From assembly GCF_020164495.1 (NCBI RefSeq), contig NZ_JAIQYZ010000006.1, positions 62,001 through 126,000 of the forward strand: 64,000 bases of DNA, read 5' to 3'. The DNA comes from Psychroflexus lacisalsi. GTDB taxonomy: Bacteria; Bacteroidota; Bacteroidia; Flavobacteriales; Flavobacteriaceae. Both the position numbers and the translations under genes were made by a program. Within the stretch, counting starts at the first letter, position 1. Each line of letters opens with the position of its first letter. Shown here in pieces: positions 1 through 64,000 of the stretch. Below the pieces are notes generated by a model, which searched no databases, was not told where the DNA came from, and saw only the letters and a program-made list of their open reading frames with translations.

Positions 1-1
1 G

Positions 2-118
2 TCCAGAGAAGAAGCTTTAGATCTGGAACAGTTTATTAAACGAATGAAAAGTAAAGTCTTTATCCAAAAAATCATCAAGGATCCTAATATTCTAAAAGAT
101 ATTCTCAATAAAAAATAA
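2..118 (+). CDS. GIY-YIG nuclease family protein, C-terminal end only
   Basis: The window opens inside a reading frame whose last 38 residues end in TAA. The visible residues (an EEALDLEQFIKR stretch, then KSKVFIQKII) resemble the C-terminal helix of small GIY-YIG nucleases, where a conserved Glu precedes a Lys/Arg-rich tail. The start and the GIY-YIG motif lie outside the window, so completeness cannot be judged. A second, truncated gene of what looks like the same family begins 88 bases downstream, so this may be one member of a tandem pair. The family call rests on a short match by eye. Confidence 0.5.
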   Translation, partial: SREEALDLEQFIKRMKSKVFIQKIIKDPNILKDILNKK

Positions 119-164
119 GTCCCTGGTTCCCCCGAAGCGTCGGGGCTGGAGGCACCACCTTTTA

Positions 165-200
165 AACCTTAGCTTTAATTAGTTGAGGTTTTTTTATTTT
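165..200 (+). terminator. Rho-independent terminator after the first GIY-YIG gene
   Basis: AACCTTA (165-171) pairs with TGAGGTT (184-190), including one G-U, and is followed by a T-rich run to about 200. It sits only 7 bases before the ATG at 207, so it may also act as a leader hairpin of the next fragment. Confidence 0.6.
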
Positions 201-206
201 TAGTCT

Positions 207-365
207 ATGCATTTTCTTTATATCATTTACAGTCCTAAAACCCATAAATTTTATGTCGGTGAAACTAAAAATGTTGATAAAAGACTGGAAGTGCATAATT
301 CACATACATTCAATGGAGCGTTTACTAAAGGTGCAGAAAATATCAAAAAAGGGGCTTGCTTATAA
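207..365 (+). pseudogene. Truncated GIY-YIG nuclease (N-terminal fragment, 52 aa)
   Basis: The ATG opens MHFLYIIYSP then KFYVGETKNVDKRLEVHN, which is the start of a GIY-YIG nuclease: YIIY and YVG stand for the GIY and YIG signatures, followed by the usual R..H region. The frame stops at 363-365 after 52 residues, whereas family members are usually 80-100 residues and need a downstream Glu for metal binding. The Glu-containing C-terminal half is absent, and the sequence runs directly into a strong hairpin at 377. I infer a 3' deletion that left a non-functional remnant next to an intact or partial sister gene. Confidence 0.7.
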
Positions 366-376
366 GTATTTTAAAA

Positions 377-414
377 ATTCAAAAACCCCAGACAAATGTC
401 TGGGGTTTTTGAAT
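377..414. terminator. Bidirectional terminator hairpin
   Basis: A perfect 17-bp stem (377-393 with 398-414) encloses the loop AAAT. The GC-rich CCCCAGAC core is flanked by A-runs and T-runs, so it can terminate both the rightward GIY-YIG remnant and the leftward peptidase gene. Confidence 0.85.
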
Positions 415-439
415 TAAATTAGGTATATAATAGAAATTA

Positions 440-2569
440 TTACATCTCCTCGTAGCCCATATTATAAAAAGTAAATGCAAAAATATCTGCATATTCTTGA
501 ATAATTTTTGAGGTTGGTTTTCCAGCTCCATGTCCAGCATCCGTTTCAATGCGTATCAAAGTTGGGTTATCACCAGCTTGCTTACTTTGCAGCTCTGCAG
601 CAAATTTAAAGCTATGCGCTGGGACAACTCTGTCGTCATGATCTCCGGTAGTCACCAAAGTCGCAGGATATTCAGTTCCCTCATTGATGTTGTGTAAAGG
701 GGAATAACCTCTTAAATATTCAAACATTTCTGGATTATCCTCAGAAGTTCCATAATCGTAAGCCCATCCTGCACCAGAAGTAAAAGTATGGTAACGCAAC
801 ATGTCCAAAACACCCACAGCTGGAAGTGCTACTTGCATCAAATCTGGTCTTTGCGTCATTGTAGCCCCAACCAAAAGTCCACCGTTAGAACCTCCGCGGA
901 TGGCTAGTTTATTAGAAGAAGTGTACTTTTCATCAATTAGATATTCTGCAGCAGCAATGAAATCGTCAAAAACATTTTGCTTTTTCATTTTGATCCCTGC
1001 ATTATGCCACTCTTTACCGTATTCACCGCCTCCCCGTAAATTGGCAACAGCATAAATTCCTCCATTTTCTAGCCAAACTGTATTTGCCGTGCTAAATGAT
1101 GGCGTCAATGAAATATTAAATCCTCCGTACCCATAAAGCATAGTTGGATGTGTACCATCCAATTCAATTCCTTTCTTATGGGTGATGATCATTGGAATTT
1201 TTGTTCCGTCTTTAGAAGTATAAAATATCTGCTTGCTTGTATAGGCTTCAGTATCAAAATCTATAGCAGGTTTTTGATAAACTTCATAAGTACCACTTTC
1301 AGGATTGTATTTATAAATCGTTCCTGGTGTCGTGTAATTAGTAAAAGAGAAATAAAGCTCTTCAGCCTCTTTCTTTCCTCCAAAGCCACCAACAGAACCT
1401 GCTCCAGGAAGTTCAACTTGACGTACTAGTTCTCCTGAATAGTCATATTGTTTAACTTGAGAAACTGCATCTACCATATATTCTGCAAAGAAATAGCCAG
1501 ATCCTGTAGATGGTGACAATACGTTTTCAGTTTCAGGTATAAAATCTACCCAGTTTTCCGGTTGAGGTGAACTGGCATCGACGGTCACAATCTTTTTGTT
1601 GGGCGCCTCTTTATCTGTGACAATAAATAACTTGCTACCATCATTTTCTATGATATATACATCACTATCGTAAGTGTCTATAACGTCAACAAATTCAGAA
1701 TTTGATTTGGTTAAATCTTTTATCATCAAACGGTTACCAGAAGTCGATTTAGAAGCAGAAACGATCAAGTAATGGCTGTCTTCGGTCACACTCCCAGAAA
1801 CATATCTATGTTTTTGTTCTTCAGTTCCTCCATAAATAAGTAAATCTTCATCCTGAGAAGTTCCTAACTTATGGTAGTAAAGTTTATGTTGATCTGTTTT
1901 AGCTGATAATTCACTACCCTCAGGCTTGTCATAGCTAGAGTAGTAAAAACCGTCGTTGTCTTTCCATGAAATCCCGCTGAATTTCACATCCACAATAGTA
2001 TCACCTTTTTGTTTCTTGGATTCCGCATCCAGGACAATAATCTTTCTCCAATCGCTTCCACCTTCAGAAATTGAGTAGGCCAAAAGCTCTCCATCTTCCG
2101 TGAAGCTCATACCAGCCATCGAAGTTGTTCCGTCTTCACTAAAAGTGTTGGGGTTCAAAAATTCTTCAGCCTCTTCAATACTTTCATCGTTTTTATATCG
2201 GTAATACACGGACTGATTCTGTAGACCATCATTTTTAGAAAAATAAGTATACTCTCCTCTTTTGAATGGAGCTCCAATTTTCTCATAATTCCAAACCTGA
2301 GTTAGACGTTCTTTTAACTTGTTGCGGTATGGAATATCCTCCAAGTAACCAAAAGTCAGATCATTTTGAGCTTCCACCCACTCTTCGGTCTCATCGCTGC
2401 GGTCATTTTCCAACCAACGATAAGGATCTTTTACTTCGGTGTCAAAATACGCATCTACCGTATCGACTTGTTTTGTTTCTGGATATGTCAAATTTGCTTG
2501 ATTTTTTTCGCCTTCATTGCAGGATGCTAAAAGGCATACAGCTGCAAAAGGCATAAGTATTTGTTTCAT
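440..2569 (-). CDS. Prolyl oligopeptidase, S9A family lipoprotein
   Basis: A 709-residue S9A serine peptidase that cleaves short proline-containing peptides, probably in the periplasm. The N-terminus has a short hydrophobic stretch ending in LLASC, a lipoprotein signal with the lipidated Cys at 17. A beta-propeller domain fills roughly residues 70-430, followed by the alpha/beta-hydrolase domain. The catalytic triad is visible: Ser about 561 in GGSNGG, Asp about 645 in GDHDDRVVP, and His about 680 in DAGHGAGK. The length matches the family. It is a single gene bounded by hairpins on both sides; a near-consensus -7 element (TATATTTA, 2588-2595, minus strand) lies upstream of the ATG. The family call is secure; the lipidation is inferred from the lipobox. 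Confidence 0.95.
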
Positions 2570-2699
2570 TGGTTTTGATTTTAGACGTAAATATAACGAA
2601 TCCTGTTCATTTCTTAATGGGATAGGGTTATTCTGAATTTGAAACTGCTAGCTTAATGCTTTTCGTATATCAAGATTTAAGGTGACGTCTTAAAATCAA

Positions 2700-2732
2700 A
2701 AACCGTCTTTCATAAAATTAGAAAGACGGTTT
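2700..2732 (-). terminator. Terminator of asd
   Basis: An 11-bp perfect stem (2700-2710 with 2722-2732, AAACCGTCTTT type) lies 22 bases past the asd stop. In the minus-strand direction it is followed by a T-rich run. Confidence 0.8.
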
Positions 2733-2754
2733 GTATATAAATAAATTTAAGCTT

Positions 2755-3747
2755 TTAAGCTTTAAATCGAGTCGTCATAAGATATTCTGCAATTTGCACT
2801 GCGTTGGTTGCCGCTCCTTTTCTTAAGTTATCGGAAACTATCCACAGGTTCAGCGCATTATCTCTGGTGAAATCTCGACGTATTCTTCCTATAAAAACAT
2901 CGTTTTTTCCTTCAGCATAAATTGGCATTGGATACGTGTTGACTTCAGGGTTATCCTGAAGAGTGATTCCGTCAGTTTCACTTAGAATTTTCTTCACGTC
3001 AGAAACTTCAAATGCATTTTTGAATTCAATATTTACAGATTCAGAATGACCTCCAACCACTGGAATTCTAACAGCTGTAGCCGCCACTTTCACAGAATCG
3101 TCGGATAAGATTTTCTTGGTCTCATTAGTCAACTTCATCTCTTCCTTGGTATAATCGTTTTCCAAAAATACGTCGCAATGGGGGATGGCGTTTTTATGAA
3201 TAGGATAAGGATAAGCCATTTCGCCACTCTTCCCTGCATATTCATTCTCCAACTGCTCAACAGCTTTAACGCCTGTTCCTGTAATCGACTGGTAAGTAGA
3301 AATAACAACTCTATCAATTTGATAAGCCTTATGTAATGGCTGTAAAGCCATCACCAATTGAATGGTAGAACAATTAGGATTAGCGATAATCAAATCTTCT
3401 GGTGTAAGTTCTGAAGCGTTGATTTCTGGTACAATCAATTTTTTGGTTGGATCCATTCTCCAGGCAGAAGAATTGTCAATCACCGTCGTTCCAACTTCAG
3501 CAAATTTTGGCGCCCATTCTTCAGAAGTATCTCCTCCTGCAGAAAATAAAGCGATTTCAGGTTTTCGTTTCACTGCGTCTGCAAGGCTTACAATTTCGTA
3601 AGACTTTCCCTTATAAGTGATCGTTTTCCCAACCGACTTCTCCGAAGCCACAGGAATTAGCTCTGTTAAAGGAAAATTACGCTCCTCAAGAATCTGGAGC
3701 ATCACTTGGCCTACCATACCGGTAGCGCCGACAACAGCTACTTTCAT
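2755..3747 (-). CDS. asd: Aspartate-semialdehyde dehydrogenase
   Basis: A 330-residue enzyme that reduces L-aspartyl-4-phosphate to aspartate semialdehyde with NADPH, the branch point towards lysine/diaminopimelate, threonine and methionine. The N-terminus shows the nucleotide-binding GATGMVG (7-13). The active-site Cys is C126 in NPNCST, and a later GGHSES segment matches the substrate-binding region. The length is typical of bacterial enzymes. The gene is transcribed alone from a TATTTTTG -7 element 29 bases upstream of the ATG and ends at its own terminator. Nothing unusual was seen. Confidence 0.97.
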   Translation of the reverse strand: MKVAVVGATGMVGQVMLQILEERNFPLTELIPVASEKSVGKTITYKGKSYEIVSLADAVKRKPEIALFSAGGDTSEEWAPKFAEVGTTVIDNSSAWRMDPTKKLIVPEINASELTPEDLIIANPNCSTIQLVMALQPLHKAYQIDRVVISTYQSITGTGVKAVEQLENEYAGKSGEMAYPYPIHKNAIPHCDVFLENDYTKEEMKLTNETKKILSDDSVKVAATAVRIPVVGGHSESVNIEFKNAFEVSDVKKILSETDGITLQDNPEVNTYPMPIYAEGKNDVFIGRIRRDFTRDNALNLWIVSDNLRKGAATNAVQIAEYLMTTRFKA

Positions 3748-3776
3748 TTGAATTTGATTTAAAAGTTATAAAGCGT

Positions 3777-3784
3777 CAAAAATA
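3777..3784 (-). promoter_or_regulatory. -7 promoter element of asd
   Basis: The minus strand reads TATTTTTG, matching Bacteroidetes TAnnTTTG, and gives a leader of about 25 nt before the ATG at 3747. No clear -33 TTG was seen at the expected distance. Confidence 0.6.
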
Positions 3785-3880
3785 TAGTTTTGTAAGCAAG
3801 CTTAGACTGATTTAGGAAATATTTATTGGCTATTTGAAATCCTACTAGGTTTAGAATTAGCTATTTCAAGCGGACTTAAG

Positions 3881-3888
3881 TACTTTTG
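3881..3888 (+). promoter_or_regulatory. -7 promoter element of the ABC-F gene
   Basis: TACTTTTG matches TAnnTTTG exactly and lies 15 bases before the TTG start at 3904. The TTG inside this box (3886) would give a frame with extra residues MQKIRT but is very unlikely to be transcribed. Confidence 0.7.
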
Positions 3889-3903
3889 CAAAAAATTAGA
3901 ACA

Positions 3904-5775
3904 TTGAATTATCTATCAGTTGAAGAAGTTTCAAAATCATTTGGCACACTCGAGCTATTTGAAAATTTATCATTTGGCATCAGCCAAGGTCAAAAAATAG
4001 CTCTCATTGCCAAAAATGGCACAGGGAAAACCACGTTACTAGACATTATATCTGGCAAAGAAGCACCAGATAGTGGACAAGTAGTTTACAGAAAAGGGGT
4101 GAGATTTGGTTTTTTACCTCAGGAACCAGATCTGGAACCGACTTTAAGTATTGAGGAAACTATCCTTTCTTCTGATAATGAAATTCTAGGAATCATCAAT
4201 GCTTATGAAAAAGCACTTCAGAATCCAGATGATGCAGAAGCTTATCAGAAAGCTTTTGACCAAATGGAGGCCAAACAAGCTTGGGATTTTGAAACGACAT
4301 ACCGTCAAATTCTTTCAAAATTAAAACTCGACGACTTGTCGAAAAAAGTCAGAGACTTGTCTGGAGGGCAGAAGAAAAGACTGGCACTCGCCAATCTCTT
4401 ACTTGGCAAACCCGACTTGTTAATTCTCGATGAGCCTACCAACCACTTGGATCTGGAAATGATCGAATGGCTTGAAGAATTTTTAAAAAGTGAAAATCTT
4501 ACTTTATTTATGGTGACTCACGACAGGTATTTTCTAGATCGGGTTTGTAACCACATCATCGAGTTGGAGGACAAAACGCTTTACAATTACAAAGGAAATT
4601 ATAGCTATTATGTAGAGAAAAGAGCTGAACGCATTGAAGTAGAACAAACGACAACCGCCAAAGCCAAACAGCTTTATAAAAAAGAGCTGGACTGGATGAG
4701 ACGTCAGCCTAAAGCCAGGACAACGAAGTCTAAATCCAGAATTGAAAGTTTTGGTGACATAAAAGACAGAGCAAGCAAACGCCGTAACGATCATAAAGTT
4801 GAGCTGGAAATCAACATGGAACGATTGGGTTCCAAAGTTTTGGAAATGCATAAAGTGTCAAAAGGTTTTGAAGACAATTACCTCTTTCAAAATTTTGATT
4901 ACATCTTCAAAAAGAATGAACGCATCGGTATTATTGGAAAAAACGGAACTGGAAAATCAACCTTTTTAAATGTCTTAACAGGCGGGTTGGAGCCAGACCA
5001 GGGAAAAGTAGTCCATGGTGAAACTTTGAAAATTGGCTATTACACACAAGGCGGAATTCAGGCAAAAGAAGGTCAAAAAGTAATCGAAGTGATCAAAGAT
5101 TATGGTGATTATATTCCGTTGTCCAAAGGAAGGCAAATTTCAGCTTCGCAGTTATTAGAGAAGTTTTTATTCGACCGAAAAAAGCAATACGATTTTGTTG
5201 AAAAACTGAGCGGTGGGGAAAAAAAGCGTCTGTATTTATGTACAGTTTTGATACAAAATCCAAACTTCTTGATTCTCGATGAACCTACCAACGATCTCGA
5301 TATCGTCACCTTGAATGTGCTGGAGAATTTCCTTCTGGATTTTCCTGGCTGCTTGATTGTTGTGAGTCACGACCGGTATTTTATGGATAAAATTGTAGAT
5401 CACTTGTTTGTTTTTGGTGAAGGAAAAATCACCGATTTCCCTGGGAATTATTCAGATTACAGAGATTTGAAGGCCATGGAGCTCGAAGCTAAATATGAAG
5501 AAAGTAGCCAGACTACAACTTCGGCTTCAGTGAAACCCAAAACCACTTCAGATTCTAAAAGTGCATTGAGCTTTAATGAGCAAAAGCTGTATAAAAAACT
5601 TGAAAAAGAAATCAGTACGTTAGAGAAGAAAAAGGAAAAGATTGAAGCTGAATTTCTAAAAGATTTGAGTCCGGATGAAATCAAAGAAAAAACGATGACT
5701 CTTCAAGACATTCAGCAGGAATTGGAAGCCAAAACCGAACAGTGGTTTGAGTTGTCTATGAAGATGGAAGCTTAA
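3904..5775 (+). CDS. ABC-F family ATP-binding protein (Uup-like)
   Basis: A 623-residue soluble protein with two ABC ATPase domains and no membrane segments, the ABC-F layout of ribosome-associated translation factors such as Uup and EttA. Domain 1 has Walker A around 37-44 (KNGTGKTT), signature LSGGQKKR and LILDEPTNHLD. Domain 2 has KNGTGKST around 346, LSGGEKKR and LILDEPTNDLD. A linker rich in Arg and Lys joins them, and the C-terminus (about 560-620) is a charged coiled coil as in Uup. I chose TTG 3904 (MNYLSVEEVSKSF) because it follows the promoter; an upstream in-frame TTG lies inside the -7 box. It could protect against ribosome-targeting drugs or assist translation; the sequence does not decide. 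Confidence 0.92.
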   Translation: MNYLSVEEVSKSFGTLELFENLSFGISQGQKIALIAKNGTGKTTLLDIISGKEAPDSGQVVYRKGVRFGFLPQEPDLEPTLSIEETILSSDNEILGIINAYEKALQNPDDAEAYQKAFDQMEAKQAWDFETTYRQILSKLKLDDLSKKVRDLSGGQKKRLALANLLLGKPDLLILDEPTNHLDLEMIEWLEEFLKSENLTLFMVTHDRYFLDRVCNHIIELEDKTLYNYKGNYSYYVEKRAERIEVEQTTTAKAKQLYKKELDWMRRQPKARTTKSKSRIESFGDIKDRASKRRNDHKVELEINMERLGSKVLEMHKVSKGFEDNYLFQNFDYIFKKNERIGIIGKNGTGKSTFLNVLTGGLEPDQGKVVHGETLKIGYYTQGGIQAKEGQKVIEVIKDYGDYIPLSKGRQISASQLLEKFLFDRKKQYDFVEKLSGGEKKRLYLCTVLIQNPNFLILDEPTNDLDIVTLNVLENFLLDFPGCLIVVSHDRYFMDKIVDHLFVFGEGKITDFPGNYSDYRDLKAMELEAKYEESSQTTTSASVKPKTTSDSKSALSFNEQKLYKKLEKEISTLEKKKEKIEAEFLKDLSPDEIKEKTMTLQDIQQELEAKTEQWFELSMKMEA

Positions 5776-5933
5776 GCGTTTTCTTCGCTTTGCTTCTCCT
5801 CTCTTTCTTTTTTACCGGCTTTTGAAATATAGTAAATCACAAAGCCCACAAGGCTGATAATGACGAGTCCAAAAATAGCGGTCATTATAAATGCGCCATT
5901 GCTCCAATTGACAAAAAGTGTTTGTAGAAACAT
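5772..5933 (-). CDS. Small single-pass membrane protein (53 aa)
   Basis: A 53-residue frame starting MFLQTLFVNWSN, with one strongly hydrophobic segment at about 14-36 and a charged tail (KKEREEKQSEEN). It ends tail-to-tail with the ABC-F gene, the two stops overlapping by 4 bases. Similar tiny one-helix proteins are common in Flavobacteriaceae genomes. The function is unknown. A continuous frame, clean hydrophobic/charged partition and good packing support a real gene. Confidence 0.65.
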   Translation of the reverse strand: MFLQTLFVNWSNGAFIMTAIFGLVIISLVGFVIYYISKAGKKEREEKQSEENA

Positions 5934-6014
5934 ATCCTTATATTTTATGCAATTTTACATCTAGATTGGATCAAAAAGAATGATTTTTGTCAGTTAAACT
6001 GATTTCTTATAAAA

Positions 6015-6788
6015 ATGTGGTTTCAAGTTAAAGCGTATCTGAAGTTTTTATGGCACTCTAAAAATCAGCATGGAATTCATTCTCCATTTGTTTATAAATT
6101 GATTACTAAATGCTTCTATAATAAAAAGCATTTTGAAGCTTATGAGCTTTGGGATGAGGCTCATAAAGGTGCTTTAGAATCTGAAATAGTACTGAATGTC
6201 AAAGATTTTGGCGCAGGATCTAAAATCTTTAAAAGTAATTTAAGGCCTGTCTCCAAAATCGCCAAACACGTTTCAATTTCAAAAAAGCGAGCCAAACTAA
6301 TGATTCGGTTGGTGGATTATTTAGGGGTTGAAAAAGCGTTAGAATTAGGAACTTCAATAGGTTTTGGAAGCATCAGCATTGCTGGGTCTGGCCAGGTAAA
6401 TTTAAAAACAATTGAAGCGTGTTCAGCAACTTCAGATTATGCTAAAAATCAATTTGAAAAGTTGAAGCTCACGCAAATCACTAGTATCAATTTATCTTTT
6501 GCTGAAAGTCTAGCAAAATTAGGTTCAGAAGAAAAATTTGATCTCATTTTCATCGATGGGCATCACGATGGTAAAGCTACGCTTGAATATTTTGAAAGTT
6601 TACTGAAATATAAACACAACGATACTTTATTTATTTTTGATGACATCCACTGGTCGCCGTCCATGGAAATGTCCTGGAAACATATTAAAACGCATCCTGA
6701 AGTTCAGGTCACGATTGACACGTTTCAATGGGGGTTTGTATTTTTCAGAAAAGAACAGGTGAAACAGGATTTTATCATCCGCGTTTGA
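6015..6788 (+). CDS. Class I SAM-dependent methyltransferase (O-methyltransferase-like)
   Basis: A 257-residue protein with a Rossmann-type methyltransferase core. Around residues 110-123 is ALELGTSIGFGS, the SAM-binding motif I. FDLIFIDGHHDGKATLEYF is the acidic motif typical of O-methyltransferases, with the metal- or substrate-proximal Asp and His pair. The N-terminal 90 residues (YLKFLWHSKNQHGIHSPFVY) are the conserved lead-in found in Bacteroidetes members. The substrate is not evident. The gene is followed by a tiny membrane protein in the same direction, 44 bases away. Confidence 0.85.
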   Translation: MWFQVKAYLKFLWHSKNQHGIHSPFVYKLITKCFYNKKHFEAYELWDEAHKGALESEIVLNVKDFGAGSKIFKSNLRPVSKIAKHVSISKKRAKLMIRLVDYLGVEKALELGTSIGFGSISIAGSGQVNLKTIEACSATSDYAKNQFEKLKLTQITSINLSFAESLAKLGSEEKFDLIFIDGHHDGKATLEYFESLLKYKHNDTLFIFDDIHWSPSMEMSWKHIKTHPEVQVTIDTFQWGFVFFRKEQVKQDFIIRV

Positions 6789-6832
6789 TTTTTGAAACAC
6801 CACAAACTCATTAATTTTAAAAAAATTAAGTC

Positions 6833-7009
6833 ATGCTCGAGCAATTTTCAACAGACACCCAATTTATAATTGTTATTGCGATTATCGCAGTGCTTTTTCT
6901 TCTGGTTTTTTTTAATAACAAGCGTAACAAGCGAAAACGTTACGATCGAAAGAATAGAAATTTCAGAAGAAATTTCTATGAGAAAAAACAAAACAAAAAG
7001 GAAGATTAA
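6833..7009 (+). CDS. Small membrane-anchored basic protein (58 aa)
   Basis: A 58-residue frame beginning MLEQFSTDTQ, with one transmembrane helix at about 11-27 (FIIVIAIIAVLFLLVFF) and a strongly basic cytoplasmic tail of Lys, Arg and Asn (NKRNKRKRYDRKNRNFRR). The topology should place the tail inside. It lies between the methyltransferase gene and mfd in the same direction. No known function is recognised; the tail could bind RNA, DNA or lipid, but that is a guess. Confidence 0.65.
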   Translation: MLEQFSTDTQFIIVIAIIAVLFLLVFFNNKRNKRKRYDRKNRNFRRNFYEKKQNKKED

Positions 7010-7056
7010 AAACGGCTTTACGAAAGCTAAGAGGCTATCAATTTGAGTTTTTCTAG

Positions 7057-7064
7057 TATCTTTG
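7057..7064 (+). promoter_or_regulatory. -7 promoter element of mfd
   Basis: TATCTTTG matches TAnnTTTG exactly. Only 6 bases separate it from the ATG at 7071, so transcription probably starts at or next to the start codon. Confidence 0.65.
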
Positions 7065-7070
7065 CGCGCG

Positions 7071-10000
7071 ATGAAAAAAGCTGATATTACAGAAAAAATT
7101 TCAAAAAATCCTGCAATTGGCGAGCTTAAGAAAGCTCTGGATTCTCAGGAAAATCAATCCATATTTCTAAAAGGTCTTGTAGGTTCTGCCGTGTCTTTTG
7201 TTCAGGCGGAAGCTTTTCTTTCTTCGGAACATCCGTTTCTTTTGATTTTTAACGATAAAGAAGAGGCGGCTTATCATCTTAACGACCTAGAACAGCTGGT
7301 GGATGAGAAAAACGTCTTGTTCTATCCAGGGAGTTACCGAAGACCTTATCAAATCGAAGAAACCGACAATGCCAATGTTTTGTTGCGATCTGAAGTGCTT
7401 AACCGCATCAACTCCAGAAAAAAACCTTCCATTATAGTTACGTATCCAGAAGCGCTTTTTGAAAAAGTAGTGACCAAAAAGGAACTGGATCGCACGATTT
7501 TAAAAATAAAATTGAACGACGAACTATCTATTGATTTCGTCAACGAAGTGCTTTTTGAATACAAATTCAAACGGGTAGATTTTGTCACTGAGCCCGGAGA
7601 GTTTTCGGTGAGAGGCGGAATAATCGATGTGTTTTCTTTCAGTAATGATGAGCCTTACCGGATTGAATTTTTCGGCGATGAAGTCGATAGCATTCGCGCT
7701 TTTGACGTGGAAACACAATTGTCGACTAAGCAAAAAAAGCGCATCGACATTATGCCTAATGTTGAAAAGAAGGAATTGGATGAGGTGCGAGAAACTTTTA
7801 TCCAATACATCAGCAATTCTACAACTGTGTTCATCAAAAATATGGATGTGCTATCGCAAACCATAGATGATCTTTTTGCTAAAGCTGAAAAAGCTTTTTC
7901 TGAACTTTCTACAGACATCAAACACAGCAAGCCTGAGGAACTCTTCTGTAAAAGTGAACTTCTTAAAAAACAACTTCTGAATCTGAAAGTAGTTGAATTT
8001 GGAACTCAGGCATTTTTGAATCCTAAGCAAACTATTCTATATCCTACAAGCCCTCAACCGTCCTTCAATAAGAAATTCGATTTACTGATTGAAGACTTAA
8101 ATTCTAAGCACGAAAAAGGTTACGAAAACTGCATTTTATGCACTAGCGATCAACAGGCGAAGCGCTTTAAGGATATTTTTGAAGATCAAAATCAGGAAGT
8201 GCATTACAAAACTTTAGTGCTTTCCATGCACCAGGGCTTTATTGATGAGGTCAATAAATTGGTGTGTTATACCGATCATCAGATTTTTGATCGCTACCAT
8301 AAATTTCATTTGAAGAATGGTTACGCCAAAAAGCAAGCTATCACCTTAAAAGAGTTGACCAGCCTGGAGATTGGTGATTATGTGACTCATATTGATCATG
8401 GAATTGGCAAATTTGGTGGTCTTCAGAAAATTGATGTAGAAGGAAAAATGCAGGAAGCGGTGAAGTTGATTTATGGTGATCGCGATATTCTTTACCTCAG
8501 CATACATTCTTTACACAAGATTTCAAAGTTTAATGGTAAAGACGGCAAACCGCCACAAGTTTATAAACTGGGAAGCAAAGCCTGGAAAAGCCTTAAGAAA
8601 AAGACCAAAGCCAGAGTTAAGAAAGTCGCTTTTGATCTGATTAAACTCTACGCCAAACGCAGACTGGAAAAAGGCTATCAATACGGTCCAGATTCATATC
8701 TTCAACATGAGCTGGAAGCTTCCTTTATTTATGAGGACACGCCAGACCAAAGCACAGCCACTCAGGATGTAAAAAGTGACATGGAAAAAGAGCAACCCAT
8801 GGATCGCTTAGTCTGTGGTGATGTAGGTTTTGGAAAAACTGAAGTTGCTATACGCGCAGCCTTCAAGGCAGTGGATAACGGAAAACAAGTTGCCGTTTTA
8901 GTGCCTACAACGATTTTAGCCTTCCAGCATCATAAAACCTTTTCGGAACGTTTGGAAGAATTTCCTGTGACTGTCGATTATCTCAATCGTTTCAGAACTG
9001 CAAAGGAGCGCCGAACGGTTCTGGAAGGACTTGAAAATGGAAATGTAGATATCGTTATTGGCACTCATCAATTGGTAAATAAGGCCGTGAAATTCAAAGA
9101 TCTTGGTCTTCTCATTATTGATGAAGAGCAGAAGTTTGGTGTCACCGTAAAAGATAAATTGAAAACCATCAAAGCGAATGTGGACACCTTGACTTTAACG
9201 GCGACACCAATTCCACGGACATTGCAATTTAGCTTGATGGCAGCAAGAGATTTGTCTACTATTAAAACCCCTCCGCCTAACCGGTATCCTATTGAAACGC
9301 ATGTAATTCGGTTTTCTGAAGAACAAATTCGGGATGCGGTGTCCTATGAAATTCAAAGAGGTGGGCAGGTCTTTTTTATTAATAATAGAATTCAAAATAT
9401 TCAGGAGGTCGCAGGTTTGATCCAACGATTGGTGCCCGATGCCAAAATTGGCATAGGTCACGGTCAAATGGAAGGTAAAAAACTTGAAGATCTCATGTTG
9501 AAATTCATGAATAACGAGTTTGACGTTTTGGTATCCACCACCATTATAGAAAGCGGTTTGGACGTTACGAATGCGAACACAATTTTAATCAACGACGCTA
9601 ATAACTTTGGCATGTCCGATCTTCACCAGATGCGTGGTCGTGTTGGGCGAAGCAACAAGAAAGCCTTTTGTTATCTCATCACACCACCTTTAACGATGAT
9701 GACCGACGATGCAAGAAAACGATTAACGGCTTTGGAGCAATTTTCTGAATTAGGCAGCGGCATCAACATTGCCATGAAAGACTTAGAAATTCGTGGAGCC
9801 GGAGATTTATTGGGCGGAGAGCAAAGTGGATTTATATCTGATATCGGTTTTGATACGTATCAGAAGATTTTAAATGAAGCCATTCAGGAATTGAAGGAAA
9901 ATGAATTCAAATCGGTTTACGAGGAAGAAAACGAGAAGGAAGACAAAGTGTTTGTAAAAGACGCTCAAATTGATACAGATTTTGAAATTTTATTTCCTGA

Positions 10001-10439
10001 TGATTACATCAATAGCATCAAAGAACGCTTGAGTTTATACACTAAATTAAATAAAATTGAAGACGAAAAAGGGCTAAAAGATTTCGAAAAAGAATTGAGA
10101 GATCGTTTCGGGGATATCCCTAAAGAAGCCCGAGACCTCATCAATAGTGTGAGGTTGAAATGGATCGCAGCCAGTATTGGTTTGGAGAAATTAGTCTTGA
10201 AAAAAGATAAAATGATTGGCTACTTCTTGTCCAATCAAGACTCTGGTTTTTATAATTCCAAACGCTTTAGGGACGTACTTCAATACGTACAAATGCATCC
10301 AAGGCAATGCACCATGAAGGAAAAACAAACCCGAAATGGATTGAGACTTTTACTCACGTTTGATAACGTAAAAAGTATTGATAGGGCTTTGGACTTGTTG
10401 CAGCCGCTGGAGCATAAGGAAACAATAGAAGCGTCATAA
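7071..10439 (+). CDS. mfd: Transcription-repair coupling factor
   Basis: A 1122-residue DNA translocase that pushes stalled RNA polymerase off damaged DNA and recruits UvrA. The order is N-terminal UvrB-like region, CarD-like RNA-polymerase-interacting domain (about 430-495, GDYVTHIDHGIGKF), and RecG-like helicase with Walker A GDVGFGKT at 583-590, DEEQ at 684-687, TLTATPIPRT, TTIIESGLDV and QMRGRVGR, then the C-terminal TRCF domain (about 960-1080). The length is typical. I start at ATG 7071 because a TTG nine bases upstream is part of the -7 promoter box. No uvr genes are adjacent. Confidence 0.97.
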   Translation: MKKADITEKISKNPAIGELKKALDSQENQSIFLKGLVGSAVSFVQAEAFLSSEHPFLLIFNDKEEAAYHLNDLEQLVDEKNVLFYPGSYRRPYQIEETDNANVLLRSEVLNRINSRKKPSIIVTYPEALFEKVVTKKELDRTILKIKLNDELSIDFVNEVLFEYKFKRVDFVTEPGEFSVRGGIIDVFSFSNDEPYRIEFFGDEVDSIRAFDVETQLSTKQKKRIDIMPNVEKKELDEVRETFIQYISNSTTVFIKNMDVLSQTIDDLFAKAEKAFSELSTDIKHSKPEELFCKSELLKKQLLNLKVVEFGTQAFLNPKQTILYPTSPQPSFNKKFDLLIEDLNSKHEKGYENCILCTSDQQAKRFKDIFEDQNQEVHYKTLVLSMHQGFIDEVNKLVCYTDHQIFDRYHKFHLKNGYAKKQAITLKELTSLEIGDYVTHIDHGIGKFGGLQKIDVEGKMQEAVKLIYGDRDILYLSIHSLHKISKFNGKDGKPPQVYKLGSKAWKSLKKKTKARVKKVAFDLIKLYAKRRLEKGYQYGPDSYLQHELEASFIYEDTPDQSTATQDVKSDMEKEQPMDRLVCGDVGFGKTEVAIRAAFKAVDNGKQVAVLVPTTILAFQHHKTFSERLEEFPVTVDYLNRFRTAKERRTVLEGLENGNVDIVIGTHQLVNKAVKFKDLGLLIIDEEQKFGVTVKDKLKTIKANVDTLTLTATPIPRTLQFSLMAARDLSTIKTPPPNRYPIETHVIRFSEEQIRDAVSYEIQRGGQVFFINNRIQNIQEVAGLIQRLVPDAKIGIGHGQMEGKKLEDLMLKFMNNEFDVLVSTTIIESGLDVTNANTILINDANNFGMSDLHQMRGRVGRSNKKAFCYLITPPLTMMTDDARKRLTALEQFSELGSGINIAMKDLEIRGAGDLLGGEQSGFISDIGFDTYQKILNEAIQELKENEFKSVYEEENEKEDKVFVKDAQIDTDFEILFPDDYINSIKERLSLYTKLNKIEDEKGLKDFEKELRDRFGDIPKEARDLINSVRLKWIAASIGLEKLVLKKDKMIGYFLSNQDSGFYNSKRFRDVLQYVQMHPRQCTMKEKQTRNGLRLLLTFDNVKSIDRALDLLQPLEHKETIEAS

Positions 10440-10580
10440 AAGGCCTACCCTAACCCTAAATTAGGTAATAAGTAGTGGTCTTTAGGTGATAGGAAATAGT
10501 TCTTTCAAATTAATTGAAAAGCAACTATTTTACTCACGACTTTTAAATTTATACTGAATTATAATCCTAAAGCCTAGTCC

Positions 10581-11450
10581 CTAGGACCTAAACTCCTCTG
10601 AATTCACTTCTTTCAATAGACCCACCAAGCTTTCTCTCCAATGTGGAACTTTACATTTGAAAGCTTCTTCAACTTTTGACTTGTCTAAAACACTAAATTT
10701 TGGTCGTTTGGCTTTGGTGGGATAAGAAAATGTCGCCTTCAGATTAACGTCTTTTTCAAGTTGTTTTTCTTCCAAAATTAGTCTGGCAAAATCATACCAT
10801 GTCGCTTCACCTTGGTTACTGTAATGATATAATCCAAAAGCCTTTGAGTTTTCTTTTATCAAATTCAGAATAAAAAGGGCTAAATCGTTGGCATTGGTTG
10901 GCGTGCCGATTTGTTCGGTGGTGATATTCAATTCCGCACCTTCATTAGCTTTTTTCAAAATAGTATTGAAGAAGTTGTGTCCAAATTCTGAATACAACCA
11001 ACTTGTCCTAAAAATAAAAAAGTGGTCCATCGTTTCAGAAATCATGACTTCGCCCTGTAGCTTTGACCCTCCGTAAACATTGATGGGATTTGTTGTATCT
11101 GTTTCTATGTATGGACTTAGTTTATTCCCGTCAAACACATAGTCTGTAGAAATATGAACGAGTTTGGTATTGTGAGTTTTACAAGATTGAGATAATGTTT
11201 TGACAGCTTCAGAGTTAACTTGAAACGCAAGCTCTTTTTGATGTTCTGCCGCTTCCACGTTGGTATATGCAGCGCAATTGATACAAAAATCAGGCTGATG
11301 TCTATTGAAGTAATTACCTACTGACTCTACCGAAGTAATGTTTAGAGTCTGAGAAGATTCAAACAAAAATTCTAGTTCAGGAAACTTTTCAGAATGCTTT
11401 TGAAGACATTTCCCTAATTGACCGTTGGCTCCAGTGACTAATACTTTCAT
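10581..11450 (-). CDS. rfbD: dTDP-4-dehydrorhamnose reductase
   Basis: A 289-residue extended short-chain dehydrogenase that performs the last step of dTDP-L-rhamnose synthesis, reducing the 4-keto sugar with NAD(P)H. It shows GANGQLG (7-13), the STDYVFDG segment and the catalytic Tyr126-Lys130 pair in YGGSK. Its start overlaps the end of rfbC by 4 bases, so it is translationally coupled and is the last gene of the operon. The 3' flank (10440-10580) has no clear terminator or gene. Confidence 0.95.
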   Translation of the reverse strand: MKVLVTGANGQLGKCLQKHSEKFPELEFLFESSQTLNITSVESVGNYFNRHQPDFCINCAAYTNVEAAEHQKELAFQVNSEAVKTLSQSCKTHNTKLVHISTDYVFDGNKLSPYIETDTTNPINVYGGSKLQGEVMISETMDHFFIFRTSWLYSEFGHNFFNTILKKANEGAELNITTEQIGTPTNANDLALFILNLIKENSKAFGLYHYSNQGEATWYDFARLILEEKQLEKDVNLKATFSYPTKAKRPKFSVLDKSKVEEAFKCKVPHWRESLVGLLKEVNSEEFRS

Positions 11451-11995
11451 GAGTTTAAGTAAGCTTCTAAGGTTGGTAAATGCTCATCTTTTTCTGAAAT
11501 GATTTGATCTTTCTTCGGAATTTGCCAATCGATAGCTAAGGTTTTATCGTTGAACAAAATTCCACTTTCTGAAGCTTTATCATAGTAATTATCGCACTTA
11601 TAGACGAAAATAACTTCAGAAGAAAGGGTCGCAAATCCGTGGGCAAAACCCTTAGGCACGAATAATTGATGGTTGTTTTCACCGGTCAATGTATAACCAA
11701 ATTGCTTTAGGTAGGTTTCAGAATCGGGTCTCATGTCTACTACAACATCTAAAACTTCACCTTGAGCTACTCGTATCAGTTTAGCCTGAGCGAACTCACC
11801 TGTTTGAAAATGAAGACCACGTATGGCTCCATATTGGGAAATCGACTGATTGTCCTGAACAAAATCAATCTCTAAGCCTGTATTTTTTTTGAAGGTTTTA
11901 TAATTAAAACTTTCAAAAAAACTTCCACGTTTGTCTTTAAACACTTTGGGTTCAATAACAAAACAGTCTTTTAGCGGGGTTTGCTTAACAGTCAT
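11447..11995 (-). CDS. rfbC: dTDP-4-dehydrorhamnose 3,5-epimerase
   Basis: A 182-residue cupin-fold epimerase that converts dTDP-4-keto-6-deoxyglucose to dTDP-4-keto-rhamnose. The catalytic His is H62 in RGLHFQ, and the catalytic Tyr is probably Y132 in VYKCDNYY. FVPKGFAHGF is the hallmark strand. The length matches RfbC/RmlC. It directly abuts rfbA (no gap) and overlaps rfbD by 4 bases. Confidence 0.96.
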   Translation of the reverse strand: MTVKQTPLKDCFVIEPKVFKDKRGSFFESFNYKTFKKNTGLEIDFVQDNQSISQYGAIRGLHFQTGEFAQAKLIRVAQGEVLDVVVDMRPDSETYLKQFGYTLTGENNHQLFVPKGFAHGFATLSSEVIFVYKCDNYYDKASESGILFNDKTLAIDWQIPKKDQIISEKDEHLPTLEAYLNS

Positions 11996-12850
11996 TTACT
12001 TTGGATTTATATTTTTGGCATAACCACTCTTTAAAAAGGGTTCCGTAATTTTACGTAATTGGTCTTTGGAGATAAACCCCATTTTGTAGGCAGTTTCTTC
12101 AATAGAACCAATTTTGAGACCTTGGCGTTCTTCAATCACCTCAACAAACTGAGAGGCTTGCATTAAAGAATTGAATGTTCCAGTATCCAGCCAGGCCGTC
12201 CCTTTATCTAAAATACTCACGCTCAATTTCCCACGTTGAAGGTAGGCGTTGTTCACATCAGTAATCTCAAGTTCCCCTCTATCACTGGGCTTTATGGATT
12301 TAGCAATATTAACCACCTCATTATCATAAAAATAAATCCCTGGCACCGCGTAATTTGACTTTGGTGTTTTCGGCTTTTCTTCAATGGAAATCACCTGACC
12401 ACTTTCATCAAAATCTACCACACCGTAGCGTTCCGGATCATGCACGTGGTAGGCATAAATAATTCCTCCATCAGGGTTGGTATTATCTTGTAATAACTGA
12501 TCTAAGCCTGTTCCGTAGAAAATATTATCGCCTAGAATTAAGGCGACTTTATCTTTTCCAATAAAGTCTTCTGCAATGATAAAAGCTTCAGCAAGTCCGT
12601 TAGGCTCAGCCTGAATAGCATATTCGAATTTACATCCTAGATTTGACCCATCCCCAAGAAGCTTTTCGAAAAGGGGTAAATCGTTGGGTGTTGAGATAAT
12701 TAGAATCTCTTTTATACCTGCAGACATCAATGTGGACAAAGGATAATAAATCATCGGCTTGTCGTAGATTGGCATCAATTGTTTACTTACAGCAAGAGTT
12801 AGAGGATGTAGTCGAGTCCCGGAACCGCCGGCTAGAATAATTCCTTTCAT
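11996..12850 (-). CDS. rfbA: Glucose-1-phosphate thymidylyltransferase
   Basis: A 284-residue nucleotidyltransferase that makes dTDP-glucose from dTTP and glucose-1-phosphate, the committed step of the rhamnose pathway. The N-terminal [13 protein letters not shown] is the nucleotide-binding signature, followed by [23 protein letters not shown] and the C-terminal WLDTGT region fit RmlA. The gene lies 2 bases from rfbB and directly abuts rfbC. Confidence 0.96.
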
Positions 12851-12852
12851 AG

Positions 12853-13872
12853 TTACGAATTCTGAAGTTGGTTATATTTTGCAAGATACCATTTCACAGT
12901 TTTCTTAATGCCTGTTTCAAAGGTCTCATCAGCTTTCCATTTCAATTTTTTTTCAATTTTGGAGGCGTCAATCGCATAACGGAAATCGTGTCCTGGCCTG
13001 TCAGTTACATATTCTATTAGTTGATTATGAGGCGCATGCTCTGGTCTTAGACCGTCTAAAATTTCACAAATTTTAGTAGCGATATATATGTTTTGCCGTT
13101 CGTTTTTTCCACCAATATTATAAGTTTCGCCAAGCTCTCCAAAATGAAGGGCCAGATCTATTCCCTTACAATGGTCATCTACGTAAAGCCAGTCTCTCAC
13201 ATTCTTACCATCTCCGTAAATAGGAATGGGCTGTTTCTGAATTGCTTTTCGAATAATTGTTGGAATCAGCTTTTCATCATGCTGATGAGGTCCGTAATTG
13301 TTGGAACAATTAGTAGTCACAACAGGGAAACCATAGGTATGAAAATAACTTCTGGCTATCATATCTGATGATGCTTTAGACGCACTGTATGGACTATTTG
13401 GAGCATAAGGGGTATCCTCTGTAAATAAGCTTTCATCATCTTCCAAAGTACCATAAACCTCATCGGTTGACACATGCAAAAATCTTGAATTTTCAAATCC
13501 GTTTCTGAATTTAAAAGGCGATTCCATCCACAATGTGTAAGCTTGATGAAGCAAATTGAAAGTTCCGGTAATGTTCGTTTTGATGAAGGCGTCTGGATTG
13601 GTGATAGAATTATCGACGTGAGATTCTGCTGCAAAATGAATTACTTTTTCGAATTTATAGTTTTCAAATAATTCTTTCAGCATCGAAACATCACAAATAT
13701 CACCCTCTACAAACGTATAATTTTCATAATCTGAAACTTCAATATTCTTTAAGTCTCCTGCGTAAGTCAATTTATCTAGATTGACGAAATGGTACTTTTT
13801 TTCAGGAACATAAAGATTTAAAAAGTTAGAGCCTATAAATCCAGCTCCTCCTGTAACTAAAATAGTTTTCAT
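12853..13872 (-). CDS. rfbB: dTDP-glucose 4,6-dehydratase
   Basis: A 339-residue NAD-dependent dehydratase that converts dTDP-glucose to the 4-keto-6-deoxy sugar. It shows GGAGFIGSN (8-16), the catalytic STDEVYG (Thr136, Asp137, Glu138) and Tyr162-Lys166 in YSASK. The length is standard. It is the first rhamnose gene in the transcript, 3 bases after the stop of the DUF6909-like gene, which shows that the unknown gene and the sugar pathway are co-transcribed. Confidence 0.96.
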
Positions 13873-13875
13873 AGA

Positions 13876-15579
13876 TTAGGATTTCAAATTCTGAACAGCA
13901 TCGTTGAAAATCTGTTCTAAAATCTTTTCAGTAATTATATAAGTTGGTTTAACTCCAGCGGTTCCAAGTCCCCCAGAGGCTAATGTACTTCCAGTTTCTA
14001 ACGGGTTATCACTGGCGTAATAAGCATATCTCAGTTTCACTTCTGGAGAAATATTGCCTCTTAGCTTGGCAGCTGCTTGTATCGCTTTTTGGTAGTGAGC
14101 TCCCTCCATTTCAAGACCTATAACATTCCAGGTAGAATCATGGAAAAACTTGAGTAAATCTCTATTCTGAAGTGAAGTTCCTAGCACTGTTACCATAGAA
14201 CCATCAAACACTTGAAGACCTTGACCTTCAAAATCAGATTTCTTTAGATCGTTTGGAAATGGGTAATTATCAGCAGTCCCTTCAAATAAATGCGCATCTG
14301 GAATCATCAAGTCTCCTTTTCCACCTTGCAGGATTCCGGCTTTTCCCATGATGGAAATTGAATCAACATTCATGTATACTTGCTCTTCCTCGTCCTTATA
14401 GGGCTTCAATAACTCATCCATGGTTTCATAAGCTTGCTCTCCAAAAGCGTAATCCATCACAATAATCACAGGCGCATCTTTTTTCCCATTAAGACCTTTA
14501 TAACCTTTATAATGGCTCAGTTTTGCAAGGTCAAAAATCTGGACATCTATGTTTGTACCACTTTTATCATCAAGAGAAATCATACCCTCCTGGAGTGCTT
14601 TTTTAGTGACGGTTTCTCTTAATTTATCATTTTTGGCATTGCTTAACTGCTCATAAATTTCAAAGCTGGATTTTTCCTTCAGCATATCTTCCAATGCTAA
14701 AGGAGAATACAATGTATTCATAACACTATGCATGTTGGCACTAATGATATGAAGTTTTCGATTCAATAACCCATGTTTATGCAAGGTTTTTTTTATGGTA
14801 TTGGCCCAGACTTCACCATGAATGTGATGTCCTAAACGCTCTCGCACAATTGGACTAAAAGTGATAACGCGTTTATCGCCATGAATAACTTCGCGAATGG
14901 CGAGTTTACCTAAGCTATGGATCAGGTGTAAAAATTTATGAGGGTTCTCTGTTGTTGCAAATCGATCATATACTTGATTGATTTCAGCAAATGTTCTGCC
15001 TAAAATATTTGCCGTATGCGTAATAGCGATTTCTTTTTCTTTTTGGGCCAAATCTCCAACTTTTGAAACTGCTGCAGATAATTTTTCCCAGTCTCTGGAA
15101 GTGTGGCCTACCTCATTGATCACTACATTCTGCATGATTTTATGAGATTCAATAAACATAAACGTGAGATGAGTTAAGATATCATAGATTTCTGAACGAC
15201 CACGTGTGATTTCAATGTTCATTTGCTCTTCATCTATTCTATAGCAGTTCCTTCTTCGCTTTGGAGGGATAATAGGTTTAAAGTGCGAATTGGAATAGCC
15301 TTCATCACTGGTGAGGTTGATAAAACTACACTCTTCAATGCCTTCCGGGAGCCTTTCTATAATGTATTGAAGTCCGCTCAGTTCTACTTTGGATTCTCCA
15401 ATGCTCCCATAAATTTCTGGTCTAAGCGTCAGTAATGCTTCGCGTAAAGTTTCACCAGAAACTCCCATAGGCTTATAAAATCCGCGTATAAAAAGATGTC
15501 TCATAGTAATGTACATACGCTCTATGGCGTTTGTACTTTCTTGAGCTCTATTTCGTCCAATATTTAATAGTTCTGTCAT
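13876..15579 (-). CDS. Uncharacterised DUF6909-like protein with nucleoside-phosphorylase-like C-terminus
   Basis: A 567-residue soluble protein with no signal or membrane segments. From memory the N-terminus (ESTNAIERMYITMRHLFIRG) matches a Bacteroidetes family annotated DUF6909; that label is moderately sure. The C-terminal 250 residues carry IIVMDYAFGEQAYE, then TVLGTSLQNRDLLKF and GLEMEGAHYQKA. The EMEG motif with preceding substrate loops resembles the nucleoside phosphorylase / MTA-SAH nucleosidase fold. I infer a nucleoside- or nucleotide-sugar-handling enzyme, but no reaction is shown. It sits between GH3 and rfbB with gaps of 20 and 3 bases, in an operon for surface sugar synthesis. 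Confidence 0.7.
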   Translation of the reverse strand: MTELLNIGRNRAQESTNAIERMYITMRHLFIRGFYKPMGVSGETLREALLTLRPEIYGSIGESKVELSGLQYIIERLPEGIEECSFINLTSDEGYSNSHFKPIIPPKRRRNCYRIDEEQMNIEITRGRSEIYDILTHLTFMFIESHKIMQNVVINEVGHTSRDWEKLSAAVSKVGDLAQKEKEIAITHTANILGRTFAEINQVYDRFATTENPHKFLHLIHSLGKLAIREVIHGDKRVITFSPIVRERLGHHIHGEVWANTIKKTLHKHGLLNRKLHIISANMHSVMNTLYSPLALEDMLKEKSSFEIYEQLSNAKNDKLRETVTKKALQEGMISLDDKSGTNIDVQIFDLAKLSHYKGYKGLNGKKDAPVIIVMDYAFGEQAYETMDELLKPYKDEEEQVYMNVDSISIMGKAGILQGGKGDLMIPDAHLFEGTADNYPFPNDLKKSDFEGQGLQVFDGSMVTVLGTSLQNRDLLKFFHDSTWNVIGLEMEGAHYQKAIQAAAKLRGNISPEVKLRYAYYASDNPLETGSTLASGGLGTAGVKPTYIITEKILEQIFNDAVQNLKS

Positions 15580-15599
15580 ATATTAATTATCTTATTAAT

Positions 15600-17090
15600 C
15601 TAAATTTGTTTTTCTAATTCTTGTGCTATTTTCCTGTCATTAGAAAGTCTTGGTACTTTATTTTGACCTCCAAGTTTTCCAACAGATTTCATATACTCCT
15701 GAAATCCATTTTTTGGAACTTTTGTAATCACTAAGGTCCTTAACATGTTTCCTTTAACAAGGTCTTTGTAATAGGAATTCTGCTTCTGAAGCAATTTATC
15801 GATTCTATCTGCAAATGCTTCAAAATCGCTTGGTTCTTTTTCAAATTCTATAAACCATTCATGGTAAGGCAAACCCTCTTCAGGAGTGATCTGTGGAGCT
15901 ACGGTAAACTCATTGATTTGTACGTCAAATTCTTCTGAAGCTGAAATTATAGATTTTTCTACTTCTTGGGCAATTACATGTTCTCCAAAAGCTGAGGTAA
16001 AGTGTTTAATTCTGCCAGAAACTTTTAATCGATAGGGTTTTTTGTCTGTAAACATAACCGTATCACCAACGTTGTATCTCCACAAACCAGCATTGGTAGA
16101 AATTACCATGACGTAATTCACACCAACTTCAACCTTTCCTATAGTAAGTATTTTAGGTTTTTCATCATAAAACTCGTCTGCTTTTATAAACTCATAAAAT
16201 ATTCCTGAGTCCAATTGCAGAAGCATACCCTCCTCTTTCTGAGAATCTTGAAAAGCGAAGAAACCTTCAGAAGCCGGGTATAACTCTATACTGTCCACAG
16301 ATTTCCCAATCAGGTTTTCAAATTTGGACCGATAAGGTTCGTAATTCACACCCCCATAAATGAAAAGTTGCAAGTTGGGAAACAACTCTCCTATTGTTTT
16401 TCCTGTTTTATGGTGAAGCTTCTCAAAGTAAGTTTGAACCCAGGAAGGAATTCCACTTATAATGGTCATATCTTGATCATAAGTCTCCTCAACTATAGCA
16501 TCGATTTTCTCATTCCAGTCGTCAATGGAATTTGCCTTCCAGCTAGGAAGCCTGTTTTTCTGCAGATAATTTGGAACAAAGTGAGCCACAATTCCCGAAA
16601 GCCGCCCAAAGTATATTCCGTTTTTTTCTTCCAATTCCGGGCTGCCTTGCAAGAAAATCATTTTCCCATCTACAAAACTAGAATTTCCTGTCTCATGAAT
16701 ATAGCTGAGGATTGCATTCCTCGCAGCGTTGGTGTGATTGGGAATTGACTCTTTGGTCAGTGGAATATATTTTGCACCGCTTGTCGTTCCAGATGTTTTT
16801 GCAAAATACAAGGGCTTTCCAGGCCATAATACATCCTTTTCACCATCGACAACTCTATCAACATAGGGCTTTAACTCTTCATAATCCTGAATGGGAACAT
16901 TATCAAAAAGATCTTTAAATGTTTCGATCTCATCAAAGTTATGATCTTCACCAAACTTGGTTTTTCGACCTGCTTTAATTAGACTTTTAAATACCTTCAA
17001 CTGTGTTTGCTCTGGTTGAGAAGACCAGCTTTCAATTTGAGATGAAATGTATTTAGCAAATAACTTTGCACCAAACGATTTTATCGACAT
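15600..17090 (-). CDS. GH3-family acyl-adenylate-forming protein
   Basis: A 496-residue member of the GH3 family, named for plant auxin-amino acid synthetases that adenylate a carboxylate and join it to an amine. The ATP-binding P-loop-like AKTSGTTSGAKYIPLT lies at about 98-112. IYGGVNYEPY and YPASEGFFAFQ match the central motifs, and WRYNVGDTVMF and GRIKHF the C-terminal ones. Bacterial GH3 substrates are unknown. Its position 9 bases after the M23 peptidase gene and before sugar genes hints at a role in cell-envelope modification, which is inference only. Confidence 0.88.
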   Translation of the reverse strand: MSIKSFGAKLFAKYISSQIESWSSQPEQTQLKVFKSLIKAGRKTKFGEDHNFDEIETFKDLFDNVPIQDYEELKPYVDRVVDGEKDVLWPGKPLYFAKTSGTTSGAKYIPLTKESIPNHTNAARNAILSYIHETGNSSFVDGKMIFLQGSPELEEKNGIYFGRLSGIVAHFVPNYLQKNRLPSWKANSIDDWNEKIDAIVEETYDQDMTIISGIPSWVQTYFEKLHHKTGKTIGELFPNLQLFIYGGVNYEPYRSKFENLIGKSVDSIELYPASEGFFAFQDSQKEEGMLLQLDSGIFYEFIKADEFYDEKPKILTIGKVEVGVNYVMVISTNAGLWRYNVGDTVMFTDKKPYRLKVSGRIKHFTSAFGEHVIAQEVEKSIISASEEFDVQINEFTVAPQITPEEGLPYHEWFIEFEKEPSDFEAFADRIDKLLQKQNSYYKDLVKGNMLRTLVITKVPKNGFQEYMKSVGKLGGQNKVPRLSNDRKIAQELEKQI

Positions 17091-17099
17091 ATATAAATT

Positions 17100-17972
17100 C
17101 TATTCAAAATTGATGTAATCTGAAGGATTTACCGGATATCCATCTACCCAGAGTTCAAAATGCAAATGAGGCCCGTAAGAATATTCTCCCGTATCGCCAA
17201 CTACTGCAATTGCTTCACCTGCTGTAACCAGGTCTCCCTGACTTTTTAATAAAGAATCATTATGTTTATAAACAGAAATTAGCCCAAAGCTATGTTCTAT
17301 AATAATGACATATCCTGTTTCTACGGTCCACTCTGCAAAAATAACGGTGCCGTCTAGTGTCGCTTTCACAGGCTCATTCTTTTCAGTCACAATATCGACC
17401 GCATAATGTTTTTGCTCTGCATTATAAACTTCGGAAACTCTTCCAGAAACCGGAGGAAATAAGGTGAAATTTGTATTGAAAGTAGCCTTTTCAAGCAAAC
17501 TGTATTTATCCTCCTGCTCTACTTTTACTCTCAAAATGGAATCTTGCTCAGAAGCAGATAGATTGACCGATTCCGGGTCTACAGGCTTCATATCATTTAA
17601 GCTGTAAGACATCTCAGTATCTAATGAATCTACTTTCCCACTGAGAACATTTCTTATAGATTGAAAGTATGCTGAATTTTTATCAACTACCGTCGTGAGA
17701 GAGTCTACAACAAGGGTAAGCCGTGTTGCTTTATTCTTTAAAGCTGTGGAAGAATATCCAGGTATATACTCTCTTACTGGAGTAAAAGCAATTAAAAGCG
17801 CAGTTCCTGATACCAGTAGTAATGCTGAAATTGTAGATAAAATGATAACATTAAGTTTTGATAACTGAAAGGATAATCTCTCCTCAAATGTATCTTCATT
17901 CAAAATCACCAAACGGTACTTATGAAGCAGTTTCTGCTTGATTTTTCGCTTATCTTTTTTTGGTGATTCCAT
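17100..17972 (-). CDS. M23-family metallopeptidase, membrane anchored
   Basis: A 290-residue peptidoglycan peptidase of the LytM/M23 type. A basic cytoplasmic N-terminus (1-40) is followed by one transmembrane helix at about 41-63, a linker with coiled-coil character (80-165), then the peptidase domain. The zinc motif is complete: His189 and Asp193 (HYAVD) and His269/His271 (GPHLHFEL). It is the first gene of the long minus-strand operon, read from a TATCTTTG element 16 bases upstream. With all ligands present it may be an active endopeptidase rather than a mere activator. Confidence 0.92.
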   Translation of the reverse strand: MESPKKDKRKIKQKLLHKYRLVILNEDTFEERLSFQLSKLNVIILSTISALLLVSGTALLIAFTPVREYIPGYSSTALKNKATRLTLVVDSLTTVVDKNSAYFQSIRNVLSGKVDSLDTEMSYSLNDMKPVDPESVNLSASEQDSILRVKVEQEDKYSLLEKATFNTNFTLFPPVSGRVSEVYNAEQKHYAVDIVTEKNEPVKATLDGTVIFAEWTVETGYVIIIEHSFGLISVYKHNDSLLKSQGDLVTAGEAIAVVGDTGEYSYGPHLHFELWVDGYPVNPSDYINFE

Positions 17973-17988
17973 AGTTTAAAAACTCTTA

Positions 17989-17996
17989 CAAAGATA
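17989..17996 (-). promoter_or_regulatory. -7 promoter element of the M23-GH3-rfb operon
   Basis: The minus strand reads TATCTTTG, an exact TAnnTTTG, 16 bases from the ATG at 17972. It appears to drive seven genes down to 10581. Confidence 0.65.
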
Positions 17997-18056
17997 GAAT
18001 AAAGTTAATTTATGTAGGTTTTAGATTCATAAACCTTTGATTTAGATTTTTATCAC

Positions 18057-18064
18057 TAATTTTG
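18057..18064 (+). promoter_or_regulatory. -7 promoter element of tatA
   Basis: TAATTTTG matches TAnnTTTG. A TTTG at 18036-18039, 17 bases upstream, may serve as the -33 element. The ATG follows at 18081. Confidence 0.65.
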
Positions 18065-18080
18065 TATCAAATTTAAAGCT

Positions 18081-18281
18081 ATGAATGCACTTAATGTTAT
18101 AATGGGAATGGTAGGACCATGGCAATGGGTAATCATTGGTATTGCAATCCTTCTACTCTTTGGTGGAAAGAAAATACCAGAATTGATGAGAGGTCTAGGT
18201 AGTGGCATCAAAGAATTTAAAGATGCTTCCAAAGAAGATGAAACTAGCGAGACAAATAATGAATCTAAGTCTATTAAATAG
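18081..18281 (+). CDS. tatA: Twin-arginine translocase subunit TatA/TatE
   Basis: A 66-residue pore-forming component of the Tat system, which exports folded proteins. One transmembrane helix (about 13-28, [14 protein letters not shown]) is followed by the conserved hinge and amphipathic helix ([18 protein letters not shown]) and an acidic tail. The length fits TatA. It stands alone, divergent from the M23 operon and ending at a terminator; tatC is not in the window. Confidence 0.93.
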
Positions 18282-18304
18282 ATTTTTGAGACACTTAAAT
18301 TTCT

Positions 18305-18336
18305 AACCCTGTTTACTTCGTATTCAGGGTTTTTTA
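18305..18336 (+). terminator. Terminator of tatA, overlapping the lpxH 3' end
   Basis: AACCCTG (18305-18311) pairs with CAGGGTT (18325-18331) and runs into six Ts. The hairpin's right arm overlaps the last codons and stop of the opposing lpxH gene. Confidence 0.7.
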
Positions 18337-19088
18337 TTCAGTTTTTCTAAAGAAAACTCGTTCCCGTCAAACACGCCAAAGGTGTAGTGAGCAATCCAAT
18401 CTCCAAGATTTATGTACTTAGAATTTTCTCCAACTTGTATTTCCATTGGCAAATGGCGGTGTCCAAAAACAAAGTAATCATAATGCTCATCTTCAAGTTT
18501 GCGCTTGGCATACTGTGCAAGCCATTCATTGTCTTCGCCTAGAAATTTAGCGTCATCGTCACCAGAAATCAGTTTGTTTTTTACTGAAAGATGCTTAGCT
18601 AATCTCACTCCTAAATCTGGATGTAACCATTTAAACAGCCATTTTGAAACAGGATGTGTAAAGACTTTTTTCATGCGTTTGTAACCTTTATCTCCTGGAC
18701 CAAGTCCATCGCCATGACCTAGAAAAAACTTTTTTGAATTAAACTCAAAGACCTGGGGTTTATAAAACACGGGGATATTAAGCTCGTCTTTAAAATAGTC
18801 TTTCATCCACAAATCGTGATTTCCTACAAAATAATAAATCTCGATTCCAGAATCTTTCAGTTCTGCCAATTTCCCCAAAGTCCTTACAAAACCTTTGGGC
18901 ACCACTTCCCGATATTCAAACCAAAAGTCAAACAAATCACCGAGTAGGAAAATAGCATGCGCATCAGTTTTGATGTGATCTAGCCAGGAAATAAATATTT
19001 TTTCACGCTTTAAGCTTTCAGAATGTGTTGGAGCTCCTAGATGATTATCACTGGAAAAGTATACTTTTTTGCCTTCAGGAAGTTTCAT
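18324..19088 (-). CDS. lpxH: UDP-2,3-diacylglucosamine diphosphatase-like metallophosphoesterase
   Basis: A 254-residue calcineurin-like phosphoesterase. It has the two-metal motifs in order: SSDNHLG (Asp14, His16), LGDLFDFW, GNHD, HGDGLGPGD and GHRH. The LFDFWFEY segment and the spacing fit LpxH, which hydrolyses UDP-2,3-diacyl-GlcN to lipid X in lipid A synthesis. The paralogues LpxI/LpxG use other folds, so LpxH is the best match. It is transcribed alone from a TATATTTG element 17 bases before the ATG. Confidence 0.88.
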   Translation of the reverse strand: MKLPEGKKVYFSSDNHLGAPTHSESLKREKIFISWLDHIKTDAHAIFLLGDLFDFWFEYREVVPKGFVRTLGKLAELKDSGIEIYYFVGNHDLWMKDYFKDELNIPVFYKPQVFEFNSKKFFLGHGDGLGPGDKGYKRMKKVFTHPVSKWLFKWLHPDLGVRLAKHLSVKNKLISGDDDAKFLGEDNEWLAQYAKRKLEDEHYDYFVFGHRHLPMEIQVGENSKYINLGDWIAHYTFGVFDGNEFSLEKLNKKP

Positions 19089-19105
19089 TCAATTAAAATC
19101 TGGCT

Positions 19106-19113
19106 CAAATATA
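19106..19113 (-). promoter_or_regulatory. -7 promoter element of lpxH
   Basis: The minus strand reads TATATTTG, an exact TAnnTTTG. The rest of the gap up to 19368 is AT-rich and holds no convincing reading frame. Confidence 0.6.
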
Positions 19114-19368
19114 CTGAAAGGATTAAAAACGTCAAGTTACTGGACATAAAGTCTTCTAGTTTTTGAACAATAACAACTATATCTAGTGAAACATGATAGA
19201 AAAGAACAAAGGTGCTCGGGACAAAAAATAAGATATGAGACTCAATAAAAAAATACTGGTTTCATATTCAAAATTTGAAACTTTCACCTCCAACCTAATC
19301 ACCTAAATCCTCATTCCTCCCCACTAAGTTTTAGGTTTAATTTAATGTGGCTGCAAGAGATATTCCTG

Positions 19369-19376
19369 TATTTTTG
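19369..19376 (+). promoter_or_regulatory. -7 promoter element of the GIN-domain gene
   Basis: TATTTTTG matches TAnnTTTG and lies 22 bases before the ATG at 19399. No clear -33 element was seen. Confidence 0.6.
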
Positions 19377-19398
19377 AATTCAATCCAAATCAAAAAGA

Positions 19399-20091
19399 AT
19401 GAAATTCAAAATAAATATTATAGCCTGTTTATTTTTAATAGCCTCTACTTCACTAGTGGCTCAAGTAAAATCAGTAGTTCCAGGCAAAGACTTTACTAGT
19501 ATAAGAGTATCAACTGGACTTTTTGTTGAAATCGTAACCAATGCTGATGAACATAAAATTGAAATCAAAGGTTTAGAACGCGATAAAGTCAATATCGATA
19601 TTAAAAATGGAGAGTTGGACCTCAGCTTGCCACTTGGTCAAATTTTTACTGAAGCTGAAATCTTAGTTACCGTTTACGCCAAAGAAGTAGAAGAATTAAA
19701 AGCACGAAATGGTTCTGAAGTAGAGTTTATTTCAGTAGTAGATCAAAAAGAACTCCGCTTAATTGCTTCGGAAGGTAGCTATATTGGTGGCGAATTGAAG
19801 TTGGAGAGTCTTTCTGTAAAATCGGTAACGGGTGCAAGTATAAGCCTTGTTGGTACTGCAAAAACAACAAGTGTAGAAGTGAAAACTGGCGGTTCTTACG
19901 ATGGAGATGATTTAATTTCCGAAACAACCAGTGTTGGTGTCAGTTATGGAGGTGAAGCCACTGTTCATGCTACTGAAACTTGTTCTGCAAGCGTTACAGC
20001 TGGAGGATCTATTGAAATTCATGGAAATCCATCTACTCTGAGTCAGAAAACCAAATTGGGTGGAAATATAGAAGTCATTAAAAAAATGTGA
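19399..20091 (+). CDS. GIN-domain (DUF2807) exported protein
   Basis: A 230-residue secreted protein: signal peptide to about 21 (CLFLIASTSLVAQ), then an extended beta-rich domain built of short repeating strands (LEVKTGG, SVSYGGEA, ASVTAGGSIEIHG). This is the pattern of head-GIN/DUF2807 proteins, which fold as a right-handed parallel beta-helix with unknown ligand. The repeats of Gly, Ser and Thr every 20 or so residues are visible. The exonuclease gene begins 10 bases later in the same direction, but a functional link is not obvious. Confidence 0.85.
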   Translation: MKFKINIIACLFLIASTSLVAQVKSVVPGKDFTSIRVSTGLFVEIVTNADEHKIEIKGLERDKVNIDIKNGELDLSLPLGQIFTEAEILVTVYAKEVEELKARNGSEVEFISVVDQKELRLIASEGSYIGGELKLESLSVKSVTGASISLVGTAKTTSVEVKTGGSYDGDDLISETTSVGVSYGGEATVHATETCSASVTAGGSIEIHGNPSTLSQKTKLGGNIEVIKKM

Positions 20092-20101
20092 TTTAAATCT
20101 T

Positions 20102-21103
20102 ATGAAAGAACCCTTATTAGCGTTCAATCAAAATGGAATCTATTGTGCCGTCGCTGATGTCTACTTAGACCCTTGGCGAAAAGTTGATAAGGCAATCATA
20201 TCTCATGGTCACGCTGACCATTCCCGCCGGGGAAATAAAAAATACATCACGCATCACCGCAACATCCCTATTATGAAACATAGGTTGGGTGAGATAGATG
20301 TGGAGGGCAAAGCGTACGGCGAGCTGTTTATAATTAATAATGTAAAATTTAGTTTTCATCCTGCTGGTCACGTGATTGGAAGTTCACAAATTCGTGTAGA
20401 ACATAAGGGTGAAGTTTGGGTGTTTACAGGCGATTACAAAGACGAGGCTGACGGAGTTTCCACTCCTTATGAACCAGTGAAATGTCATACTTTTATTACC
20501 GAATGCACCTTCGGTCTACCAGCTTTTAAGTGGAAACCTCAGGCAGAAGTGATGAGTGACATTAACCAATGGTGGGCAGAAAATAAAGCTGAAGGTCGAA
20601 CCTCTGTATTGTTTGGCTATTCGCTGGGAAAAGCACAACGACTCCTAAAGCACCTCAATCCAGAAATTGGAAAAATCTACACTCACGGAGCCATTGAAAA
20701 TATGACTGATGTGTTGAGGGAAATGGTCCATTTCCCCGAAACCACACGAGTAACCAGAGAAACTACGAAAAAAGAACTAAACGGAAACTTGGTCCTCGCC
20801 CCACCAAGCGCCCATGGTGGCACCTGGATACGGAAAATGGTGCCTTACGTTACGGCATCTGCCAGCGGCTGGATGACCTTCCGGGGAGCAAGACGGCGAC
20901 GCGCTATCGACAAAGGTTTCGTGATGAGCGATCATTGCGACTGGGATGGTTTGCTCAATAGCATAGAAGCGACCGGCTGCGAAAAAGTAATTTGTACTCA
21001 TGGCTATACCGATATTTTCTCTAAATACTTGCGTGAAATTGGCTTCGATGCCAGGACAGAGGCAACCCAATACGATGGAGAAACCGATGATTCTGATTTG
21101 TAA
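20102..21103 (+). CDS. Ligase-associated-type DNA exonuclease (MBL fold)
   Basis: A 333-residue metallo-beta-lactamase-fold protein of the SNM1/Pso2-like group annotated as ligase-associated DNA exonuclease. The metal motif HGHADH is at 35-40. HPAGHVIGSSQIR, FTGDYKDE and SDHCDWDGL supply further ligands. In many bacteria this gene stands next to an ATP-dependent DNA ligase and a DEXH helicase; here it is followed by 349 bases of non-coding DNA and an ABC transporter, so it is separated from those partners. Confidence 0.9.
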   Translation: MKEPLLAFNQNGIYCAVADVYLDPWRKVDKAIISHGHADHSRRGNKKYITHHRNIPIMKHRLGEIDVEGKAYGELFIINNVKFSFHPAGHVIGSSQIRVEHKGEVWVFTGDYKDEADGVSTPYEPVKCHTFITECTFGLPAFKWKPQAEVMSDINQWWAENKAEGRTSVLFGYSLGKAQRLLKHLNPEIGKIYTHGAIENMTDVLREMVHFPETTRVTRETTKKELNGNLVLAPPSAHGGTWIRKMVPYVTASASGWMTFRGARRRRAIDKGFVMSDHCDWDGLLNSIEATGCEKVICTHGYTDIFSKYLREIGFDARTEATQYDGETDDSDL

Positions 21104-21189
21104 ATTCTTTTTGCTGTTTCAATTTGTTTTTTATATTAATTATAGCTCGTGACATAACATATTTTACTCAAATTAAAATTTGATTTACA

Positions 21190-21215
21190 GACCTCAGGTT
21201 TTAAAACCTGAAGTC
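21190..21215. repeat. 26-bp near-perfect palindrome
   Basis: The sequence around ACCTCAGGTTTT/AAAACCTGAAGT has 13-base arms with one mismatch and no loop. It lies 87 bases after the exonuclease stop. It may be a terminator stem or a dispersed palindromic element; no T-run follows directly. Confidence 0.5.
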
Positions 21216-21386
21216 TTGATACAAGAACTTTTTGATAGGTGCCTATGAGGTTTTAGTTATCGGTATAATAAAATTGAAGGCTTTGCGAATCTACTAGTGA
21301 TCTTTGCGTGAAATCATTTTATACATTAATTTATTCTACTTTCAGAAGATTGATGTTTTTAATTGAAATCGATATAATTCTGACTT

Positions 21387-21420
21387 TATAAGTAACATTT
21401 TACTAAAAATGTTACTTATA
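21387..21420. promoter_or_regulatory. Perfect 15-bp inverted repeat upstream of the ABC operon (candidate operator)
   Basis: Arms 21387-21401 and 21406-21420 are perfectly complementary (core AGTAACATTTT and AAAATGTTACT) with loop ACTA. A near-consensus -7 element TATGTTTT lies at 21432-21439 and the ATG at 21453. The right arm sits about where a -33 element would be, which suits a repressor or activator site. No regulator gene is adjacent. The rest of the gap (21104-21452) shows no gene. Confidence 0.5.
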
Positions 21421-21452
21421 ACATAGTTTTATATGTTTTAAAAACCAATCCT

Positions 21453-22355
21453 ATGAATCAACTTCGCTTACTCAACGTATCCAAAACTTATAAAAACGGG
21501 GTTAAAGCCCTGGATAATGTCTCTATCGAAATCAATTCTGGCATGTTTGGACTTTTAGGTCCCAACGGAGCGGGAAAGTCCACGCTTATGCGGACCATTG
21601 CCACTTTACAGCAACCCGACTCTGGTGAAATTTACCTGGATGACATTGATATTCTGAATCAAAAAATGGAATTGCGTAAAGTCTTGGGCTATTTACCCCA
21701 GTCTTTTGGGGTGTATCCAAAACTTTCAGCCGAAAAACTCCTGCATTATTTTGCGGAATTGAAAGGACTTTCCAACAAAGCTGAACGCAAACAGATTGTA
21801 GATTATGCTTTGGAAGTGACTAATCTCTATGATGTCAAAAACAAACATGTCGCAGGCTATTCTGGCGGAATGAAGCAGCGTTTTGGGATTGCGCAGTTGC
21901 TTTTAAACAACCCCAAACTCATCATTGTCGATGAGCCTACCGCTGGACTGGATCCTGCAGAACGTCACCGTTTCCTCAATGTTTTACGAGAAATTGGCAC
22001 CAATCATATTGTAATTCTTTCCACCCATATTGTCGATGATGTGAAAGAATTATGTACCGACATGGCTATTTTGAATGGTGGTAAACTCCTTTGTCACAAA
22101 AAACCAATCGATGCAGTTTTAGATTTAAAAGATAAAATCTGGGGTCTTACAATTGATCGGGAGAATGTCGAAAGATATGAATCTGAATACAATATTATCT
22201 CTACAAATTACAATCAGGATAATTCGTTGAACATTCGCGTGTATGGTGAAACCAGTCCAGGAGATGAATTTATGAAAGTGGAACCCGATTTGAGCGATGT
22301 CTATTTTGTACACCTCAAAGGAGATGAAGTAGAAGCTACTAACCCTCAATCTTAA
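21453..22355 (+). CDS. ABC transporter ATP-binding protein
   Basis: A 300-residue ATPase. Walker A is GPNGAGKST at 36-44, Q-loop LPQSFGV, signature YSGGMKQR and Walker B LIIVDEPTAGLD, with the switch His in STHIVDD. The C-terminal 80 residues are a variable accessory region. It lies 5 bases before the permease-peptidase fusion, so the two form one exporter unit. The transported substrate is unknown. Regulation may act through the inverted repeat just upstream. Confidence 0.93.
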   Translation: MNQLRLLNVSKTYKNGVKALDNVSIEINSGMFGLLGPNGAGKSTLMRTIATLQQPDSGEIYLDDIDILNQKMELRKVLGYLPQSFGVYPKLSAEKLLHYFAELKGLSNKAERKQIVDYALEVTNLYDVKNKHVAGYSGGMKQRFGIAQLLLNNPKLIIVDEPTAGLDPAERHRFLNVLREIGTNHIVILSTHIVDDVKELCTDMAILNGGKLLCHKKPIDAVLDLKDKIWGLTIDRENVERYESEYNIISTNYNQDNSLNIRVYGETSPGDEFMKVEPDLSDVYFVHLKGDEVEATNPQS

Positions 22356-22360
22356 GCCTT

Positions 22361-25300
22361 ATGTTTTCAAAAATATTCAAGTTTGAAATCAAATCCTGGT
22401 TCCGGGCTCCCATCACTTACATCTATTCAGTCATCATGTTCATCTTTGCTTTTTTAATGATGGCATCGGCGGGTGGACTTTTTGATAATTTTACGGTTAC
22501 AACCACCTCACCAACCTATGAAAATTCGGCTTTGGCGATCAATAATATGATCAACGTTCTAAGCGTTTTTTTATATTTCTTATTGCCTTCAATCGTAGGT
22601 GCTTCTATCAACAAAGACTTTAAATACGACATGCATCAGGTGTTGTATTCATATCCCATTTCAAAAGCAAGCTACTTATTTGGTAAGTTTCTAAGTGCCA
22701 TGAGCATCGTCGTCGGCATTATTTTATTGATTTGCCTTGGTGTCTATATCGGTACTATTTTTCCCGGCACTAATCCTGATTTGTTTACCGATTTTGATAT
22801 TTGGAATTATATCCAACCTTTGCTCATTTTCGTTATTCCCAACATATTATTATACGGCGCCGTAGTTTTTGCCGTCGTGACCTTTTCCAGGAATATTTTT
22901 ATAGGATTTATAAGTGTTCTGATATTGATTACGATTCAAAGTTTTGCCCAAAGCCTTACTGCAGATATCGACAATAAGACACTTTCTGCCCTCATCGATC
23001 CTCTTGGTGCTCAAGCTTTAGGTTTGGAAACTGAATATTGGACGGTTTTTGAAAGAAATAATAATTCGCTTCCTTTTGAAGGTTATATCATTTACAACCG
23101 TTTGCTCTGGGCAGCCATTAGTATTTTGATTTTTGCGTTTGTTTTTTTCAAATTCAAATTTAATCAGCAGGCCATTCAATTCAAACTTTTTAAAAGTAAA
23201 GCAGAGCGTGTAATTAAGCGAAATTTTGGAAGCCTTGTTCGCATTAAATTACCCAATGTCGAAAAAGCCTATCATTTTAAGCATTGGTTAAAGATGGCGT
23301 GGAAACACAGCAATTTTGAAGCGAGGTATATTTTCAAAAACTGGGTATTTATTTCATTTGCTATCGTGACTTTGATTATAACCTTATCTACGCTAGCAGT
23401 ACGCACGCCTATTTACGGTACTTCAACCTATCCCGTCACTCGAGAATTAATGCAGAACGCTTCAGGAGTAGTGAGTGGGTTTATAATTATCATCACCTTT
23501 CTTCTCGTGGGGATGCTGGTCAATAGAGCGAAGAGCTCCAATATGAATCAGCTTGTGGATGTCACCCCTTTTCCCAACTGGTCGTTTCTACTGGCAAAAT
23601 TCATTGCTATTTTCAAAATGCAGGCTTCTTTTTACATTTTGGCATTGGTTTTAGCGGTAGGCGTTCAGGTTTACAATGAATATTACAAGCTGGAGTTGGA
23701 TTTATACCTGTTTCAGTTTTTTGCCATCGATTACCTAAGAGTACTGGCATGGACAGTGATGGCCTTTTTATTTCATTCACTCATCAAAAATCACATTGTC
23801 GGTTTTGTATCGCTTTTAGCATTTTTGATTTTACTTGGCTTCTTTCCACAATTTGGCATCGAACAAAGTATTTTCAGATTTAATTCAGGCGGTGGTGCTA
23901 CGTATTCTGATATGGTGGGTTATGGTCCAGGTTTAAAAGTCTTTTATGTCTACAGACTGTATTGGTTTGCTTTGGCAATCGTATTGTATGTCATTGCCAT
24001 TCTATTTTACCGTCGAGGTGTTTCCTATTCTGCAAAGCAAAGAATAGAGCTTGCTCAGGAAAAAATGAACCCTCTATACAAATCAATTATTGCGGTTTGT
24101 TTAGTCATCTTTGTGGGAGTTGGCTCCTGGATTTATTACAATGATAATGTCATCAATGAACGCCTTTCCGGAAACGAACGCGAACAACTTCAGGTGGATT
24201 ATGAAAACCAATATAGTCATTTGAAAATGCTGAATTCACCTCGAATCACCAGCGTCAATGTTAATTTGGATTTGTTTCCAAACACTCGGGATTTTAAAGC
24301 TAAGGGTGAATTTATCTTAAAAAACAAAACCGAGCAGCCTGTAGATTCAATCTTAGTTAATCTAAGCGATGCTTACATTCAAAGCTATGCTTTAAATAAA
24401 AAAGGAAAGACTATTCTGAAAGATACAGTTTACGACTTTGAGATTTTCAAATTTGATGAAAGTCTACTTCCAGGTGAAGAAGTGACATTCAGCTTCGACA
24501 TGGAAAATAAACCCAATACCCTATTGAACAACAATTCGCCTGTAAGAACCAACGGAACGTTCATCAACAATCGAATTTTTCCAAGTTTTGGGTATAGCGA
24601 AGGCTATGAAATATCAAATAACAAGACTAGAGAAAAATACAATCTTGAGCCTAAAGAGCGAATGATGTCGCCTTACGATTCTACGGCATTGGGTAATACC
24701 TACATATCAGATGACGCCGATTGGATTGATTTTGAGACGACGGTATCGACCTCCAAAGATCAAATTGCTGTAGCTCCAGGCTACCTTCAGGAAGAATGGA
24801 TAGAAGGAGACAGAGCTTATTTCCATTATAAAATGGATAAAAAAATATTAAATTTTTATGCGTTCAATTCAGCTAAATACGAAGTCTATGAAGACCAGTG
24901 GAACGATGTAAATATTCAGGTATTCTATCACAAACCTCATAATTATAACATAGAGCGAATGGTTTCTGCTACCAAGAAATCTTTGGACTACTATTCTGAA
25001 AATTTTAGCCCTTACCAATTCAAACAACTTCGAATTTTAGAATTTCCATTAACGTCCGGGTCTTTTGCACAATCCTTTGCCAATACGGTTCCATATTCTG
25101 AAGCCATTGGATTTATTGCTAAAGTGGATGATGAAGATAACGAAAGCGTAGATTATCCTTTTAGTGTGACTTCTCATGAAGTTGCTCACCAGTGGTGGGC
25201 GCATCAAGTAATTGGTGCCGATGTACGTGGAGCCACTTTACTTTCTGAAAGTATGTCAGAATACAGTTCGCTAAAAGTCCTGGAAAAAGAATATGGCGCA

Positions 25301-26020
25301 CAGCAGATGCGGGTATTCCTGAAAGATGCTTTGGATAAATACTTAAGAGGACGGCGTTTTGAAAGTCAGAAGGAATTGCCATTAATGCTGAATGAAAATC
25401 AGCAGTATATTCATTATAACAAAGGCTCTTTGGTACTTTACGCGATAAGCGATTATTTAGGGGAAGAGAAAATGAACTCTATTTTGAAATCTTATGTTGA
25501 TAAAGTCGCTTTTCAGGAACCACCTTATACCACCTCAGTGGAATTTGTAAGCCTTCTGAAAGAACGTTCGCCGGATTCACTTCAATACCTGATTAAAGAT
25601 ATGTTTGAAACCATAACGCTTTATGACAATCGAATGACTGAAGCAGCCTCCGATACTTTAGATAATGGAAAGTATGAAGTAACACTGAAAGCCTATGCCC
25701 AAAAGTACAGATCTTCTGAAAAAGGAGAGAAGATCTTTTCCAATGCTGAAGGCGAAAGCATAAGGTTTGAGACTGAAAAAGACTCTTTAGAGTCGCTTCC
25801 GCTCCGGGATTATATTGAAATTGGAGTTTTTGGAGAGTCGGATGAAACAATTGATGGCGTTAAAAAGGAAAATGTATTGTACCTGAAAAAACATCTCATT
25901 TCTGAAATCAACAATGAATTCACCATTACTGTGGATGAGAAACCTACTGAAGTTGGCATCGATCCTTACAACAAATTGATAGATACGAATTCCGGAGATA
26001 ATCGAATGAAGGTGGAGTAA
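22361..26020 (+). CDS. ABC-2 permease fused to an M1-family aminopeptidase domain
   Basis: A 1219-residue membrane protein. The first 560 or so residues contain two ABC-2 permease-like blocks of hydrophobic segments, starting SKIFKFEIKSWFRAP and again near MAWKHSNFEARYIFKN. A further transmembrane helix at about 575-595 leads into an extracytoplasmic region. This holds an M1 metallopeptidase core with His939, Glu940 and His943 (HEVAHQWW), then LLSESMSEY with Glu963 as probable third ligand, one residue further than the usual HEXXH-18-E spacing. Such permease/peptidase fusions recur in Bacteroidetes. I infer export and trimming of a peptide, or peptide-dependent transport; the cargo is not known. 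Confidence 0.88.
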   Translation: MFSKIFKFEIKSWFRAPITYIYSVIMFIFAFLMMASAGGLFDNFTVTTTSPTYENSALAINNMINVLSVFLYFLLPSIVGASINKDFKYDMHQVLYSYPISKASYLFGKFLSAMSIVVGIILLICLGVYIGTIFPGTNPDLFTDFDIWNYIQPLLIFVIPNILLYGAVVFAVVTFSRNIFIGFISVLILITIQSFAQSLTADIDNKTLSALIDPLGAQALGLETEYWTVFERNNNSLPFEGYIIYNRLLWAAISILIFAFVFFKFKFNQQAIQFKLFKSKAERVIKRNFGSLVRIKLPNVEKAYHFKHWLKMAWKHSNFEARYIFKNWVFISFAIVTLIITLSTLAVRTPIYGTSTYPVTRELMQNASGVVSGFIIIITFLLVGMLVNRAKSSNMNQLVDVTPFPNWSFLLAKFIAIFKMQASFYILALVLAVGVQVYNEYYKLELDLYLFQFFAIDYLRVLAWTVMAFLFHSLIKNHIVGFVSLLAFLILLGFFPQFGIEQSIFRFNSGGGATYSDMVGYGPGLKVFYVYRLYWFALAIVLYVIAILFYRRGVSYSAKQRIELAQEKMNPLYKSIIAVCLVIFVGVGSWIYYNDNVINERLSGNEREQLQVDYENQYSHLKMLNSPRITSVNVNLDLFPNTRDFKAKGEFILKNKTEQPVDSILVNLSDAYIQSYALNKKGKTILKDTVYDFEIFKFDESLLPGEEVTFSFDMENKPNTLLNNNSPVRTNGTFINNRIFPSFGYSEGYEISNNKTREKYNLEPKERMMSPYDSTALGNTYISDDADWIDFETTVSTSKDQIAVAPGYLQEEWIEGDRAYFHYKMDKKILNFYAFNSAKYEVYEDQWNDVNIQVFYHKPHNYNIERMVSATKKSLDYYSENFSPYQFKQLRILEFPLTSGSFAQSFANTVPYSEAIGFIAKVDDEDNESVDYPFSVTSHEVAHQWWAHQVIGADVRGATLLSESMSEYSSLKVLEKEYGAQQMRVFLKDALDKYLRGRRFESQKELPLMLNENQQYIHYNKGSLVLYAISDYLGEEKMNSILKSYVDKVAFQEPPYTTSVEFVSLLKERSPDSLQYLIKDMFETITLYDNRMTEAASDTLDNGKYEVTLKAYAQKYRSSEKGEKIFSNAEGESIRFETEKDSLESLPLRDYIEIGVFGESDETIDGVKKENVLYLKKHLISEINNEFTITVDEKPTEVGIDPYNKLIDTNSGDNRMKVE

Positions 26021-26056
26021 ATGTAAAAAGTAAGAAAAAAGAGAATAGAACAAAGA

Positions 26057-26136
26057 CTGGTCAACTGGTCAACTGGTCAACTGGTCAACTGGTCAACTGG
26101 TCAACTGGTCAACTGGTCAACTGGTCAACTGGTCAA
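26057..26136. repeat. Ten perfect tandem copies of CTGGTCAA
   Basis: Eighty bases consist of exactly ten identical 8-bp units, 36 bases after the stop of the permease-peptidase gene. The unit is not a multiple of three and no gene crosses it. Such arrays expand and contract by slippage. The 13-bp arms of a hairpin at 37048-37082 share the TCAACTGGT core. Confidence 0.95.
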
Positions 26137-26253
26137 AAAATAAAATTCCAGATCTTGAAAAACTAACTTGAAATGGAAAGTTTGACATGTAAAATGCACA
26201 GTGAGTGAATGCGTGAGGGATAGAAGTGGAAAGCTCAGGATGTAAAGCTTTTT

Positions 26254-26309
26254 AAAAAATAAAGCCTAGTGAAGCGACCAAAGGAAGCTCTTACTAGGCT
26301 TTATTTTTT
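26254..26309. repeat. 17-bp perfect inverted repeat with 22-base loop
   Basis: Arms 26254-26270 and 26293-26309 (AATAAAGCCTAGT and complement) are perfect and end in a T-run, so the element could terminate transcripts from the ABC operon. The loop GAAGCGACCAAAGGAAGC is GA-rich and unlike ordinary terminator loops. Confidence 0.7.
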
Positions 26310-26341
26310 GAGCTTTACTGAACTGGCTTGAAGCGGATAGC

Positions 26342-26371
26342 CCGACCCCCAAAGCATTGGGGGGCACGCCC
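26342..26371. repeat. REP-like GC-rich hairpin element
   Basis: A stem CCCCCAA/TTGGGGG (26346-26352 with 26357-26363) sits inside the frame AGCCCGAC...CACGCCC. From memory this CCCGACCCC-hairpin-GGGG-ACGCCC arrangement recurs between genes in many Flavobacteriia. It lies between two terminator-like hairpins in a 414-base stretch with no gene. Confidence 0.5.
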
Positions 26372-26379
26372 TAAAAGCA

Positions 26380-26415
26380 AAAAAGCTTCTCGAGAAATTT
26401 CTTGAGAAGCTTTTT
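26380..26415. terminator. Bidirectional terminator hairpin
   Basis: A 15-bp stem (26380-26394 with 26401-26415, one G-U) has A- and T-runs at its ends. It lies 19 bases beyond the stop of the minus-strand small membrane gene and can serve both strands. Confidence 0.8.
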
Positions 26416-26434
26416 AGTTCGGTCAAAATACCTT

Positions 26435-26635
26435 TTACTCGTAGTACTTTTCTTTCAGCTTTCTTGATAACAATAAAATAAAAAGTAAAACTATAATACA
26501 CAGGCATACTAAAATTCCCAGAACACCTGTAAAACTCTTTTTATCTCCTACCAGATCATCTGGGTTCACAAGAGTCCCACTGAAAATCATTAGTCCAACT
26601 GATGAAAGCATTAAGAAATAAATAAAATACTTCAT
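26435..26635 (-). CDS. Small two-helix membrane protein (66 aa)
   Basis: A 66-residue protein with two hydrophobic segments, about 4-21 and 35-57, joined by a short polar loop (NPDDLVGDKKSFTG), and a basic C-terminal tail (SRKLKEKYYE). It follows marC in the same direction with a gap of 6 bases, so both are probably co-transcribed and end at the hairpin 26380-26415. Its function is unknown. Confidence 0.7.
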   Translation of the reverse strand: MKYFIYFLMLSSVGLMIFSGTLVNPDDLVGDKKSFTGVLGILVCLCIIVLLFILLLSRKLKEKYYE

Positions 26636-26641
26636 AAATTT

Positions 26642-27214
26642 TTAATTGAATAAACTCTGAATATTCGTTGCGAATAATTTTACCGCAATGGCCAGCAAAA
26701 TTACGCCAAATATTTTCCTAATCACAGAAATCCCCTGATTTCCAAGAATTTTTTCTATTTTTTTGGATGACTTTAAGACAGCATAAACAACTATGACGTT
26801 CAAAATAATCGCAACAATGATATTTGGTGTATCAAATTCAGATTTTAAAGACAAAATGGAAGTCATTGTCCCCGCACCAGCAATCAAAGGAAATGCTAAA
26901 GGAACAATAGCCGCAGTTTCAGGAGCGTCGTCTTTGTAAAGCTGTATCCCGAGAATCATTTCAATGGCCAGAAAAAAGATAATAAATGCTCCTGCCACGG
27001 CAAAAGAGTTCACATCGATACCGATCAAATTCAGAATGGTTTCTCCTACAAAAAGAAAAACAATCATCAAAATACACGCGACAATCGACGCTTTTTCGCT
27101 TTGGATATGACCTACTTTTTTTCTTAAGTCTACAATAATAGGAATACTGCCTACAATATCTATCACAGCAAAAAGGATCATTCCTGCAGTGAAAATCTGT
27201 TTAAAATCGAACAT
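26642..27214 (-). CDS. marC: MarC-family integral membrane protein
   Basis: A 190-residue protein with about six transmembrane helices (FTAGMILFAVIDIVGSIPII at the start, later VIVVYAVLKSS and ILLAIAVKLFA). The pattern fits MarC/UPF0056, a family once linked to multiple antibiotic resistance but without a settled function. A second conserved half begins at PLAFPLIAGAGTM. I use ATG 27214 (MFDFKQIF): an in-frame TTG 42 bases upstream lies before the -7 box TACTTTTG and would not be transcribed. Confidence 0.9.
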   Translation of the reverse strand: MFDFKQIFTAGMILFAVIDIVGSIPIIVDLRKKVGHIQSEKASIVACILMIVFLFVGETILNLIGIDVNSFAVAGAFIIFFLAIEMILGIQLYKDDAPETAAIVPLAFPLIAGAGTMTSILSLKSEFDTPNIIVAIILNVIVVYAVLKSSKKIEKILGNQGISVIRKIFGVILLAIAVKLFATNIQSLFN

Positions 27215-27236
27215 AATAGTCTTCTGTAATTTTTTG

Positions 27237-27244
27237 CAAAAGTA
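27237..27244 (-). promoter_or_regulatory. -7 promoter element of marC
   Basis: The minus strand reads TACTTTTG, an exact TAnnTTTG, 22 bases upstream of the ATG at 27214. It rules out the longer upstream start. Confidence 0.7.
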
Positions 27245-27342
27245 CTTCTGATTCATGGATTGGCAATCTCATGAAATCTTGTGAACAACAATTTTTTGTT
27301 AAATATTTTATGCTGAATTCACCTTAGGAAGAGACTTTAAAT

Positions 27343-27376
27343 TTTGAGTTATAACTTCATAATTGAGTTAGCTTTG
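27343..27376 (+). promoter_or_regulatory. -33/-7 promoter of the DUF3109 gene
   Basis: TTTG at 27343-27346 and TAGCTTTG at 27369-27376 are separated by 22 bases, an acceptable Bacteroidetes spacing. Only 5 bases separate the -7 box from the ATG at 27382, implying a leaderless or nearly leaderless mRNA. Confidence 0.65.
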
Positions 27377-27381
27377 CGACC

Positions 27382-27951
27382 ATGATTAAAATTGACAAAA
27401 CCCTTATTTCTGAATCGATTATAGATACAGAATTTGCCTGTAACCTGTCAGCTTGTAAAGGCGAATGCTGCGTTGCTGGAGACGCGGGAGCACCACTGGA
27501 TGAGCACGAGCTGGAAATCTTAAAAACGATTTATCCCAAGGTGAAGCCCTATCTTAGAGCAGAAGGCATAGAAGCTATCGAGCAACAAGGCACTCATATC
27601 ATGTCAGATTTTGATGAGCCAGAAACACCTCTGGTTGATGGAAAAGAATGTGCCTACGTCAATTTTACCGAAAACGGTACCGCACTTTGTGGCATCGAGT
27701 CGGCTTACCGTGCCGGCGATATCGATTTCAAAAAGCCTGTGTCCTGCGAACTTTATCCAATTCGAGTTCAAAAACTTTCAGAACTGCAAGCCGTCAATTA
27801 CGATCGCTGGGATATTTGCAGCGATGCCTGTGACTTAGGCAAAACCTTAAAAATGCCGGTCTACAAATTCACCAAAAACGCACTGATCAGAAAATTTGGG
27901 GACGATTGGTATGCCGAATTAGAGCAGCGAGCAAACGAAATCAATTCGTAG
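27382..27951 (+). CDS. DUF3109 cysteine-rich protein
   Basis: A 189-residue soluble protein of the DUF3109 family, related by its cysteine pattern to YkgJ-type metal-cluster proteins. Cys20, Cys25, Cys29 and Cys30 form the N-terminal cluster (CNLSACKGECC), and further cysteines appear in GKECAYV, ALCGIES, VSCELYP and CSDACDLG. Several of these could bind zinc or an Fe-S cluster. The biochemical role is unknown. It stands alone upstream of nrdB with its own promoter. Confidence 0.9.
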   Translation: MIKIDKTLISESIIDTEFACNLSACKGECCVAGDAGAPLDEHELEILKTIYPKVKPYLRAEGIEAIEQQGTHIMSDFDEPETPLVDGKECAYVNFTENGTALCGIESAYRAGDIDFKKPVSCELYPIRVQKLSELQAVNYDRWDICSDACDLGKTLKMPVYKFTKNALIRKFGDDWYAELEQRANEINS

Positions 27952-28040
27952 CATTTCTAATTATTTTTAGAATTCAACAATTCACAAAATCGAAAATAAT
28001 TAAAGGACCAAGTTCTTAACTGGTAAGCTTTTGAAGCGAT

Positions 28041-28061
28041 TGTGGATAACTTTGTGGATAA
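28041..28061 (+). promoter_or_regulatory. Two DnaA-box sequences upstream of nrdB
   Basis: TGTGGATAA occurs at 28041-28049 and again at 28053-28061, as a 12-bp direct repeat. Each is the exact complement of the consensus DnaA box TTATCCACA. They lie about 40-60 bases upstream of a near-consensus -7 element (CATATTTG, 28101-28108) and 92 bases before the nrdB ATG. DnaA control of the nrd promoter is known in E. coli; here it is inferred. Confidence 0.6.
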
Positions 28062-28152
28062 CTTTCATTTGATTTTCAGGAAATTTCAGGCATTTATTTT
28101 CATATTTGTTTAGATCATAATGAAATAATAAACCTCTCAAAATCATAACCCT

Positions 28153-29133
28153 ATGGCTCAGATGGAACCCATTCTAGAAGAAAATGAAAACAGATTTGTA
28201 CTCTTCCCTATCAAACATCACGACATCTGGGAATGGTATAAAAAATGTGAAGCGAGTTTCTGGACCGCAGAAGAAATTGATTTACACCAAGACCTTTCCG
28301 ATTGGAAAAATAAACTGAGTGGTGATGAGCAGTATTTTATAAAACATATCCTTGCATTCTTCGCTGCATCCGATGGGATTGTCAATGAAAACCTGGCTGA
28401 AAACTTCGTCAACGAAGTTCAATATACAGAAGCCAAATTTTTCTACGGCTTCCAAATCATGATGGAAAATATCCATTCTGAAACTTATTCTTTATTGATC
28501 GATACTTACGTTGATGACGACAAAGAAAAAGATCAGTTATTTAAAGCCATCGAGAATTTTCCAGCCATCAAGAAAAAAGCTGATTGGGCATTAAAATGGA
28601 TAGAATCCGATTCCTTTGCTGAACGATTAATCGCTTTTGCTGCCGTAGAAGGCATCTTCTTTTCTGGAGCTTTTTGCTCAATCTTCTGGTTGAAGAAAAG
28701 AGGCTTGATGCCAGGACTTACCTTCTCCAACGAATTGATTTCTCGAGATGAGGGTGTGCACTGTGACTTTGCAGTTCACCTACATAATGAGCATTTGGTA
28801 AATAAAGTTTCAAAAGAACGCATTAGAGAGATCATTGTGGATGCTCTAACTATTGAGAGAGAATTTGTGACTGAATCGCTTCCTGTAAGCTTGATTGGTA
28901 TGAATTCTAACTTAATGACTCAGTACCTAGAATTTGTAGCGGATAGACTTTTATTCGAATTGGGTTGTGATAAAGAATATGGAACGGCTAATCCTTTTGA
29001 TTTTATGGATATGATTTCACTTCAGGGTAAAACCAACTTCTTTGAGAAACGTGTTGGTGAATACCAGAAAGCAGGAGTCATGAACAAAAATAAAGAAGAA
29101 GACAGCAAAATTAGTTTCGACGCTGATTTCTAG
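28153..29133 (+). CDS. nrdB: Ribonucleoside-diphosphate reductase, beta subunit (class Ia)
   Basis: A 326-residue R2 subunit that holds the di-metal centre and tyrosyl radical used by NrdA to make deoxynucleotides. The ligands are visible: Asp43 (EEIDL), Glu105 and His108 (ENIHSE), a second Glu in FAAVEGIFF, and Glu/His in RDEGVHCDF. The radical Tyr is probably Y112. The resemblance is closer to the eukaryote-like R2 proteins typical of Bacteroidetes than to E. coli NrdB. nrdA follows 84 bases later. Two DnaA-box sequences upstream suggest cell-cycle control. Confidence 0.97.
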
Positions 29134-29217
29134 TTTTTTTTGAAATCCTAGCTTTTTAAAATTACGATTATTAACTACCTGGAGTCCTTGGGCTCTAAAC
29201 TTCAAATACCACCTACT

Positions 29218-31665
29218 ATGTACGTTATCAAAAGAAATGGACAAAAAGAGCCTGTAATGTTCGACAAAATTACAGCACGAATTAAAAAACTTTGCTACGG
29301 ATTGAACCCACTCGTGGAACCTCCCAAAGTCGCAATGCGTGTCATAGAAGGTCTTTATGATGGTGTAACCACAAGTGAACTCGATAATTTGGCTGCAGAG
29401 ATCGCCGCAACAATGACCGTGAGTCATCCTGATTATGCACAGTTAGCAGCTAGAATCTCGGTATCCAATCTTCACAAAAACACTAAAAAGACGTTTAGTG
29501 AGGTGATGACCGATCTTTATGAGTATGTGAACCCACGTAATAATAAAAAGTCTCCACTTATTGCAGATGATGTTTACAAAATCATCAACGATAATAAAGA
29601 AGAAATTGATTCGAGAATTATCTACAGCAGGGATTTCAATTACGATTATTTCGGATTTAAAACTTTGGAACGCTCTTACCTTTTAAAATTGAATGGTAAG
29701 ATAGCAGAGCGTCCACAACATATGTTGATGCGAGTGTCTATAGGTATTCACGGTGAAGATTTAGAATCTGCCATGGAGACTTACGAGCTAATGTCTAAAA
29801 AATACTTTACTCACGCCACACCTACCTTATTTAATTCGGGAACACCGAAACCACAAATGTCTTCCTGTTTTTTGTTAACGATGAAAGACGATAGTATTGA
29901 CGGTATTTATGATACTTTAAAGCAGACTGCCAAGATTTCTCAATCTGCAGGAGGTATCGGTTTATCGATACATAATATAAGAGCAACAGGCTCTTATATT
30001 GCCGGAACCAACGGAACATCAAATGGAATTGTTCCAATGCTTAAAGTATTCAATGATACTGCACGCTATGTAGACCAGGGTGGTGGAAAAAGAAAAGGCT
30101 CTTTTGCTATGTATGTAGAGCCCTGGCATGCGGATATCTTTAGCTTTTTGGACTTAAAGAAAAATCACGGAGCTGAAGAAATGAGAGCGCGTGATTTGTT
30201 CTACGCCATGTGGATTCCGGATCTTTTCATGAAGCGTGTGGAGGAAAATTCTACTTGGACACTGATGTGCCCTAATGAATGTCCTGATCTTTATAATATT
30301 CACGGGGATGAGTTTGATGAGTTATATCTAAAATACGAAAGCGAAAACAAAGGTCGAAAAACCATTAAGGCGAGAGAACTATGGGAGAAAATCTTAGAAT
30401 CTCAAATTGAAACAGGAACGCCTTATATGCTGTATAAAGATTCAGCTAACCGCAAGTCCAACCAGAAGAATCTTGGAACGATTCGTTCTTCTAACTTGTG
30501 TACGGAAATCATGGAATACACCAGTCCAGATGAAGTAGCTGTGTGTAATTTAGCATCCATTGCTTTACCAATGTTTGTCAAGAACGATAGTTTTGATCAT
30601 AAAGAGCTTTATAAAATCACCAAGCAAGTCATCAGAAACCTCAACAAGGTTATTGATAGAAATTACTATCCTGTAAAAGAAGCAGAAAACTCCAACATGC
30701 GTCACAGACCAGTTGGGCTCGGAATTCAAGGGTTGGCCGATGCATTTATCATGTTGAGAATGCCTTTTACTTCTGATGAGGCTAAGAAATTAAATCAAGA
30801 TATTTTCGAAACTTTATATTTTGCCGCTGTAGAATCTTCTATGGAATTAGCAAAAGCTGAAGGTCCTTATTCTTCTTACGAAGGCTCGCCCATCAGTAAA
30901 GGAGAATTTCAATACAACCTTTGGGGATTAAAAGATAAAGACCTCAGCGGTCGCTGGGACTGGAGCAAACTGAGAGACAAAGTGATGAAACACGGTGTGC
31001 GTAATTCTTTATTGATGGCTCCAATGCCAACAGCTTCTACTTCTCAAATACTAGGTAACAATGAAGCTTTTGAACCTTATACCTCTAATATTTATACCAG
31101 ACGTGTCCTATCCGGTGAATTCATTGTTGTGAATAAACACTTATTGAAGGATCTTGTCGCTTTAGGTCTATGGAATGACGACGTAAAAGACGCGATCATG
31201 AGAGCAAATGGTTCTGTTCAAGGTATCGACATCATTCCAGACGATATCAAAGAATTGTATAAAACGGTTTGGGAATTATCGATGAAAGATATCATAGATA
31301 TGTCCAGACAACGTGGTTATTTCATAGATCAATCACAGTCATTGAACTTGTTTATGGAAGGCGCTACGTTCGCCAAATTGACATCTATGCACTTCTATGC
31401 CTGGAAAAGCGGACTTAAAACAGGTATGTACTACTTAAGAACAAAATCTGCCGTAGATGCGATTAAGTTTACACTGAAGAACGAAAAGAAAGAAAAACAA
31501 GTTCCTAGTGAAGTAGCTGAAAAAGCAGCAAAAACTTATCAGGAAGCACAAAGCCAACAAGTCAAAGTGTCTGATGATTCATCATTGAGCCCGAAAGAAT
31601 TGAAAGCTTTGATCAAGCAATCTAAAGAATCTGAAGGCGATGATTGTCTGATGTGCGGATCTTAA
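29218..31665 (+). CDS. nrdA: Ribonucleoside-diphosphate reductase, alpha subunit (class Ia)
   Basis: An 815-residue catalytic subunit. The N-terminal ATP-cone ([16 protein letters not shown] onward) suggests allosteric control of overall activity. Active-site cysteines appear in SSCFLL and EVAVCNLAS, with the finger-loop NLCTEI motif, and the C-terminal redox pair CLMC lies in DDCLMCGS. I start at ATG 29218 (MYVIKRNG); an in-frame TTG 30 bases upstream is less likely because the ATP-cone starts with the ATG. Together with nrdB it forms the aerobic RNR; the operon ends at the terminator at 31685. Confidence 0.97.
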
Positions 31666-31684
31666 TATAAATTGGAATTAATTA

Positions 31685-31726
31685 TTAACCCCCGATAAAT
31701 TCAAATTTATCGGGGGTTAATTTTTG
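31685..31726 (+). terminator. Terminator of nrdBA
   Basis: A perfect 17-bp stem (31685-31701 with 31704-31720, TTAACCCCCGATAAATT type) has a two-base gap at its apex and is followed by five Ts. Confidence 0.9.
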
Positions 31727-31778
31727 GGTGATTTTGATATGGTGACTCCTTTGAACTCCTTTTAGCTAATAGAGATCA

Positions 31779-34010
31779 CTATTTGATTTTAATCTTTTCA
31801 TCTACCTTTGAATCGCCCTTTTTGGTACTGATTTGAATGACTCCATCAATTTTCTTAGGGTCATAACCGTTTCTTTTTAGGTTATCGGGGGACTTTATAA
31901 TAACCATTGATTTTACTTGCTCAGGCTTGAGTTTGTAAAATTCTTCCTCATCGACTTCCTTTTCATCCACTTTGTAAATGAGTTTACCAGTATTTTTAGC
32001 AAAAGCAGGTTTTTGAATTGTGTTGTAATTTTTACGTTGAGATCTGTTTATAGAAGTCTCCTTTTTCGTTGTGATTTTAATTAAACCATCAATCTCTTTT
32101 GGATCGTAGCCAGCTTGCTTTAAATCATAAGATGATTTTATCACATCCATCGATTGGATGTCTTCAGGGTTAACATTTTTTATTTGATCATCATCTAATT
32201 CTTTACCATCTAAAATAAAGATGACGCGACTATTAATCATGCTTTTACTAGCTTTTCCATCAATTTTAGGGGTTATATTCTTGAAAGGGTTTGCTTTTTT
32301 AGTCGTGATTTTCATAATTCCGTCCACTTCTATTGAGTCAAATCCCAAGTCTTTAATTTTGGATAAAGATTTAATCACATCTACAGATTGAATTTGCCTG
32401 GGAGCAATCTCATTAAGGTTTTTATAATCTACTTCTTCGCCATTCACAAGGTAAATAACAGATCCATCGGTGTTTAAAGCTTTGTTATTGGAATTTTCAT
32501 TTTGAGATGCATTGACTGCAGCCGCTTTTTTAGTGGTCACTTTAATTACCGCATCAATAAAATTTGAATTGTAACCTTCAGCTTTAAGCTCTTCAGGTGA
32601 CTTAAGAATTTCTACAGATTCAATTTGATCTGTATCAATATTGACAATTTCTCCATTTTCTGCTTTGACGCCATCTATAATGAAAATCATTTTTTGGTTG
32701 TCATATTCACTCTTAAATTCTAAAAACCTCTTTTCAGACTTGGAAGACATATTAGAAAGAGAAATGTTTTTGTTTAGTAGAGGTTGCTTCGTGTTTTCTG
32801 AAGTTTCAATATTTTCAACTTTCATAGTCGCTACTTTATATTCACTAGAAATGATAAAATATATAAATTCACCAAGGGCTTTATCTTTAAGTTGAATTTC
32901 CTTAAACATTGCCAAGTTATCAGAATAATAAGGCTTAGAAAACTCCGTTCTGGTAGTTACTGAAAGTGTTTTAGAGGTGTCATCATATTGAAAATCTTCA
33001 ACCGGAATATATTTCTCAACAAGCTCTTCTTTGTCTATTGTTTTTCCATTGATGATAAAGATCTCAGCATTTTTAATGCCTTCTATTTCCTTTTGAAAAT
33101 TGGAAGTTTCGGTATTTAATTTAGTGTTTGCTTCTTTAATTTGAGCCTTTGTCTCTACTTGAAAAAGGAGAAAAAACACGACTAGAACTGGAGACACAAT
33201 AAATAATTTCCAGAACGATTGTTTTTTATTTTGATTGAGCATGGCGATTCGTTTTTTGATTGGTGATTGGTGAAAGGATTGTTGAAGTTGAGATTTATAC
33301 TGTTGTTGTGTGATGCTATAAAGTGTCATTTGGTAGTCCCTTTTAGCAGTGGTGTTAACCGCATTAGCATCTGCTTCGTACTCTAAATTAAGAATCAAAC
33401 TTTTTTGATATAACCAGGCAAACGGGTTGAACCAGAAGAAGCATTTATAGATATGAGAGAAAAGTATATCAAAACTATGCTTATGAGTTACGTGCGCTTT
33501 TTCGTGATCTAAAATAATCTTCAATTCGGCTTCAGAGTAGAGTTTTGGATCGAAGACTATATAGTTCAAGAATGAAAAAGCGCCCTCAGGAATAGCTTTT
33601 TCTACGTAAAAAACACCTTCAGTTTTATAAGCTTTTGAGTTTTTTAAAAACTTTAAAAGCCTAGAGAATTTAAGTAGCAATTGGAGAACAAAAATAAATG
33701 AGATACTGATGAAAAGAATTTCAATTATAGCATTTTCAGTTATATACGACCAGATTAATTCAATAGTGGTTGGTTTAATTTTAGTAGCAACAAATTCAGA
33801 AGTATTAGGAAAAAAATTTGTTGGTGCAAGAGTGATTTCTTGGATTTTAGTAAACGTGAAAAGCGGCAAAATCAAACTTGATCCATAACCAACATGAAGA
33901 TAAATTCGTTTCCATCTATGGTAAGTTTCAGCTTCCAAAAAGAGTTTATAAACTACCCAAAATAGGGTCAAAAGTAAAGAAGCTTTGGCAAGATAAATAA
34001 GCAAATCCAT
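31779..34010 (-). CDS. BlaR1-like M56 metallopeptidase with four plug-like repeats
   Basis: A 743-residue sensor protease. The first 120 residues hold three or four transmembrane helices. The M56 zinc motif is His169, Glu170 and His173 (HEKAH), with Glu210/Glu212 in LEYEADA, followed by a helix at about 268-283. The remaining 450 residues replace the penicillin-binding sensor domain of BlaR1. There, four repeats of about 55 residues (about 441-495, 518-572, 596-650, 677-731) each read IFIIDG, then QIESVEILKS and IDGVIKITTKK. They resemble the TonB-receptor plug (VDG...SVEVLK...ITTKK). The gene overlaps blaI by one base, so the pair forms a signalling unit. The ligand is unknown. Confidence 0.88.
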   Translation of the reverse strand: MDLLIYLAKASLLLTLFWVVYKLFLEAETYHRWKRIYLHVGYGSSLILPLFTFTKIQEITLAPTNFFPNTSEFVATKIKPTTIELIWSYITENAIIEILFISISFIFVLQLLLKFSRLLKFLKNSKAYKTEGVFYVEKAIPEGAFSFLNYIVFDPKLYSEAELKIILDHEKAHVTHKHSFDILFSHIYKCFFWFNPFAWLYQKSLILNLEYEADANAVNTTAKRDYQMTLYSITQQQYKSQLQQSFHQSPIKKRIAMLNQNKKQSFWKLFIVSPVLVVFFLLFQVETKAQIKEANTKLNTETSNFQKEIEGIKNAEIFIINGKTIDKEELVEKYIPVEDFQYDDTSKTLSVTTRTEFSKPYYSDNLAMFKEIQLKDKALGEFIYFIISSEYKVATMKVENIETSENTKQPLLNKNISLSNMSSKSEKRFLEFKSEYDNQKMIFIIDGVKAENGEIVNIDTDQIESVEILKSPEELKAEGYNSNFIDAVIKVTTKKAAAVNASQNENSNNKALNTDGSVIYLVNGEEVDYKNLNEIAPRQIQSVDVIKSLSKIKDLGFDSIEVDGIMKITTKKANPFKNITPKIDGKASKSMINSRVIFILDGKELDDDQIKNVNPEDIQSMDVIKSSYDLKQAGYDPKEIDGLIKITTKKETSINRSQRKNYNTIQKPAFAKNTGKLIYKVDEKEVDEEEFYKLKPEQVKSMVIIKSPDNLKRNGYDPKKIDGVIQISTKKGDSKVDEKIKIK

Positions 34011-34375
34011 TAGCTTTTGTTTTTGATGAGTTCCAAAATCTCTTCCAACTCTTGTTCTGAAATCTTATCCTGCTGAGCGAAAAACGATACCATATTCTTA
34101 TAGGAGCCGTCAAAAAATCGGGAAGAATTCTGTTCTAAAATCTTCTCACTATAGCTTTTCTTATCTACCACAGGAAAATATTGGTGGCTTTTCCCAAAGA
34201 CTTTATAGGCGACATAACCTTTGTCTTCTAGCAACCTTACCAACGTAGAAACCGTGTTATAATGTTGATTTCCCTCAAGTTCTTCTTGAATTTCCTTTAC
34301 AAAAGCCTTTTTCAACTTCCATAACACAGCCATTACTTCTTCTTCTTTAGCCGTTAATTTCTCAGAATGTTTCAT
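34010..34375 (-). CDS. BlaI/MecI/CopY-family transcriptional repressor
   Basis: A 121-residue winged-helix regulator. The HTH occupies about 8-70 (LTAKEEEVMAVLWKL, then HYNTVSTLVRLLEDKGYV) and the C-terminal helices dimerise. In the Bla and Mec systems this repressor is cleaved on signalling from the M56 protein encoded next to it; the TAATG overlap with that gene fits. A near-consensus -7 element TACATTCG lies at 34397-34404 (minus strand) inside a loose TAGT...ACTA dyad that may be the operator. Target genes other than its own operon are not visible. Confidence 0.92.
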   Translation of the reverse strand: MKHSEKLTAKEEEVMAVLWKLKKAFVKEIQEELEGNQHYNTVSTLVRLLEDKGYVAYKVFGKSHQYFPVVDKKSYSEKILEQNSSRFFDGSYKNMVSFFAQQDKISEQELEEILELIKNKS

Positions 34376-34578
34376 GATTAAATTAATTATAGTAACGAAT
34401 GTAAACTAAAAAAACAGTTAAATAACTATAAATCCAGTTTTTAACAATCTCATTTCTTTTTCATTTTAAACTTAAAGTTATCTTAGTAACCAACTATTTA
34501 GTAGAATAAGTCAAGAGTTCTGGAATTTAATAAGGAAATTGGGTAAGTAAGAATTACAGCTTAAGAACAAGAATTCCT

Positions 34579-34586
34579 TACATTTG
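34579..34586 (+). promoter_or_regulatory. -7 promoter element of dgt
   Basis: TACATTTG matches TAnnTTTG and lies 16 bases before the ATG at 34603. Confidence 0.6.
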
Positions 34587-34602
34587 ACCCAAAACTAAAG
34601 GC

Positions 34603-35949
34603 ATGCCAACCTGGGAATCTCTATTGTCACTAAAACGCCAAGGCGACACCAACAAACGTATTCGCAAAGAACAAGATGATACGCGACTAGGCTTTGAAGT
34701 GGATTACGATCGAGTGATTTTTTCTTCAGAATTTAGAAGTTTGCAGGACAAAACCCAAGTGATTCCCTTGTCCAAAACTGATTTTGTCCACACGCGGTTA
34801 ACGCATAGTTTGGAAGTTTCAGTCGTTGGCAGATCTCTCGGCAGGCTTGTAGGAAAGAAAGTTTTAGAAAAGCACCCTCAACTGCAAGGAACTCACGGAC
34901 ATCATTTTAATGATTTTGGAGCCATTGTCGCTGCCGCAGCTTTGGCTCACGATATTGGTAACCCGCCTTTTGGTCACAGTGGTGAACGCGCGATTGGTGA
35001 TTACTTCAAATTTGGTAATGGAAAGCGGTTTCAAGAACAACTTTCTGAAACGGTGTACCAAGACCTATCGAAATTTGAGGGTAACGCCAACGGTTTTAAA
35101 TTACTCACCAACGATAATTACGGATCGCCGGGCGGTTTGAGATTGTCATACGCTACTTTGGGAGCGTTTACCAAATACCCAAAAGCTTCGCTTCCTCACA
35201 AACCCACCAAGCAAGTGGCCGACAAGAAATTTGGTTTCTTTCATCAGCAAGTGGATAAATTTCAAGATGTCGCTGAAGAGCTGGGTCTTGAGAAAAACTC
35301 TGATGGTAATGGTGTTCGTTACAAAAGGCATCCGCTAGCCTTTTTGGTTGAAGCCGCGGACGATATTTGCTATACCATTATCGATTTTGAAGATGGTATT
35401 AACTTAGGATTGATTCAAGAGGAATTTGCTTTAGAATACTTATCAAAGATCGTCCATAAAAACATCAATACAAAAAAGTATTCCAAACTCTCAACCACAA
35501 AAAACAGAATTAGTTATTTACGTTCTTTGGCCATAGGTGCTCTTATTGAAGATGCCGTTTCCATTTTTATGGAGAATGAAGAAGCGATTCTGAAAGGGGA
35601 TTACCACCATGCGTTGATGGACAAGTCCATTTACAAAGTTCAAATTGAGGACATCATTAAAATCAGTGTCAAAAACATATACCAGAGTCAGGAAGTCCTC
35701 GACAAAGAAATAGCTGGTTATAAAATTCTTACCAAGATTTTGGATGATTTCACCACGGCTGTGGAGCATCTACATGCTGGATATGCCTCTAACTTTGATA
35801 AGTTAATTCTAAAAAACTTCTTGAAAGATTTTAATTTTTCGGACAGTAAACTGGAAGACTGGCTTATAGACGTGTGCTCTTTTGTGGCTTCGCTTACCGA
35901 CAGTAACGCCTTGAGAACTTATAGAAAGCTGACCGGGAGTGATCTGTGA
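34603..35949 (+). CDS. dgt: Deoxyguanosinetriphosphate triphosphohydrolase
   Basis: A 448-residue HD-domain enzyme that splits dGTP into deoxyguanosine and tripolyphosphate. The N-terminal RIRKEQDDTRLGFEVDYDRV and FRSLQDKTQV segments are family hallmarks. Metal ligands are His68 (RLTHSLEV), the His116-Asp117 pair (AHDIGNPPFGH) and an Asp in AADDICYTIIDFEDG. The length fits the Dgt group. With nrdBA 3 kb upstream, the region contains both synthesis and breakdown of dNTPs, but the BlaI/M56 pair lies between them and co-regulation is not shown. Confidence 0.93.
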   Translation: MPTWESLLSLKRQGDTNKRIRKEQDDTRLGFEVDYDRVIFSSEFRSLQDKTQVIPLSKTDFVHTRLTHSLEVSVVGRSLGRLVGKKVLEKHPQLQGTHGHHFNDFGAIVAAAALAHDIGNPPFGHSGERAIGDYFKFGNGKRFQEQLSETVYQDLSKFEGNANGFKLLTNDNYGSPGGLRLSYATLGAFTKYPKASLPHKPTKQVADKKFGFFHQQVDKFQDVAEELGLEKNSDGNGVRYKRHPLAFLVEAADDICYTIIDFEDGINLGLIQEEFALEYLSKIVHKNINTKKYSKLSTTKNRISYLRSLAIGALIEDAVSIFMENEEAILKGDYHHALMDKSIYKVQIEDIIKISVKNIYQSQEVLDKEIAGYKILTKILDDFTTAVEHLHAGYASNFDKLILKNFLKDFNFSDSKLEDWLIDVCSFVASLTDSNALRTYRKLTGSDL

Positions 35950-36065
35950 AAATATTAAATACTAAAGACAGGATTTCAAATTTCAAATCTGTTATTTCAA
36001 ATTTTGTAATTATAATTCAGAAATAGCTTTTAAGCAAGTGATAAATTTCACATCAACTCAGTTTC

Positions 36066-36210
36066 TGTCATGCTGAATTTAGTTCAGCATCTCCACGTCA
36101 TTTCCATCAAACCAATCCTACTGATTTTATCACATTATTTCAAGCCATCACCTACATAATACAGTTCTCGTTCACCTCATTAAGACCCTGAAACGTCGTT
36201 CAGAGTGACA
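36066..36210. repeat. Dispersed repeat-like element with TGTCA/TGACA ends
   Basis: The element starts TGTCA and ends TGACA. Each end also forms its own hairpin: TGCTGAA-loop-TTCAGCA on the left and CTGAA-loop-TTCAG on the right. No coding frame lies inside. Sequences reading TGTCATGCTGAA...TTCAGCATCT are, from memory, common intergenic repeats in Flavobacteriia. The flanks (35950-36065 and 36211-36255) are AT-rich with no gene. Confidence 0.5.
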
Positions 36211-36255
36211 AATAAAAAACGCCAATCACAAGTTCACATTTCACCTCTCAACGAC

Positions 36256-37032
36256 TCACCGACTCAAAAACTCATGAAGAGTTTTCAGCAGTAACTCCGG
36301 ATGTTCCAAATAAGACATGTGTCCGCCTGGTAGAATATTCAATTCAATACCAGCTTCTTCAGCTATATTTTTGGTCTTTTCAAAATTGATGACTTTGTCC
36401 TGTTTACCTAAAACCAATAAACTCCTCTCTTTATGGTTTTTGAGCACCTCTGTTCTATCTTTTCGATCGCGCATACCATTTAGGGTATTGATCACTCCCT
36501 GTTGCGAACATTGCTTTGCCTCTTGTATGGCTGCCTCAATTTCAGTTGATAATCGCTTTTGATCTTCTGGTAAAAACAAATGTTTTACCGCCATGCTTAT
36601 AAAAGCATCCGGATGTCTTTGGATCATCGCTATCGCGCGATTTCTTTCCTTTTTCTTAGTTTCAGAATCGGCTAAAGAGCTTGAATTAAGCAGAATGAGT
36701 TTTTTAAGTTTCGCTGAATTCAATTCAGCTACAGCTAAGGCTACATACCCTCCCATAGAGTGCCCAATAATACTAAACGTTTCCAACTTTTTAGAGCCTG
36801 CAAACCCTACGACTAAAGAAGCATAATCTTCCATCTTATGGATGTAGCCTATCGCTTCAGTATTGCCGTGACCGGGCAAATCTAAGGTGTATAAGCGGTG
36901 TGTTTTAGAAAGCTCTTTCCCAAGCATTTTCCACATGGACGAATTTTCCAGAAATCCATGAAGAAGAATAATGGGCTCTCCATTACCTGAAGATGTGTAG
37001 TGAATTTTGGTTTGCTTGTATGTAAAGGTCAT
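36256..37032 (-). CDS. Alpha/beta-fold hydrolase
   Basis: A 258-residue hydrolase with the classic fold: oxyanion segment LLHGFLENSSMW, DLPGHGNTE, nucleophile Ser92 in GHSMGG, probable Asp in GKQDKVI and His in GGHMSYLEHP near the C-terminus. No signal peptide. It resembles general esterases and MenH/BioH-like enzymes, and the substrate cannot be read. It lies downstream of pepP on the same strand, separated by a hairpin, with no clear promoter of its own. Confidence 0.88.
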   Translation of the reverse strand: MTFTYKQTKIHYTSSGNGEPIILLHGFLENSSMWKMLGKELSKTHRLYTLDLPGHGNTEAIGYIHKMEDYASLVVGFAGSKKLETFSIIGHSMGGYVALAVAELNSAKLKKLILLNSSSLADSETKKKERNRAIAMIQRHPDAFISMAVKHLFLPEDQKRLSTEIEAAIQEAKQCSQQGVINTLNGMRDRKDRTEVLKNHKERSLLVLGKQDKVINFEKTKNIAEEAGIELNILPGGHMSYLEHPELLLKTLHEFLSR

Positions 37033-37047
37033 AACATTAAAATAAAA

Positions 37048-37082
37048 CTAGTCAACTGGTTCACTGTGGACCGGTTGACTAG
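37048..37082 (-). terminator. Hairpin between pepP and the hydrolase
   Basis: Arms 37048-37060 and 37070-37082 (CTAGTCAACTGGT type) pair over 13 bp with one G-U and a 9-base loop. On the minus strand it is followed by a T-rich run just before the hydrolase ATG, so it probably ends the pepP transcript. Its core TCAACTGGT recurs in the tandem array at 26057. Confidence 0.6.
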
Positions 37083-37117
37083 GTAAAGTATACTTTAAAA
37101 ATAAGAGTGAAAGACTA

Positions 37118-38410
37118 TTAACTATTCATCAGGTCTTCAATCTCTTCAATTTCAATAGGAATATTGCCCATCAAATTCTTAGGAGATCCTTTTTCTTGAA
37201 TCACCACATCGTCTTCGAGTCGAATGCCCATATTTTCATCGGGCAAGTAAATCCCAGGCTCTACTGTAAAGACTTGATTGGCTTTCATTGGTTCATGTAG
37301 TAAGCCGTAATCGTGAGTATCGAGTCCGATATTGTGAGAAGTCCCGTGCATAAAGTATTTTTTATACGCTGGCCAGTCTGGGTTCTCATTTTGTACATCG
37401 GCTTTATCGAGTAGTTTTAAATCAAGTAGTTCAGAAGTCATCAATTTGCCTACTTCAATGTGGTAATCTTTCCAGATGGTTCCGGGCACCAACATATCAG
37501 TCGCCAGTTTTTTTACTTTATTGACAGCCGTATAGATTTGCTTTTGCCTGTCTGTATATCTTCCTGAAACAGGAATAGTACGAGTCATATCGCTAGTGTA
37601 GTTGGCATATTCGGCACCAACATCTATCAAGATTAAGTCTCCGTCTTTCAGTTGTTCTTTGTTTTCTATATAATGAAGCACGGTCGCATTTTTTCCTCCG
37701 GCAATGATGGGAGTGTAAGAAAATCCGCGGGATTTATTGTTTAAAAATTCATGCATAAATTCAGCTTCGAGCTCGTATTCCCATTTGCCTGGTTTAGTAA
37801 ATTTGAGAACTCTTCTAAATCCTTTTTCGGTGATATTACAAGCTGTTTGCATCGCTTGCAGTTCCAGCGGATGCTTTATAGAACGCAACCTTTGAAGGAT
37901 TGGATTACTTTTTGAAACCTGGTGCGCCGGATAGTTTTCCTTTAGCCACTTGTTAAAACGATCTTCTCGTGTTTCGGTAGCGTGAGCTGCTCTGTAATGC
38001 TCATTGGTATTCATATAAACCATACCGGTAAGCGCCATCAACTCGTTAAACACCTTTTCAAAATCCTGCTTCCAATACACCGTTTGTATACCAGAAGTAT
38101 GTAGCGCTTTTTCTTTGTTGAGTTTCTCACCCTCCCAAACGGCAATGTGTGGGTTGGTTTCAGTTAAGAATAAAATCTCTCGATGCTTCGGATCTGGTGC
38201 ATCTGGAAATAAAACCAAAATACTCTCCTCTTGATCTACCCCACTTAAGTAGTAGATATTACGATCCTGCTGAAAAGGAATCGTACTATCTGCACCTATT
38301 GGGTAAATATCATTGGAGTTGAACACGGCCAGACTTCCTGGCAACATCTGACTCATGAAGTTTTTTCTGTTCTGAATAAATAATTCGCTGGATATAGGCT
38401 CGTATCTCAT
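37118..38410 (-). CDS. pepP: Xaa-Pro aminopeptidase (aminopeptidase P, M24B)
   Basis: A 430-residue cytosolic enzyme that removes an N-terminal residue before proline. The N-terminal non-catalytic domain starts EPISSELFIQNRKNFM. The two-metal pita-bread domain has Asp in LILIDVGAEY, Asp in TSDMTRT, His in HGTSHNIGLDTHD, Glu in FTVEPGIYLP and Glu in IRLEDDV. I use ATG 38410 (MRYEPISS); an in-frame TTG nine bases upstream is weaker. A TACCTTTG promoter element lies 16 bases before this ATG. Confidence 0.94.
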   Translation of the reverse strand: MRYEPISSELFIQNRKNFMSQMLPGSLAVFNSNDIYPIGADSTIPFQQDRNIYYLSGVDQEESILVLFPDAPDPKHREILFLTETNPHIAVWEGEKLNKEKALHTSGIQTVYWKQDFEKVFNELMALTGMVYMNTNEHYRAAHATETREDRFNKWLKENYPAHQVSKSNPILQRLRSIKHPLELQAMQTACNITEKGFRRVLKFTKPGKWEYELEAEFMHEFLNNKSRGFSYTPIIAGGKNATVLHYIENKEQLKDGDLILIDVGAEYANYTSDMTRTIPVSGRYTDRQKQIYTAVNKVKKLATDMLVPGTIWKDYHIEVGKLMTSELLDLKLLDKADVQNENPDWPAYKKYFMHGTSHNIGLDTHDYGLLHEPMKANQVFTVEPGIYLPDENMGIRLEDDVVIQEKGSPKNLMGNIPIEIEEIEDLMNS

Positions 38411-38426
38411 TTTTTTCAATTTTCAT

Positions 38427-38434
38427 CAAAGGTA
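38427..38434 (-). promoter_or_regulatory. -7 promoter element of pepP
   Basis: The minus strand reads TACCTTTG, an exact TAnnTTTG, 16 bases from the chosen ATG. Confidence 0.65.
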
Positions 38435-38574
38435 TAAAATGGAGATTAAAAAATCATCAAGGATTGAAAAGACGAAAATAATTGTGTGACATCCGAATTC
38501 ACGACAAGGTTTTCGTGGTTTTCCTTCAATAGGCTTTAAATTTATTCTAAATTAAGCGTAAATCATTGACTTCA

Positions 38575-38606
38575 TTTGTTTCAGAGCTTTGTGTAGCGTA
38601 TTTTTG
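38575..38606 (+). promoter_or_regulatory. -33/-7 promoter of sdhCAB
   Basis: TTTG (38575-38578) and TATTTTTG (38599-38606) are separated by 20 bases, the ideal Bacteroidetes spacing. The ATG of sdhC follows at 38628, so the TTG codons inside this stretch are not starts. Confidence 0.8.
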
Positions 38607-38627
38607 CACAAAATCAAATACAGAATA

Positions 38628-39293
38628 ATGGCTGGAATAAGCAAAACATCAATAGCAAGGAAAGTTGCTATGGCTCTTTCAGGACTTTTTTTAGTCCTTT
38701 TTTTAGCTCAACACTTCACTATTAACTTCACTTCGGTAGTAAGTCCTTCTACTTTCAATGAGATTTCTCATTTTATGGGAACTAACTTTGTTGTACAGGC
38801 TATCCTGCAACCTATTTTAATCGCAGGAGTCGTTTTTCATTTCGTAATGGGGTTTGTACTCGATGTACGAAACAGAAAAGCGAGAGGAGTAAAATATAAT
38901 AAATTTAAAGGTCAAGCCAACTCTCCATGGGTATCTAGAAATATGATACTTTCTGGTTCGGTAGTCTTAGCTTTTTTAGGATTGCACTTTTATGATTTCT
39001 GGATCCCAGAATTGATTCATAAATATGTAGAAACAAATCCTGATGATCCCTTCAGGTATTATGACGAAACGATAGCTAAATTTGCAGGCAATCCAATAAG
39101 AACTGGTCTTTACAGTATATCATTTGTTCTTTTGATGTTACACCTTCTACATGGTTTCGCTTCTTCATTTCAAACGATGGGCGTTAACAATAAATACTCT
39201 AGTGGTATTAAGATTTTTACCAAAGCTTTTGCGATTGTTATTCCAATGGGTTTTGTGTTTATTGCGATATTTCACTATTTTAATAACTTATAA
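38628..39293 (+). CDS. sdhC: Succinate dehydrogenase cytochrome b subunit (b558 type)
   Basis: A 221-residue membrane anchor with about five transmembrane helices ([19 protein letters not shown], then [52 protein letters not shown] and [17 protein letters not shown]). Conserved histidines in the helices (QHF, FHF, LHF, LHLLHG) are candidate haem ligands. The single large subunit replaces the SdhC+SdhD pair, as in Bacillus and Bacteroidetes. It is first in the sdhC-sdhA-sdhB operon, 11 bases before sdhA. Confidence 0.93.
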
Positions 39294-39304
39294 GCGAAAG
39301 GATT

Positions 39305-41308
39305 ATGTCAGTTTTAGAATCAAAAATTCCAGAAGGTCCAATTGAAAAAAAATGGACAAAACATAAAAATGAAATCAATCTTGTAAATCCTGCTAATAAA
39401 AGAAACATCGACATTATTGTTGTTGGGACTGGACTTGCAGGCGGAAGTGCTGCAGCAACATTTGCAGAACTAGGTTACAATGTAAAAACTTTTTGTTATC
39501 AAGATTCCCCACGTCGTGCACACTCAATTGCTGCACAGGGTGGTATTAATGCTTCCAAGAATTACCAAGGTGATGGTGATTCTGACTATAGATTGTTTTA
39601 CGACACTGTGAAAGGTGGAGATTACAGGTCTAGAGAAGCTAACGTATATAGACTTGCAGAGGTTTCTAGTAATATCATTGACCAATGTGTTGCTCAGGGA
39701 GTTCCTTTTGCAAGAGAATATGGCGGTCTTTTAGATAACCGTTCTTTTGGTGGTGTATTGGTATCAAGAACTTTTTATGCCAAAGGTCAAACCGGCCAGC
39801 AATTGTTACTTGGAGCTTATTCAGCAATGAATAGACAAATCAATAGAGGAAAAATTCAATCATTCAATCGACATGAAATGATGGATTTGGTACTTGTCGA
39901 TGGAAAAGCTAGAGGAATTATCGCTCGTGATCTTGTGTCAGGAAATATTGAAAGGCACTCAGCTCATGCTGTTGTTTTGGCCTCTGGTGGTTACGGAAAC
40001 GTATTCTACTTGTCTACCAATGCTATGGGAAGTAATGTGATGGCAGCCTGGAGAGCTCACAAAAAAGGTGCTTTCTTCGCCAATCCTTGCTTTACACAAA
40101 TCCACCCAACTTGTATTCCTGTCTCTGGAGACTTGCAATCCAAATTAACTTTGATGTCGGAATCCTTAAGAAACGATGGACGTATCTGGGTGCCAAAACA
40201 TGAAAAAGATGCCAAAGCGATAAGAGAAGGAAAATTAAAACCAACTGAACTTGCTGAAGAAGATAGAGACTACTACTTGGAAAGAAGATATCCAGCATTT
40301 GGTAACTTAGTTCCTCGAGATGTGGCATCAAGAGCTGCTAAGGAACGTTGTGATGAAGGATATGGTGTGAATAAAACAGGTCAGGCGGTCTATCTTGATT
40401 TTAAAGCTGCTATCGAGCGTTACGGAAAAGAAAAAGCATTTACTTCTGGACATAAAAATCCAAGTAAAGAAGAAATTATAAAATTAGGAGAACAAGTAGT
40501 CGAGTCTAAGTATGGTAACCTGTTTGAAATGTATGAAAAGATTACAGATCAAAATCCTTACAAAACTCCTATGATGATTTTTCCAGCTGTTCACTACACA
40601 ATGGGTGGTCTTTGGGTCGATTATAATCTAATGACCACAATTCCTGGATGCTATGCTGCTGGAGAAGCTAATTTCTCAGATCACGGTGCCAATAGACTTG
40701 GAGCTTCAGCTTTGATGCAAGGTTTAGCGGACGGTTATTTTGTCCTTCCTTACACTATTGGAGATTACTTAGCAGACGACATTAGAACTGGAACAATTTC
40801 TACTGAAACTGAAGAATTTGTAACTGCTGAGAAAGAAGTTAAAGAACGAATTCAGAGATTATTTGACGCTAAAGGCAAGAATCCTGTAGATTACTACCAC
40901 AAAAAGCTTGGTAGAATCATGTGGGACAAATGCGGAATGTCTCGTAATGAGAAGGAGCTTAGAGAAGCTATGGAAGAAATCAAAGAGTTGAGAGAAGATT
41001 TCTGGAAAAATGTAAGAATAACTGGTAAAGCTGAAACTAAAAATGCTGAATTAGAAAAAGCAGGACGAGTTGCAGATTTCCTTGAGCTTGGAGAACTTTT
41101 TGCTAAAGATGCCCTAGAAAGAAATGAATCTTGCGGTGGTCATTTTAGAGAAGAATATCAAACTGAAGATGGAGAAGCTTTGAGAGACGATGAGAATTTC
41201 AAATTCGTTTCAGCGTGGGAATACGTAGGAAATCCTAGAGATGCTAAGCTTCACAAAGAACAGTTAGAATTTGAAAATATAGAATTAAAAACAAGAAGCT
41301 ATAAATAA
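39305..41308 (+). CDS. sdhA: Succinate dehydrogenase/fumarate reductase flavoprotein subunit
   Basis: A 667-residue FAD subunit that oxidises succinate to fumarate. The dinucleotide-binding [17 protein letters not shown] is near the N-terminus, followed by the FAD-linkage His region [31 protein letters not shown] and the substrate region HYTMGGLW and [15 protein letters not shown] match the family. GGHFREEYQ lies near the C-terminus. The length is typical of Bacteroidetes/Bacillus-type enzymes. It is followed 7 bases later by sdhB. Confidence 0.97.
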
Positions 41309-41315
41309 TTGAATT

Positions 41316-42062
41316 ATGAAGCTTAAACTTAAAGTATGGCGTCAAGAAGACGCTCAAGATAAAGGAGGATTTAAGAACTATGATGTAGATGGAATCGACG
41401 GTGATATGTCATTCTTGGAGATGCTTGATGTTCTGAATAACAATCTGGTCAATGAAGGTATTGATCCAGTAGAATTTGATCACGACTGTAGAGAAGGTAT
41501 TTGTGGCTCTTGTTCATTGCAAATTAATGGTGAACCTCATGGTCCAGACAGAAGAATAACAACCTGTCAGCTACACATGAGAAAATTTAAAGACGGCGAT
41601 GAAATTGTTATTGAACCATTTAGAGCTACCGCATTTCCAGTAATAAAAGATTTAGTCATTGACAGATCTGCTTTTGATAGGATACAGCATGCAGGTGGGT
41701 ATATTTCTGTAAACACTTCAGGAAATACGCAAGATGCGAATTCTATTCCAATCGATAAGCAAGATGCTGATGATTCATTTTATGCTGCGACTTGTATTGG
41801 TTGTGGAGCATGTGTTGCTGCCTGCAAAAATGCAAGTGCAATGCTCTTTACTTCCGCTAAAGTATCTCAATTTGCATTGTTGCCTCAAGGAAAGATTGAA
41901 GCTCATGAGCGTGTCTTAGAAATGGTTCATCAAATGGATAAAGAAGGTTTTGGTAACTGCACAAACACCGGAGCCTGTGAAATAGAATGTCCAAAAGGAA
42001 TTTCATTAGAAAACATTGCAAGGTTAAATAGAGAGTATTTAAGTGCTAGCGTATTTAGTTAG
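41316..42062 (+). CDS. sdhB: Succinate dehydrogenase/fumarate reductase iron-sulfur subunit
   Basis: A 248-residue subunit that carries electrons from FAD to quinone. The plant-type 2Fe-2S cluster is bound by CREGICGSC plus the later Cys in TTCQLH. The C-terminal ferredoxin part has [11 protein letters not shown] and [14 protein letters not shown] for the 4Fe-4S and 3Fe-4S clusters. It closes the operon, and a terminator starts 25 bases after the stop. Confidence 0.97.
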
Positions 42063-42087
42063 AACTTAGACTAATGAACTTTATATT

Positions 42088-42120
42088 AAAGCGTTCTGGA
42101 TGAATTCCAGGACGCTTTTT
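42088..42120 (+). terminator. Terminator of sdhCAB
   Basis: AAAGCGTTCTGG (42088-42099) pairs with CCAGGACGCTTT (42107-42118) with one G-U and ends in Ts. It abuts the stop of the convergent WYL gene. Confidence 0.85.
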
Positions 42121-43036
42121 AATTGGTAAATATATTTCGATACACAAAAGGGATTTCAGCTTTAGCTGTAGATTCACATTCTCGAAGTGTTCTTTCGTCG
42201 AGCAATTTTAATTTTGGAGGATTTAAGACCTTAACATTGTACATCCATTGAAAAATCCATCCCAAAAGTTCTCTATTGATTCCGCAGTGGAAAGTCAATA
42301 AGTAATTTCCATCTAATTTGATAATCTTTTGAGAGTGATGCCAAAAATGATCCTCTATAAAACGGCCAGTTACGGAGGTGAATTCAATTTCAATATCATA
42401 GACTTTTTCGTCAATATTTTTAGTTACGCCAAAACGTTTACTAAGCTCTATGTCAAGAAGGCTTTTATATTTCTTATAACCAGTAAACGACTTACCTAAC
42501 TTGATCTGACCCAATTGTCTTATACCAAAAATCTCAATTATATTCTTCTCGGGATTGTAACATGCTAAATAATAGGAAGCCCTGTGATAAATTATATCAA
42601 GAGGAAAGACTGTGAATTGAAAGGAGTCTAAATCTAAATTATCCCCTGTCTCATCGTCTCTGACCAGAGAAGCCTCTAATGCGCTTTGTTGATAGATCGA
42701 CCTTTCGATTAGGGCAATGGTCTTGGTTTTTGATTTATCAAGATACTGATTCGAAAACCGAGTAGTTAAAATATTATCCGCTGTTTTAAAAGACAACTTA
42801 TGATCGGGTGAGGATAGAGCTTTTATATAAAAGTATTTTTTTCCTTCTTCAAAGTAAGTGTTCAACTCGCCACCCTCTTCAATTATAAAGTATAATGATT
42901 TAAGGTCTCTTTGAATTTGACGCTGAGAAACAATAAAATTTTCTTCTCCCAACATGTCAACCAATTGACTGGTAGTGAATGCGTTTGATTTAAGGTATGA
43001 CTTTAAAACTGCTAATCGTTTTAGATAATCGCTCAT
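42119..43036 (-). CDS. WYL-domain transcriptional regulator
   Basis: A 305-residue regulator with an N-terminal winged helix-turn-helix (about 5-65: YLKRLAVLKSYLKSN, then SQRQIQRDLKSLYFIIEEGG) followed by a WYL-type ligand-sensing domain (about 140-230, with DIIYHRASYYLACYNPEKN and the FGIRQLGQIK strand) and a C-terminal WCX-like extension. WYL proteins often sense nucleic acids or nucleotides. Neighbours are sdhCAB and threonine dehydrogenase, with no obvious target. Its operator was not identified. Confidence 0.85.
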   Translation of the reverse strand: MSDYLKRLAVLKSYLKSNAFTTSQLVDMLGEENFIVSQRQIQRDLKSLYFIIEEGGELNTYFEEGKKYFYIKALSSPDHKLSFKTADNILTTRFSNQYLDKSKTKTIALIERSIYQQSALEASLVRDDETGDNLDLDSFQFTVFPLDIIYHRASYYLACYNPEKNIIEIFGIRQLGQIKLGKSFTGYKKYKSLLDIELSKRFGVTKNIDEKVYDIEIEFTSVTGRFIEDHFWHHSQKIIKLDGNYLLTFHCGINRELLGWIFQWMYNVKVLNPPKLKLLDERTLRECESTAKAEIPFVYRNIFTN

Positions 43037-43092
43037 GTATAGACGTTTTATGTCGTTTCAGGAAATAAATATAAAAAAAAGTCAATTGGATA

Positions 43093-43184
43093 TACATTTG
43101 CATAACAAAAAGACATATACTCGAGCTTCATCCTAATTCTCTGTATATAAAAACACCTGCTTGAGGGCAGGTGTTTTATTTTTT
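43093..43184 (+). ncRNA. Possible small RNA with own promoter and terminator
   Basis: An exact -7 element TACATTTG at 43093-43100 on the plus strand is followed after about 50 bases by a strong hairpin (43150-43177) and the T-run TTTTATTTTTTC. A transcript from about 43106 to 43184 would be near 80 nt and has no reading frame. The same hairpin can end the tdh transcript on the other strand, so the promoter is the only specific support, and no -33 element is clear. Confidence 0.3.
43150..43184. terminator. Terminator hairpin between tdh and the WYL gene
   Basis: AAAACACCTGC (43150-43160) pairs perfectly with GCAGGTGTTTT (43167-43177). T-runs flank it in both directions, richer on the plus strand. 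Confidence 0.8.
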
Positions 43185-43207
43185 CAAAAAGTTCTAAACA
43201 AAAAATA

Positions 43208-44164
43208 CTAGTGAGTAATCTCAAGTGATTTGACACCTTCCAGCATTGCTTTTACAATCATTTCGAGATTAAAATCATGTTTCCAGCCCCAGTCTGTTCT
43301 AGCATCAGAATTATCAATACTATCTGGCCAGGAATCGGCAATATCTTGTCTGAAATCAGGTTCATAATCAATATGAAAGTCTGGAATATGCTTTTTGATT
43401 TCAACATAAAGATCTTCTGGGGTAAAACTTACGCTGGCAAGGTTATAAGAGGATCTTATTTTAACAGATTCTTCAGGGGCATCCATGATAGAAACGGTAG
43501 CATTTATAGCATCATCCATATACATCATAGGAAGAATAGTTCCTTTTGAAAGGAAAGAGGTATACTGTGATGACCTCAAGGCTTCATGAAAAATTTCAAT
43601 AGCATAATCTGTAGTTCCTCCTCCTGGAGCAGTTTTATAACTAATCAATCCTGGATAACGGATACTTCTCACATCTACTCCATAACGTTTGTGATAGTAT
43701 GCACACCAACGTTCGCCGGACTGTTTGCTGATGCCATAAACGGTAGATGGCTCCATGATAGTTTGTTGTGGCGTATTAACTTTGGGTGTCGTAGGGCCAA
43801 AAACCGCAATACTGGATGGCCAGAATATTTTATTTACCAATTGTTCTTTACCGAGATTAAGAACATTGAATAAAGACGTCATATTAAGATCCCAACCTTT
43901 CTCAGGATATTTTTCAGCAGTTCCGCTTAGCATAGCTGCCATCATATAAACCGTATCAATCTTGTGCGTAGAAACGACGGTTTTGAAGTTCTCATAGTCG
44001 GTAGCATCTAAAATTTCAAAGAGTCCACCACTTAACTCTGAAGACGTAGAAGGTTTAATATCACTAGCTACCACAGCATCATCTCCATGAATGTCTCTTA
44101 AAGCTAGGGTAAGTTCTGAACCTATCTGACCACAGGCACCAACTATCAATATTTTTGAAGGCAT
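43208..44164 (-). CDS. tdh: L-threonine 3-dehydrogenase, short-chain dehydrogenase type
   Basis: A 318-residue extended-SDR protein. It shows GACGQIGSEL for NAD binding, the Ser in WPSSIAVFGP, and the catalytic Tyr-Lys pair in VYGISKQSGE. The AMLSGTAEKYPEKGW and RYPGLISYKTAPGGGTTDY stretches are distinctive of UDP-galactose-epimerase-like threonine dehydrogenases, which oxidise threonine to 2-amino-3-ketobutyrate. The partner kbl is not in the window. A TAAATTTG promoter element lies 16 bases before the ATG. A generic epimerase is the main alternative. Confidence 0.85.
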   Translation of the reverse strand: MPSKILIVGACGQIGSELTLALRDIHGDDAVVASDIKPSTSSELSGGLFEILDATDYENFKTVVSTHKIDTVYMMAAMLSGTAEKYPEKGWDLNMTSLFNVLNLGKEQLVNKIFWPSSIAVFGPTTPKVNTPQQTIMEPSTVYGISKQSGERWCAYYHKRYGVDVRSIRYPGLISYKTAPGGGTTDYAIEIFHEALRSSQYTSFLSKGTILPMMYMDDAINATVSIMDAPEESVKIRSSYNLASVSFTPEDLYVEIKKHIPDFHIDYEPDFRQDIADSWPDSIDNSDARTDWGWKHDFNLEMIVKAMLEGVKSLEITH

Positions 44165-44180
44165 AATTTTGAATTTTGTG

Positions 44181-44188
44181 CAAATTTA
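44181..44188 (-). promoter_or_regulatory. -7 promoter element of tdh
   Basis: The minus strand reads TAAATTTG, an exact TAnnTTTG, 16 bases from the ATG at 44164. Confidence 0.6.
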
Positions 44189-44251
44189 AGCTTTGATAAA
44201 CATATTGGAATAAAAATATCGTAATTATGAAAAACTTAATCCTCTAGCTTT

Positions 44252-44259
44252 TACATTTG
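44252..44259 (+). promoter_or_regulatory. -7 promoter element of the lipoprotein gene
   Basis: TACATTTG matches TAnnTTTG. The TTG inside it (44257) is in frame with the gene but lies within the promoter, so the ATG at 44278 is the start. Confidence 0.65.
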
Positions 44260-44277
44260 AATACAGAAAAATTCATT

Positions 44278-44805
44278 ATGAAAAATAAATCAGCGCTACA
44301 TATAGTATCAGTTCTAATTTTTTTTGCTGCTGCAGTGTCCTGTAGTAATCAAGAGAAAGGAAATAAAGCCGATAAATTTGATTCGGAAACCTCAGATGAA
44401 CTTGAGGAAAAAATTAAACTGGATACCATTCAGCTTGTCAAATTGTCTGATGAAACAAAAAAGGCAATCGAAGATTGGAATAAGTATATTGCTTTAAATT
44501 CTGAAATTGAACGTTTTGAAAACTACACTGTATTAGATGTCATCAATAATGCTGGTACCATAGGAAATGTTGTGGATTCACTAAACTTTACAGTTCCCAA
44601 AGTTTTTGATACTAAAGCTGTGAAAGCTAGAATTGTAACCATCCAGACACATACAATGCTACTGGATGAAAATTCTAAACGTGTAGAGCCCAACCCAACG
44701 GAAATAAAAGATTTGAGTGCAAAAATAAAACTGGATTTCAATAACCTCAACATACAATTAAACGAAGTCTTCATCATAGAAGACAATTCTTTCCAAATCG
44801 ATTAA
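44278..44805 (+). CDS. Uncharacterised lipoprotein (175 aa)
   Basis: No family is recognised. The N-terminus is a lipoprotein signal (basic MKNKS, hydrophobic stretch, then AAAVSC with Cys22 as the probable lipidation site). The rest is acidic and helix-rich (EELEEKIKLDTIQLVKLSDE, then DWNKYIALNSEIERFENYTV), suggesting a periplasmic helical bundle. The next gene, an NTF2-like exported protein, starts 9 bases later, so the two are probably co-transcribed. Confidence 0.8.
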   Translation: MKNKSALHIVSVLIFFAAAVSCSNQEKGNKADKFDSETSDELEEKIKLDTIQLVKLSDETKKAIEDWNKYIALNSEIERFENYTVLDVINNAGTIGNVVDSLNFTVPKVFDTKAVKARIVTIQTHTMLLDENSKRVEPNPTEIKDLSAKIKLDFNNLNIQLNEVFIIEDNSFQID

Positions 44806-44814
44806 AATATACAT

Positions 44815-45303
44815 ATGAAACCTATTCAAAGCCTTTTAATCTTACTGTTTTTTTCTAGTATAAGTAATGCGCAAACTGAGCAAATCAATATTACAATTGA
44901 TAGTTGGCACAAAGCTGCAGAAAAAGCAGACTTTGAAACGTATTTTGATTTAATGAGTAAAGATGCTGTATTTGTGGGATCAGATGCAAGTGAAGTTTGG
45001 GATATTAAAGAATTTAAAGTGTTTTCTAAACCTTATTTTGATGCTGGTAAAGCCTGGACGTTTATACCAGTCAATAGAAATGTTTATACCGGAAGAAATA
45101 AAAATATCGCTTGGTTTGATGAGGTTTTAAATTCAGAACATATGGGGATTTGCAGAGGGTCTGGTGTTCTTGTTCGAAATCAAGATGAAGACTGGAAAAT
45201 CAAACATTATGTACTTTCGCTTGCTATACCAAATTCGCTGGTTGATCAACTTGTGAAGCAGAAAACAAATTTAGATAACGAATATCTAAAGTCTCAACCC
45301 TAA
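44815..45303 (+). CDS. Exported NTF2-like / SnoaL-like protein
   Basis: A 162-residue protein with a signal peptide (LLILLFFSSISNAQ, cleavage near 20) and a compact alpha+beta domain. The stretches IDSWHKAAEKADFETYFDLM, KDAVFVGSDASEVWD and WFDEVLNSEHMGICRGSGVL match the NTF2/SnoaL-like (DUF4440-type) fold. Members bind small ligands or have lost catalysis; no active site is clear. It follows the lipoprotein gene closely and precedes an M13 peptidase that has a near-consensus promoter of its own (TATTTTTA, 45329-45336). Confidence 0.8.
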   Translation: MKPIQSLLILLFFSSISNAQTEQINITIDSWHKAAEKADFETYFDLMSKDAVFVGSDASEVWDIKEFKVFSKPYFDAGKAWTFIPVNRNVYTGRNKNIAWFDEVLNSEHMGICRGSGVLVRNQDEDWKIKHYVLSLAIPNSLVDQLVKQKTNLDNEYLKSQP

Positions 45304-45357
45304 ATTTTCTTTCAACATAAAAAGCTGTATTTTTAACCAAAATAAAATTAGAACATT

Positions 45358-47412
45358 ATGAATAAAGTAAAATTAATGTTTGTAGCTATAGGAGCTTCAA
45401 CATTGCTTTTTTCGTGTCAGGATTCCAACAAGGAAACTGCGGACGAAAGTAGAGGCATTGCCTTACAATACATGGACACCACAGTGAATCCTCAGGATGA
45501 TTTCTACAGCTATGTTAATGGTGGCTGGATGAAAACAGCAGAAATTCCAGATGATAGGACGTCTTGGGGTGGGTTTCAAATCTTGAGAAAATCCACAGAC
45601 AATGACGTTTTGGAAATTTTAAAAACCGCTGAAGAATCAGGAAAATACTCAGCAACTTCAGATCAAGGAAAAGCAATTTCAGTTTTCAACTCTATCATGG
45701 ATACGTTGTCTAGAAATGTTGCTGGTGTAGATCCAATCATGGATAAACTAGACCTTATTAATGAAGTAAAAACTAAAAAAGATATACAAAAACTTTTAGC
45801 TGAGTATCCAACAGCTATTTCCGCACCATTTTTTGGTGTTTCCTCGTATTCAGATCCAGATGATAGTAACACAAATGCTGCTTATGTAGGAACTGGAAGC
45901 CTTGGCCTACCAGATAGAGATTACTACCTGGATCAGGATGATAAATCCAAAGAAATAAGAGAGCAGTACAAAGAACATATCGTGAAAATGCTGGCTTACT
46001 TTGGCGGCTCTAAAGAAGATGCGAAATTCAGAGCAGAGACTATTCTTAAGCTTGAAACACAACTGGCTGAACCAAGACTTGATAAAGTAGCAAGGAGAGA
46101 TTTTAGAAATTTCAACAATCGCTATGCAGTTAGTGACCTCAATACGGTTGCTAAAAATATAGATCTTAAAGCTTATATGACTGATCTAGGAATAGAGAAG
46201 TTACCCGATACAGTTTTGGTCATGGAGCCAAAATACATGGAGGCTTTAGATCAAATGATTGCTGAAACACCGCTTAACGATTTAAAGAGCTTAATGACCT
46301 GGTCAACTATCAATTCTGCATCCAATCAACTTTCTACTGAAATAGCTACAACCAACTGGGAGTTTTATAGCAAAACCTTGAGCGGTGCAAAAGCGCAAAG
46401 ACCTTTGGATGAGCGTGCGCTATCCGTAGTGAATGGAAGTATAGGTGAAGCGGTTGGTAAGCTATATGTGGATCAAAAATTCCCACCAGAAGCTAAAGAA
46501 AAAGCTGAAGACATGGTTGGAAATGTAATTACAGCCTTCAAAAACAGAATCAATGATTTAGAGTGGATGGAAGATAAAACCAAAACTAAGGCTATTGAAA
46601 AACTAGATAAATTCACCGTGAAAATTGGTTATCCGGATGAATTTGAAGATTATAGCGACTTAAGTGTGTCTCCAGAAAACACCTACTACGAGAACATGCA
46701 GGCGGTTTCTAAATGGAATTATAAAGATAACCTCAGCAAAATAGGTGAGCCTGTAGATAAAACAGAATGGGGAATGTCACCTCAAACTGTAAACGCTTAT
46801 TTCAATCCATTATACAACGAGATTGTCTTTCCTGCTGCTATTTTACAACCTCCTTTCTACGATTACAAAGCAGATGCTGCCGTGAATTATGGTGGAATTG
46901 GAGCCGTCATTGGTCATGAAATTTCTCATGCTTTTGATGATAGTGGATCAAGATTTGATGCCGATGGAAATTTAAAAAACTGGTGGTCCGATAAAGATCT
47001 TGAAAAATTTACAGAGCGTGGAAATAATCTTGCTGAACTTTACAGCAGTATAGAAGTTTTAGATAGTGTCTACATCAATGGCAAATTCACCTTAGGAGAA
47101 AATATTGGTGATCTAGGTGGAGTCCTCGGAGCTTATGATGGTCTGATGCTTCATTATGAAAATAATGAAAAGCCTGGTAAGATTGCTGGTTTCACACCTG
47201 AGCAACGTTTCTTTATGTCTTGGGCAACCGTTTGGAGAACTAAAACCAGAGATGAAGCTTTGAGAACTCAAGTAAAAACGGACCCACACTCTCCGGGACA
47301 ATACAGAGCTTACGTACCTCTTCAAAATATAGATGCATTTTACGATGCTTTCGATGTCAAAGAAGGTGACGATATGTTCATCGCTCCAGAGGAAAGAGTA
47401 AGAATCTGGTAA
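45358..47412 (+). CDS. M13-family metallopeptidase (PepO/neprilysin-like) lipoprotein
   Basis: A 684-residue zinc peptidase. A lipobox LLFSC suggests an outer- or inner-membrane lipoprotein. The N-terminal M13 domain begins near NPQDDFYSYVNGGWM. The catalytic part has the substrate motif VNAYFNP, zinc ligands His520, Glu521 and His524 (HEISHAFDD) and Glu581 (GENIGDLGG), and the family C-terminus RVRIW. The length is typical. It degrades oligopeptides. A strong terminator follows. Confidence 0.95.
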   Translation: MNKVKLMFVAIGASTLLFSCQDSNKETADESRGIALQYMDTTVNPQDDFYSYVNGGWMKTAEIPDDRTSWGGFQILRKSTDNDVLEILKTAEESGKYSATSDQGKAISVFNSIMDTLSRNVAGVDPIMDKLDLINEVKTKKDIQKLLAEYPTAISAPFFGVSSYSDPDDSNTNAAYVGTGSLGLPDRDYYLDQDDKSKEIREQYKEHIVKMLAYFGGSKEDAKFRAETILKLETQLAEPRLDKVARRDFRNFNNRYAVSDLNTVAKNIDLKAYMTDLGIEKLPDTVLVMEPKYMEALDQMIAETPLNDLKSLMTWSTINSASNQLSTEIATTNWEFYSKTLSGAKAQRPLDERALSVVNGSIGEAVGKLYVDQKFPPEAKEKAEDMVGNVITAFKNRINDLEWMEDKTKTKAIEKLDKFTVKIGYPDEFEDYSDLSVSPENTYYENMQAVSKWNYKDNLSKIGEPVDKTEWGMSPQTVNAYFNPLYNEIVFPAAILQPPFYDYKADAAVNYGGIGAVIGHEISHAFDDSGSRFDADGNLKNWWSDKDLEKFTERGNNLAELYSSIEVLDSVYINGKFTLGENIGDLGGVLGAYDGLMLHYENNEKPGKIAGFTPEQRFFMSWATVWRTKTRDEALRTQVKTDPHSPGQYRAYVPLQNIDAFYDAFDVKEGDDMFIAPEERVRIW

Positions 47413-47442
47413 GTCTAAACTAATATTAAAATAAATTGCTTT

Positions 47443-47482
47443 AAAAAGGCGGTTACAACTTGAGTTGTAACCGCCTTTTTCT
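47443..47482 (+). terminator. Terminator of the M13 peptidase gene
   Basis: A perfect 18-bp stem (47443-47460 with 47463-47480, AAAAAGGCGGTTACAACT type) ends in Ts. The following bases to 47664 are AT-rich and hold no gene. Confidence 0.9.
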
Positions 47483-47664
47483 TCAATAAATATTTTATTC
47501 ACTTCTGTTCTAAAGGAACACAAGGTAATATTGGAAATACTAAAGTCAACCTGCATTATTTTTCAGGGTTATTGTGATAATTTTTACACGATCATTCTTT
47601 ATTAAATAATTATAATCTGTATATGTTAGTTAAAATCTAAATAAAAGTCTCTTAAGGTTTACCA

Positions 47665-47672
47665 TAAGTTTG
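47665..47672 (+). promoter_or_regulatory. -7 promoter element of the peptide-export operon
   Basis: TAAGTTTG matches TAnnTTTG and lies 22 bases before the TTG start of the first gene. No -33 element is clear. Confidence 0.55.
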
Positions 47673-47694
47673 CGTCCAACTAAACCAACTAGCC

Positions 47695-48327
47695 TTGAAA
47701 CTTAAATACTTTAACCTTTTTTTCCTTTTATGCCTTGCTTATCTTGGAATAGGGATAATCACTCAAGAACTATTAAAAACAGAAATTCTATTAGCGGAAA
47801 CGCTTTTAGAACAATTTACACGAGATCAAGTGATTGAAGTGGTCAACTTCAATAGAAAGTGGGAATGGATTACTTATATATTGCTTCCAATAATTCTTCT
47901 CCTCAAAATTGCAGTCATTGCAAAAATTATAGATGTTGGTGCTTTTTTCATAGACAAAAAAGTGAGTTATTCTAAATTGTTCTCTGCTGTATTAAAGGCA
48001 GAATTTATTTTTTTAGTAGCGCCAGTTTTAAAGCTCGGATGGTTTTATTTCTTTAAAACAGATTTCGGCCTGGTAGATTTACAAAACTTTTATCCGCTAT
48101 CCCTTATCAATATTACTGGCTACGAAAATCTAAAGAGTTGGTTTATTTACCCTTTGCAAGCCCTTAATCTTATTGAGATGGCTTACTGGTTCTTATTAGC
48201 CTATCAAATTAAAAAATTACTTGAAATCGATTTTGGAAAAAGCTTTGGCATTGTGATGAGTAGCTATGGAGTCGTTCTCCTGATATGGATAATAGCAGTC
48301 ATGTTTTTCACCCTTAATATGAGCTAA
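47695..48327 (+). CDS. Integral membrane protein of the bacteriocin-like cluster
   Basis: A 210-residue protein with about five hydrophobic segments (YFNLFFLLCLAYLGIGI, ITYILLPIILLLKIAVIA, FIFLVAPVLKLGWFYF, LNLIEMAYWFLLAYQI and VVLLIWIIAVMFFTLNM). I do not recognise the family; the topology recalls Yip1-type proteins. The start is TTG (codons TTG AAA CTT AAA), since no ATG fits and the promoter is 22 bases upstream. Its stop overlaps the start of the thioredoxin-like gene (TAATG). It may aid maturation, export or self-protection of the peptides. Confidence 0.7.
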   Translation: MKLKYFNLFFLLCLAYLGIGIITQELLKTEILLAETLLEQFTRDQVIEVVNFNRKWEWITYILLPIILLLKIAVIAKIIDVGAFFIDKKVSYSKLFSAVLKAEFIFLVAPVLKLGWFYFFKTDFGLVDLQNFYPLSLINITGYENLKSWFIYPLQALNLIEMAYWFLLAYQIKKLLEIDFGKSFGIVMSSYGVVLLIWIIAVMFFTLNMS

Positions 48328-48854
48328 TGATGACCAAAAAGAAAAAAATAAAGACCCTCATCTTAATATCAGTTAGTCTCCTGTTTTTAATCTTGGCTTA
48401 CTCCTTTGTTAACTCGTATTATACTAAACATACTAGAGAAGCTGAACTTATTGAATTACCAGATATCCCTTTGCATGATCTAAGTGGAAACAATTTCAAT
48501 ATTGAACAACTTGAGGGTTTGAAAATTCTCGTGTTTATGGATCCTGATTGTATTTATTGTAAAAATCAAATCAAAGAGTTCAAAGAACTTAGAAAACGGC
48601 TTAGTTATTTGACTATAGTAGGTATTTCTGAACAGCCTTTGGAAAAACTTAAAGATTATATCAACACAGAACCTTTTTTTAACGAACCTAAAAACTTTAT
48701 GACCCATGATTACACTAGTAAAATGGCTGATCATTTTTGGATTGGAACTACACCTCATCTTTTAATTTATGATGAGAACAATCAACTGATTAAGCAAAAT
48801 AAAGGTTTTATTAATGCTGATAAGTTAATAGCCATACTTGAAAAAGTTCAGTAA
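48327..48854 (+). CDS. Membrane-anchored thioredoxin-like protein with CxxC
   Basis: A 175-residue protein with an N-terminal helix at about 10-29 (LILISVSLLFLILAYSFVN) and an extracytoplasmic domain of the thioredoxin/redoxin fold. FMDPDCIYCKNQ carries the Cys75-x-x-Cys78 pair, and TTPHLLIYD contains the expected cis-Pro. It probably makes or resolves disulfides outside the membrane. The two precursors downstream each have exactly two cysteines in their cores, natural candidates for substrates. The start overlaps the previous stop; a second ATG follows immediately. Confidence 0.8.
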   Translation: MMTKKKKIKTLILISVSLLFLILAYSFVNSYYTKHTREAELIELPDIPLHDLSGNNFNIEQLEGLKILVFMDPDCIYCKNQIKEFKELRKRLSYLTIVGISEQPLEKLKDYINTEPFFNEPKNFMTHDYTSKMADHFWIGTTPHLLIYDENNQLIKQNKGFINADKLIAILEKVQ

Positions 48855-51023
48855 ATGAAAAACTTAAAACAAATCAGCAAAACTCATGTTTTACAACTAG
48901 ACCAAAGCGATTGTGGTGTGGCTTGTCTGTTGAGTTTAGTAAATTACTATGATGGTGAATCTAGCTTAGAGCATTTAAGAAAGCTTAGCGGAACAAGTAA
49001 ACAAGGAACTACGCTTTTAGGCTTGTATCAAGCAGCTCAAGATTTAGGTTTTGATGCACAAGGCAATGAAGCAGATATAAAAGCCATAATTGAACATAAT
49101 GAACCTACTATCTTGCATGTAGTTATCGAAGAACAGTTACAGCATTATGTGATTTGTTATGGCTACAATGGCAAAACCTTTACTATAGGCGATCCGGGTA
49201 AAGGCATTTATGAGTACACCAGAGAACAACTCGATAACATCTGGCAATCCAAAACTTGTCTTACCTTGAAACCTACGCAAGCATTTGAGAAAAAGAGCAA
49301 ACTCAAGAAATCTAAAAAAAAGTGGTTTTTCCAGGTTTTGAAAGAAGATTACCGCGTCATTAGTTTTAGTCTAATTCTAGGTCTGGCTATTTCTATATTA
49401 GGCATGACCATGGCGGTCTTTTCCCAAAAGTTGATCGATGATATTTTACCTTCCAATAATATTCAAAAGTTAATCGCAGGTATTGTTTTAGTAGGCTTTT
49501 TGTTATGCATTAGGATAGGTTTCAATGCCTTAAGAGATTATTTTCTCATTCATCAAACCAAGGAGTTCAATACTCGAATTATAGATAAGTTTTACTCCTC
49601 GTTATTACATTTACCCAAATCCTTTTTTAACAGTCGTAAAATTGGGGATCTTGTGGCCAGATTAAATGATACACAGCGAGTACAACGTGTGATTAACCGA
49701 ATAGTAGGCAATGTATTGATAGATATTTTGGTTACACTCTCTTCATTAGGATTAATTTTTATATACTCCTGGCAATCAGGCCTCATCGTCATTGTAAGTT
49801 TACCACTTTATGCTATTTTGATTTATAGATTTAATAAACCTATCATCACTTCACAAAAAGAAGTGATGCAGGCTTATGCGCTCAATGAAAGCAACTATAT
49901 CAACTCCATGAATGGCATTTCGACCATCAAAAACAACAATAAGCAATCGATATTTCAAGATATAAATAACGTTATTTATGGTAACTTTCAGTCCAAAGTA
50001 TTCGATTTAGGTAAAATTAACCTGAAGCTGAGTGCTTACTCAGGCTTATTTTCAACATTTTTTTTAATTGGAATTTTAGCTTATGCTAGCTTTAGTGTGT
50101 ATAGAGAAGATTTACAATTGGGAGAATTAATGGCTATTTTGGGCGTTTCTGGATCCCTTTTGCCTGCTGTAGCCAATTTAGCCTTAATAAGTATTGCCAT
50201 CAATGAAGCTAAGGTTGCTTTTAACCGCATGTTTGAGTTTGCCTCTATTACACCAGAACAATCAGGGTCTAATGAAATAAAGAATTTTAAACAAATTGAG
50301 CTAAAGAACATAGCTTTTAGATTTCCAGGGCATAGCCTCTTATTTGAAAACTTGAGTTTAAGCATAAAAAAGGGAGAGTGCCATGTGCTAGTTGGTGAAA
50401 GTGGTAGTGGAAAAAGCACCATTGCCGAAATCTTACAGAAATCTTATGAATTAAGCAGTGGACAAATTATCCTGAATCATTCCATTAAACTGAAAGACAT
50501 AAATATAGAGTCCTGGAGAAAAGTGATTGGTGTTGTTCCGCAGGATGTCACCCTTTTTAATGGCAACCTCCTATCCAATATTACTTTAGGTGATGAAATG
50601 GATCCTCAAACTATGGAAGAATTCTTTCAAGAATATCAATTTGATAAATTTATTCAAATGTTACCACAAGGCTTGGCAACTATCGTGGGTGAAGAAGGTA
50701 TAAATCTTTCTGGTGGGCAAAAACAAATGGTAGGCTTAATGCGTGCTCTCTATAAAAAACCGCAATTTTTAATTTTAGACGAGTTTACGTCCGCGATGGA
50801 TAGGCTTACAGAAAATTTTGCCTTAGACTGTATTTCCAAAATTAAATCTGAAATAGGTGTGTTTTTTATCACGCACCGTTTAAGCATTGTTCCAAGAATT
50901 GCAGACAAGATATCTGTATTAGAAAAAAAGTCGATAAAACTAACAGATTCACATAAAGAACTACTGAAACACAATAATTTTTATAGTCAATATTGGAATG
51001 AGCTTCTAAACTTAAATGAATAA
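48855..51023 (+). CDS. Peptidase-containing ABC exporter (C39 type) for double-glycine peptides
   Basis: A 722-residue exporter that cuts leader peptides after GG and exports the product. The C39 domain (1-130) has Cys20 in LDQSDCGVAC, His97 in QHYVICY and Asp113 in IGDPGKG. Six transmembrane helices span about 165-450. The ATPase has Walker A GESGSGKST (514-522), signature LSGGQ (618-622) and LILDEFTSAMDR, where the usual DEPTS is DEFTS. It begins right after the thioredoxin-like stop. Two GG-leader peptides lie 0.8 kb downstream and are the likely cargo. No HlyD-type adaptor or outer-membrane channel is in the window. Confidence 0.93.
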   Translation: MKNLKQISKTHVLQLDQSDCGVACLLSLVNYYDGESSLEHLRKLSGTSKQGTTLLGLYQAAQDLGFDAQGNEADIKAIIEHNEPTILHVVIEEQLQHYVICYGYNGKTFTIGDPGKGIYEYTREQLDNIWQSKTCLTLKPTQAFEKKSKLKKSKKKWFFQVLKEDYRVISFSLILGLAISILGMTMAVFSQKLIDDILPSNNIQKLIAGIVLVGFLLCIRIGFNALRDYFLIHQTKEFNTRIIDKFYSSLLHLPKSFFNSRKIGDLVARLNDTQRVQRVINRIVGNVLIDILVTLSSLGLIFIYSWQSGLIVIVSLPLYAILIYRFNKPIITSQKEVMQAYALNESNYINSMNGISTIKNNNKQSIFQDINNVIYGNFQSKVFDLGKINLKLSAYSGLFSTFFLIGILAYASFSVYREDLQLGELMAILGVSGSLLPAVANLALISIAINEAKVAFNRMFEFASITPEQSGSNEIKNFKQIELKNIAFRFPGHSLLFENLSLSIKKGECHVLVGESGSGKSTIAEILQKSYELSSGQIILNHSIKLKDINIESWRKVIGVVPQDVTLFNGNLLSNITLGDEMDPQTMEEFFQEYQFDKFIQMLPQGLATIVGEEGINLSGGQKQMVGLMRALYKKPQFLILDEFTSAMDRLTENFALDCISKIKSEIGVFFITHRLSIVPRIADKISVLEKKSIKLTDSHKELLKHNNFYSQYWNELLNLNE

Positions 51024-51030
51024 TGTTGTA

Positions 51031-51375
51031 TCAACTTTTTTTATTCAGAAGTTTTCTTAGGAAAAGTATTTCCTCTTTTAAAAATCTCACATGTTCAAAA
51101 TCCATATCAATGGATTCTTCAATTGACTGTTTGTCGCTTTTTGGAGCTATTTTATTGATGCTTGAAAGAGGTTTTTCATTAAATAAATCCGAGAGACTAA
51201 TTTCCAATATGTCTGCAATTTTTTTCAGCCTTTCAATATTTATTCTAGAGTCTTGAGCCTCAAGTCTGGCATAGCTAGGTTGGGTTATACCGAGCTCTTC
51301 GGCTATATATTCTTGGGATATTCCTTTTAAGACGCGTAGCTATCTTATACGTTTACAAACAACATTACTTTTCAT
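51031..51375 (-). pseudogene. XRE-family HTH regulator interrupted by an amber codon
   Basis: A 115-codon frame runs from ATG 51375 to TGA 51031 and reads MKSNVVCKRIR, then TAG (51340-51342), then LRVLKGISQEYIAEELGI and TQPSYARLEAQDSRIN. This is a textbook XRE helix-turn-helix except for the stop at codon 12, where relatives usually have Lys. The remainder (dimerisation region, then a charged tail) is open. No ATG, GTG or TTG follows before the HTH ends, so an intact HTH cannot be made without readthrough. It is convergent with the exporter gene (7 bases apart) and divergent from the peptide genes, the position of a local regulator. Confidence 0.8.
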
Positions 51376-51764
51376 GAAACTAATTTTTGCCTTTTGATTA
51401 TGCTTGTTTAAATATCAAGTGTTTATTTTCTTTAGAGATTTAGACATATCAATTAAGTTTATGCATTATTATCTTTAAGTAACTCAACAAGATTTGAATG
51501 AATTAATTATTTAAATTTAGAGGAATTAAATTATAATGAGTTACGGTTCAACCTTACTTATGTTACGGGAAAACCGCATTTAACTTTTGTTCAAAGATTA
51601 AAATTAAAAACAACAGATTTTACTCAGTGCTAACATTGACAGTATTTAATACACTATATTTATATATCGAATACTTTTAATTAAAAAACAATTAAGTTAA
51701 TTAAATTGTGAATAATCAATTACTACTATTCCATTTTACTTTAGTAGTGTTTAAAATTGGTAAC

Positions 51765-51801
51765 GCCAAGCCCAATTTTAAAACTTAAAAACTTGCTTGG
51801 C
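51765..51801 (+). promoter_or_regulatory. Inverted repeat in the leader of the peptide precursor genes
   Basis: GCCAAGC (51765-51771) pairs with GCTTGGC (51795-51801) just before the first precursor ATG (51823). A smaller dyad ACTACT/AGTAGT lies at 51722-51748 near a TACTTTAG that differs from the -7 consensus by one base. The rest of 51376-51822 is very AT-rich with no convincing gene. Confidence 0.35.
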
Positions 51802-51822
51802 ATTCACTTAATATTTATTTTT

Positions 51823-52017
51823 ATGAAAAATTTAGAATTAACTCAGATGGAACATTTGAGTGGTGGAGAATATGACTGTGACTTTCATATGAGTCTAGGT
51901 CTAACTGTAATGACTGGGGGACTTACAACAGCTTTTACTCCTGGAGGTGCTGCAATACTTTTTGCTGGAGCTTTATACAGCTTTTATTCGGCTGAAATTA
52001 AAGGTTGTACAAACTAG
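51823..52017 (+). CDS. Double-glycine leader peptide precursor 1 (bacteriocin-like)
   Basis: A 64-residue precursor. The leader MKNLELTQMEHLSGG is 15 residues and ends in the GG cut site with Leu at -4 and Met at -7, the C39-processed pattern. The 49-residue core starts EYDC and has Cys19 and Cys62 (one at each end), with a Gly/Ala-rich hydrophobic middle (GGLTTAFTPGGAAILFAGAL). This fits a class II bacteriocin or similar secreted peptide with a possible disulfide. A longer reading of this frame to the left lacks leader features. The second precursor follows 38 bases later. Confidence 0.8.
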   Translation: MKNLELTQMEHLSGGEYDCDFHMSLGLTVMTGGLTTAFTPGGAAILFAGALYSFYSAEIKGCTN

Positions 52018-52055
52018 TAATACAAATTAATAATTCTAATAAAAACTTTTAAAAA

Positions 52056-52250
52056 ATGAAAAAACTATCTATAGAAGAAATATTAAATGTAAATGGTGGT
52101 AATAGTTCATATGATGGTGTTTGTGCCGGAGCTTACGTATTGTCTGTTGCAGCTGCAGTAAACATTTGGAATCCTGCTGGCTGGGTGATGGCAGGAGTTG
52201 CAGCTGTTAGTTTCCATTGTTTTGTTAGTGACTTTGAATCTAGATTTTAA
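52056..52250 (+). CDS. Double-glycine leader peptide precursor 2 (bacteriocin-like)
   Basis: A 64-residue precursor of the same length as its neighbour. The leader MKKLSIEEILNVNGG is again 15 residues ending GG. The 49-residue core (starting NSSYDG) contains Cys23 and Cys55 around a hydrophobic Ala/Val/Gly stretch (AYVLSVAAAV, then PAGWVMAGVAAVSF). Apart from layout the two cores are unlike, as in two-peptide class IIb bacteriocins where both partners are needed. The small membrane gene follows 10 bases later. Confidence 0.8.
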   Translation: MKKLSIEEILNVNGGNSSYDGVCAGAYVLSVAAAVNIWNPAGWVMAGVAAVSFHCFVSDFESRF

Positions 52251-52260
52251 GTCTTTACTT

Positions 52261-52413
52261 ATGCGACCATTAATATCTGTTTTATCCATATTAGGATTAA
52301 TTATATTATACTTAGTAGAAACTGATGTTATAAATATAAAAAACAGATTATATGTTTACGGTTTAGGAATTTTGTTTATAATATATGCATCTATAAGTTA
52401 TAAGAAAAAATAG
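52261..52413 (+). CDS. Small two-helix membrane protein, possible immunity protein (50 aa)
   Basis: A 50-residue frame starting MRPLISVLSILGLIILYLV, with two hydrophobic helices (about 3-19 and 31-46) joined by a polar loop (ETDVINIKNR) and ending KKK. Its position directly after two bacteriocin-like precursors, in the same direction with a 10-base gap and before a terminator, is where immunity genes usually lie. Family membership is not recognised, so the role is an inference from place and topology. An alternative start upstream would overlap the second precursor and is less likely. Confidence 0.6.
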   Translation: MRPLISVLSILGLIILYLVETDVINIKNRLYVYGLGILFIIYASISYKKK

Positions 52414-52431
52414 ATTTTATTTATATTCCTT

Positions 52432-52466
52432 AAAACCACCTCCACCCGAGGTGGTTTTTGTTTTTT
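52432..52466 (+). terminator. Terminator of the peptide precursor operon
   Basis: AAAACCACCTC (52432-52442) pairs with GAGGTGGTTTT (52448-52458), and T-rich sequence follows. Confidence 0.85.
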
Positions 52467-52551
52467 ATAAGGCCCAATTCATGTTTCCAAACGTTATTTT
52501 CCCTGTTTCAGAGTTGAGTAAAAGTTCACCCTTGGGGGGGGTTGGGGGCTT

Positions 52552-54903
52552 CTACTTTCCAATCGTATTTTCAAACAGTTTAAGAATTCTGCTATACTCA
52601 TCCGTCCAGCTGCTCGGCTGAGTAAAGCCGTGTCCTTCAATAGGATAAAGCGCCATCTCCCAGTCTTCTTTTTCAAGTTCAATTAAACGCTGAGAAAGCC
52701 TTACTACATCCTGGAAATGAACGTTGGTATCTACCACACCATGAGCGATGAGTAAATCACCTTCCAAACCTTCAGCAAAGTAAATAGGTGACGACTTTCG
52801 GTAAGCTTCTGGATCTAGGTGAGGCTCGTTCAAGATGTTTGAAGTATAGCCGTGGTTATAATGTGCCCAGTCGGTCACAGAACGCAAGGCTGCTCCTGCT
52901 GCAAAAGTGTCTGGCTCGTTAAACATCGCCATTAAGGTGATGAAACCGCCGTAACTCCCCCCGTATAGGCCTATTTTATCAGCGTCGATACCATGATTCT
53001 CAACTAAATATTTGGCACCGTCCACCTGATCTGATAAATCTTTTCCGCCCATATGACGATAAATTCCCGTTCTCCAATCTCTTCCATAGCCTGCACTTCC
53101 TCTGTAATCAACGTCTAGGACGGTATAGCCTAAATCGGTCAACAAATTATGAAACATATATTCTCTAAAGTAGCTCGACCACCATTTGTGAGCATTTTGC
53201 AGGTAACCCGCGCCATGCACAAAGATCACGGCGGCATTTTTATCTATGCTTTCTTCAGGTTTATAAAGTCGGGCATATGGTGTTGCACCATCTTCAGCTT
53301 CAAATTGAATCAACTCTGGCGTTCTCCAGTCGTAAGCTTGAAATGCTTCAGATTGTCCATCGGTAAGTTGTTTTGGTGTCGCGTTGGCTTTAGTTTTTTT
53401 CAGAAATAATTCTTCAGGTGAATTTGAATTCGAATATAAAATCGCCATTTGTTTTTCATCTGGAGACAGAACCACGCTGTTTTTACCTTCCATAGAGGTT
53501 AGCTTGGTTTTAGTTCCGCCCATCACTGGCATTTTGTAAAAATGACGTTCACCCGGATGCACCTCAGAAGAGGTGAAAAACCAATGTTTCTTGTCATTGG
53601 AAAGCTGAGGACTAAAGACTTCAAAATCTCCGTTGGTCAACTGTGTTTGATTATCGTTCTCAATATTATGAAGATATAAGTGAGAATAGCCCGTGGCTTC
53701 AGATTGATAATAGATGTGTTTGTCATCTGCCAGCCAGCCAAGGCTTCCTCCTCCGTAGTAGCTCCCAATGCCAGGCCCTGCAATCCAGGCCTCGTCATGT
53801 TGTCTGTCTAAAACCTCTAAATTACCGTCATTCAAATTCAGAAGGGAAATCCATCGGTCTTTGTTGTCCTGTGCCCTCATGGAAAGCACAGCATTTTGGT
53901 CGTTAGACGAAAACTTTACATCAGAAAAAGTGACAGAACGCTGCTTTTCTTCCCACTCTCGATCTGGATAATCTTCGGTATATTTTGGCAAATCCGTAAT
54001 ACCTGGAAGGCTTGACGTGTCAATTTTAAATACGGTATCTTTTTGAATATGATACAGGTACAAATCCCTTTGGGAATCTTGATCACCGACCTTACTTCTG
54101 GTATTCAAAGGCTCTGTATATCCCGAAGCATCGACATAATTGGGGACCATCGTATTCTCTGGTGAATCTGGCTGGTAGGTTTGAAAGGTCAGGAAATTTC
54201 CTGTTTCGCTGATGTCAAAACTAAACGCTCTTTGCTTATCGAGGTAAAACGTAAAGCTCTTATCATCAAGTAATTTTCTATTCTGATCTCTCATTTCAGA
54301 GTTTTCTTTCTGAACTCTAACTTCTTCCAAAAGACTCAGGTTTTCGTCTTCCACCCATTGGTTTTTCTCAGATTTCTTGGAAGTTTTATCATTTGCACTT
54401 CCTGACTCTATGTTGGTTTTCTTCTGAATTTGCCCCTGCTTCACATTATAGATGTAGAGATTGTTGTTACTGATAAACGCATATTCTGAACCTGAAATAA
54501 ACTTAGGACTCTGAATGCTTTCTCCAAGATCCAATACTAAATCCGTTTTGTTTTTCTTGATATCGTGCAGGTACAAATCTCCATATTTGACAAATAGTTT
54601 TTGAGTGCGCTTGTCGTTGTAATCGCCATAGAGAGACACTTTAGATTTCTGTTCTTCCAGACTTACTTTTTCGATTTTTGAAGGAGTACTTAATCTGATT
54701 TTATAGAGTGAATCCGAAACGTTTTGCTCTGGATTATAGTCAAAATAGATCGTATTGGACTGTTCATTCCATTCTACACTGGAAGGAAACGTTCCCATCC
54801 AGTTAGGATCTTGCATGATTTTTTTCACTGATAAGTCTGATTGTGAAACTGCAGAAGCACTTATAAATAAGGCGAGAAATAAAAAGCGTAATTGTAAAGC
54901 CAT
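52552..54903 (-). CDS. S9-family serine peptidase, DPP IV/acylaminoacyl-peptidase type
   Basis: A 783-residue exported peptidase. The signal peptide covers about 1-20 (LRFLFLALFISASAVSQ). A long beta-propeller with WD-like blades (TYLHDIKKN, LYIYNVKQGQ, LYLYHIQKDT) is followed by the hydrolase domain with Ser650 (GGSYGG), Asp725 (HGVVDTNVH) and His758 (EGHGF). It releases dipeptides or acylated residues from peptides. I start at ATG 54903 because an in-frame TTG 27 bases upstream lies in the -7 box. Confidence 0.94.
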   Translation of the reverse strand: MALQLRFLFLALFISASAVSQSDLSVKKIMQDPNWMGTFPSSVEWNEQSNTIYFDYNPEQNVSDSLYKIRLSTPSKIEKVSLEEQKSKVSLYGDYNDKRTQKLFVKYGDLYLHDIKKNKTDLVLDLGESIQSPKFISGSEYAFISNNNLYIYNVKQGQIQKKTNIESGSANDKTSKKSEKNQWVEDENLSLLEEVRVQKENSEMRDQNRKLLDDKSFTFYLDKQRAFSFDISETGNFLTFQTYQPDSPENTMVPNYVDASGYTEPLNTRSKVGDQDSQRDLYLYHIQKDTVFKIDTSSLPGITDLPKYTEDYPDREWEEKQRSVTFSDVKFSSNDQNAVLSMRAQDNKDRWISLLNLNDGNLEVLDRQHDEAWIAGPGIGSYYGGGSLGWLADDKHIYYQSEATGYSHLYLHNIENDNQTQLTNGDFEVFSPQLSNDKKHWFFTSSEVHPGERHFYKMPVMGGTKTKLTSMEGKNSVVLSPDEKQMAILYSNSNSPEELFLKKTKANATPKQLTDGQSEAFQAYDWRTPELIQFEAEDGATPYARLYKPEESIDKNAAVIFVHGAGYLQNAHKWWSSYFREYMFHNLLTDLGYTVLDVDYRGSAGYGRDWRTGIYRHMGGKDLSDQVDGAKYLVENHGIDADKIGLYGGSYGGFITLMAMFNEPDTFAAGAALRSVTDWAHYNHGYTSNILNEPHLDPEAYRKSSPIYFAEGLEGDLLIAHGVVDTNVHFQDVVRLSQRLIELEKEDWEMALYPIEGHGFTQPSSWTDEYSRILKLFENTIGK

Positions 54904-54927
54904 GAATATGTGGTTTTGGTAATTAAT

Positions 54928-54935
54928 CAAATATA
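54928..54935 (-). promoter_or_regulatory. -7 promoter element of the S9 peptidase gene
   Basis: The minus strand reads TATATTTG, an exact TAnnTTTG, 24 bases upstream of ATG 54903. The divergent ChaN-like gene starts at 54969, so this short gap holds both control regions. Confidence 0.65.
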
Positions 54936-54968
54936 AACGATTGTAAATTAAAGTTATCTACTGAAATC

Positions 54969-55868
54969 ATGCTAACTTTAAATTCTATTCTTAATACTAT
55001 GACAAGGTTATTTCAATTTGGTTTAATGCTGGCTCTAATTGTTAGTGTATCAACTCTTCAGGCTCAAGATAAAAAAGCTTACGCACTTTTCAGTCAGGCG
55101 GGTGAGCCTATTTCATATCGGCAGGTTCTAGATAGCATTTCCAAAACTGACGTACTTCTGTTTGGTGAGTTTCACAACAATCCCATTTCGCATTGGCTTC
55201 AGTTTGAATTGGTTTCGGATTTGAAAACGAATAACATCAATTTCAGTATTGGTGCAGAAATGTTTGAAACCGATACTCAGGAGGTTTTAAATCTTTATCT
55301 GAGCGATAGTTTAACTGAAAGCAAATTCAAAAAAGAAGCCAGAGTCTGGAGTAATTATGCCACAGATTATAAACCTGTACTGGACTTTGCTAAAGAAACC
55401 TCAACACCATTTATTGCTACCAATATTCCACGACCTTATGCCACGAGTGTTTATAAAAACGGAGGCTTTTCTGCATTAGATTCACTAGATCAAAATGAAT
55501 ATGAATTTATAGCACCTTTGCCCATCTCCTTTGATATTGAACTCCCTTCTTACCAGAATATGCTGGATATGATGGGCGGTCATGGTGGTGAGGATTTGGT
55601 GAAAGCTCAGGCCATCAAGGATGCGACCATGGCGCATTTTATTCTGAAAAACCTCAGCCCCAATCAGGTGTTTTTTCACCTCAATGGAAGTTACCATTCC
55701 AATGATTTTGAAGGAATTTACTGGTATTTAAAGCAGTACCAAAAAAACGTTGACATTCTCACGATCTCTACGGTAGAACAAAAAGATTTGGAAACTTTGG
55801 AAGATGAGCATCTCGATAAAGCCAATTTTATTATTGTTGTGAATCAAAACATGACTAAATCCTACTAA
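54969..55868 (+). CDS. ChaN-family (haem-binding uptake-like) exported protein
   Basis: A 299-residue exported protein; the signal peptide runs to about 31 (FGLMLALIVSVSTLQAQ). Downstream motifs LLFGEFHNNPISHWLQFEL, GAEMFETDTQ, FIATNIPRPYA and VFFHLNGSYHS match the ChaN/DUF399 family. Campylobacter ChaN binds haem and is linked to iron uptake, and the EFHNN stretch is the family signature. An ATG 30 bases further in (54999) is an equally good start and would give a standard-length signal peptide. It precedes the nitrilase-like gene by 3 bases. Confidence 0.85.
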   Translation: MLTLNSILNTMTRLFQFGLMLALIVSVSTLQAQDKKAYALFSQAGEPISYRQVLDSISKTDVLLFGEFHNNPISHWLQFELVSDLKTNNINFSIGAEMFETDTQEVLNLYLSDSLTESKFKKEARVWSNYATDYKPVLDFAKETSTPFIATNIPRPYATSVYKNGGFSALDSLDQNEYEFIAPLPISFDIELPSYQNMLDMMGGHGGEDLVKAQAIKDATMAHFILKNLSPNQVFFHLNGSYHSNDFEGIYWYLKQYQKNVDILTISTVEQKDLETLEDEHLDKANFIIVVNQNMTKSY

Positions 55869-55871
55869 CTC

Positions 55872-56648
55872 ATGAATGAAACACTTAAAGTTACCTATAT
55901 ACAAACCGAATTGACCTGGGAAAACCCAAAGGCCAACAAAGCCCATTTTGAAAAAAAACTTTCTGAATGTCCTGAAGATGCAGATCTCATTATTCTGCCT
56001 GAGATGTTTACCACAGGATTTTCCATGAACGCGGAAGCCAATGCTGAAGAAGCAGAAGTCGTTTTAAACTGGATGACACAGCAATCCAAAACTTTCCAGG
56101 TAGCGCTCACTGGGAGTGCCATGGTAAAAGTTGAAGGAATGTACTACAACCGAATGTTTTTTGTAACTCCAGATGGTTCCTATTCAAAATACGATAAAAA
56201 ACATTTATTCACTCTGGCTAAAGAGCATGAAACCTATGAGTCAGGCAATGAACGCTGTGTCGTGGACTACAAAGGTTGGAAACTGTGTTTGCAAGTCTGT
56301 TATGATTTACGATTCCCTGTTTGGGCCAGAAATAAAGACGATTATGATGCACTTATCTATGTGGCCAACTGGCCTAAAAAGCGCGTAGCTGCCTGGGACA
56401 TTTTACTTCAGGCCAGAGCTGTAGAGAATATGAGCTACTGCATTGGATTGAATATCGTTGGTATTGATGGCAATGATTTTCCTTACGTAGGCCATTCTGG
56501 AGCTTATGATGTACTTGGAAATAGCATGAGTCAGCACAATCCTGAAGAAGAAGCTATTGAAACAGTTGTTTTAGAAAAATCACATATCAAAGAGCTTAGA
56601 GAAAAATTAGGGTTTTTAAGGGACAGAGACCATTTTAGTATAAACTAA
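55872..56648 (+). CDS. Nitrilase-superfamily amidohydrolase (omega-amidase, YafV-like)
   Basis: A 258-residue cytosolic enzyme. The catalytic triad is visible: Glu44 (LPEMF), Lys110 (YDKKHLF) and Cys143 (QVCYDLRFP). The size and motifs fit YafV/NIT2-type omega-amidases, which hydrolyse alpha-ketoglutaramate and alpha-ketosuccinamate formed by transamination. It follows the ChaN-like gene closely, and its last 14 bases overlap the end of the convergent Ig-like lipoprotein gene. Confidence 0.9.
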   Translation: MNETLKVTYIQTELTWENPKANKAHFEKKLSECPEDADLIILPEMFTTGFSMNAEANAEEAEVVLNWMTQQSKTFQVALTGSAMVKVEGMYYNRMFFVTPDGSYSKYDKKHLFTLAKEHETYESGNERCVVDYKGWKLCLQVCYDLRFPVWARNKDDYDALIYVANWPKKRVAAWDILLQARAVENMSYCIGLNIVGIDGNDFPYVGHSGAYDVLGNSMSQHNPEEEAIETVVLEKSHIKELREKLGFLRDRDHFSIN

Positions 56649-58245
56649 TGGTCAGCACTTCATCTCTGTAAGGACGAAATTCAATTGGAATTGGATCGTA
56701 AAGTACAGGCTCTGCCTTAAGACCTTCCAAAAAATCACCAGTATCCCATCTGCCGTTAGCATTAAGGTCATAAATCAATCTAATATAATATGAACCTGGT
56801 TTTATTAATCTAAAATTAACCGTTTTATTTTTGGTTTCATAGACTGTTGATTCTACTTTACCTTTTTCATCAACAAGTTCTACTATAATTGGAAACTCAT
56901 CGACATTGGAAATAGTCAATTCAAGATTTCCAAAATCTTCAATAGATTTAGTATTGTAAGTATAATTAAGGCTGTCATTTTGAGTGTCAAAGAAATCGGT
57001 CACGGCACCAGGAAGAAGATCAATTTTATAAGATTGAGAGCCTTCTTTTTCAAATTTGAATACTAAATGATTATAGAGTGTATCTATCATCAAATCAAAT
57101 TCTACTGGAATAGAATCTTTATTCATCATACGAATAGAGTCTTTTTCGAATCTCGAAAAAGGGGTATTCGCCTTCAGTTTAAAATCAGTAAGAAGTTTGT
57201 TTTTGTCTGATTTTACCTCAGATATCTTTAGAGAATCCTCCTCTATTTGCTTAGGTCGTATTTCCAGAGTATCCGTTCTTCCCTCATTACTAAAAGCAAA
57301 AAGTAAGCTGTCTCTTTCTAAGTAAGGTTTGTACCAATAATGAATAGTGTCTGCTTTTTCATCTTTAAAATACTTAGCTTCAAAAGGCTCTTCTGTTTCA
57401 GAAATCAGGTCAATTTTATAATCTTCTAATCTTCCTTGAAAGCCAAATTCAAAATGTTGTTTTGAGATTTGTTTTGGTCGAAATCCTTCAAATTCTAGCT
57501 CTTCTTTAAACACCAGAATATCATAAAGCTGATTGGTTGGAATCTTGACGGTATCTTCTACAAAACCAATTTTATCCTGAGCGGGGTCAAATTTGTAGTT
57601 GTTGTTTTTATCTGAAATGGCCACCATTTTATAATTGCCTGGTTTCAAATTATCAAGGCTGAAAAGCGACGTTGAATCTCTTACAAAAGAGATATACTGC
57701 GGAATTTTATCATAAACAACCGAGTCTGAATAGGTGGAATCTAACGGATAAAGCATTACGGAAATATTTTCGTCTGAAACTCTGCTGTAGGCGTCAAAAA
57801 CATTTCCTTCTACCTGAAGAGAATCTATATAATCTCCAGTTGAAAATACGTATTTGAAGTAAGGAAGTGTATTCCCCTCATTATTATCATTGATACTTGT
57901 TCCAAAGTTGACCGTATAAGTAATGTTGTCTTCTAGTGAATCTCTTGGAATGTCAAGTCTTACATATCTGCTGGCTGGACCAAGTGGATAAATATTTGGC
58001 CTGGGCTCTATAGGTGGGGAAAAGATAATTTGTTGACGTGGATTGTCTAATTTGACATATTCGTTGAAGTTGATAATAACTTCCTTCTTTTTATAATTGG
58101 TTGAATAGTTTTCTGGATTGGAGCTTACCACCTTTGGAGGATCTTCATCTACAGGACCTCCATCTGGTCTTCCTCGCTGAGCACACGAAGAAATAAGGAT
58201 GACTAAAATAATAACGGATAAAAATTTGAAAAAATGAATTTTCAT
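56635..58245 (-). CDS. Ig-like domain lipoprotein
   Basis: A 536-residue surface or periplasmic lipoprotein. The N-terminus (SVIILVILISSCAQRGRPDGG) is a lipobox with Cys about 22, followed by the SbsA-type Ig-like domain PPKVVSSNPEN and NFNEYVKLDNP. Further repeats of beta-sandwich type continue (EISENISVMLYPLD, LKPGNYKMVAISDKNNNYKF), and the C-terminus repeats GSYYIRLIYDLNANGRWDTG. An in-frame TTG 33 bases upstream is a weaker start. comF lies 46 bases upstream on the same strand. The role is probably structural. Confidence 0.85.
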   Translation of the reverse strand: MKIHFFKFLSVIILVILISSCAQRGRPDGGPVDEDPPKVVSSNPENYSTNYKKKEVIINFNEYVKLDNPRQQIIFSPPIEPRPNIYPLGPASRYVRLDIPRDSLEDNITYTVNFGTSINDNNEGNTLPYFKYVFSTGDYIDSLQVEGNVFDAYSRVSDENISVMLYPLDSTYSDSVVYDKIPQYISFVRDSTSLFSLDNLKPGNYKMVAISDKNNNYKFDPAQDKIGFVEDTVKIPTNQLYDILVFKEELEFEGFRPKQISKQHFEFGFQGRLEDYKIDLISETEEPFEAKYFKDEKADTIHYWYKPYLERDSLLFAFSNEGRTDTLEIRPKQIEEDSLKISEVKSDKNKLLTDFKLKANTPFSRFEKDSIRMMNKDSIPVEFDLMIDTLYNHLVFKFEKEGSQSYKIDLLPGAVTDFFDTQNDSLNYTYNTKSIEDFGNLELTISNVDEFPIIVELVDEKGKVESTVYETKNKTVNFRLIKPGSYYIRLIYDLNANGRWDTGDFLEGLKAEPVLYDPIPIEFRPYRDEVLTISLY

Positions 58246-58291
58246 AACTGGAAATAAGTTTCTGCAAAGAAACAACAAAATATAGATTTTA

Positions 58292-58972
58292 CTATTTGCT
58301 TACCGCTATTGTTGCAATGTTGAGGCTATCAACTCCAGCAGTCTTCAAAGCAAGATAACAGGCCTCCAAGGTTGCACCTGTAGTGACCAAATCATCTACC
58401 AAAAGAATAGTCTTACCAGATAAAATAGCTTGTCCTTCAACATAAAAATGATTGGTCACCACTTCAGTTCTAGCCAATCTATTTTTGAAAACTTGTGTTT
58501 TGGAATTAGATCTCCTTTTCAATAACGTATCGTTATATATTGCTGAAAGCTTTTCAGCAATCGCTTTTCCAAAGCCTTCTACCTGGTTGTAACCTCTTTC
58601 TCTAAAACGCTGTTTATGCAGAGGGACAGGCAAAACAACATCTATTTTAATCTTCCATTTGCTGGCAACCAACAATTCACCGAGCCATTCTCCAAGGTGA
58701 TAGCTCAGTCCCTCATTCCCTTTATACTTTAAATCGTGAATCAAATTTTGAACAATTCCTTTCTTTTCAAAATAGAACAAACTTGCTGCTTGGTTAAGGA
58801 GTACCCTACCGTAAAGAATCTTATGCAAATCGTGGTCTCCATCAAAAAAGTTAGGATAAAGCGGTAATTCATTTCTGCAAAATGTACATATCAACTTTTC
58901 ATCCTTTAATAAAGCAGTTTCACAACAAGCACAAAGTTGGGGAAACAGAAAGTTTTTAAAATCCTGAAGCAT
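58292..58972 (-). CDS. comF: ComF-family phosphoribosyltransferase-like protein
   Basis: A 226-residue protein with the ComF layout: an N-terminal zinc-ribbon-like segment (LCACCETALL, then ICTFCRNEL) and a type I phosphoribosyltransferase domain. LPVPLHKQRFRERGYNQ and the PRPP loop LLVDDLVTTGATL are clear. ComF supports uptake of transforming DNA in several bacteria; no other competence genes are in the window, so its use here is uncertain. Confidence 0.93.
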   Translation of the reverse strand: MLQDFKNFLFPQLCACCETALLKDEKLICTFCRNELPLYPNFFDGDHDLHKILYGRVLLNQAASLFYFEKKGIVQNLIHDLKYKGNEGLSYHLGEWLGELLVASKWKIKIDVVLPVPLHKQRFRERGYNQVEGFGKAIAEKLSAIYNDTLLKRRSNSKTQVFKNRLARTEVVTNHFYVEGQAILSGKTILLVDDLVTTGATLEACYLALKTAGVDSLNIATIAVSK

Positions 58973-59104
58973 CTGATAATAAATTGGTTGTATTAAAGTT
59001 AGGAAAAAAATCAGACTGTTAGGATTAAATTTTACATTGAGAGAATTAAGCTGATATTAAAAGAATATTTGTTGACGAACTCCTCAATTAAAGTCTTGTT
59101 TTTT

Positions 59105-59112
59105 TACTTTTG
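59105..59112 (+). promoter_or_regulatory. -7 promoter element of glyQS
   Basis: TACTTTTG matches TAnnTTTG exactly and is only 4 bases from the ATG at 59117, which implies a leaderless transcript. No convincing -33 element was found. Confidence 0.65.
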
Positions 59113-59116
59113 CGTC

Positions 59117-60655
59117 ATGGCACAAGAACAAGACAAATTCAAAAAAGTAATATCCCACGCTAAAGAGTATGGGTACATTTTTTCTTCGAGCGAGATCTAT
59201 GACGGGTTAAGCGCAGTCTACGATTACGGACAAAACGGGGTAGAACTAAAAAACAACATCAAAGCTTATTGGTGGAAAAGCATGGTACAACTTCACGAAG
59301 AAATTGTTGGCCTGGATGCTGCCATCCTGATGCACCCAAATACCTGGAAAGCTTCAGGTCACGTGGACGCCTTTAACGATCCTATGATCGACAACAAGGA
59401 TTCTAAAAAAAGATACAGGGCCGATGTTCTGGTTGAAGATTATGTAGAAAAAATTGAGCAAAAAGCTCAAAAAGAAATTGCCAAAGCAAGGAAACGCTTT
59501 GGAGATAAATTTGACGAGCAGGAGTTTGTCACTACACATCCTAGAGTGGTCAAGTACAGAGCCCAGTCCAAGGAAATTCTTACACGTTTAGCAAACTCGT
59601 TAACCGATGAAGATCTAGACGACGTCAAAGCGCTTATTGAAGAACTTGAGATTGCTTGTCCTGTGAGTGGATCCAGGGACTGGACCAACGTGAAACAATT
59701 TAACCTGATGTTTGGAACCAAATTAGGTGCATCAGCTGAATCGGCTTCAGATTTATACTTAAGGCCCGAAACCGCACAGGGGATTTTTGTAAACTTTTCA
59801 AATGTTCAAAAAACCGGGCGAATGAAGATTCCGTTTGGAATCGCACAGATAGGAAAAGCCTTCAGGAATGAAATTGTGGCCAGACAATTCATTTTCCGTC
59901 AACGTGAGTTTGAGCAAATGGAAATGCAATATTTTGTGCGTCCGGGCGATGAACTTAAGTGGTTTGAACACTGGAAAGACATTAGATCCAAATGGCACAG
60001 ATCATTAGGTCTTGGTGAAGAAAATTACAGATTCCATGATCACGAAAAGATGGCGCATTATGCCAATGCTGCTACAGATATTGAATTTAATTTTCCTTTC
60101 GGCTTTAAAGAATTAGAAGGAATTCATTCCAGAACAGACTTTGACTTAAAGGCTCACGAAAACCTATCTGGGAAAAAGTTACAATTTTATGATCCAGAGC
60201 TGGGCAAAAATTATGTGCCTTACGTCATTGAAACTTCAGTAGGACTAGACAGAATGTTTTTGGCCGTATTTTCTAGCGCTTTGCAAGAGGAGACCCTAGA
60301 GGATGGAAGCACCAGAACAGTGTTAAAAATACCTTCAGTGATTGCGCCGGTAAAAGCTGCGGTGTTCCCACTTATCAAAAAAGATGGATTACCAGAAATT
60401 GCTCAGGAGATTTTGAAAGATTTACAATGGGACTTTAATGTGATGTACGACGAGAAAGATGCTGTAGGAAGACGTTACAGAAGGCAAGATGCTGCTGGGA
60501 CACCGTTTTGTATTACGGTAGATCATGACACCAAAGAAGATAACTCTGTCACTATACGCTACAGGGATACCATGGAGCAGAAGCGTGTTCCAATATCTGA
60601 AGTAAAATCAATAATTCAACAGAATATTGATTTTAAAACTTGGCTGGATATTTAA
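59117..60655 (+). CDS. glyQS: Glycine-tRNA ligase (single-chain, class II)
   Basis: A 512-residue aminoacyl-tRNA synthetase of the alpha2 (eukaryote/archaea-like) kind rather than the split alpha2beta2 form. The class II motifs are visible: motif 2 in GIAQIGKAFRNEI and FRQREFEQMEMQYF, and motif 3 in ETSVGLDRMFLAV. The anticodon-binding domain follows (APVKAAVFPLIKK). An in-frame TTG 48 bases upstream is outside the transcript, since the -7 box lies between. Confidence 0.96.
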   Translation: MAQEQDKFKKVISHAKEYGYIFSSSEIYDGLSAVYDYGQNGVELKNNIKAYWWKSMVQLHEEIVGLDAAILMHPNTWKASGHVDAFNDPMIDNKDSKKRYRADVLVEDYVEKIEQKAQKEIAKARKRFGDKFDEQEFVTTHPRVVKYRAQSKEILTRLANSLTDEDLDDVKALIEELEIACPVSGSRDWTNVKQFNLMFGTKLGASAESASDLYLRPETAQGIFVNFSNVQKTGRMKIPFGIAQIGKAFRNEIVARQFIFRQREFEQMEMQYFVRPGDELKWFEHWKDIRSKWHRSLGLGEENYRFHDHEKMAHYANAATDIEFNFPFGFKELEGIHSRTDFDLKAHENLSGKKLQFYDPELGKNYVPYVIETSVGLDRMFLAVFSSALQEETLEDGSTRTVLKIPSVIAPVKAAVFPLIKKDGLPEIAQEILKDLQWDFNVMYDEKDAVGRRYRRQDAAGTPFCITVDHDTKEDNSVTIRYRDTMEQKRVPISEVKSIIQQNIDFKTWLDI

Positions 60656-60736
60656 AAATTTATGATTTTTTTGAGATCATCATATTGATAATTAATTGTT
60701 AACCGTGCTTTAACAGCAAAAACAGTGATAAAGCAT

Positions 60737-60744
60737 TAGTTTTG
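60737..60744 (+). promoter_or_regulatory. -7 promoter element of the YtxH operon
   Basis: TAGTTTTG matches TAnnTTTG and lies 25 bases before the ATG at 60770. Confidence 0.6.
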
Positions 60745-60769
60745 TGTTAAACATTAAAAAATATTTAAA

Positions 60770-61114
60770 ATGGCAAATAACACAGGGAATACAATTTTAG
60801 CATTGTTAACAGGAACAGCTGTTGGTGTAGGTTTAGGATTGTTATACGCTCCTCAAAGCGGTAAAAAAACAAGAAAGCAACTTAGAGATGAGTCGGATCA
60901 TTTACAAGATAACTTGAATAAAAAGTATAAAGAAACTTCATCTCAACTAAGTGAGTATGCAGCTGAAGCTAAAAAAAATATTGAAGAAAAATTAGAAAAA
61001 ACATTTTCTTCAGTAAATAATAAGGCTGACGATATGCTTACAAAACTTGAAGGCGAACTAGGGGAACTTAAAAAGAAAAACTCTGACCTTCAGAAAGAAT
61101 TGAAAAAGAAATAA
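60770..61114 (+). CDS. YtxH-domain protein
   Basis: A 114-residue protein with a Gly-rich hydrophobic helix at about 8-26 (ILALLTGTAVGVGLGLLYAP) followed by the conserved YAPQSGKKTRKQL and a long charged coiled coil. This is the YtxH/gas-vesicle-like layout, often induced by stress, with unknown mechanism. Two short genes follow 18 bases later and then with overlap, so the three are one unit. Confidence 0.88.
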   Translation: MANNTGNTILALLTGTAVGVGLGLLYAPQSGKKTRKQLRDESDHLQDNLNKKYKETSSQLSEYAAEAKKNIEEKLEKTFSSVNNKADDMLTKLEGELGELKKKNSDLQKELKKK

Positions 61115-61132
61115 TTCAACTAATTATTTTTT

Positions 61133-61504
61133 ATGAAGAATTCAATCGGAAATCATTTTGAAAATCTTTCACAAGATACTAAAGATGCGATAGATAATTC
61201 CATAAAATACTACAAGTTAGACCTCCTTAAAAAAACTGCTTTAAGTTTGATTATTGGAGGTCAATTTGTTCTTAAGATCGGTATTCTTGTCTTAGTATTA
61301 TTTTTTGTGTCTATTGGTCTTTCTTTTTTGATAGGTAATAAATTGGGGACAGTTTCTTACGGCTTTTTTGTTGTAGGGGGTTTTTATTTATTTATTCTTA
61401 TTATAATCAGTTTATTTGGAAAAAAACTATTGGAGAAACCAGTTTTTAATCTTCTGAATAAGATTTTATATTTAAACGACGATTTGAAAGATGATAAGTC
61501 ATGA
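61133..61504 (+). CDS. Holin-like/membrane protein (phage holin family, competence-type)
   Basis: A 123-residue protein with an amphipathic start (NHFENLSQDTKDAIDNSIKY), then two transmembrane helices (about 50-67 and 79-100) and a basic tail. This resembles the 'phage holin family' proteins that accompany YtxH genes in Bacteroidetes; I see no lysis genes, so a stress or envelope role is likelier than phage lysis. Its stop overlaps the next start by 4 bases. Confidence 0.7.
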   Translation: MKNSIGNHFENLSQDTKDAIDNSIKYYKLDLLKKTALSLIIGGQFVLKIGILVLVLFFVSIGLSFLIGNKLGTVSYGFFVVGGFYLFILIIISLFGKKLLEKPVFNLLNKILYLNDDLKDDKS

Positions 61505-61716
61505 AAAAATATAATTCATTTAAAGAAATCGATCAAGATTTAAAACTCTTGAAAGTTCAAGCTGAAATAAGTAAGCAGAAAGTCAATATTGATTTGGCTT
61601 ACATCAAGCGAGCATTTTCATTCACCAATATATTTGCAGAGCTAGTGTCTTATTTTGGGCAAAGAGCGATTTATGCAAGAATAGGAAATCAAATTTTAAG
61701 GAAATTTGGGTTATAA
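61501..61716 (+). CDS. Small uncharacterised protein (71 aa)
   Basis: A 71-residue protein without membrane segments, opening MKKYNSFKEIDQDLKLLKVQ and continuing with a basic helical stretch. Similar small proteins follow YtxH/holin-like pairs in Flavobacteriia (I recall the DUF6327 label, not certain). Translational coupling is suggested by the ATGA overlap with the previous gene. The function is unknown. Confidence 0.65.
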   Translation: MKKYNSFKEIDQDLKLLKVQAEISKQKVNIDLAYIKRAFSFTNIFAELVSYFGQRAIYARIGNQILRKFGL

Positions 61717-61736
61717 CTATTGATTTTATTGAAACT

Positions 61737-61772
61737 AAAAAGGCCTGTAATTTTGATTACAGGCCTTTTTAA
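61737..61772. terminator. Bidirectional terminator
   Basis: A perfect 15-bp stem (61737-61751 with 61756-61770, AAAAAGGCCTGTAAT type) has loop TTTG. It lies between the convergent YtxH operon and SPFH gene. Confidence 0.9.
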
Positions 61773-61789
61773 TTAGAACTTACTTAAGT

Positions 61790-62746
61790 TTATTTACTTT
61801 CTTTCGAATCATCCTTGGCTTTTTGCTCTTTTCGCTCATTTTGCTTTTTCATTTCTTCGCCTATTTGGCTTGAAGCAGTAAAAGAAGCAATCATATCGTT
61901 CAGCATATTACTTCCTGCTTCTGGAGCATTGGGTAACAAAATTAAATTAGAATTGGATTGACTACCGACAGACTGCAGCGTATCGTAATGCTGCGTCACA
62001 ACGATTAAAGCAGATGCTTCCTGAGAATTGATACCAACATTGTTCAGTACCTCTACACTTTCCTCCAGACCTCTGGCTATCTCTCTACGCTGATCGGCGA
62101 TACCCTGACCTTGAAGACGCTTGCTTTCTGCTTCCGCTCTGGCGACTGCTACGATTTTAATTCGTTCTGCTTCTCCTTCAAATTCAGCAGCTACTTTTTC
62201 GCGTTCTGAGGCGTTGATTCTGTTCATGGAATCCTTTACCTTCTCGTCTGGATCAATGTCCGTCACGAGTGTTCTAATGATATCATACCCATAGTCGAGC
62301 ATGGCATCATTAAGTTCTGTTTTCACAGCGTTGGCAATATCATCTTTACGTTCAAAGACATCATCCAACTTCATCTTAGGAACTTCAGCACGAACAACGT
62401 CAAATACATAAGAAGTTATCTGAGCGCTTGGGCTTTCCAGCTTGTAGAACGCATCATAGATTTTAGATCTTGTGACCTGATATTGAACCGAAACTTTTAA
62501 ATGGACAAACACATCGTCCTTTGTTTTTGTTTCAACATTGACATCCAGCTGCTGAATTTTCAAATTGATTCTTCCAGCGATTTTGTCTACTACTGGAATT
62601 TTGAAATGCAAGCCTGAATTTCTTAAAACTTGAAAACGTCCAAAGCGTTCCACAAGCGCAGCAGTTTGTTGTTTTACCGTGAAAATGCCGCTTATAATGA
62701 TGAAAAAAACAATCACCACTACAAAAATACTTAGTATTGATCCCAT
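61790..62746 (-). CDS. SPFH/band 7 membrane protein (stomatin-like)
   Basis: A 318-residue protein with an N-terminal transmembrane helix (about 4-22) followed by the SPFH domain (VKQQTAALVERFGRF, GLHFKIPVVDKIAGRINLK) and a long helical tail rich in Glu, Ala and Arg (AEFEGEAERIKIVAVARAEA). It fits QmcA/HflK-like stomatins that scaffold membrane proteases such as FtsH. It lies alone, with a terminator shared with the YtxH operon. The partner is not visible. Confidence 0.92.
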   Translation of the reverse strand: MGSILSIFVVVIVFFIIISGIFTVKQQTAALVERFGRFQVLRNSGLHFKIPVVDKIAGRINLKIQQLDVNVETKTKDDVFVHLKVSVQYQVTRSKIYDAFYKLESPSAQITSYVFDVVRAEVPKMKLDDVFERKDDIANAVKTELNDAMLDYGYDIIRTLVTDIDPDEKVKDSMNRINASEREKVAAEFEGEAERIKIVAVARAEAESKRLQGQGIADQRREIARGLEESVEVLNNVGINSQEASALIVVTQHYDTLQSVGSQSNSNLILLPNAPEAGSNMLNDMIASFTASSQIGEEMKKQNERKEQKAKDDSKESK

Positions 62747-62816
62747 ATTAAATAATTAGATTATTCAATAAAAATAGAACTTTAAGTCTATTAATAGTGT
62801 TTATTAACTTAAAAAG

Positions 62817-64000
62817 TTATGACAATTCTTCAATGGCAAAATTAAGTCTGGAAATGGTTTCAGCTTTACCAATTGATGTAGCAATATGAAAGGCATCTGG
62901 GCCTTGCATAGCACCAACTAGCGATAAGCGTAAAGGTTGCATAATTTTTCCAAAACCAAGATCCTGGGTGTTGATCCAATCTTTGACTTCCGACTGAACA
63001 TTGCTTTGAGAAAAGTCCTCGATACTTTCAAGCTTACCTATTAAGGCACGCATCCATTCCTGAGAATCTTTTTTCCAGGCCTTCTTTGCAGATTTTTCAT
63101 CAAATGCTGTAGGCGCTTTAAAATAGAAAGATGACAATTCCCAAAATTCTGAAACAAACGTCGCACGCTCTCTTATGGTTTTGACAACTTCTTCTATATA
63201 GGATTTGTCTGCTTTGACCCCTTTCTCTTCTAGAATTGGCATAAATTGGTCAACCAATTCTCCCGCAGGTCTTTCTTGCAGGTAATGATGCTGGAACCAT
63301 TCTGTTTTTTCAGGATCAAATTTAGCACCAGATTTATGCACCCGTGTTAATTCAAACTTTTGACTCATCTCTTCTAATGAGAAAAATTCCTGATCGGTTC
63401 CATCATTCCAGCCAAGAAGAGCTAACATGTTGGTCAAGGTTTCCGGAAGGTAGCCTTCTTCTCTGTAACCTGCAGAGACATTGCCAGTTTCCGGATCTTT
63501 CCATTCTATTGGAAACACAGGAAATCCAAGTTGATCACCATCACGTTTGCTCAATTTTCCTTTTCCGCTAGGTTTAAGAATAAGCGGCAGGTGAGCAAAT
63601 TTTGGCACCTCCCAACCAAAGGCTTGATAGAGAGAAACGTGAAGTGGAAGCGAAGGCAACCACTCTTCGCCTCTTATCACATGCGTGATGCGCATCAGGT
63701 GGTCATCCACAATATTGGCCAGGTGATACGTAGGCATCCCGTCGCTTTTGAAAAGTATCTTGTCATCCAGAACTTCAGTATCGACTTCAATGTAACCTCT
63801 TATCTCATCGTGAAATTCCAAAGTTTTATGTGCTTCGGTTTTAAAACGAATCACATAGTCATCGTTTTTATCTAATCTTTCTTTTAGCTCTTCTAAAGAA
63901 AGGCTAAGAGAATTATTCAAAGCATCTCTGTTTTTTGGACCGTAACTGAATTTTGTACCTTCTTTTTCAGCTTCTTTTCGCTTGGCGTCTAGCTCCTCTG
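62817..64000 (-). CDS. gltX: Glutamate-tRNA ligase, 3' portion (5' end outside the window)
   Basis: The minus-strand frame runs off the right edge, so only about 394 C-terminal residues are visible. The KMSKS-type motif KLSKRDG follows HLPLILKPSGKG, and RITHVIRGEEWLPS, HVSLYQAFGW and LPETLTNMLALLGWN are GltX landmarks. The C-terminus is the anticodon-binding helical domain. An internal TTG (63920) could be mistaken for a start, but the frame stays open upstream and the expected HIGH region is missing. Confidence 0.95.
   Translation of the reverse strand, partial: EELDAKRKEAEKEGTKFSYGPKNRDALNNSLSLSLEELKERLDKNDDYVIRFKTEAHKTLEFHDEIRGYIEVDTEVLDDKILFKSDGMPTYHLANIVDDHLMRITHVIRGEEWLPSLPLHVSLYQAFGWEVPKFAHLPLILKPSGKGKLSKRDGDQLGFPVFPIEWKDPETGNVSAGYREEGYLPETLTNMLALLGWNDGTDQEFFSLEEMSQKFELTRVHKSGAKFDPEKTEWFQHHYLQERPAGELVDQFMPILEEKGVKADKSYIEEVVKTIRERATFVSEFWELSSFYFKAPTAFDEKSAKKAWKKDSQEWMRALIGKLESIEDFSQSNVQSEVKDWINTQDLGFGKIMQPLRLSLVGAMQGPDAFHIATSIGKAETISRLNFAIEELS

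Follow-up and report, generated by a model that had tools for sequence, protein, structure and literature searches.

A candidate two-peptide bacteriocin locus with a bacteroidetocin-type export module in Psychroflexus lacisalsi

In class IIb two-peptide bacteriocins, GxxxG motifs occur in both peptides and one dedicated small membrane immunity gene lies beside the pair. Class II microcins of the colicin V type combine a double-glycine (GG) leader, a C39 exporter, a glycine-rich hydrophobic core and a small membrane immunity protein, and a membrane-fusion protein is encoded with the exporter. In bacteroidetocins, the published gene set consists of a membrane protein, a thiol oxidoreductase and a C39 exporter (Coyne et al. 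2019, PMC6671954, with strain accession RWHY00000000). These toxins are described as single peptides without an immunity protein (PMC6671954), the producer itself being sensitive; they act on Bacteroidales, their reported target is BamA (PMC8546649), and their five-transmembrane (TM) protein was reported to be necessary for full activity.

Here we analysed a locus within a 64,000-nucleotide stretch of the P. lacisalsi genome (the window). The initial annotation had claimed a membrane protein, a CxxC thioredoxin-like protein, a C39 exporter, two GG precursors and a 50-residue open reading frame (ORF), and all of these are present (Table 1). Its start for the membrane protein, 47665, lay 30 bases too early, as this position is a stop codon in that frame and the gene begins at 47695. 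The XRE-type regulator, the bacteroidetocin-type character of the exporter half and the separate evolution of leader and core did not figure in that annotation. The reading we favour, with somewhat better than even confidence, is that the locus serves to produce and secrete a class II-type bacteriocin, unmodified and probably two-component, with immunity encoded alongside.

Table 1 Features of the locus, in window coordinates
Feature	Coordinates	Strand	Remarks
Five-helix membrane protein	47695..48327	+	TTG start, 210 aa; no family over cut-off
Thioredoxin-like protein	48327..48854	+	175 aa; AhpC-TSA, Thioredoxin_2; N-terminal hydrophobic stretch, CIYC 75-78
C39 peptidase ABC exporter, PCAT type	48855..51023	+	722 aa; PF03412, PF00664, PF00005
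XRE-type regulator	51031..51375	-	HTH_3; in-frame TAG at 51342-51340
Inverted repeat GCCAAGC-23 nt-GCTTGGC	51765..51801	+	Part of conserved 5' element
Precursor A	51823..52017	+	64 aa, GG at 14-15, leader MKNLELTQMEHLSGG, core 49 residues
Precursor B	52056..52250	+	64 aa, GG at 14-15, leader MKKLSIEEILNVNGG, core 49 residues
50-residue two-helix ORF, candidate immunity protein	52261..52413	+	ORF call, position, topology

The export module

The exporter scores 5.6e-32 for PF03412 (Peptidase_C39), 2.2e-35 for PF00664 (ABC_membrane) and 1.1e-30 for PF00005 (ABC_tran). The catalytic residues proposed for its C39 domain (C20, H97 and D113) are all present, as are the Walker A, LSGGQ, Walker B and H-loop motifs. 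Its closest solved structure is 4ry2, an ABC-type bacteriocin transporter (E 2.8e-106), and it is the sole PF03412 match of the genome. The C39 domain would cut both precursors after GG and the ABC part would export the cores. The adjoining thioredoxin-like protein scores over cut-off for AhpC-TSA (6e-9) and Thioredoxin_2 (6.1e-9), and its only cysteines are those of the CIYC motif. It is probably the disulfide catalyst for the two-cysteine cores, in each of which it would close one bond to give a stapled, glycine-rich helical hairpin.

The membrane protein has five long predicted helices (3-27, 43-85, 92-120, 151-176 and 180-209) in a structure model built on 4 sequences, with mean pLDDT 68 and residues 118-156 under 50. 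By the example of its bacteroidetocin counterpart, it may aid the exporter, possibly as an assembly factor. A fold search for a named class returned 28 matches, none at E <= 0.001, and nothing from it was used. The NCBIfam model YknW_fam matched 2 of 14 relatives of the protein (best E 3.9e-6); when ten relatives were scanned singly it picked up L016 only, at E 0.01 with a score of 15.4 bits where the cut-off is 110, and it did not match the window's own protein. YknW is reported to be a component of a four-part exporter for a Bacillus toxin, and the weak likeness in sequence is a lead only.

Among the locus genes and the ten neighbours scanned, no membrane-fusion or outer-membrane export gene was found, a point against the bacteriocin reading, as the genes present do not account for passage across the outer membrane. 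The same genes contained no modifying-enzyme domain that would mark a modified peptide (RiPP); TIGR04149, an rSAM-modified family, weakly matched 5 of 47 precursors (best E 0.0036).

Counting the host genome each time, relatives of the five-helix protein occur in 10/299 genomes of the family (including two marginal, partial hits), 15/395 order genomes and 20/395 class genomes, many of the last without an exporter; within the genus, 1 of 27 genomes has the protein, and 1 of 27 the export module. Class-level matches were not counted as loci where there was no adjoining C39 ABC exporter of this kind (L053, L054-L056, L059 and L061-L064), where a shorter protein of 453-454 aa stood in its place (L057, L058 and L060), or where the exporter was distant and no precursor was called (L065). 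Accessory genes of the same sort accompany GG precursors in many Bacteroidota loci, and plasmid searches turned up a single named relative of the export module, L161, carried by a plasmid of Flammeovirga pectinis.

As the gene set matches the one published for bacteroidetocins, the export half is of an already known kind. Bacteroidetocins, whose leaders have 15-16 residues, share with the window a Bacteroidota host, a 15-residue GG leader, at least two cysteines and, likened by gene kind, a five-TM protein, a thiol oxidoreductase and a C39 ABC exporter beside the precursor. The payload, judged from its sequence, differs: there are two precursors instead of one, they lie downstream of the exporter, a small two-helix membrane ORF adjoins them, and each core has two cysteines near its ends rather than the four, similarly placed, of bacteroidetocin types A and B, so that the likeness extends only to the paper's broader criterion of two or more cysteines. 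Neither the 7 genomes sampled nor the plasmid searches yielded a bacteroidetocin locus.

The two precursors and their relatives

The GG sites claimed for both precursors are present, each closing a 15-residue leader. The cores are glycine-rich, with cysteines near both ends (core positions 4 and 47 in A, 8 and 40 in B). Their calculated average masses are about 5115 and 5145 Da when reduced, each 2 Da lower with a disulfide, and precursor B is predicted to form helices at 17-36 and 40-63 (single sequence, mean pLDDT 68). Searched across the window, the GG-leader pattern gave 5 starts, which belong to 3 ORFs: both precursors and an ORF at 18102 that we take to be TatA-like. Forty dinucleotide shuffles gave a mean of 0.6 starts and a maximum of 4, and the count on its own is poor evidence. 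Stronger support comes from other genera, where related precursors again stand next to the same exporter.

We assembled 48 such precursors, of which 40 have exactly two cysteines in the core and 39 a 15-residue leader. Pattern hits L015_9541, L016_1376 and L078_6116 were removed by hand, and four of five precursors named for addition were entered, the second precursor of L049 being absent. L017, L050 and L082 have zero counted precursors, the set omits those of the window's genus relatives, L098-L100 and L161, and same-genus loci (L087/L088, L083/L084) are not independent. Family scans used 47 of the 48, with L086_5618 left out for its unclear leader. In these scans Bacteriocin_IIc (PF10439) matched 9/47 with E no higher than 0.1 (best 2.5e-4), neither A nor B among them, TIGR03949 (class IIb) weakly matched 3/47 (best E 0.0011) and the Pfam model MccV weakly matched 3/47 (best E 0.014). 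The window's A/B pair had no match to the NCBIfam class IIb models, and A and B reached the cut-off of no bacteriocin family in Pfam or NCBIfam; indeed neither they nor the 50-residue ORF or the membrane protein scored over cut-off for any family there.

Evidence for a partnership comes from a locus of another family, L089. Core A is homologous to L089_6348 (z 12.9 and 11.3) and core B to L089_6525 (z 11.6 and 10.9; two shuffle runs and alignment in each case), with the order preserved and a small two-helix ORF behind. As far as sequence can speak, this one recurrence supports the two-peptide proposal of the initial annotation. When 397 family genomes were searched with a profile of B, 6 matched at E <= 0.01, the host's own included, and no second A/B pair emerged; a second recurring pair of precursors is common to L019 and L048. 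Core B contains a GxxxG motif (GVCAG) and core A has small-xxx-small only; as two-peptide evidence the motif was discarded, since 26 of 40 two-cysteine cores carry one and this is weak at 17% glycine.

The two precursors might instead be independent one-peptide toxins brought side by side by cassette accumulation, each able to kill by itself, with the 50-residue ORF protecting against one of them. In 14 of the 27 loci only one precursor was counted (L049 has an uncounted second and L079 is cut at the contig start), within the genus a cassette often consists of one precursor and one membrane ORF (G709, G691, G692 and G696), and arrays of 3-5 precursors occur (L085, L048, L089 and L052). Against such accumulation stand the recurrence of the A/B pair in kept order, that of the L019/L048 pair, and the single membrane ORF behind two precursors in both the window and L089, and we regard independent toxins as unlikely, if worth keeping in mind. 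In a two-component bacteriocin, the two cores would act jointly on the envelope of related bacteria, most likely at the inner membrane, and kill them.

Like class IIb systems of Gram-positive bacteria, the window has adjacent GG precursors that recur together, a small membrane ORF behind them and a C39 exporter. It differs in lacking a class IIb model match, in having a strict GxxxG in core B only, in the cysteine pair of each core and the adjoining thiol protein, and in its Gram-negative host. With class II microcins it shares the GG leader, the C39 exporter, the glycine-rich hydrophobic core and a small membrane protein, here the immunity candidate, but it has two precursors and a thioredoxin-like protein and no gene for a membrane-fusion protein or outer-membrane channel.

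The 50-residue ORF as immunity candidate

A small two-helix ORF lies directly behind a precursor in 16/27 loci, as against 3/200 control ORFs, which bears out the earlier suggestion of an immunity gene to the extent of a small membrane candidate. The window's ORF and the one in the same place of L089 are 29% identical (z 2.3), and the partner ORFs of L019 and L048 show no likeness (z -0.7). Where cores were alike (z >= 6), the partners reached z >= 4 in 3 of 10 cassette comparisons, all three within-genus (background 7/315). In L013/L099 the precursor is accompanied by its partner (70% and 48% identity), and so it is in G691/G692a. Over 26 cassettes, co-segregation gave a Mantel r of 0.66 (0/5000 permutations), and 0.47 (1/5000) without L088; as the strong Mantel positives are within-genus pairs, the case for immunity is carried by position and by single cases. 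Its position and topology suggest that the 50-residue membrane protein probably protects the producer.

A different role would follow if the cores, like bacteroidetocins, had a surface target, be it BamA or some other outer-membrane protein, and the small membrane protein aided export. The accessory genes are of the kinds found with bacteroidetocins, for which BamA is the reported target and the absence of an immunity protein is also reported (PMC6671954, PMC8546649). However, the window's cores are two-cysteine and glycine-rich rather than four-cysteine, the membrane ORF also stands beside precursors where the genome has no detectable C39 exporter, a setting at odds with an export role, and the two-helix ORF occurs in 0/3 four-cysteine loci versus 16/24 others (p 0.056). 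Surface action appears improbable to us.

Cassettes, regulator and 5' element

At the same chromosomal site, other members of the genus have different cassettes, whose leaders are similar but whose cores are unrelated. In the 45 pairs of 10 genus precursors, DNA identity is 0.71-0.96 for leaders, a likeness partly selected because the 10 were chosen by leader pattern, and 0.23-0.42 for cores, with exceptions of 0.64 and 0.49. On this comparison, leader and core evolve separately, and cassettes of precursor and immunity gene would be swapped at a single site of the chromosome, with the leader and 5' element before them conserved.

The initial annotation held that precursor homologues in genomes without any C39 exporter would count against it, and four genus members (G691, G692, G698 and G709, one of these genomes being 79% complete) do have precursors without a C39 match, which tells in part against its reading. 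These relatives share the leader and 5' region with the window but not its cores. Of their 7 precursors, 3 show damage: G692a has lost its GG, G698a its start codon, and G698b has 19 residues. Given this damage, we read the exporter-less cassettes as decaying with immunity kept, so cassettes may outlive the exporter. The pairing of C39 exporter and GG leaders and the bacteriocin-like nature of the window's genes otherwise stand.

More broadly, flavobacteria may possess a polymorphic two-peptide system, a possibility that we rate at slightly under even. It would combine a bacteroidetocin-type module, pairs of disulfide-stapled glycine-rich hairpins, cognate two-helix immunity proteins and leader-anchored cassettes swapped at one fixed site of the chromosome, and non-producers would retain the immunity genes (immunity islands such as L099 and G686). 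If so, one kind of Bacteroidota export module would carry toxins of two designs: surface toxins with four cysteines and no immunity, and hairpins with two cysteines, often paired, that come with dedicated immunity. Bacteroidota would then have a two-peptide class with a dedicated immunity protein, bacteroidetocins being described as single and without one (PMC6671954). Flavobacteria would offer testable toxin/immunity pairs and a natural within-genus record of cassettes swapped, retained for immunity and lost, and the conserved leader with variable cores would help in predicting the cargo of these exporters.

The portion of the XRE-type regulator after the in-frame TAG matches HTH_3 (E 1.6e-13), and the TAG sits 11 codons from the ATG at 51375; the gene is broken or the TAG is a sequencing error. 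The regulator would formerly have controlled the precursors. With it broken, the locus may be mis-regulated or decaying. That the whole is a remnant, with intact-looking genes and expression lost, accords with the TAG, with the rarity of the exporter in the genus (module in 1/27 genomes) and with the damaged cassettes of relatives. Yet the other six genes of 47695-52413 are open and full-length by ORF calls, the residue check finds the exporter's catalytic residues retained, and loss of a repressor could instead raise expression; decay strikes us as rather unlikely.

Opposite-strand HTH relatives lie near precursors in L015, L049, L078, L080, L081 and L100, and L082 has one with no precursor called. 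Such neighbours would suit peptides that are pheromone signals, with the XRE regulator or some other receptor sensing them; C39 exporters also carry pheromones, ComA chains are among the structure matches, and the leader of precursor B shows a weak resemblance to the EntF induction-factor model (E 0.076). A toxin with its immunity accords better with cores that vary while the leader is conserved, with their hydrophobicity and with the small membrane proteins, and we give signalling very little credence.

The inverted repeat ends 21 nt upstream of precursor A and is the single exact match in the window (0 in 100 shuffles). With a like interior it precedes MKNLELTQME leaders in G174, G692, G698 and G709; exact matches with different interiors occur in G690 and G696, and a control pattern matches 3/27 genomes. 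The 5' arm is missing in 4 of 10 aligned elements and the fold z is -2.5. The conserved 5' element would be either an operator/promoter or an RNA hairpin.

The export locus and its paired precursors

To locate the parts of the system, we translated the window and scanned its proteins against family models. Every feature described in the initial annotation was found in place except the start of the five-helix membrane protein, which lies at 47695 rather than 47665, and an opposite-strand XRE-type regulator had been overlooked (Table); several loci have a relative of this regulator close to a precursor and opposite in strand. Translation confirmed the C39 catalytic residues of the exporter, its ABC motifs and the CIYC motif of the thioredoxin-like protein, and both double-glycine (GG) sites are present in precursors A and B. 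The exporter and the thioredoxin-like protein were recognized by Pfam and NCBIfam. With 377.5 bits against TIGR01193, below the model cut-off of 523.85, the exporter is an outlying relative of that family; among solved structures it comes closest to two bacteriocin transporters, 4ry2 and 8vp3, and it is the sole PF03412 match in the 3.04-Mb genome.

Next, we annotated 30 loci and collected 48 precursors from 27 of them. The leader is 15 residues long in 39 precursors, and most cores carry exactly two cysteines (40 of 48; four in 6, three in 1, one in 1), spaced 20–49 residues apart in the two-cysteine cores. L089_6348 is a homologue of core A, with a score of 89 where 200 shuffles reached at most 45 in one run and 48 in another (z 12.9 and 11.3). 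Core B has its homologue in L089_6525, scoring 83 where the shuffles reached at most 44 and 49 (z 11.6 and 10.9). The pairs stand in identical order, and B or its homologue is followed by a two-helix open reading frame (ORF) in both loci. A further pair is common to L019 and L048 (z 7.9 and 8.0), whose membrane ORFs are unlike (z −0.7). A search of 397 family genomes with a B profile (6 with E ≤ 0.01, own genome included) yielded no second A/B pair, which leaves two loci as the basis for pairing A with B. The two-peptide partnership proposed initially is thus supported by recurrence in L089, at two loci only, with synergy as our inference. Single counted precursors in 14 of the 27 loci and the two-locus basis of the pairing favour two independent one-peptide toxins, which we regard as unlikely. 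A single-sequence model of precursor B (mean pLDDT 68) has helices 17–36 and 40–63 in a hairpin, at the open end of which both cysteines would lie. Bacteriocin_IIc weakly matched 9 of 47 related precursors scanned, none of the nine being A or B.

We suggest that the exporter would cleave after GG and export the cores, that the cores would be stapled by disulfides and act as a pair on the envelope, and that the two-helix protein would make the producer immune. Taken whole, this scheme seems to us somewhat better than an even bet, a level that the single-precursor loci and the two-locus pairing lower slightly. The parts, the pairing and the way the cassettes behave are supported by sequence comparison. 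What we infer is the killing, the synergy, the target, passage across the outer membrane, and immunity.

Features of the window and related loci, and content of the interval bounded by the M13 and S9 peptidase genes
Genome or locus	Position	Strand or orientation	Feature or content
Window	51031-51375	-	XRE-type regulator; in-frame TAG 11 codons from ATG
Window	51765-51801		Inverted repeat GCCAAGC...GCTTGGC ahead of first precursor
Window	51823-52017		Precursor A
Window	52056-52250		Precursor B
Window	M13-S9 interval		Full locus
G709	M13-S9 interval		Two precursors with membrane ORFs
G692, G696	M13-S9 interval		Phosphatase-like gene (our reading), precursor(s), membrane ORFs
G686 (L128)	M13-S9 interval, 3671-4609	reversed	Small membrane ORFs alone, no precursor found
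G690	M13-S9 interval		Phosphatase-like gene (our reading) alone
G708, G687	M13-S9 interval		No cassette under the criteria used
G174	Behind M13 gene		Two other precursors and two-helix ORF; contig end there
G691, G698	Elsewhere than M13 site		Cassettes
L099	4791-6410	-	One precursor, 131-aa partner, then another four small two-helix ORFs in a tandem row
L018	1593-3459	reversed	Two membrane-type ORFs (our reading) and ABC ATPase-like ORF between precursor and five-helix gene, replacing small two-helix ORF

Candidate immunity genes

To probe the possible immunity gene of the initial annotation, we searched for partners, defined as ATG ORFs of 40–140 aa that contain two or more hydrophobic stretches and start no more than 200 bases behind a precursor. 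As a control, we applied the same criteria behind the other ORFs of 100 aa or longer from these 27 loci. Partners occurred in 16 of 27 loci, against 3 of 200 control ORFs (Fisher p = 8e-15, some loci being from one genus). The gene therefore stands as a candidate by its recurrent position, and we propose that it may protect the producer. Where the peptides have four cysteines, as in L051, L052 and L090, no locus had such an ORF (0/3 versus 16/24 others, p = 0.056). In L013 and L099 precursor (70% identical) and partner (48%) travel together; this partner is a 131–133-aa protein with hydrophobic helices close to its C terminus. The tandem ORFs of L099, whose genome is absent among the five-helix protein matches listed for the family (299 genomes), look like the arrangement expected of an immunity island. 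Core and partner similarity were correlated over 26 cassettes, chiefly through close pairs, and none of 12 partner ORFs scanned had a convincing family match. The L018 insertion is possibly another sort of self-protection.

Relatives of the export module and known systems

Using the five-helix protein as tracer, and counting the window's own genome, we found matches in 20 of 395 genomes of the class, 15 of 395 of the order, 10 of 299 of the family and, within the genus, a single one of 27. Two family matches were marginal and partial (G181 and G189), and the module was not found at either; about half of the class matches had no C39 exporter of the window kind alongside. Module loci include an Allomuricauda MAG, an uncultured Cellulophaga, a Dysgonamonadaceae MAG and a Flammeovirga pectinis plasmid. 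The common order is precursor(s), small membrane ORF, membrane protein, thioredoxin-like protein and exporter. The window and the Flammeovirga plasmid depart from it, with precursors 3′ of the exporter. Standalone relatives of the five-helix protein in one family of the class (L054–L056, L059 and L061–L064) adjoin no C39 exporter and possibly represent a housekeeping ancestor of the module protein.

Gram-negative genomes were reportedly screened for GG-leader peptides and transporters by Dirix et al. in 2004. The window cores differ from bacteroidetocins in lacking four cysteines at set positions, and of the class IIb GxxxG motifs, expected in both peptides, core A has no strict copy; because of this we assign the locus to neither family and file it as a variant of the bacteroidetocin-type export locus that would work like a class IIb bacteriocin. 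Bacteroidetocin regions hold four genes, sufficient in E. coli, and no immunity protein, each of 19 peptides having at least two cysteines (PMC6671954); their target is BamA (PMC8546649); and class II bacteriocins are predicted across phyla, Bacteroidota included (preview article, PMC12648078). Passages of PMC10352776 and PMC13289728 gave nothing on paired peptides in Flavobacteriia. PMC5524665, the one paper to combine Flavobacteriaceae with bacteriocin and double-glycine, has the latter two terms solely in the cited title of that 2004 screen. Listed titles and abstract openings, a scope outside which subscription papers fall and which is no proof of absence, gave no two-peptide bacteriocin with an immunity gene in Flavobacteriia.

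Cassettes in the genus

The leader MKNLELTQME (up to 2 mismatches) occurred in 7 of 27 genus genomes (control, 0). Among 10 such precursors (45 pairs), leader DNA identity was 0.71–0.96 and ungapped core identity 0.23–0.42, with exceptions at 0.64 and 0.49, a contrast partly chosen since the precursors were selected by leader; the common site and the upstream likeness (0.38–0.90 over 60 bases) are not. Across the 27 genomes, the window and G174, G692, G698 and G709 each have the inverted repeat ahead of the leader at one place; two further exact matches with different interiors occur in G690 and G696, and a control pattern in 3 of 27. In 10 aligned elements the 5′ arm is lost in four and differs by one base in a fifth, while the start-codon-proximal stretch is better kept, so that we give a promoter or operator the same likelihood as an RNA hairpin (fold z −2.5).

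PF03412 was present in 5 of 27 genus genomes. Precursor homologues in exporter-less genomes, which the initial annotation had counted against its own reading, do occur: G691, G692 and G709 (99–100% complete) and G698 (79%) carry leader-type relatives and no PF03412 match. Three of their seven precursors are damaged (G692a has lost GG, G698a its start, and G698b has 19 residues), and none of three is visibly so in the window, G174 and G696, where the G696 core is short (33 residues). We read the exporter-less cassettes as probably retained for immunity following exporter loss; another protease may instead serve them, or a draft assembly may have missed an exporter. G174 and G696 have exporters of a different type, 28–29% identical to that of the window. 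At these loci the second C39 exporter type stands with a thioredoxin-like gene, an opposite-strand XRE gene, small membrane ORFs and, ahead of the exporter, what we take to be an adaptor gene; G174 additionally has a GG-type short ORF.

The M13 peptidase gene upstream of the window locus is present in 23 of 27 genus genomes, and we read the site further in seven of these and in G696 (Table). Other M13 loci, viewed to about 1.5 kb behind the gene, had no such cassette. A flavobacterial polymorphic two-peptide system, with bacteroidetocin-type export, cognate two-helix immunity and cassettes swapped at a fixed site, is a tentative reading that we place a little short of even. In two genus genomes (loci L127 and L131), a common stretch, ggaacgagaggaatgcattatgccgataggcaaa, lies just upstream of the cassettes and may be a repeat aiding exchange.
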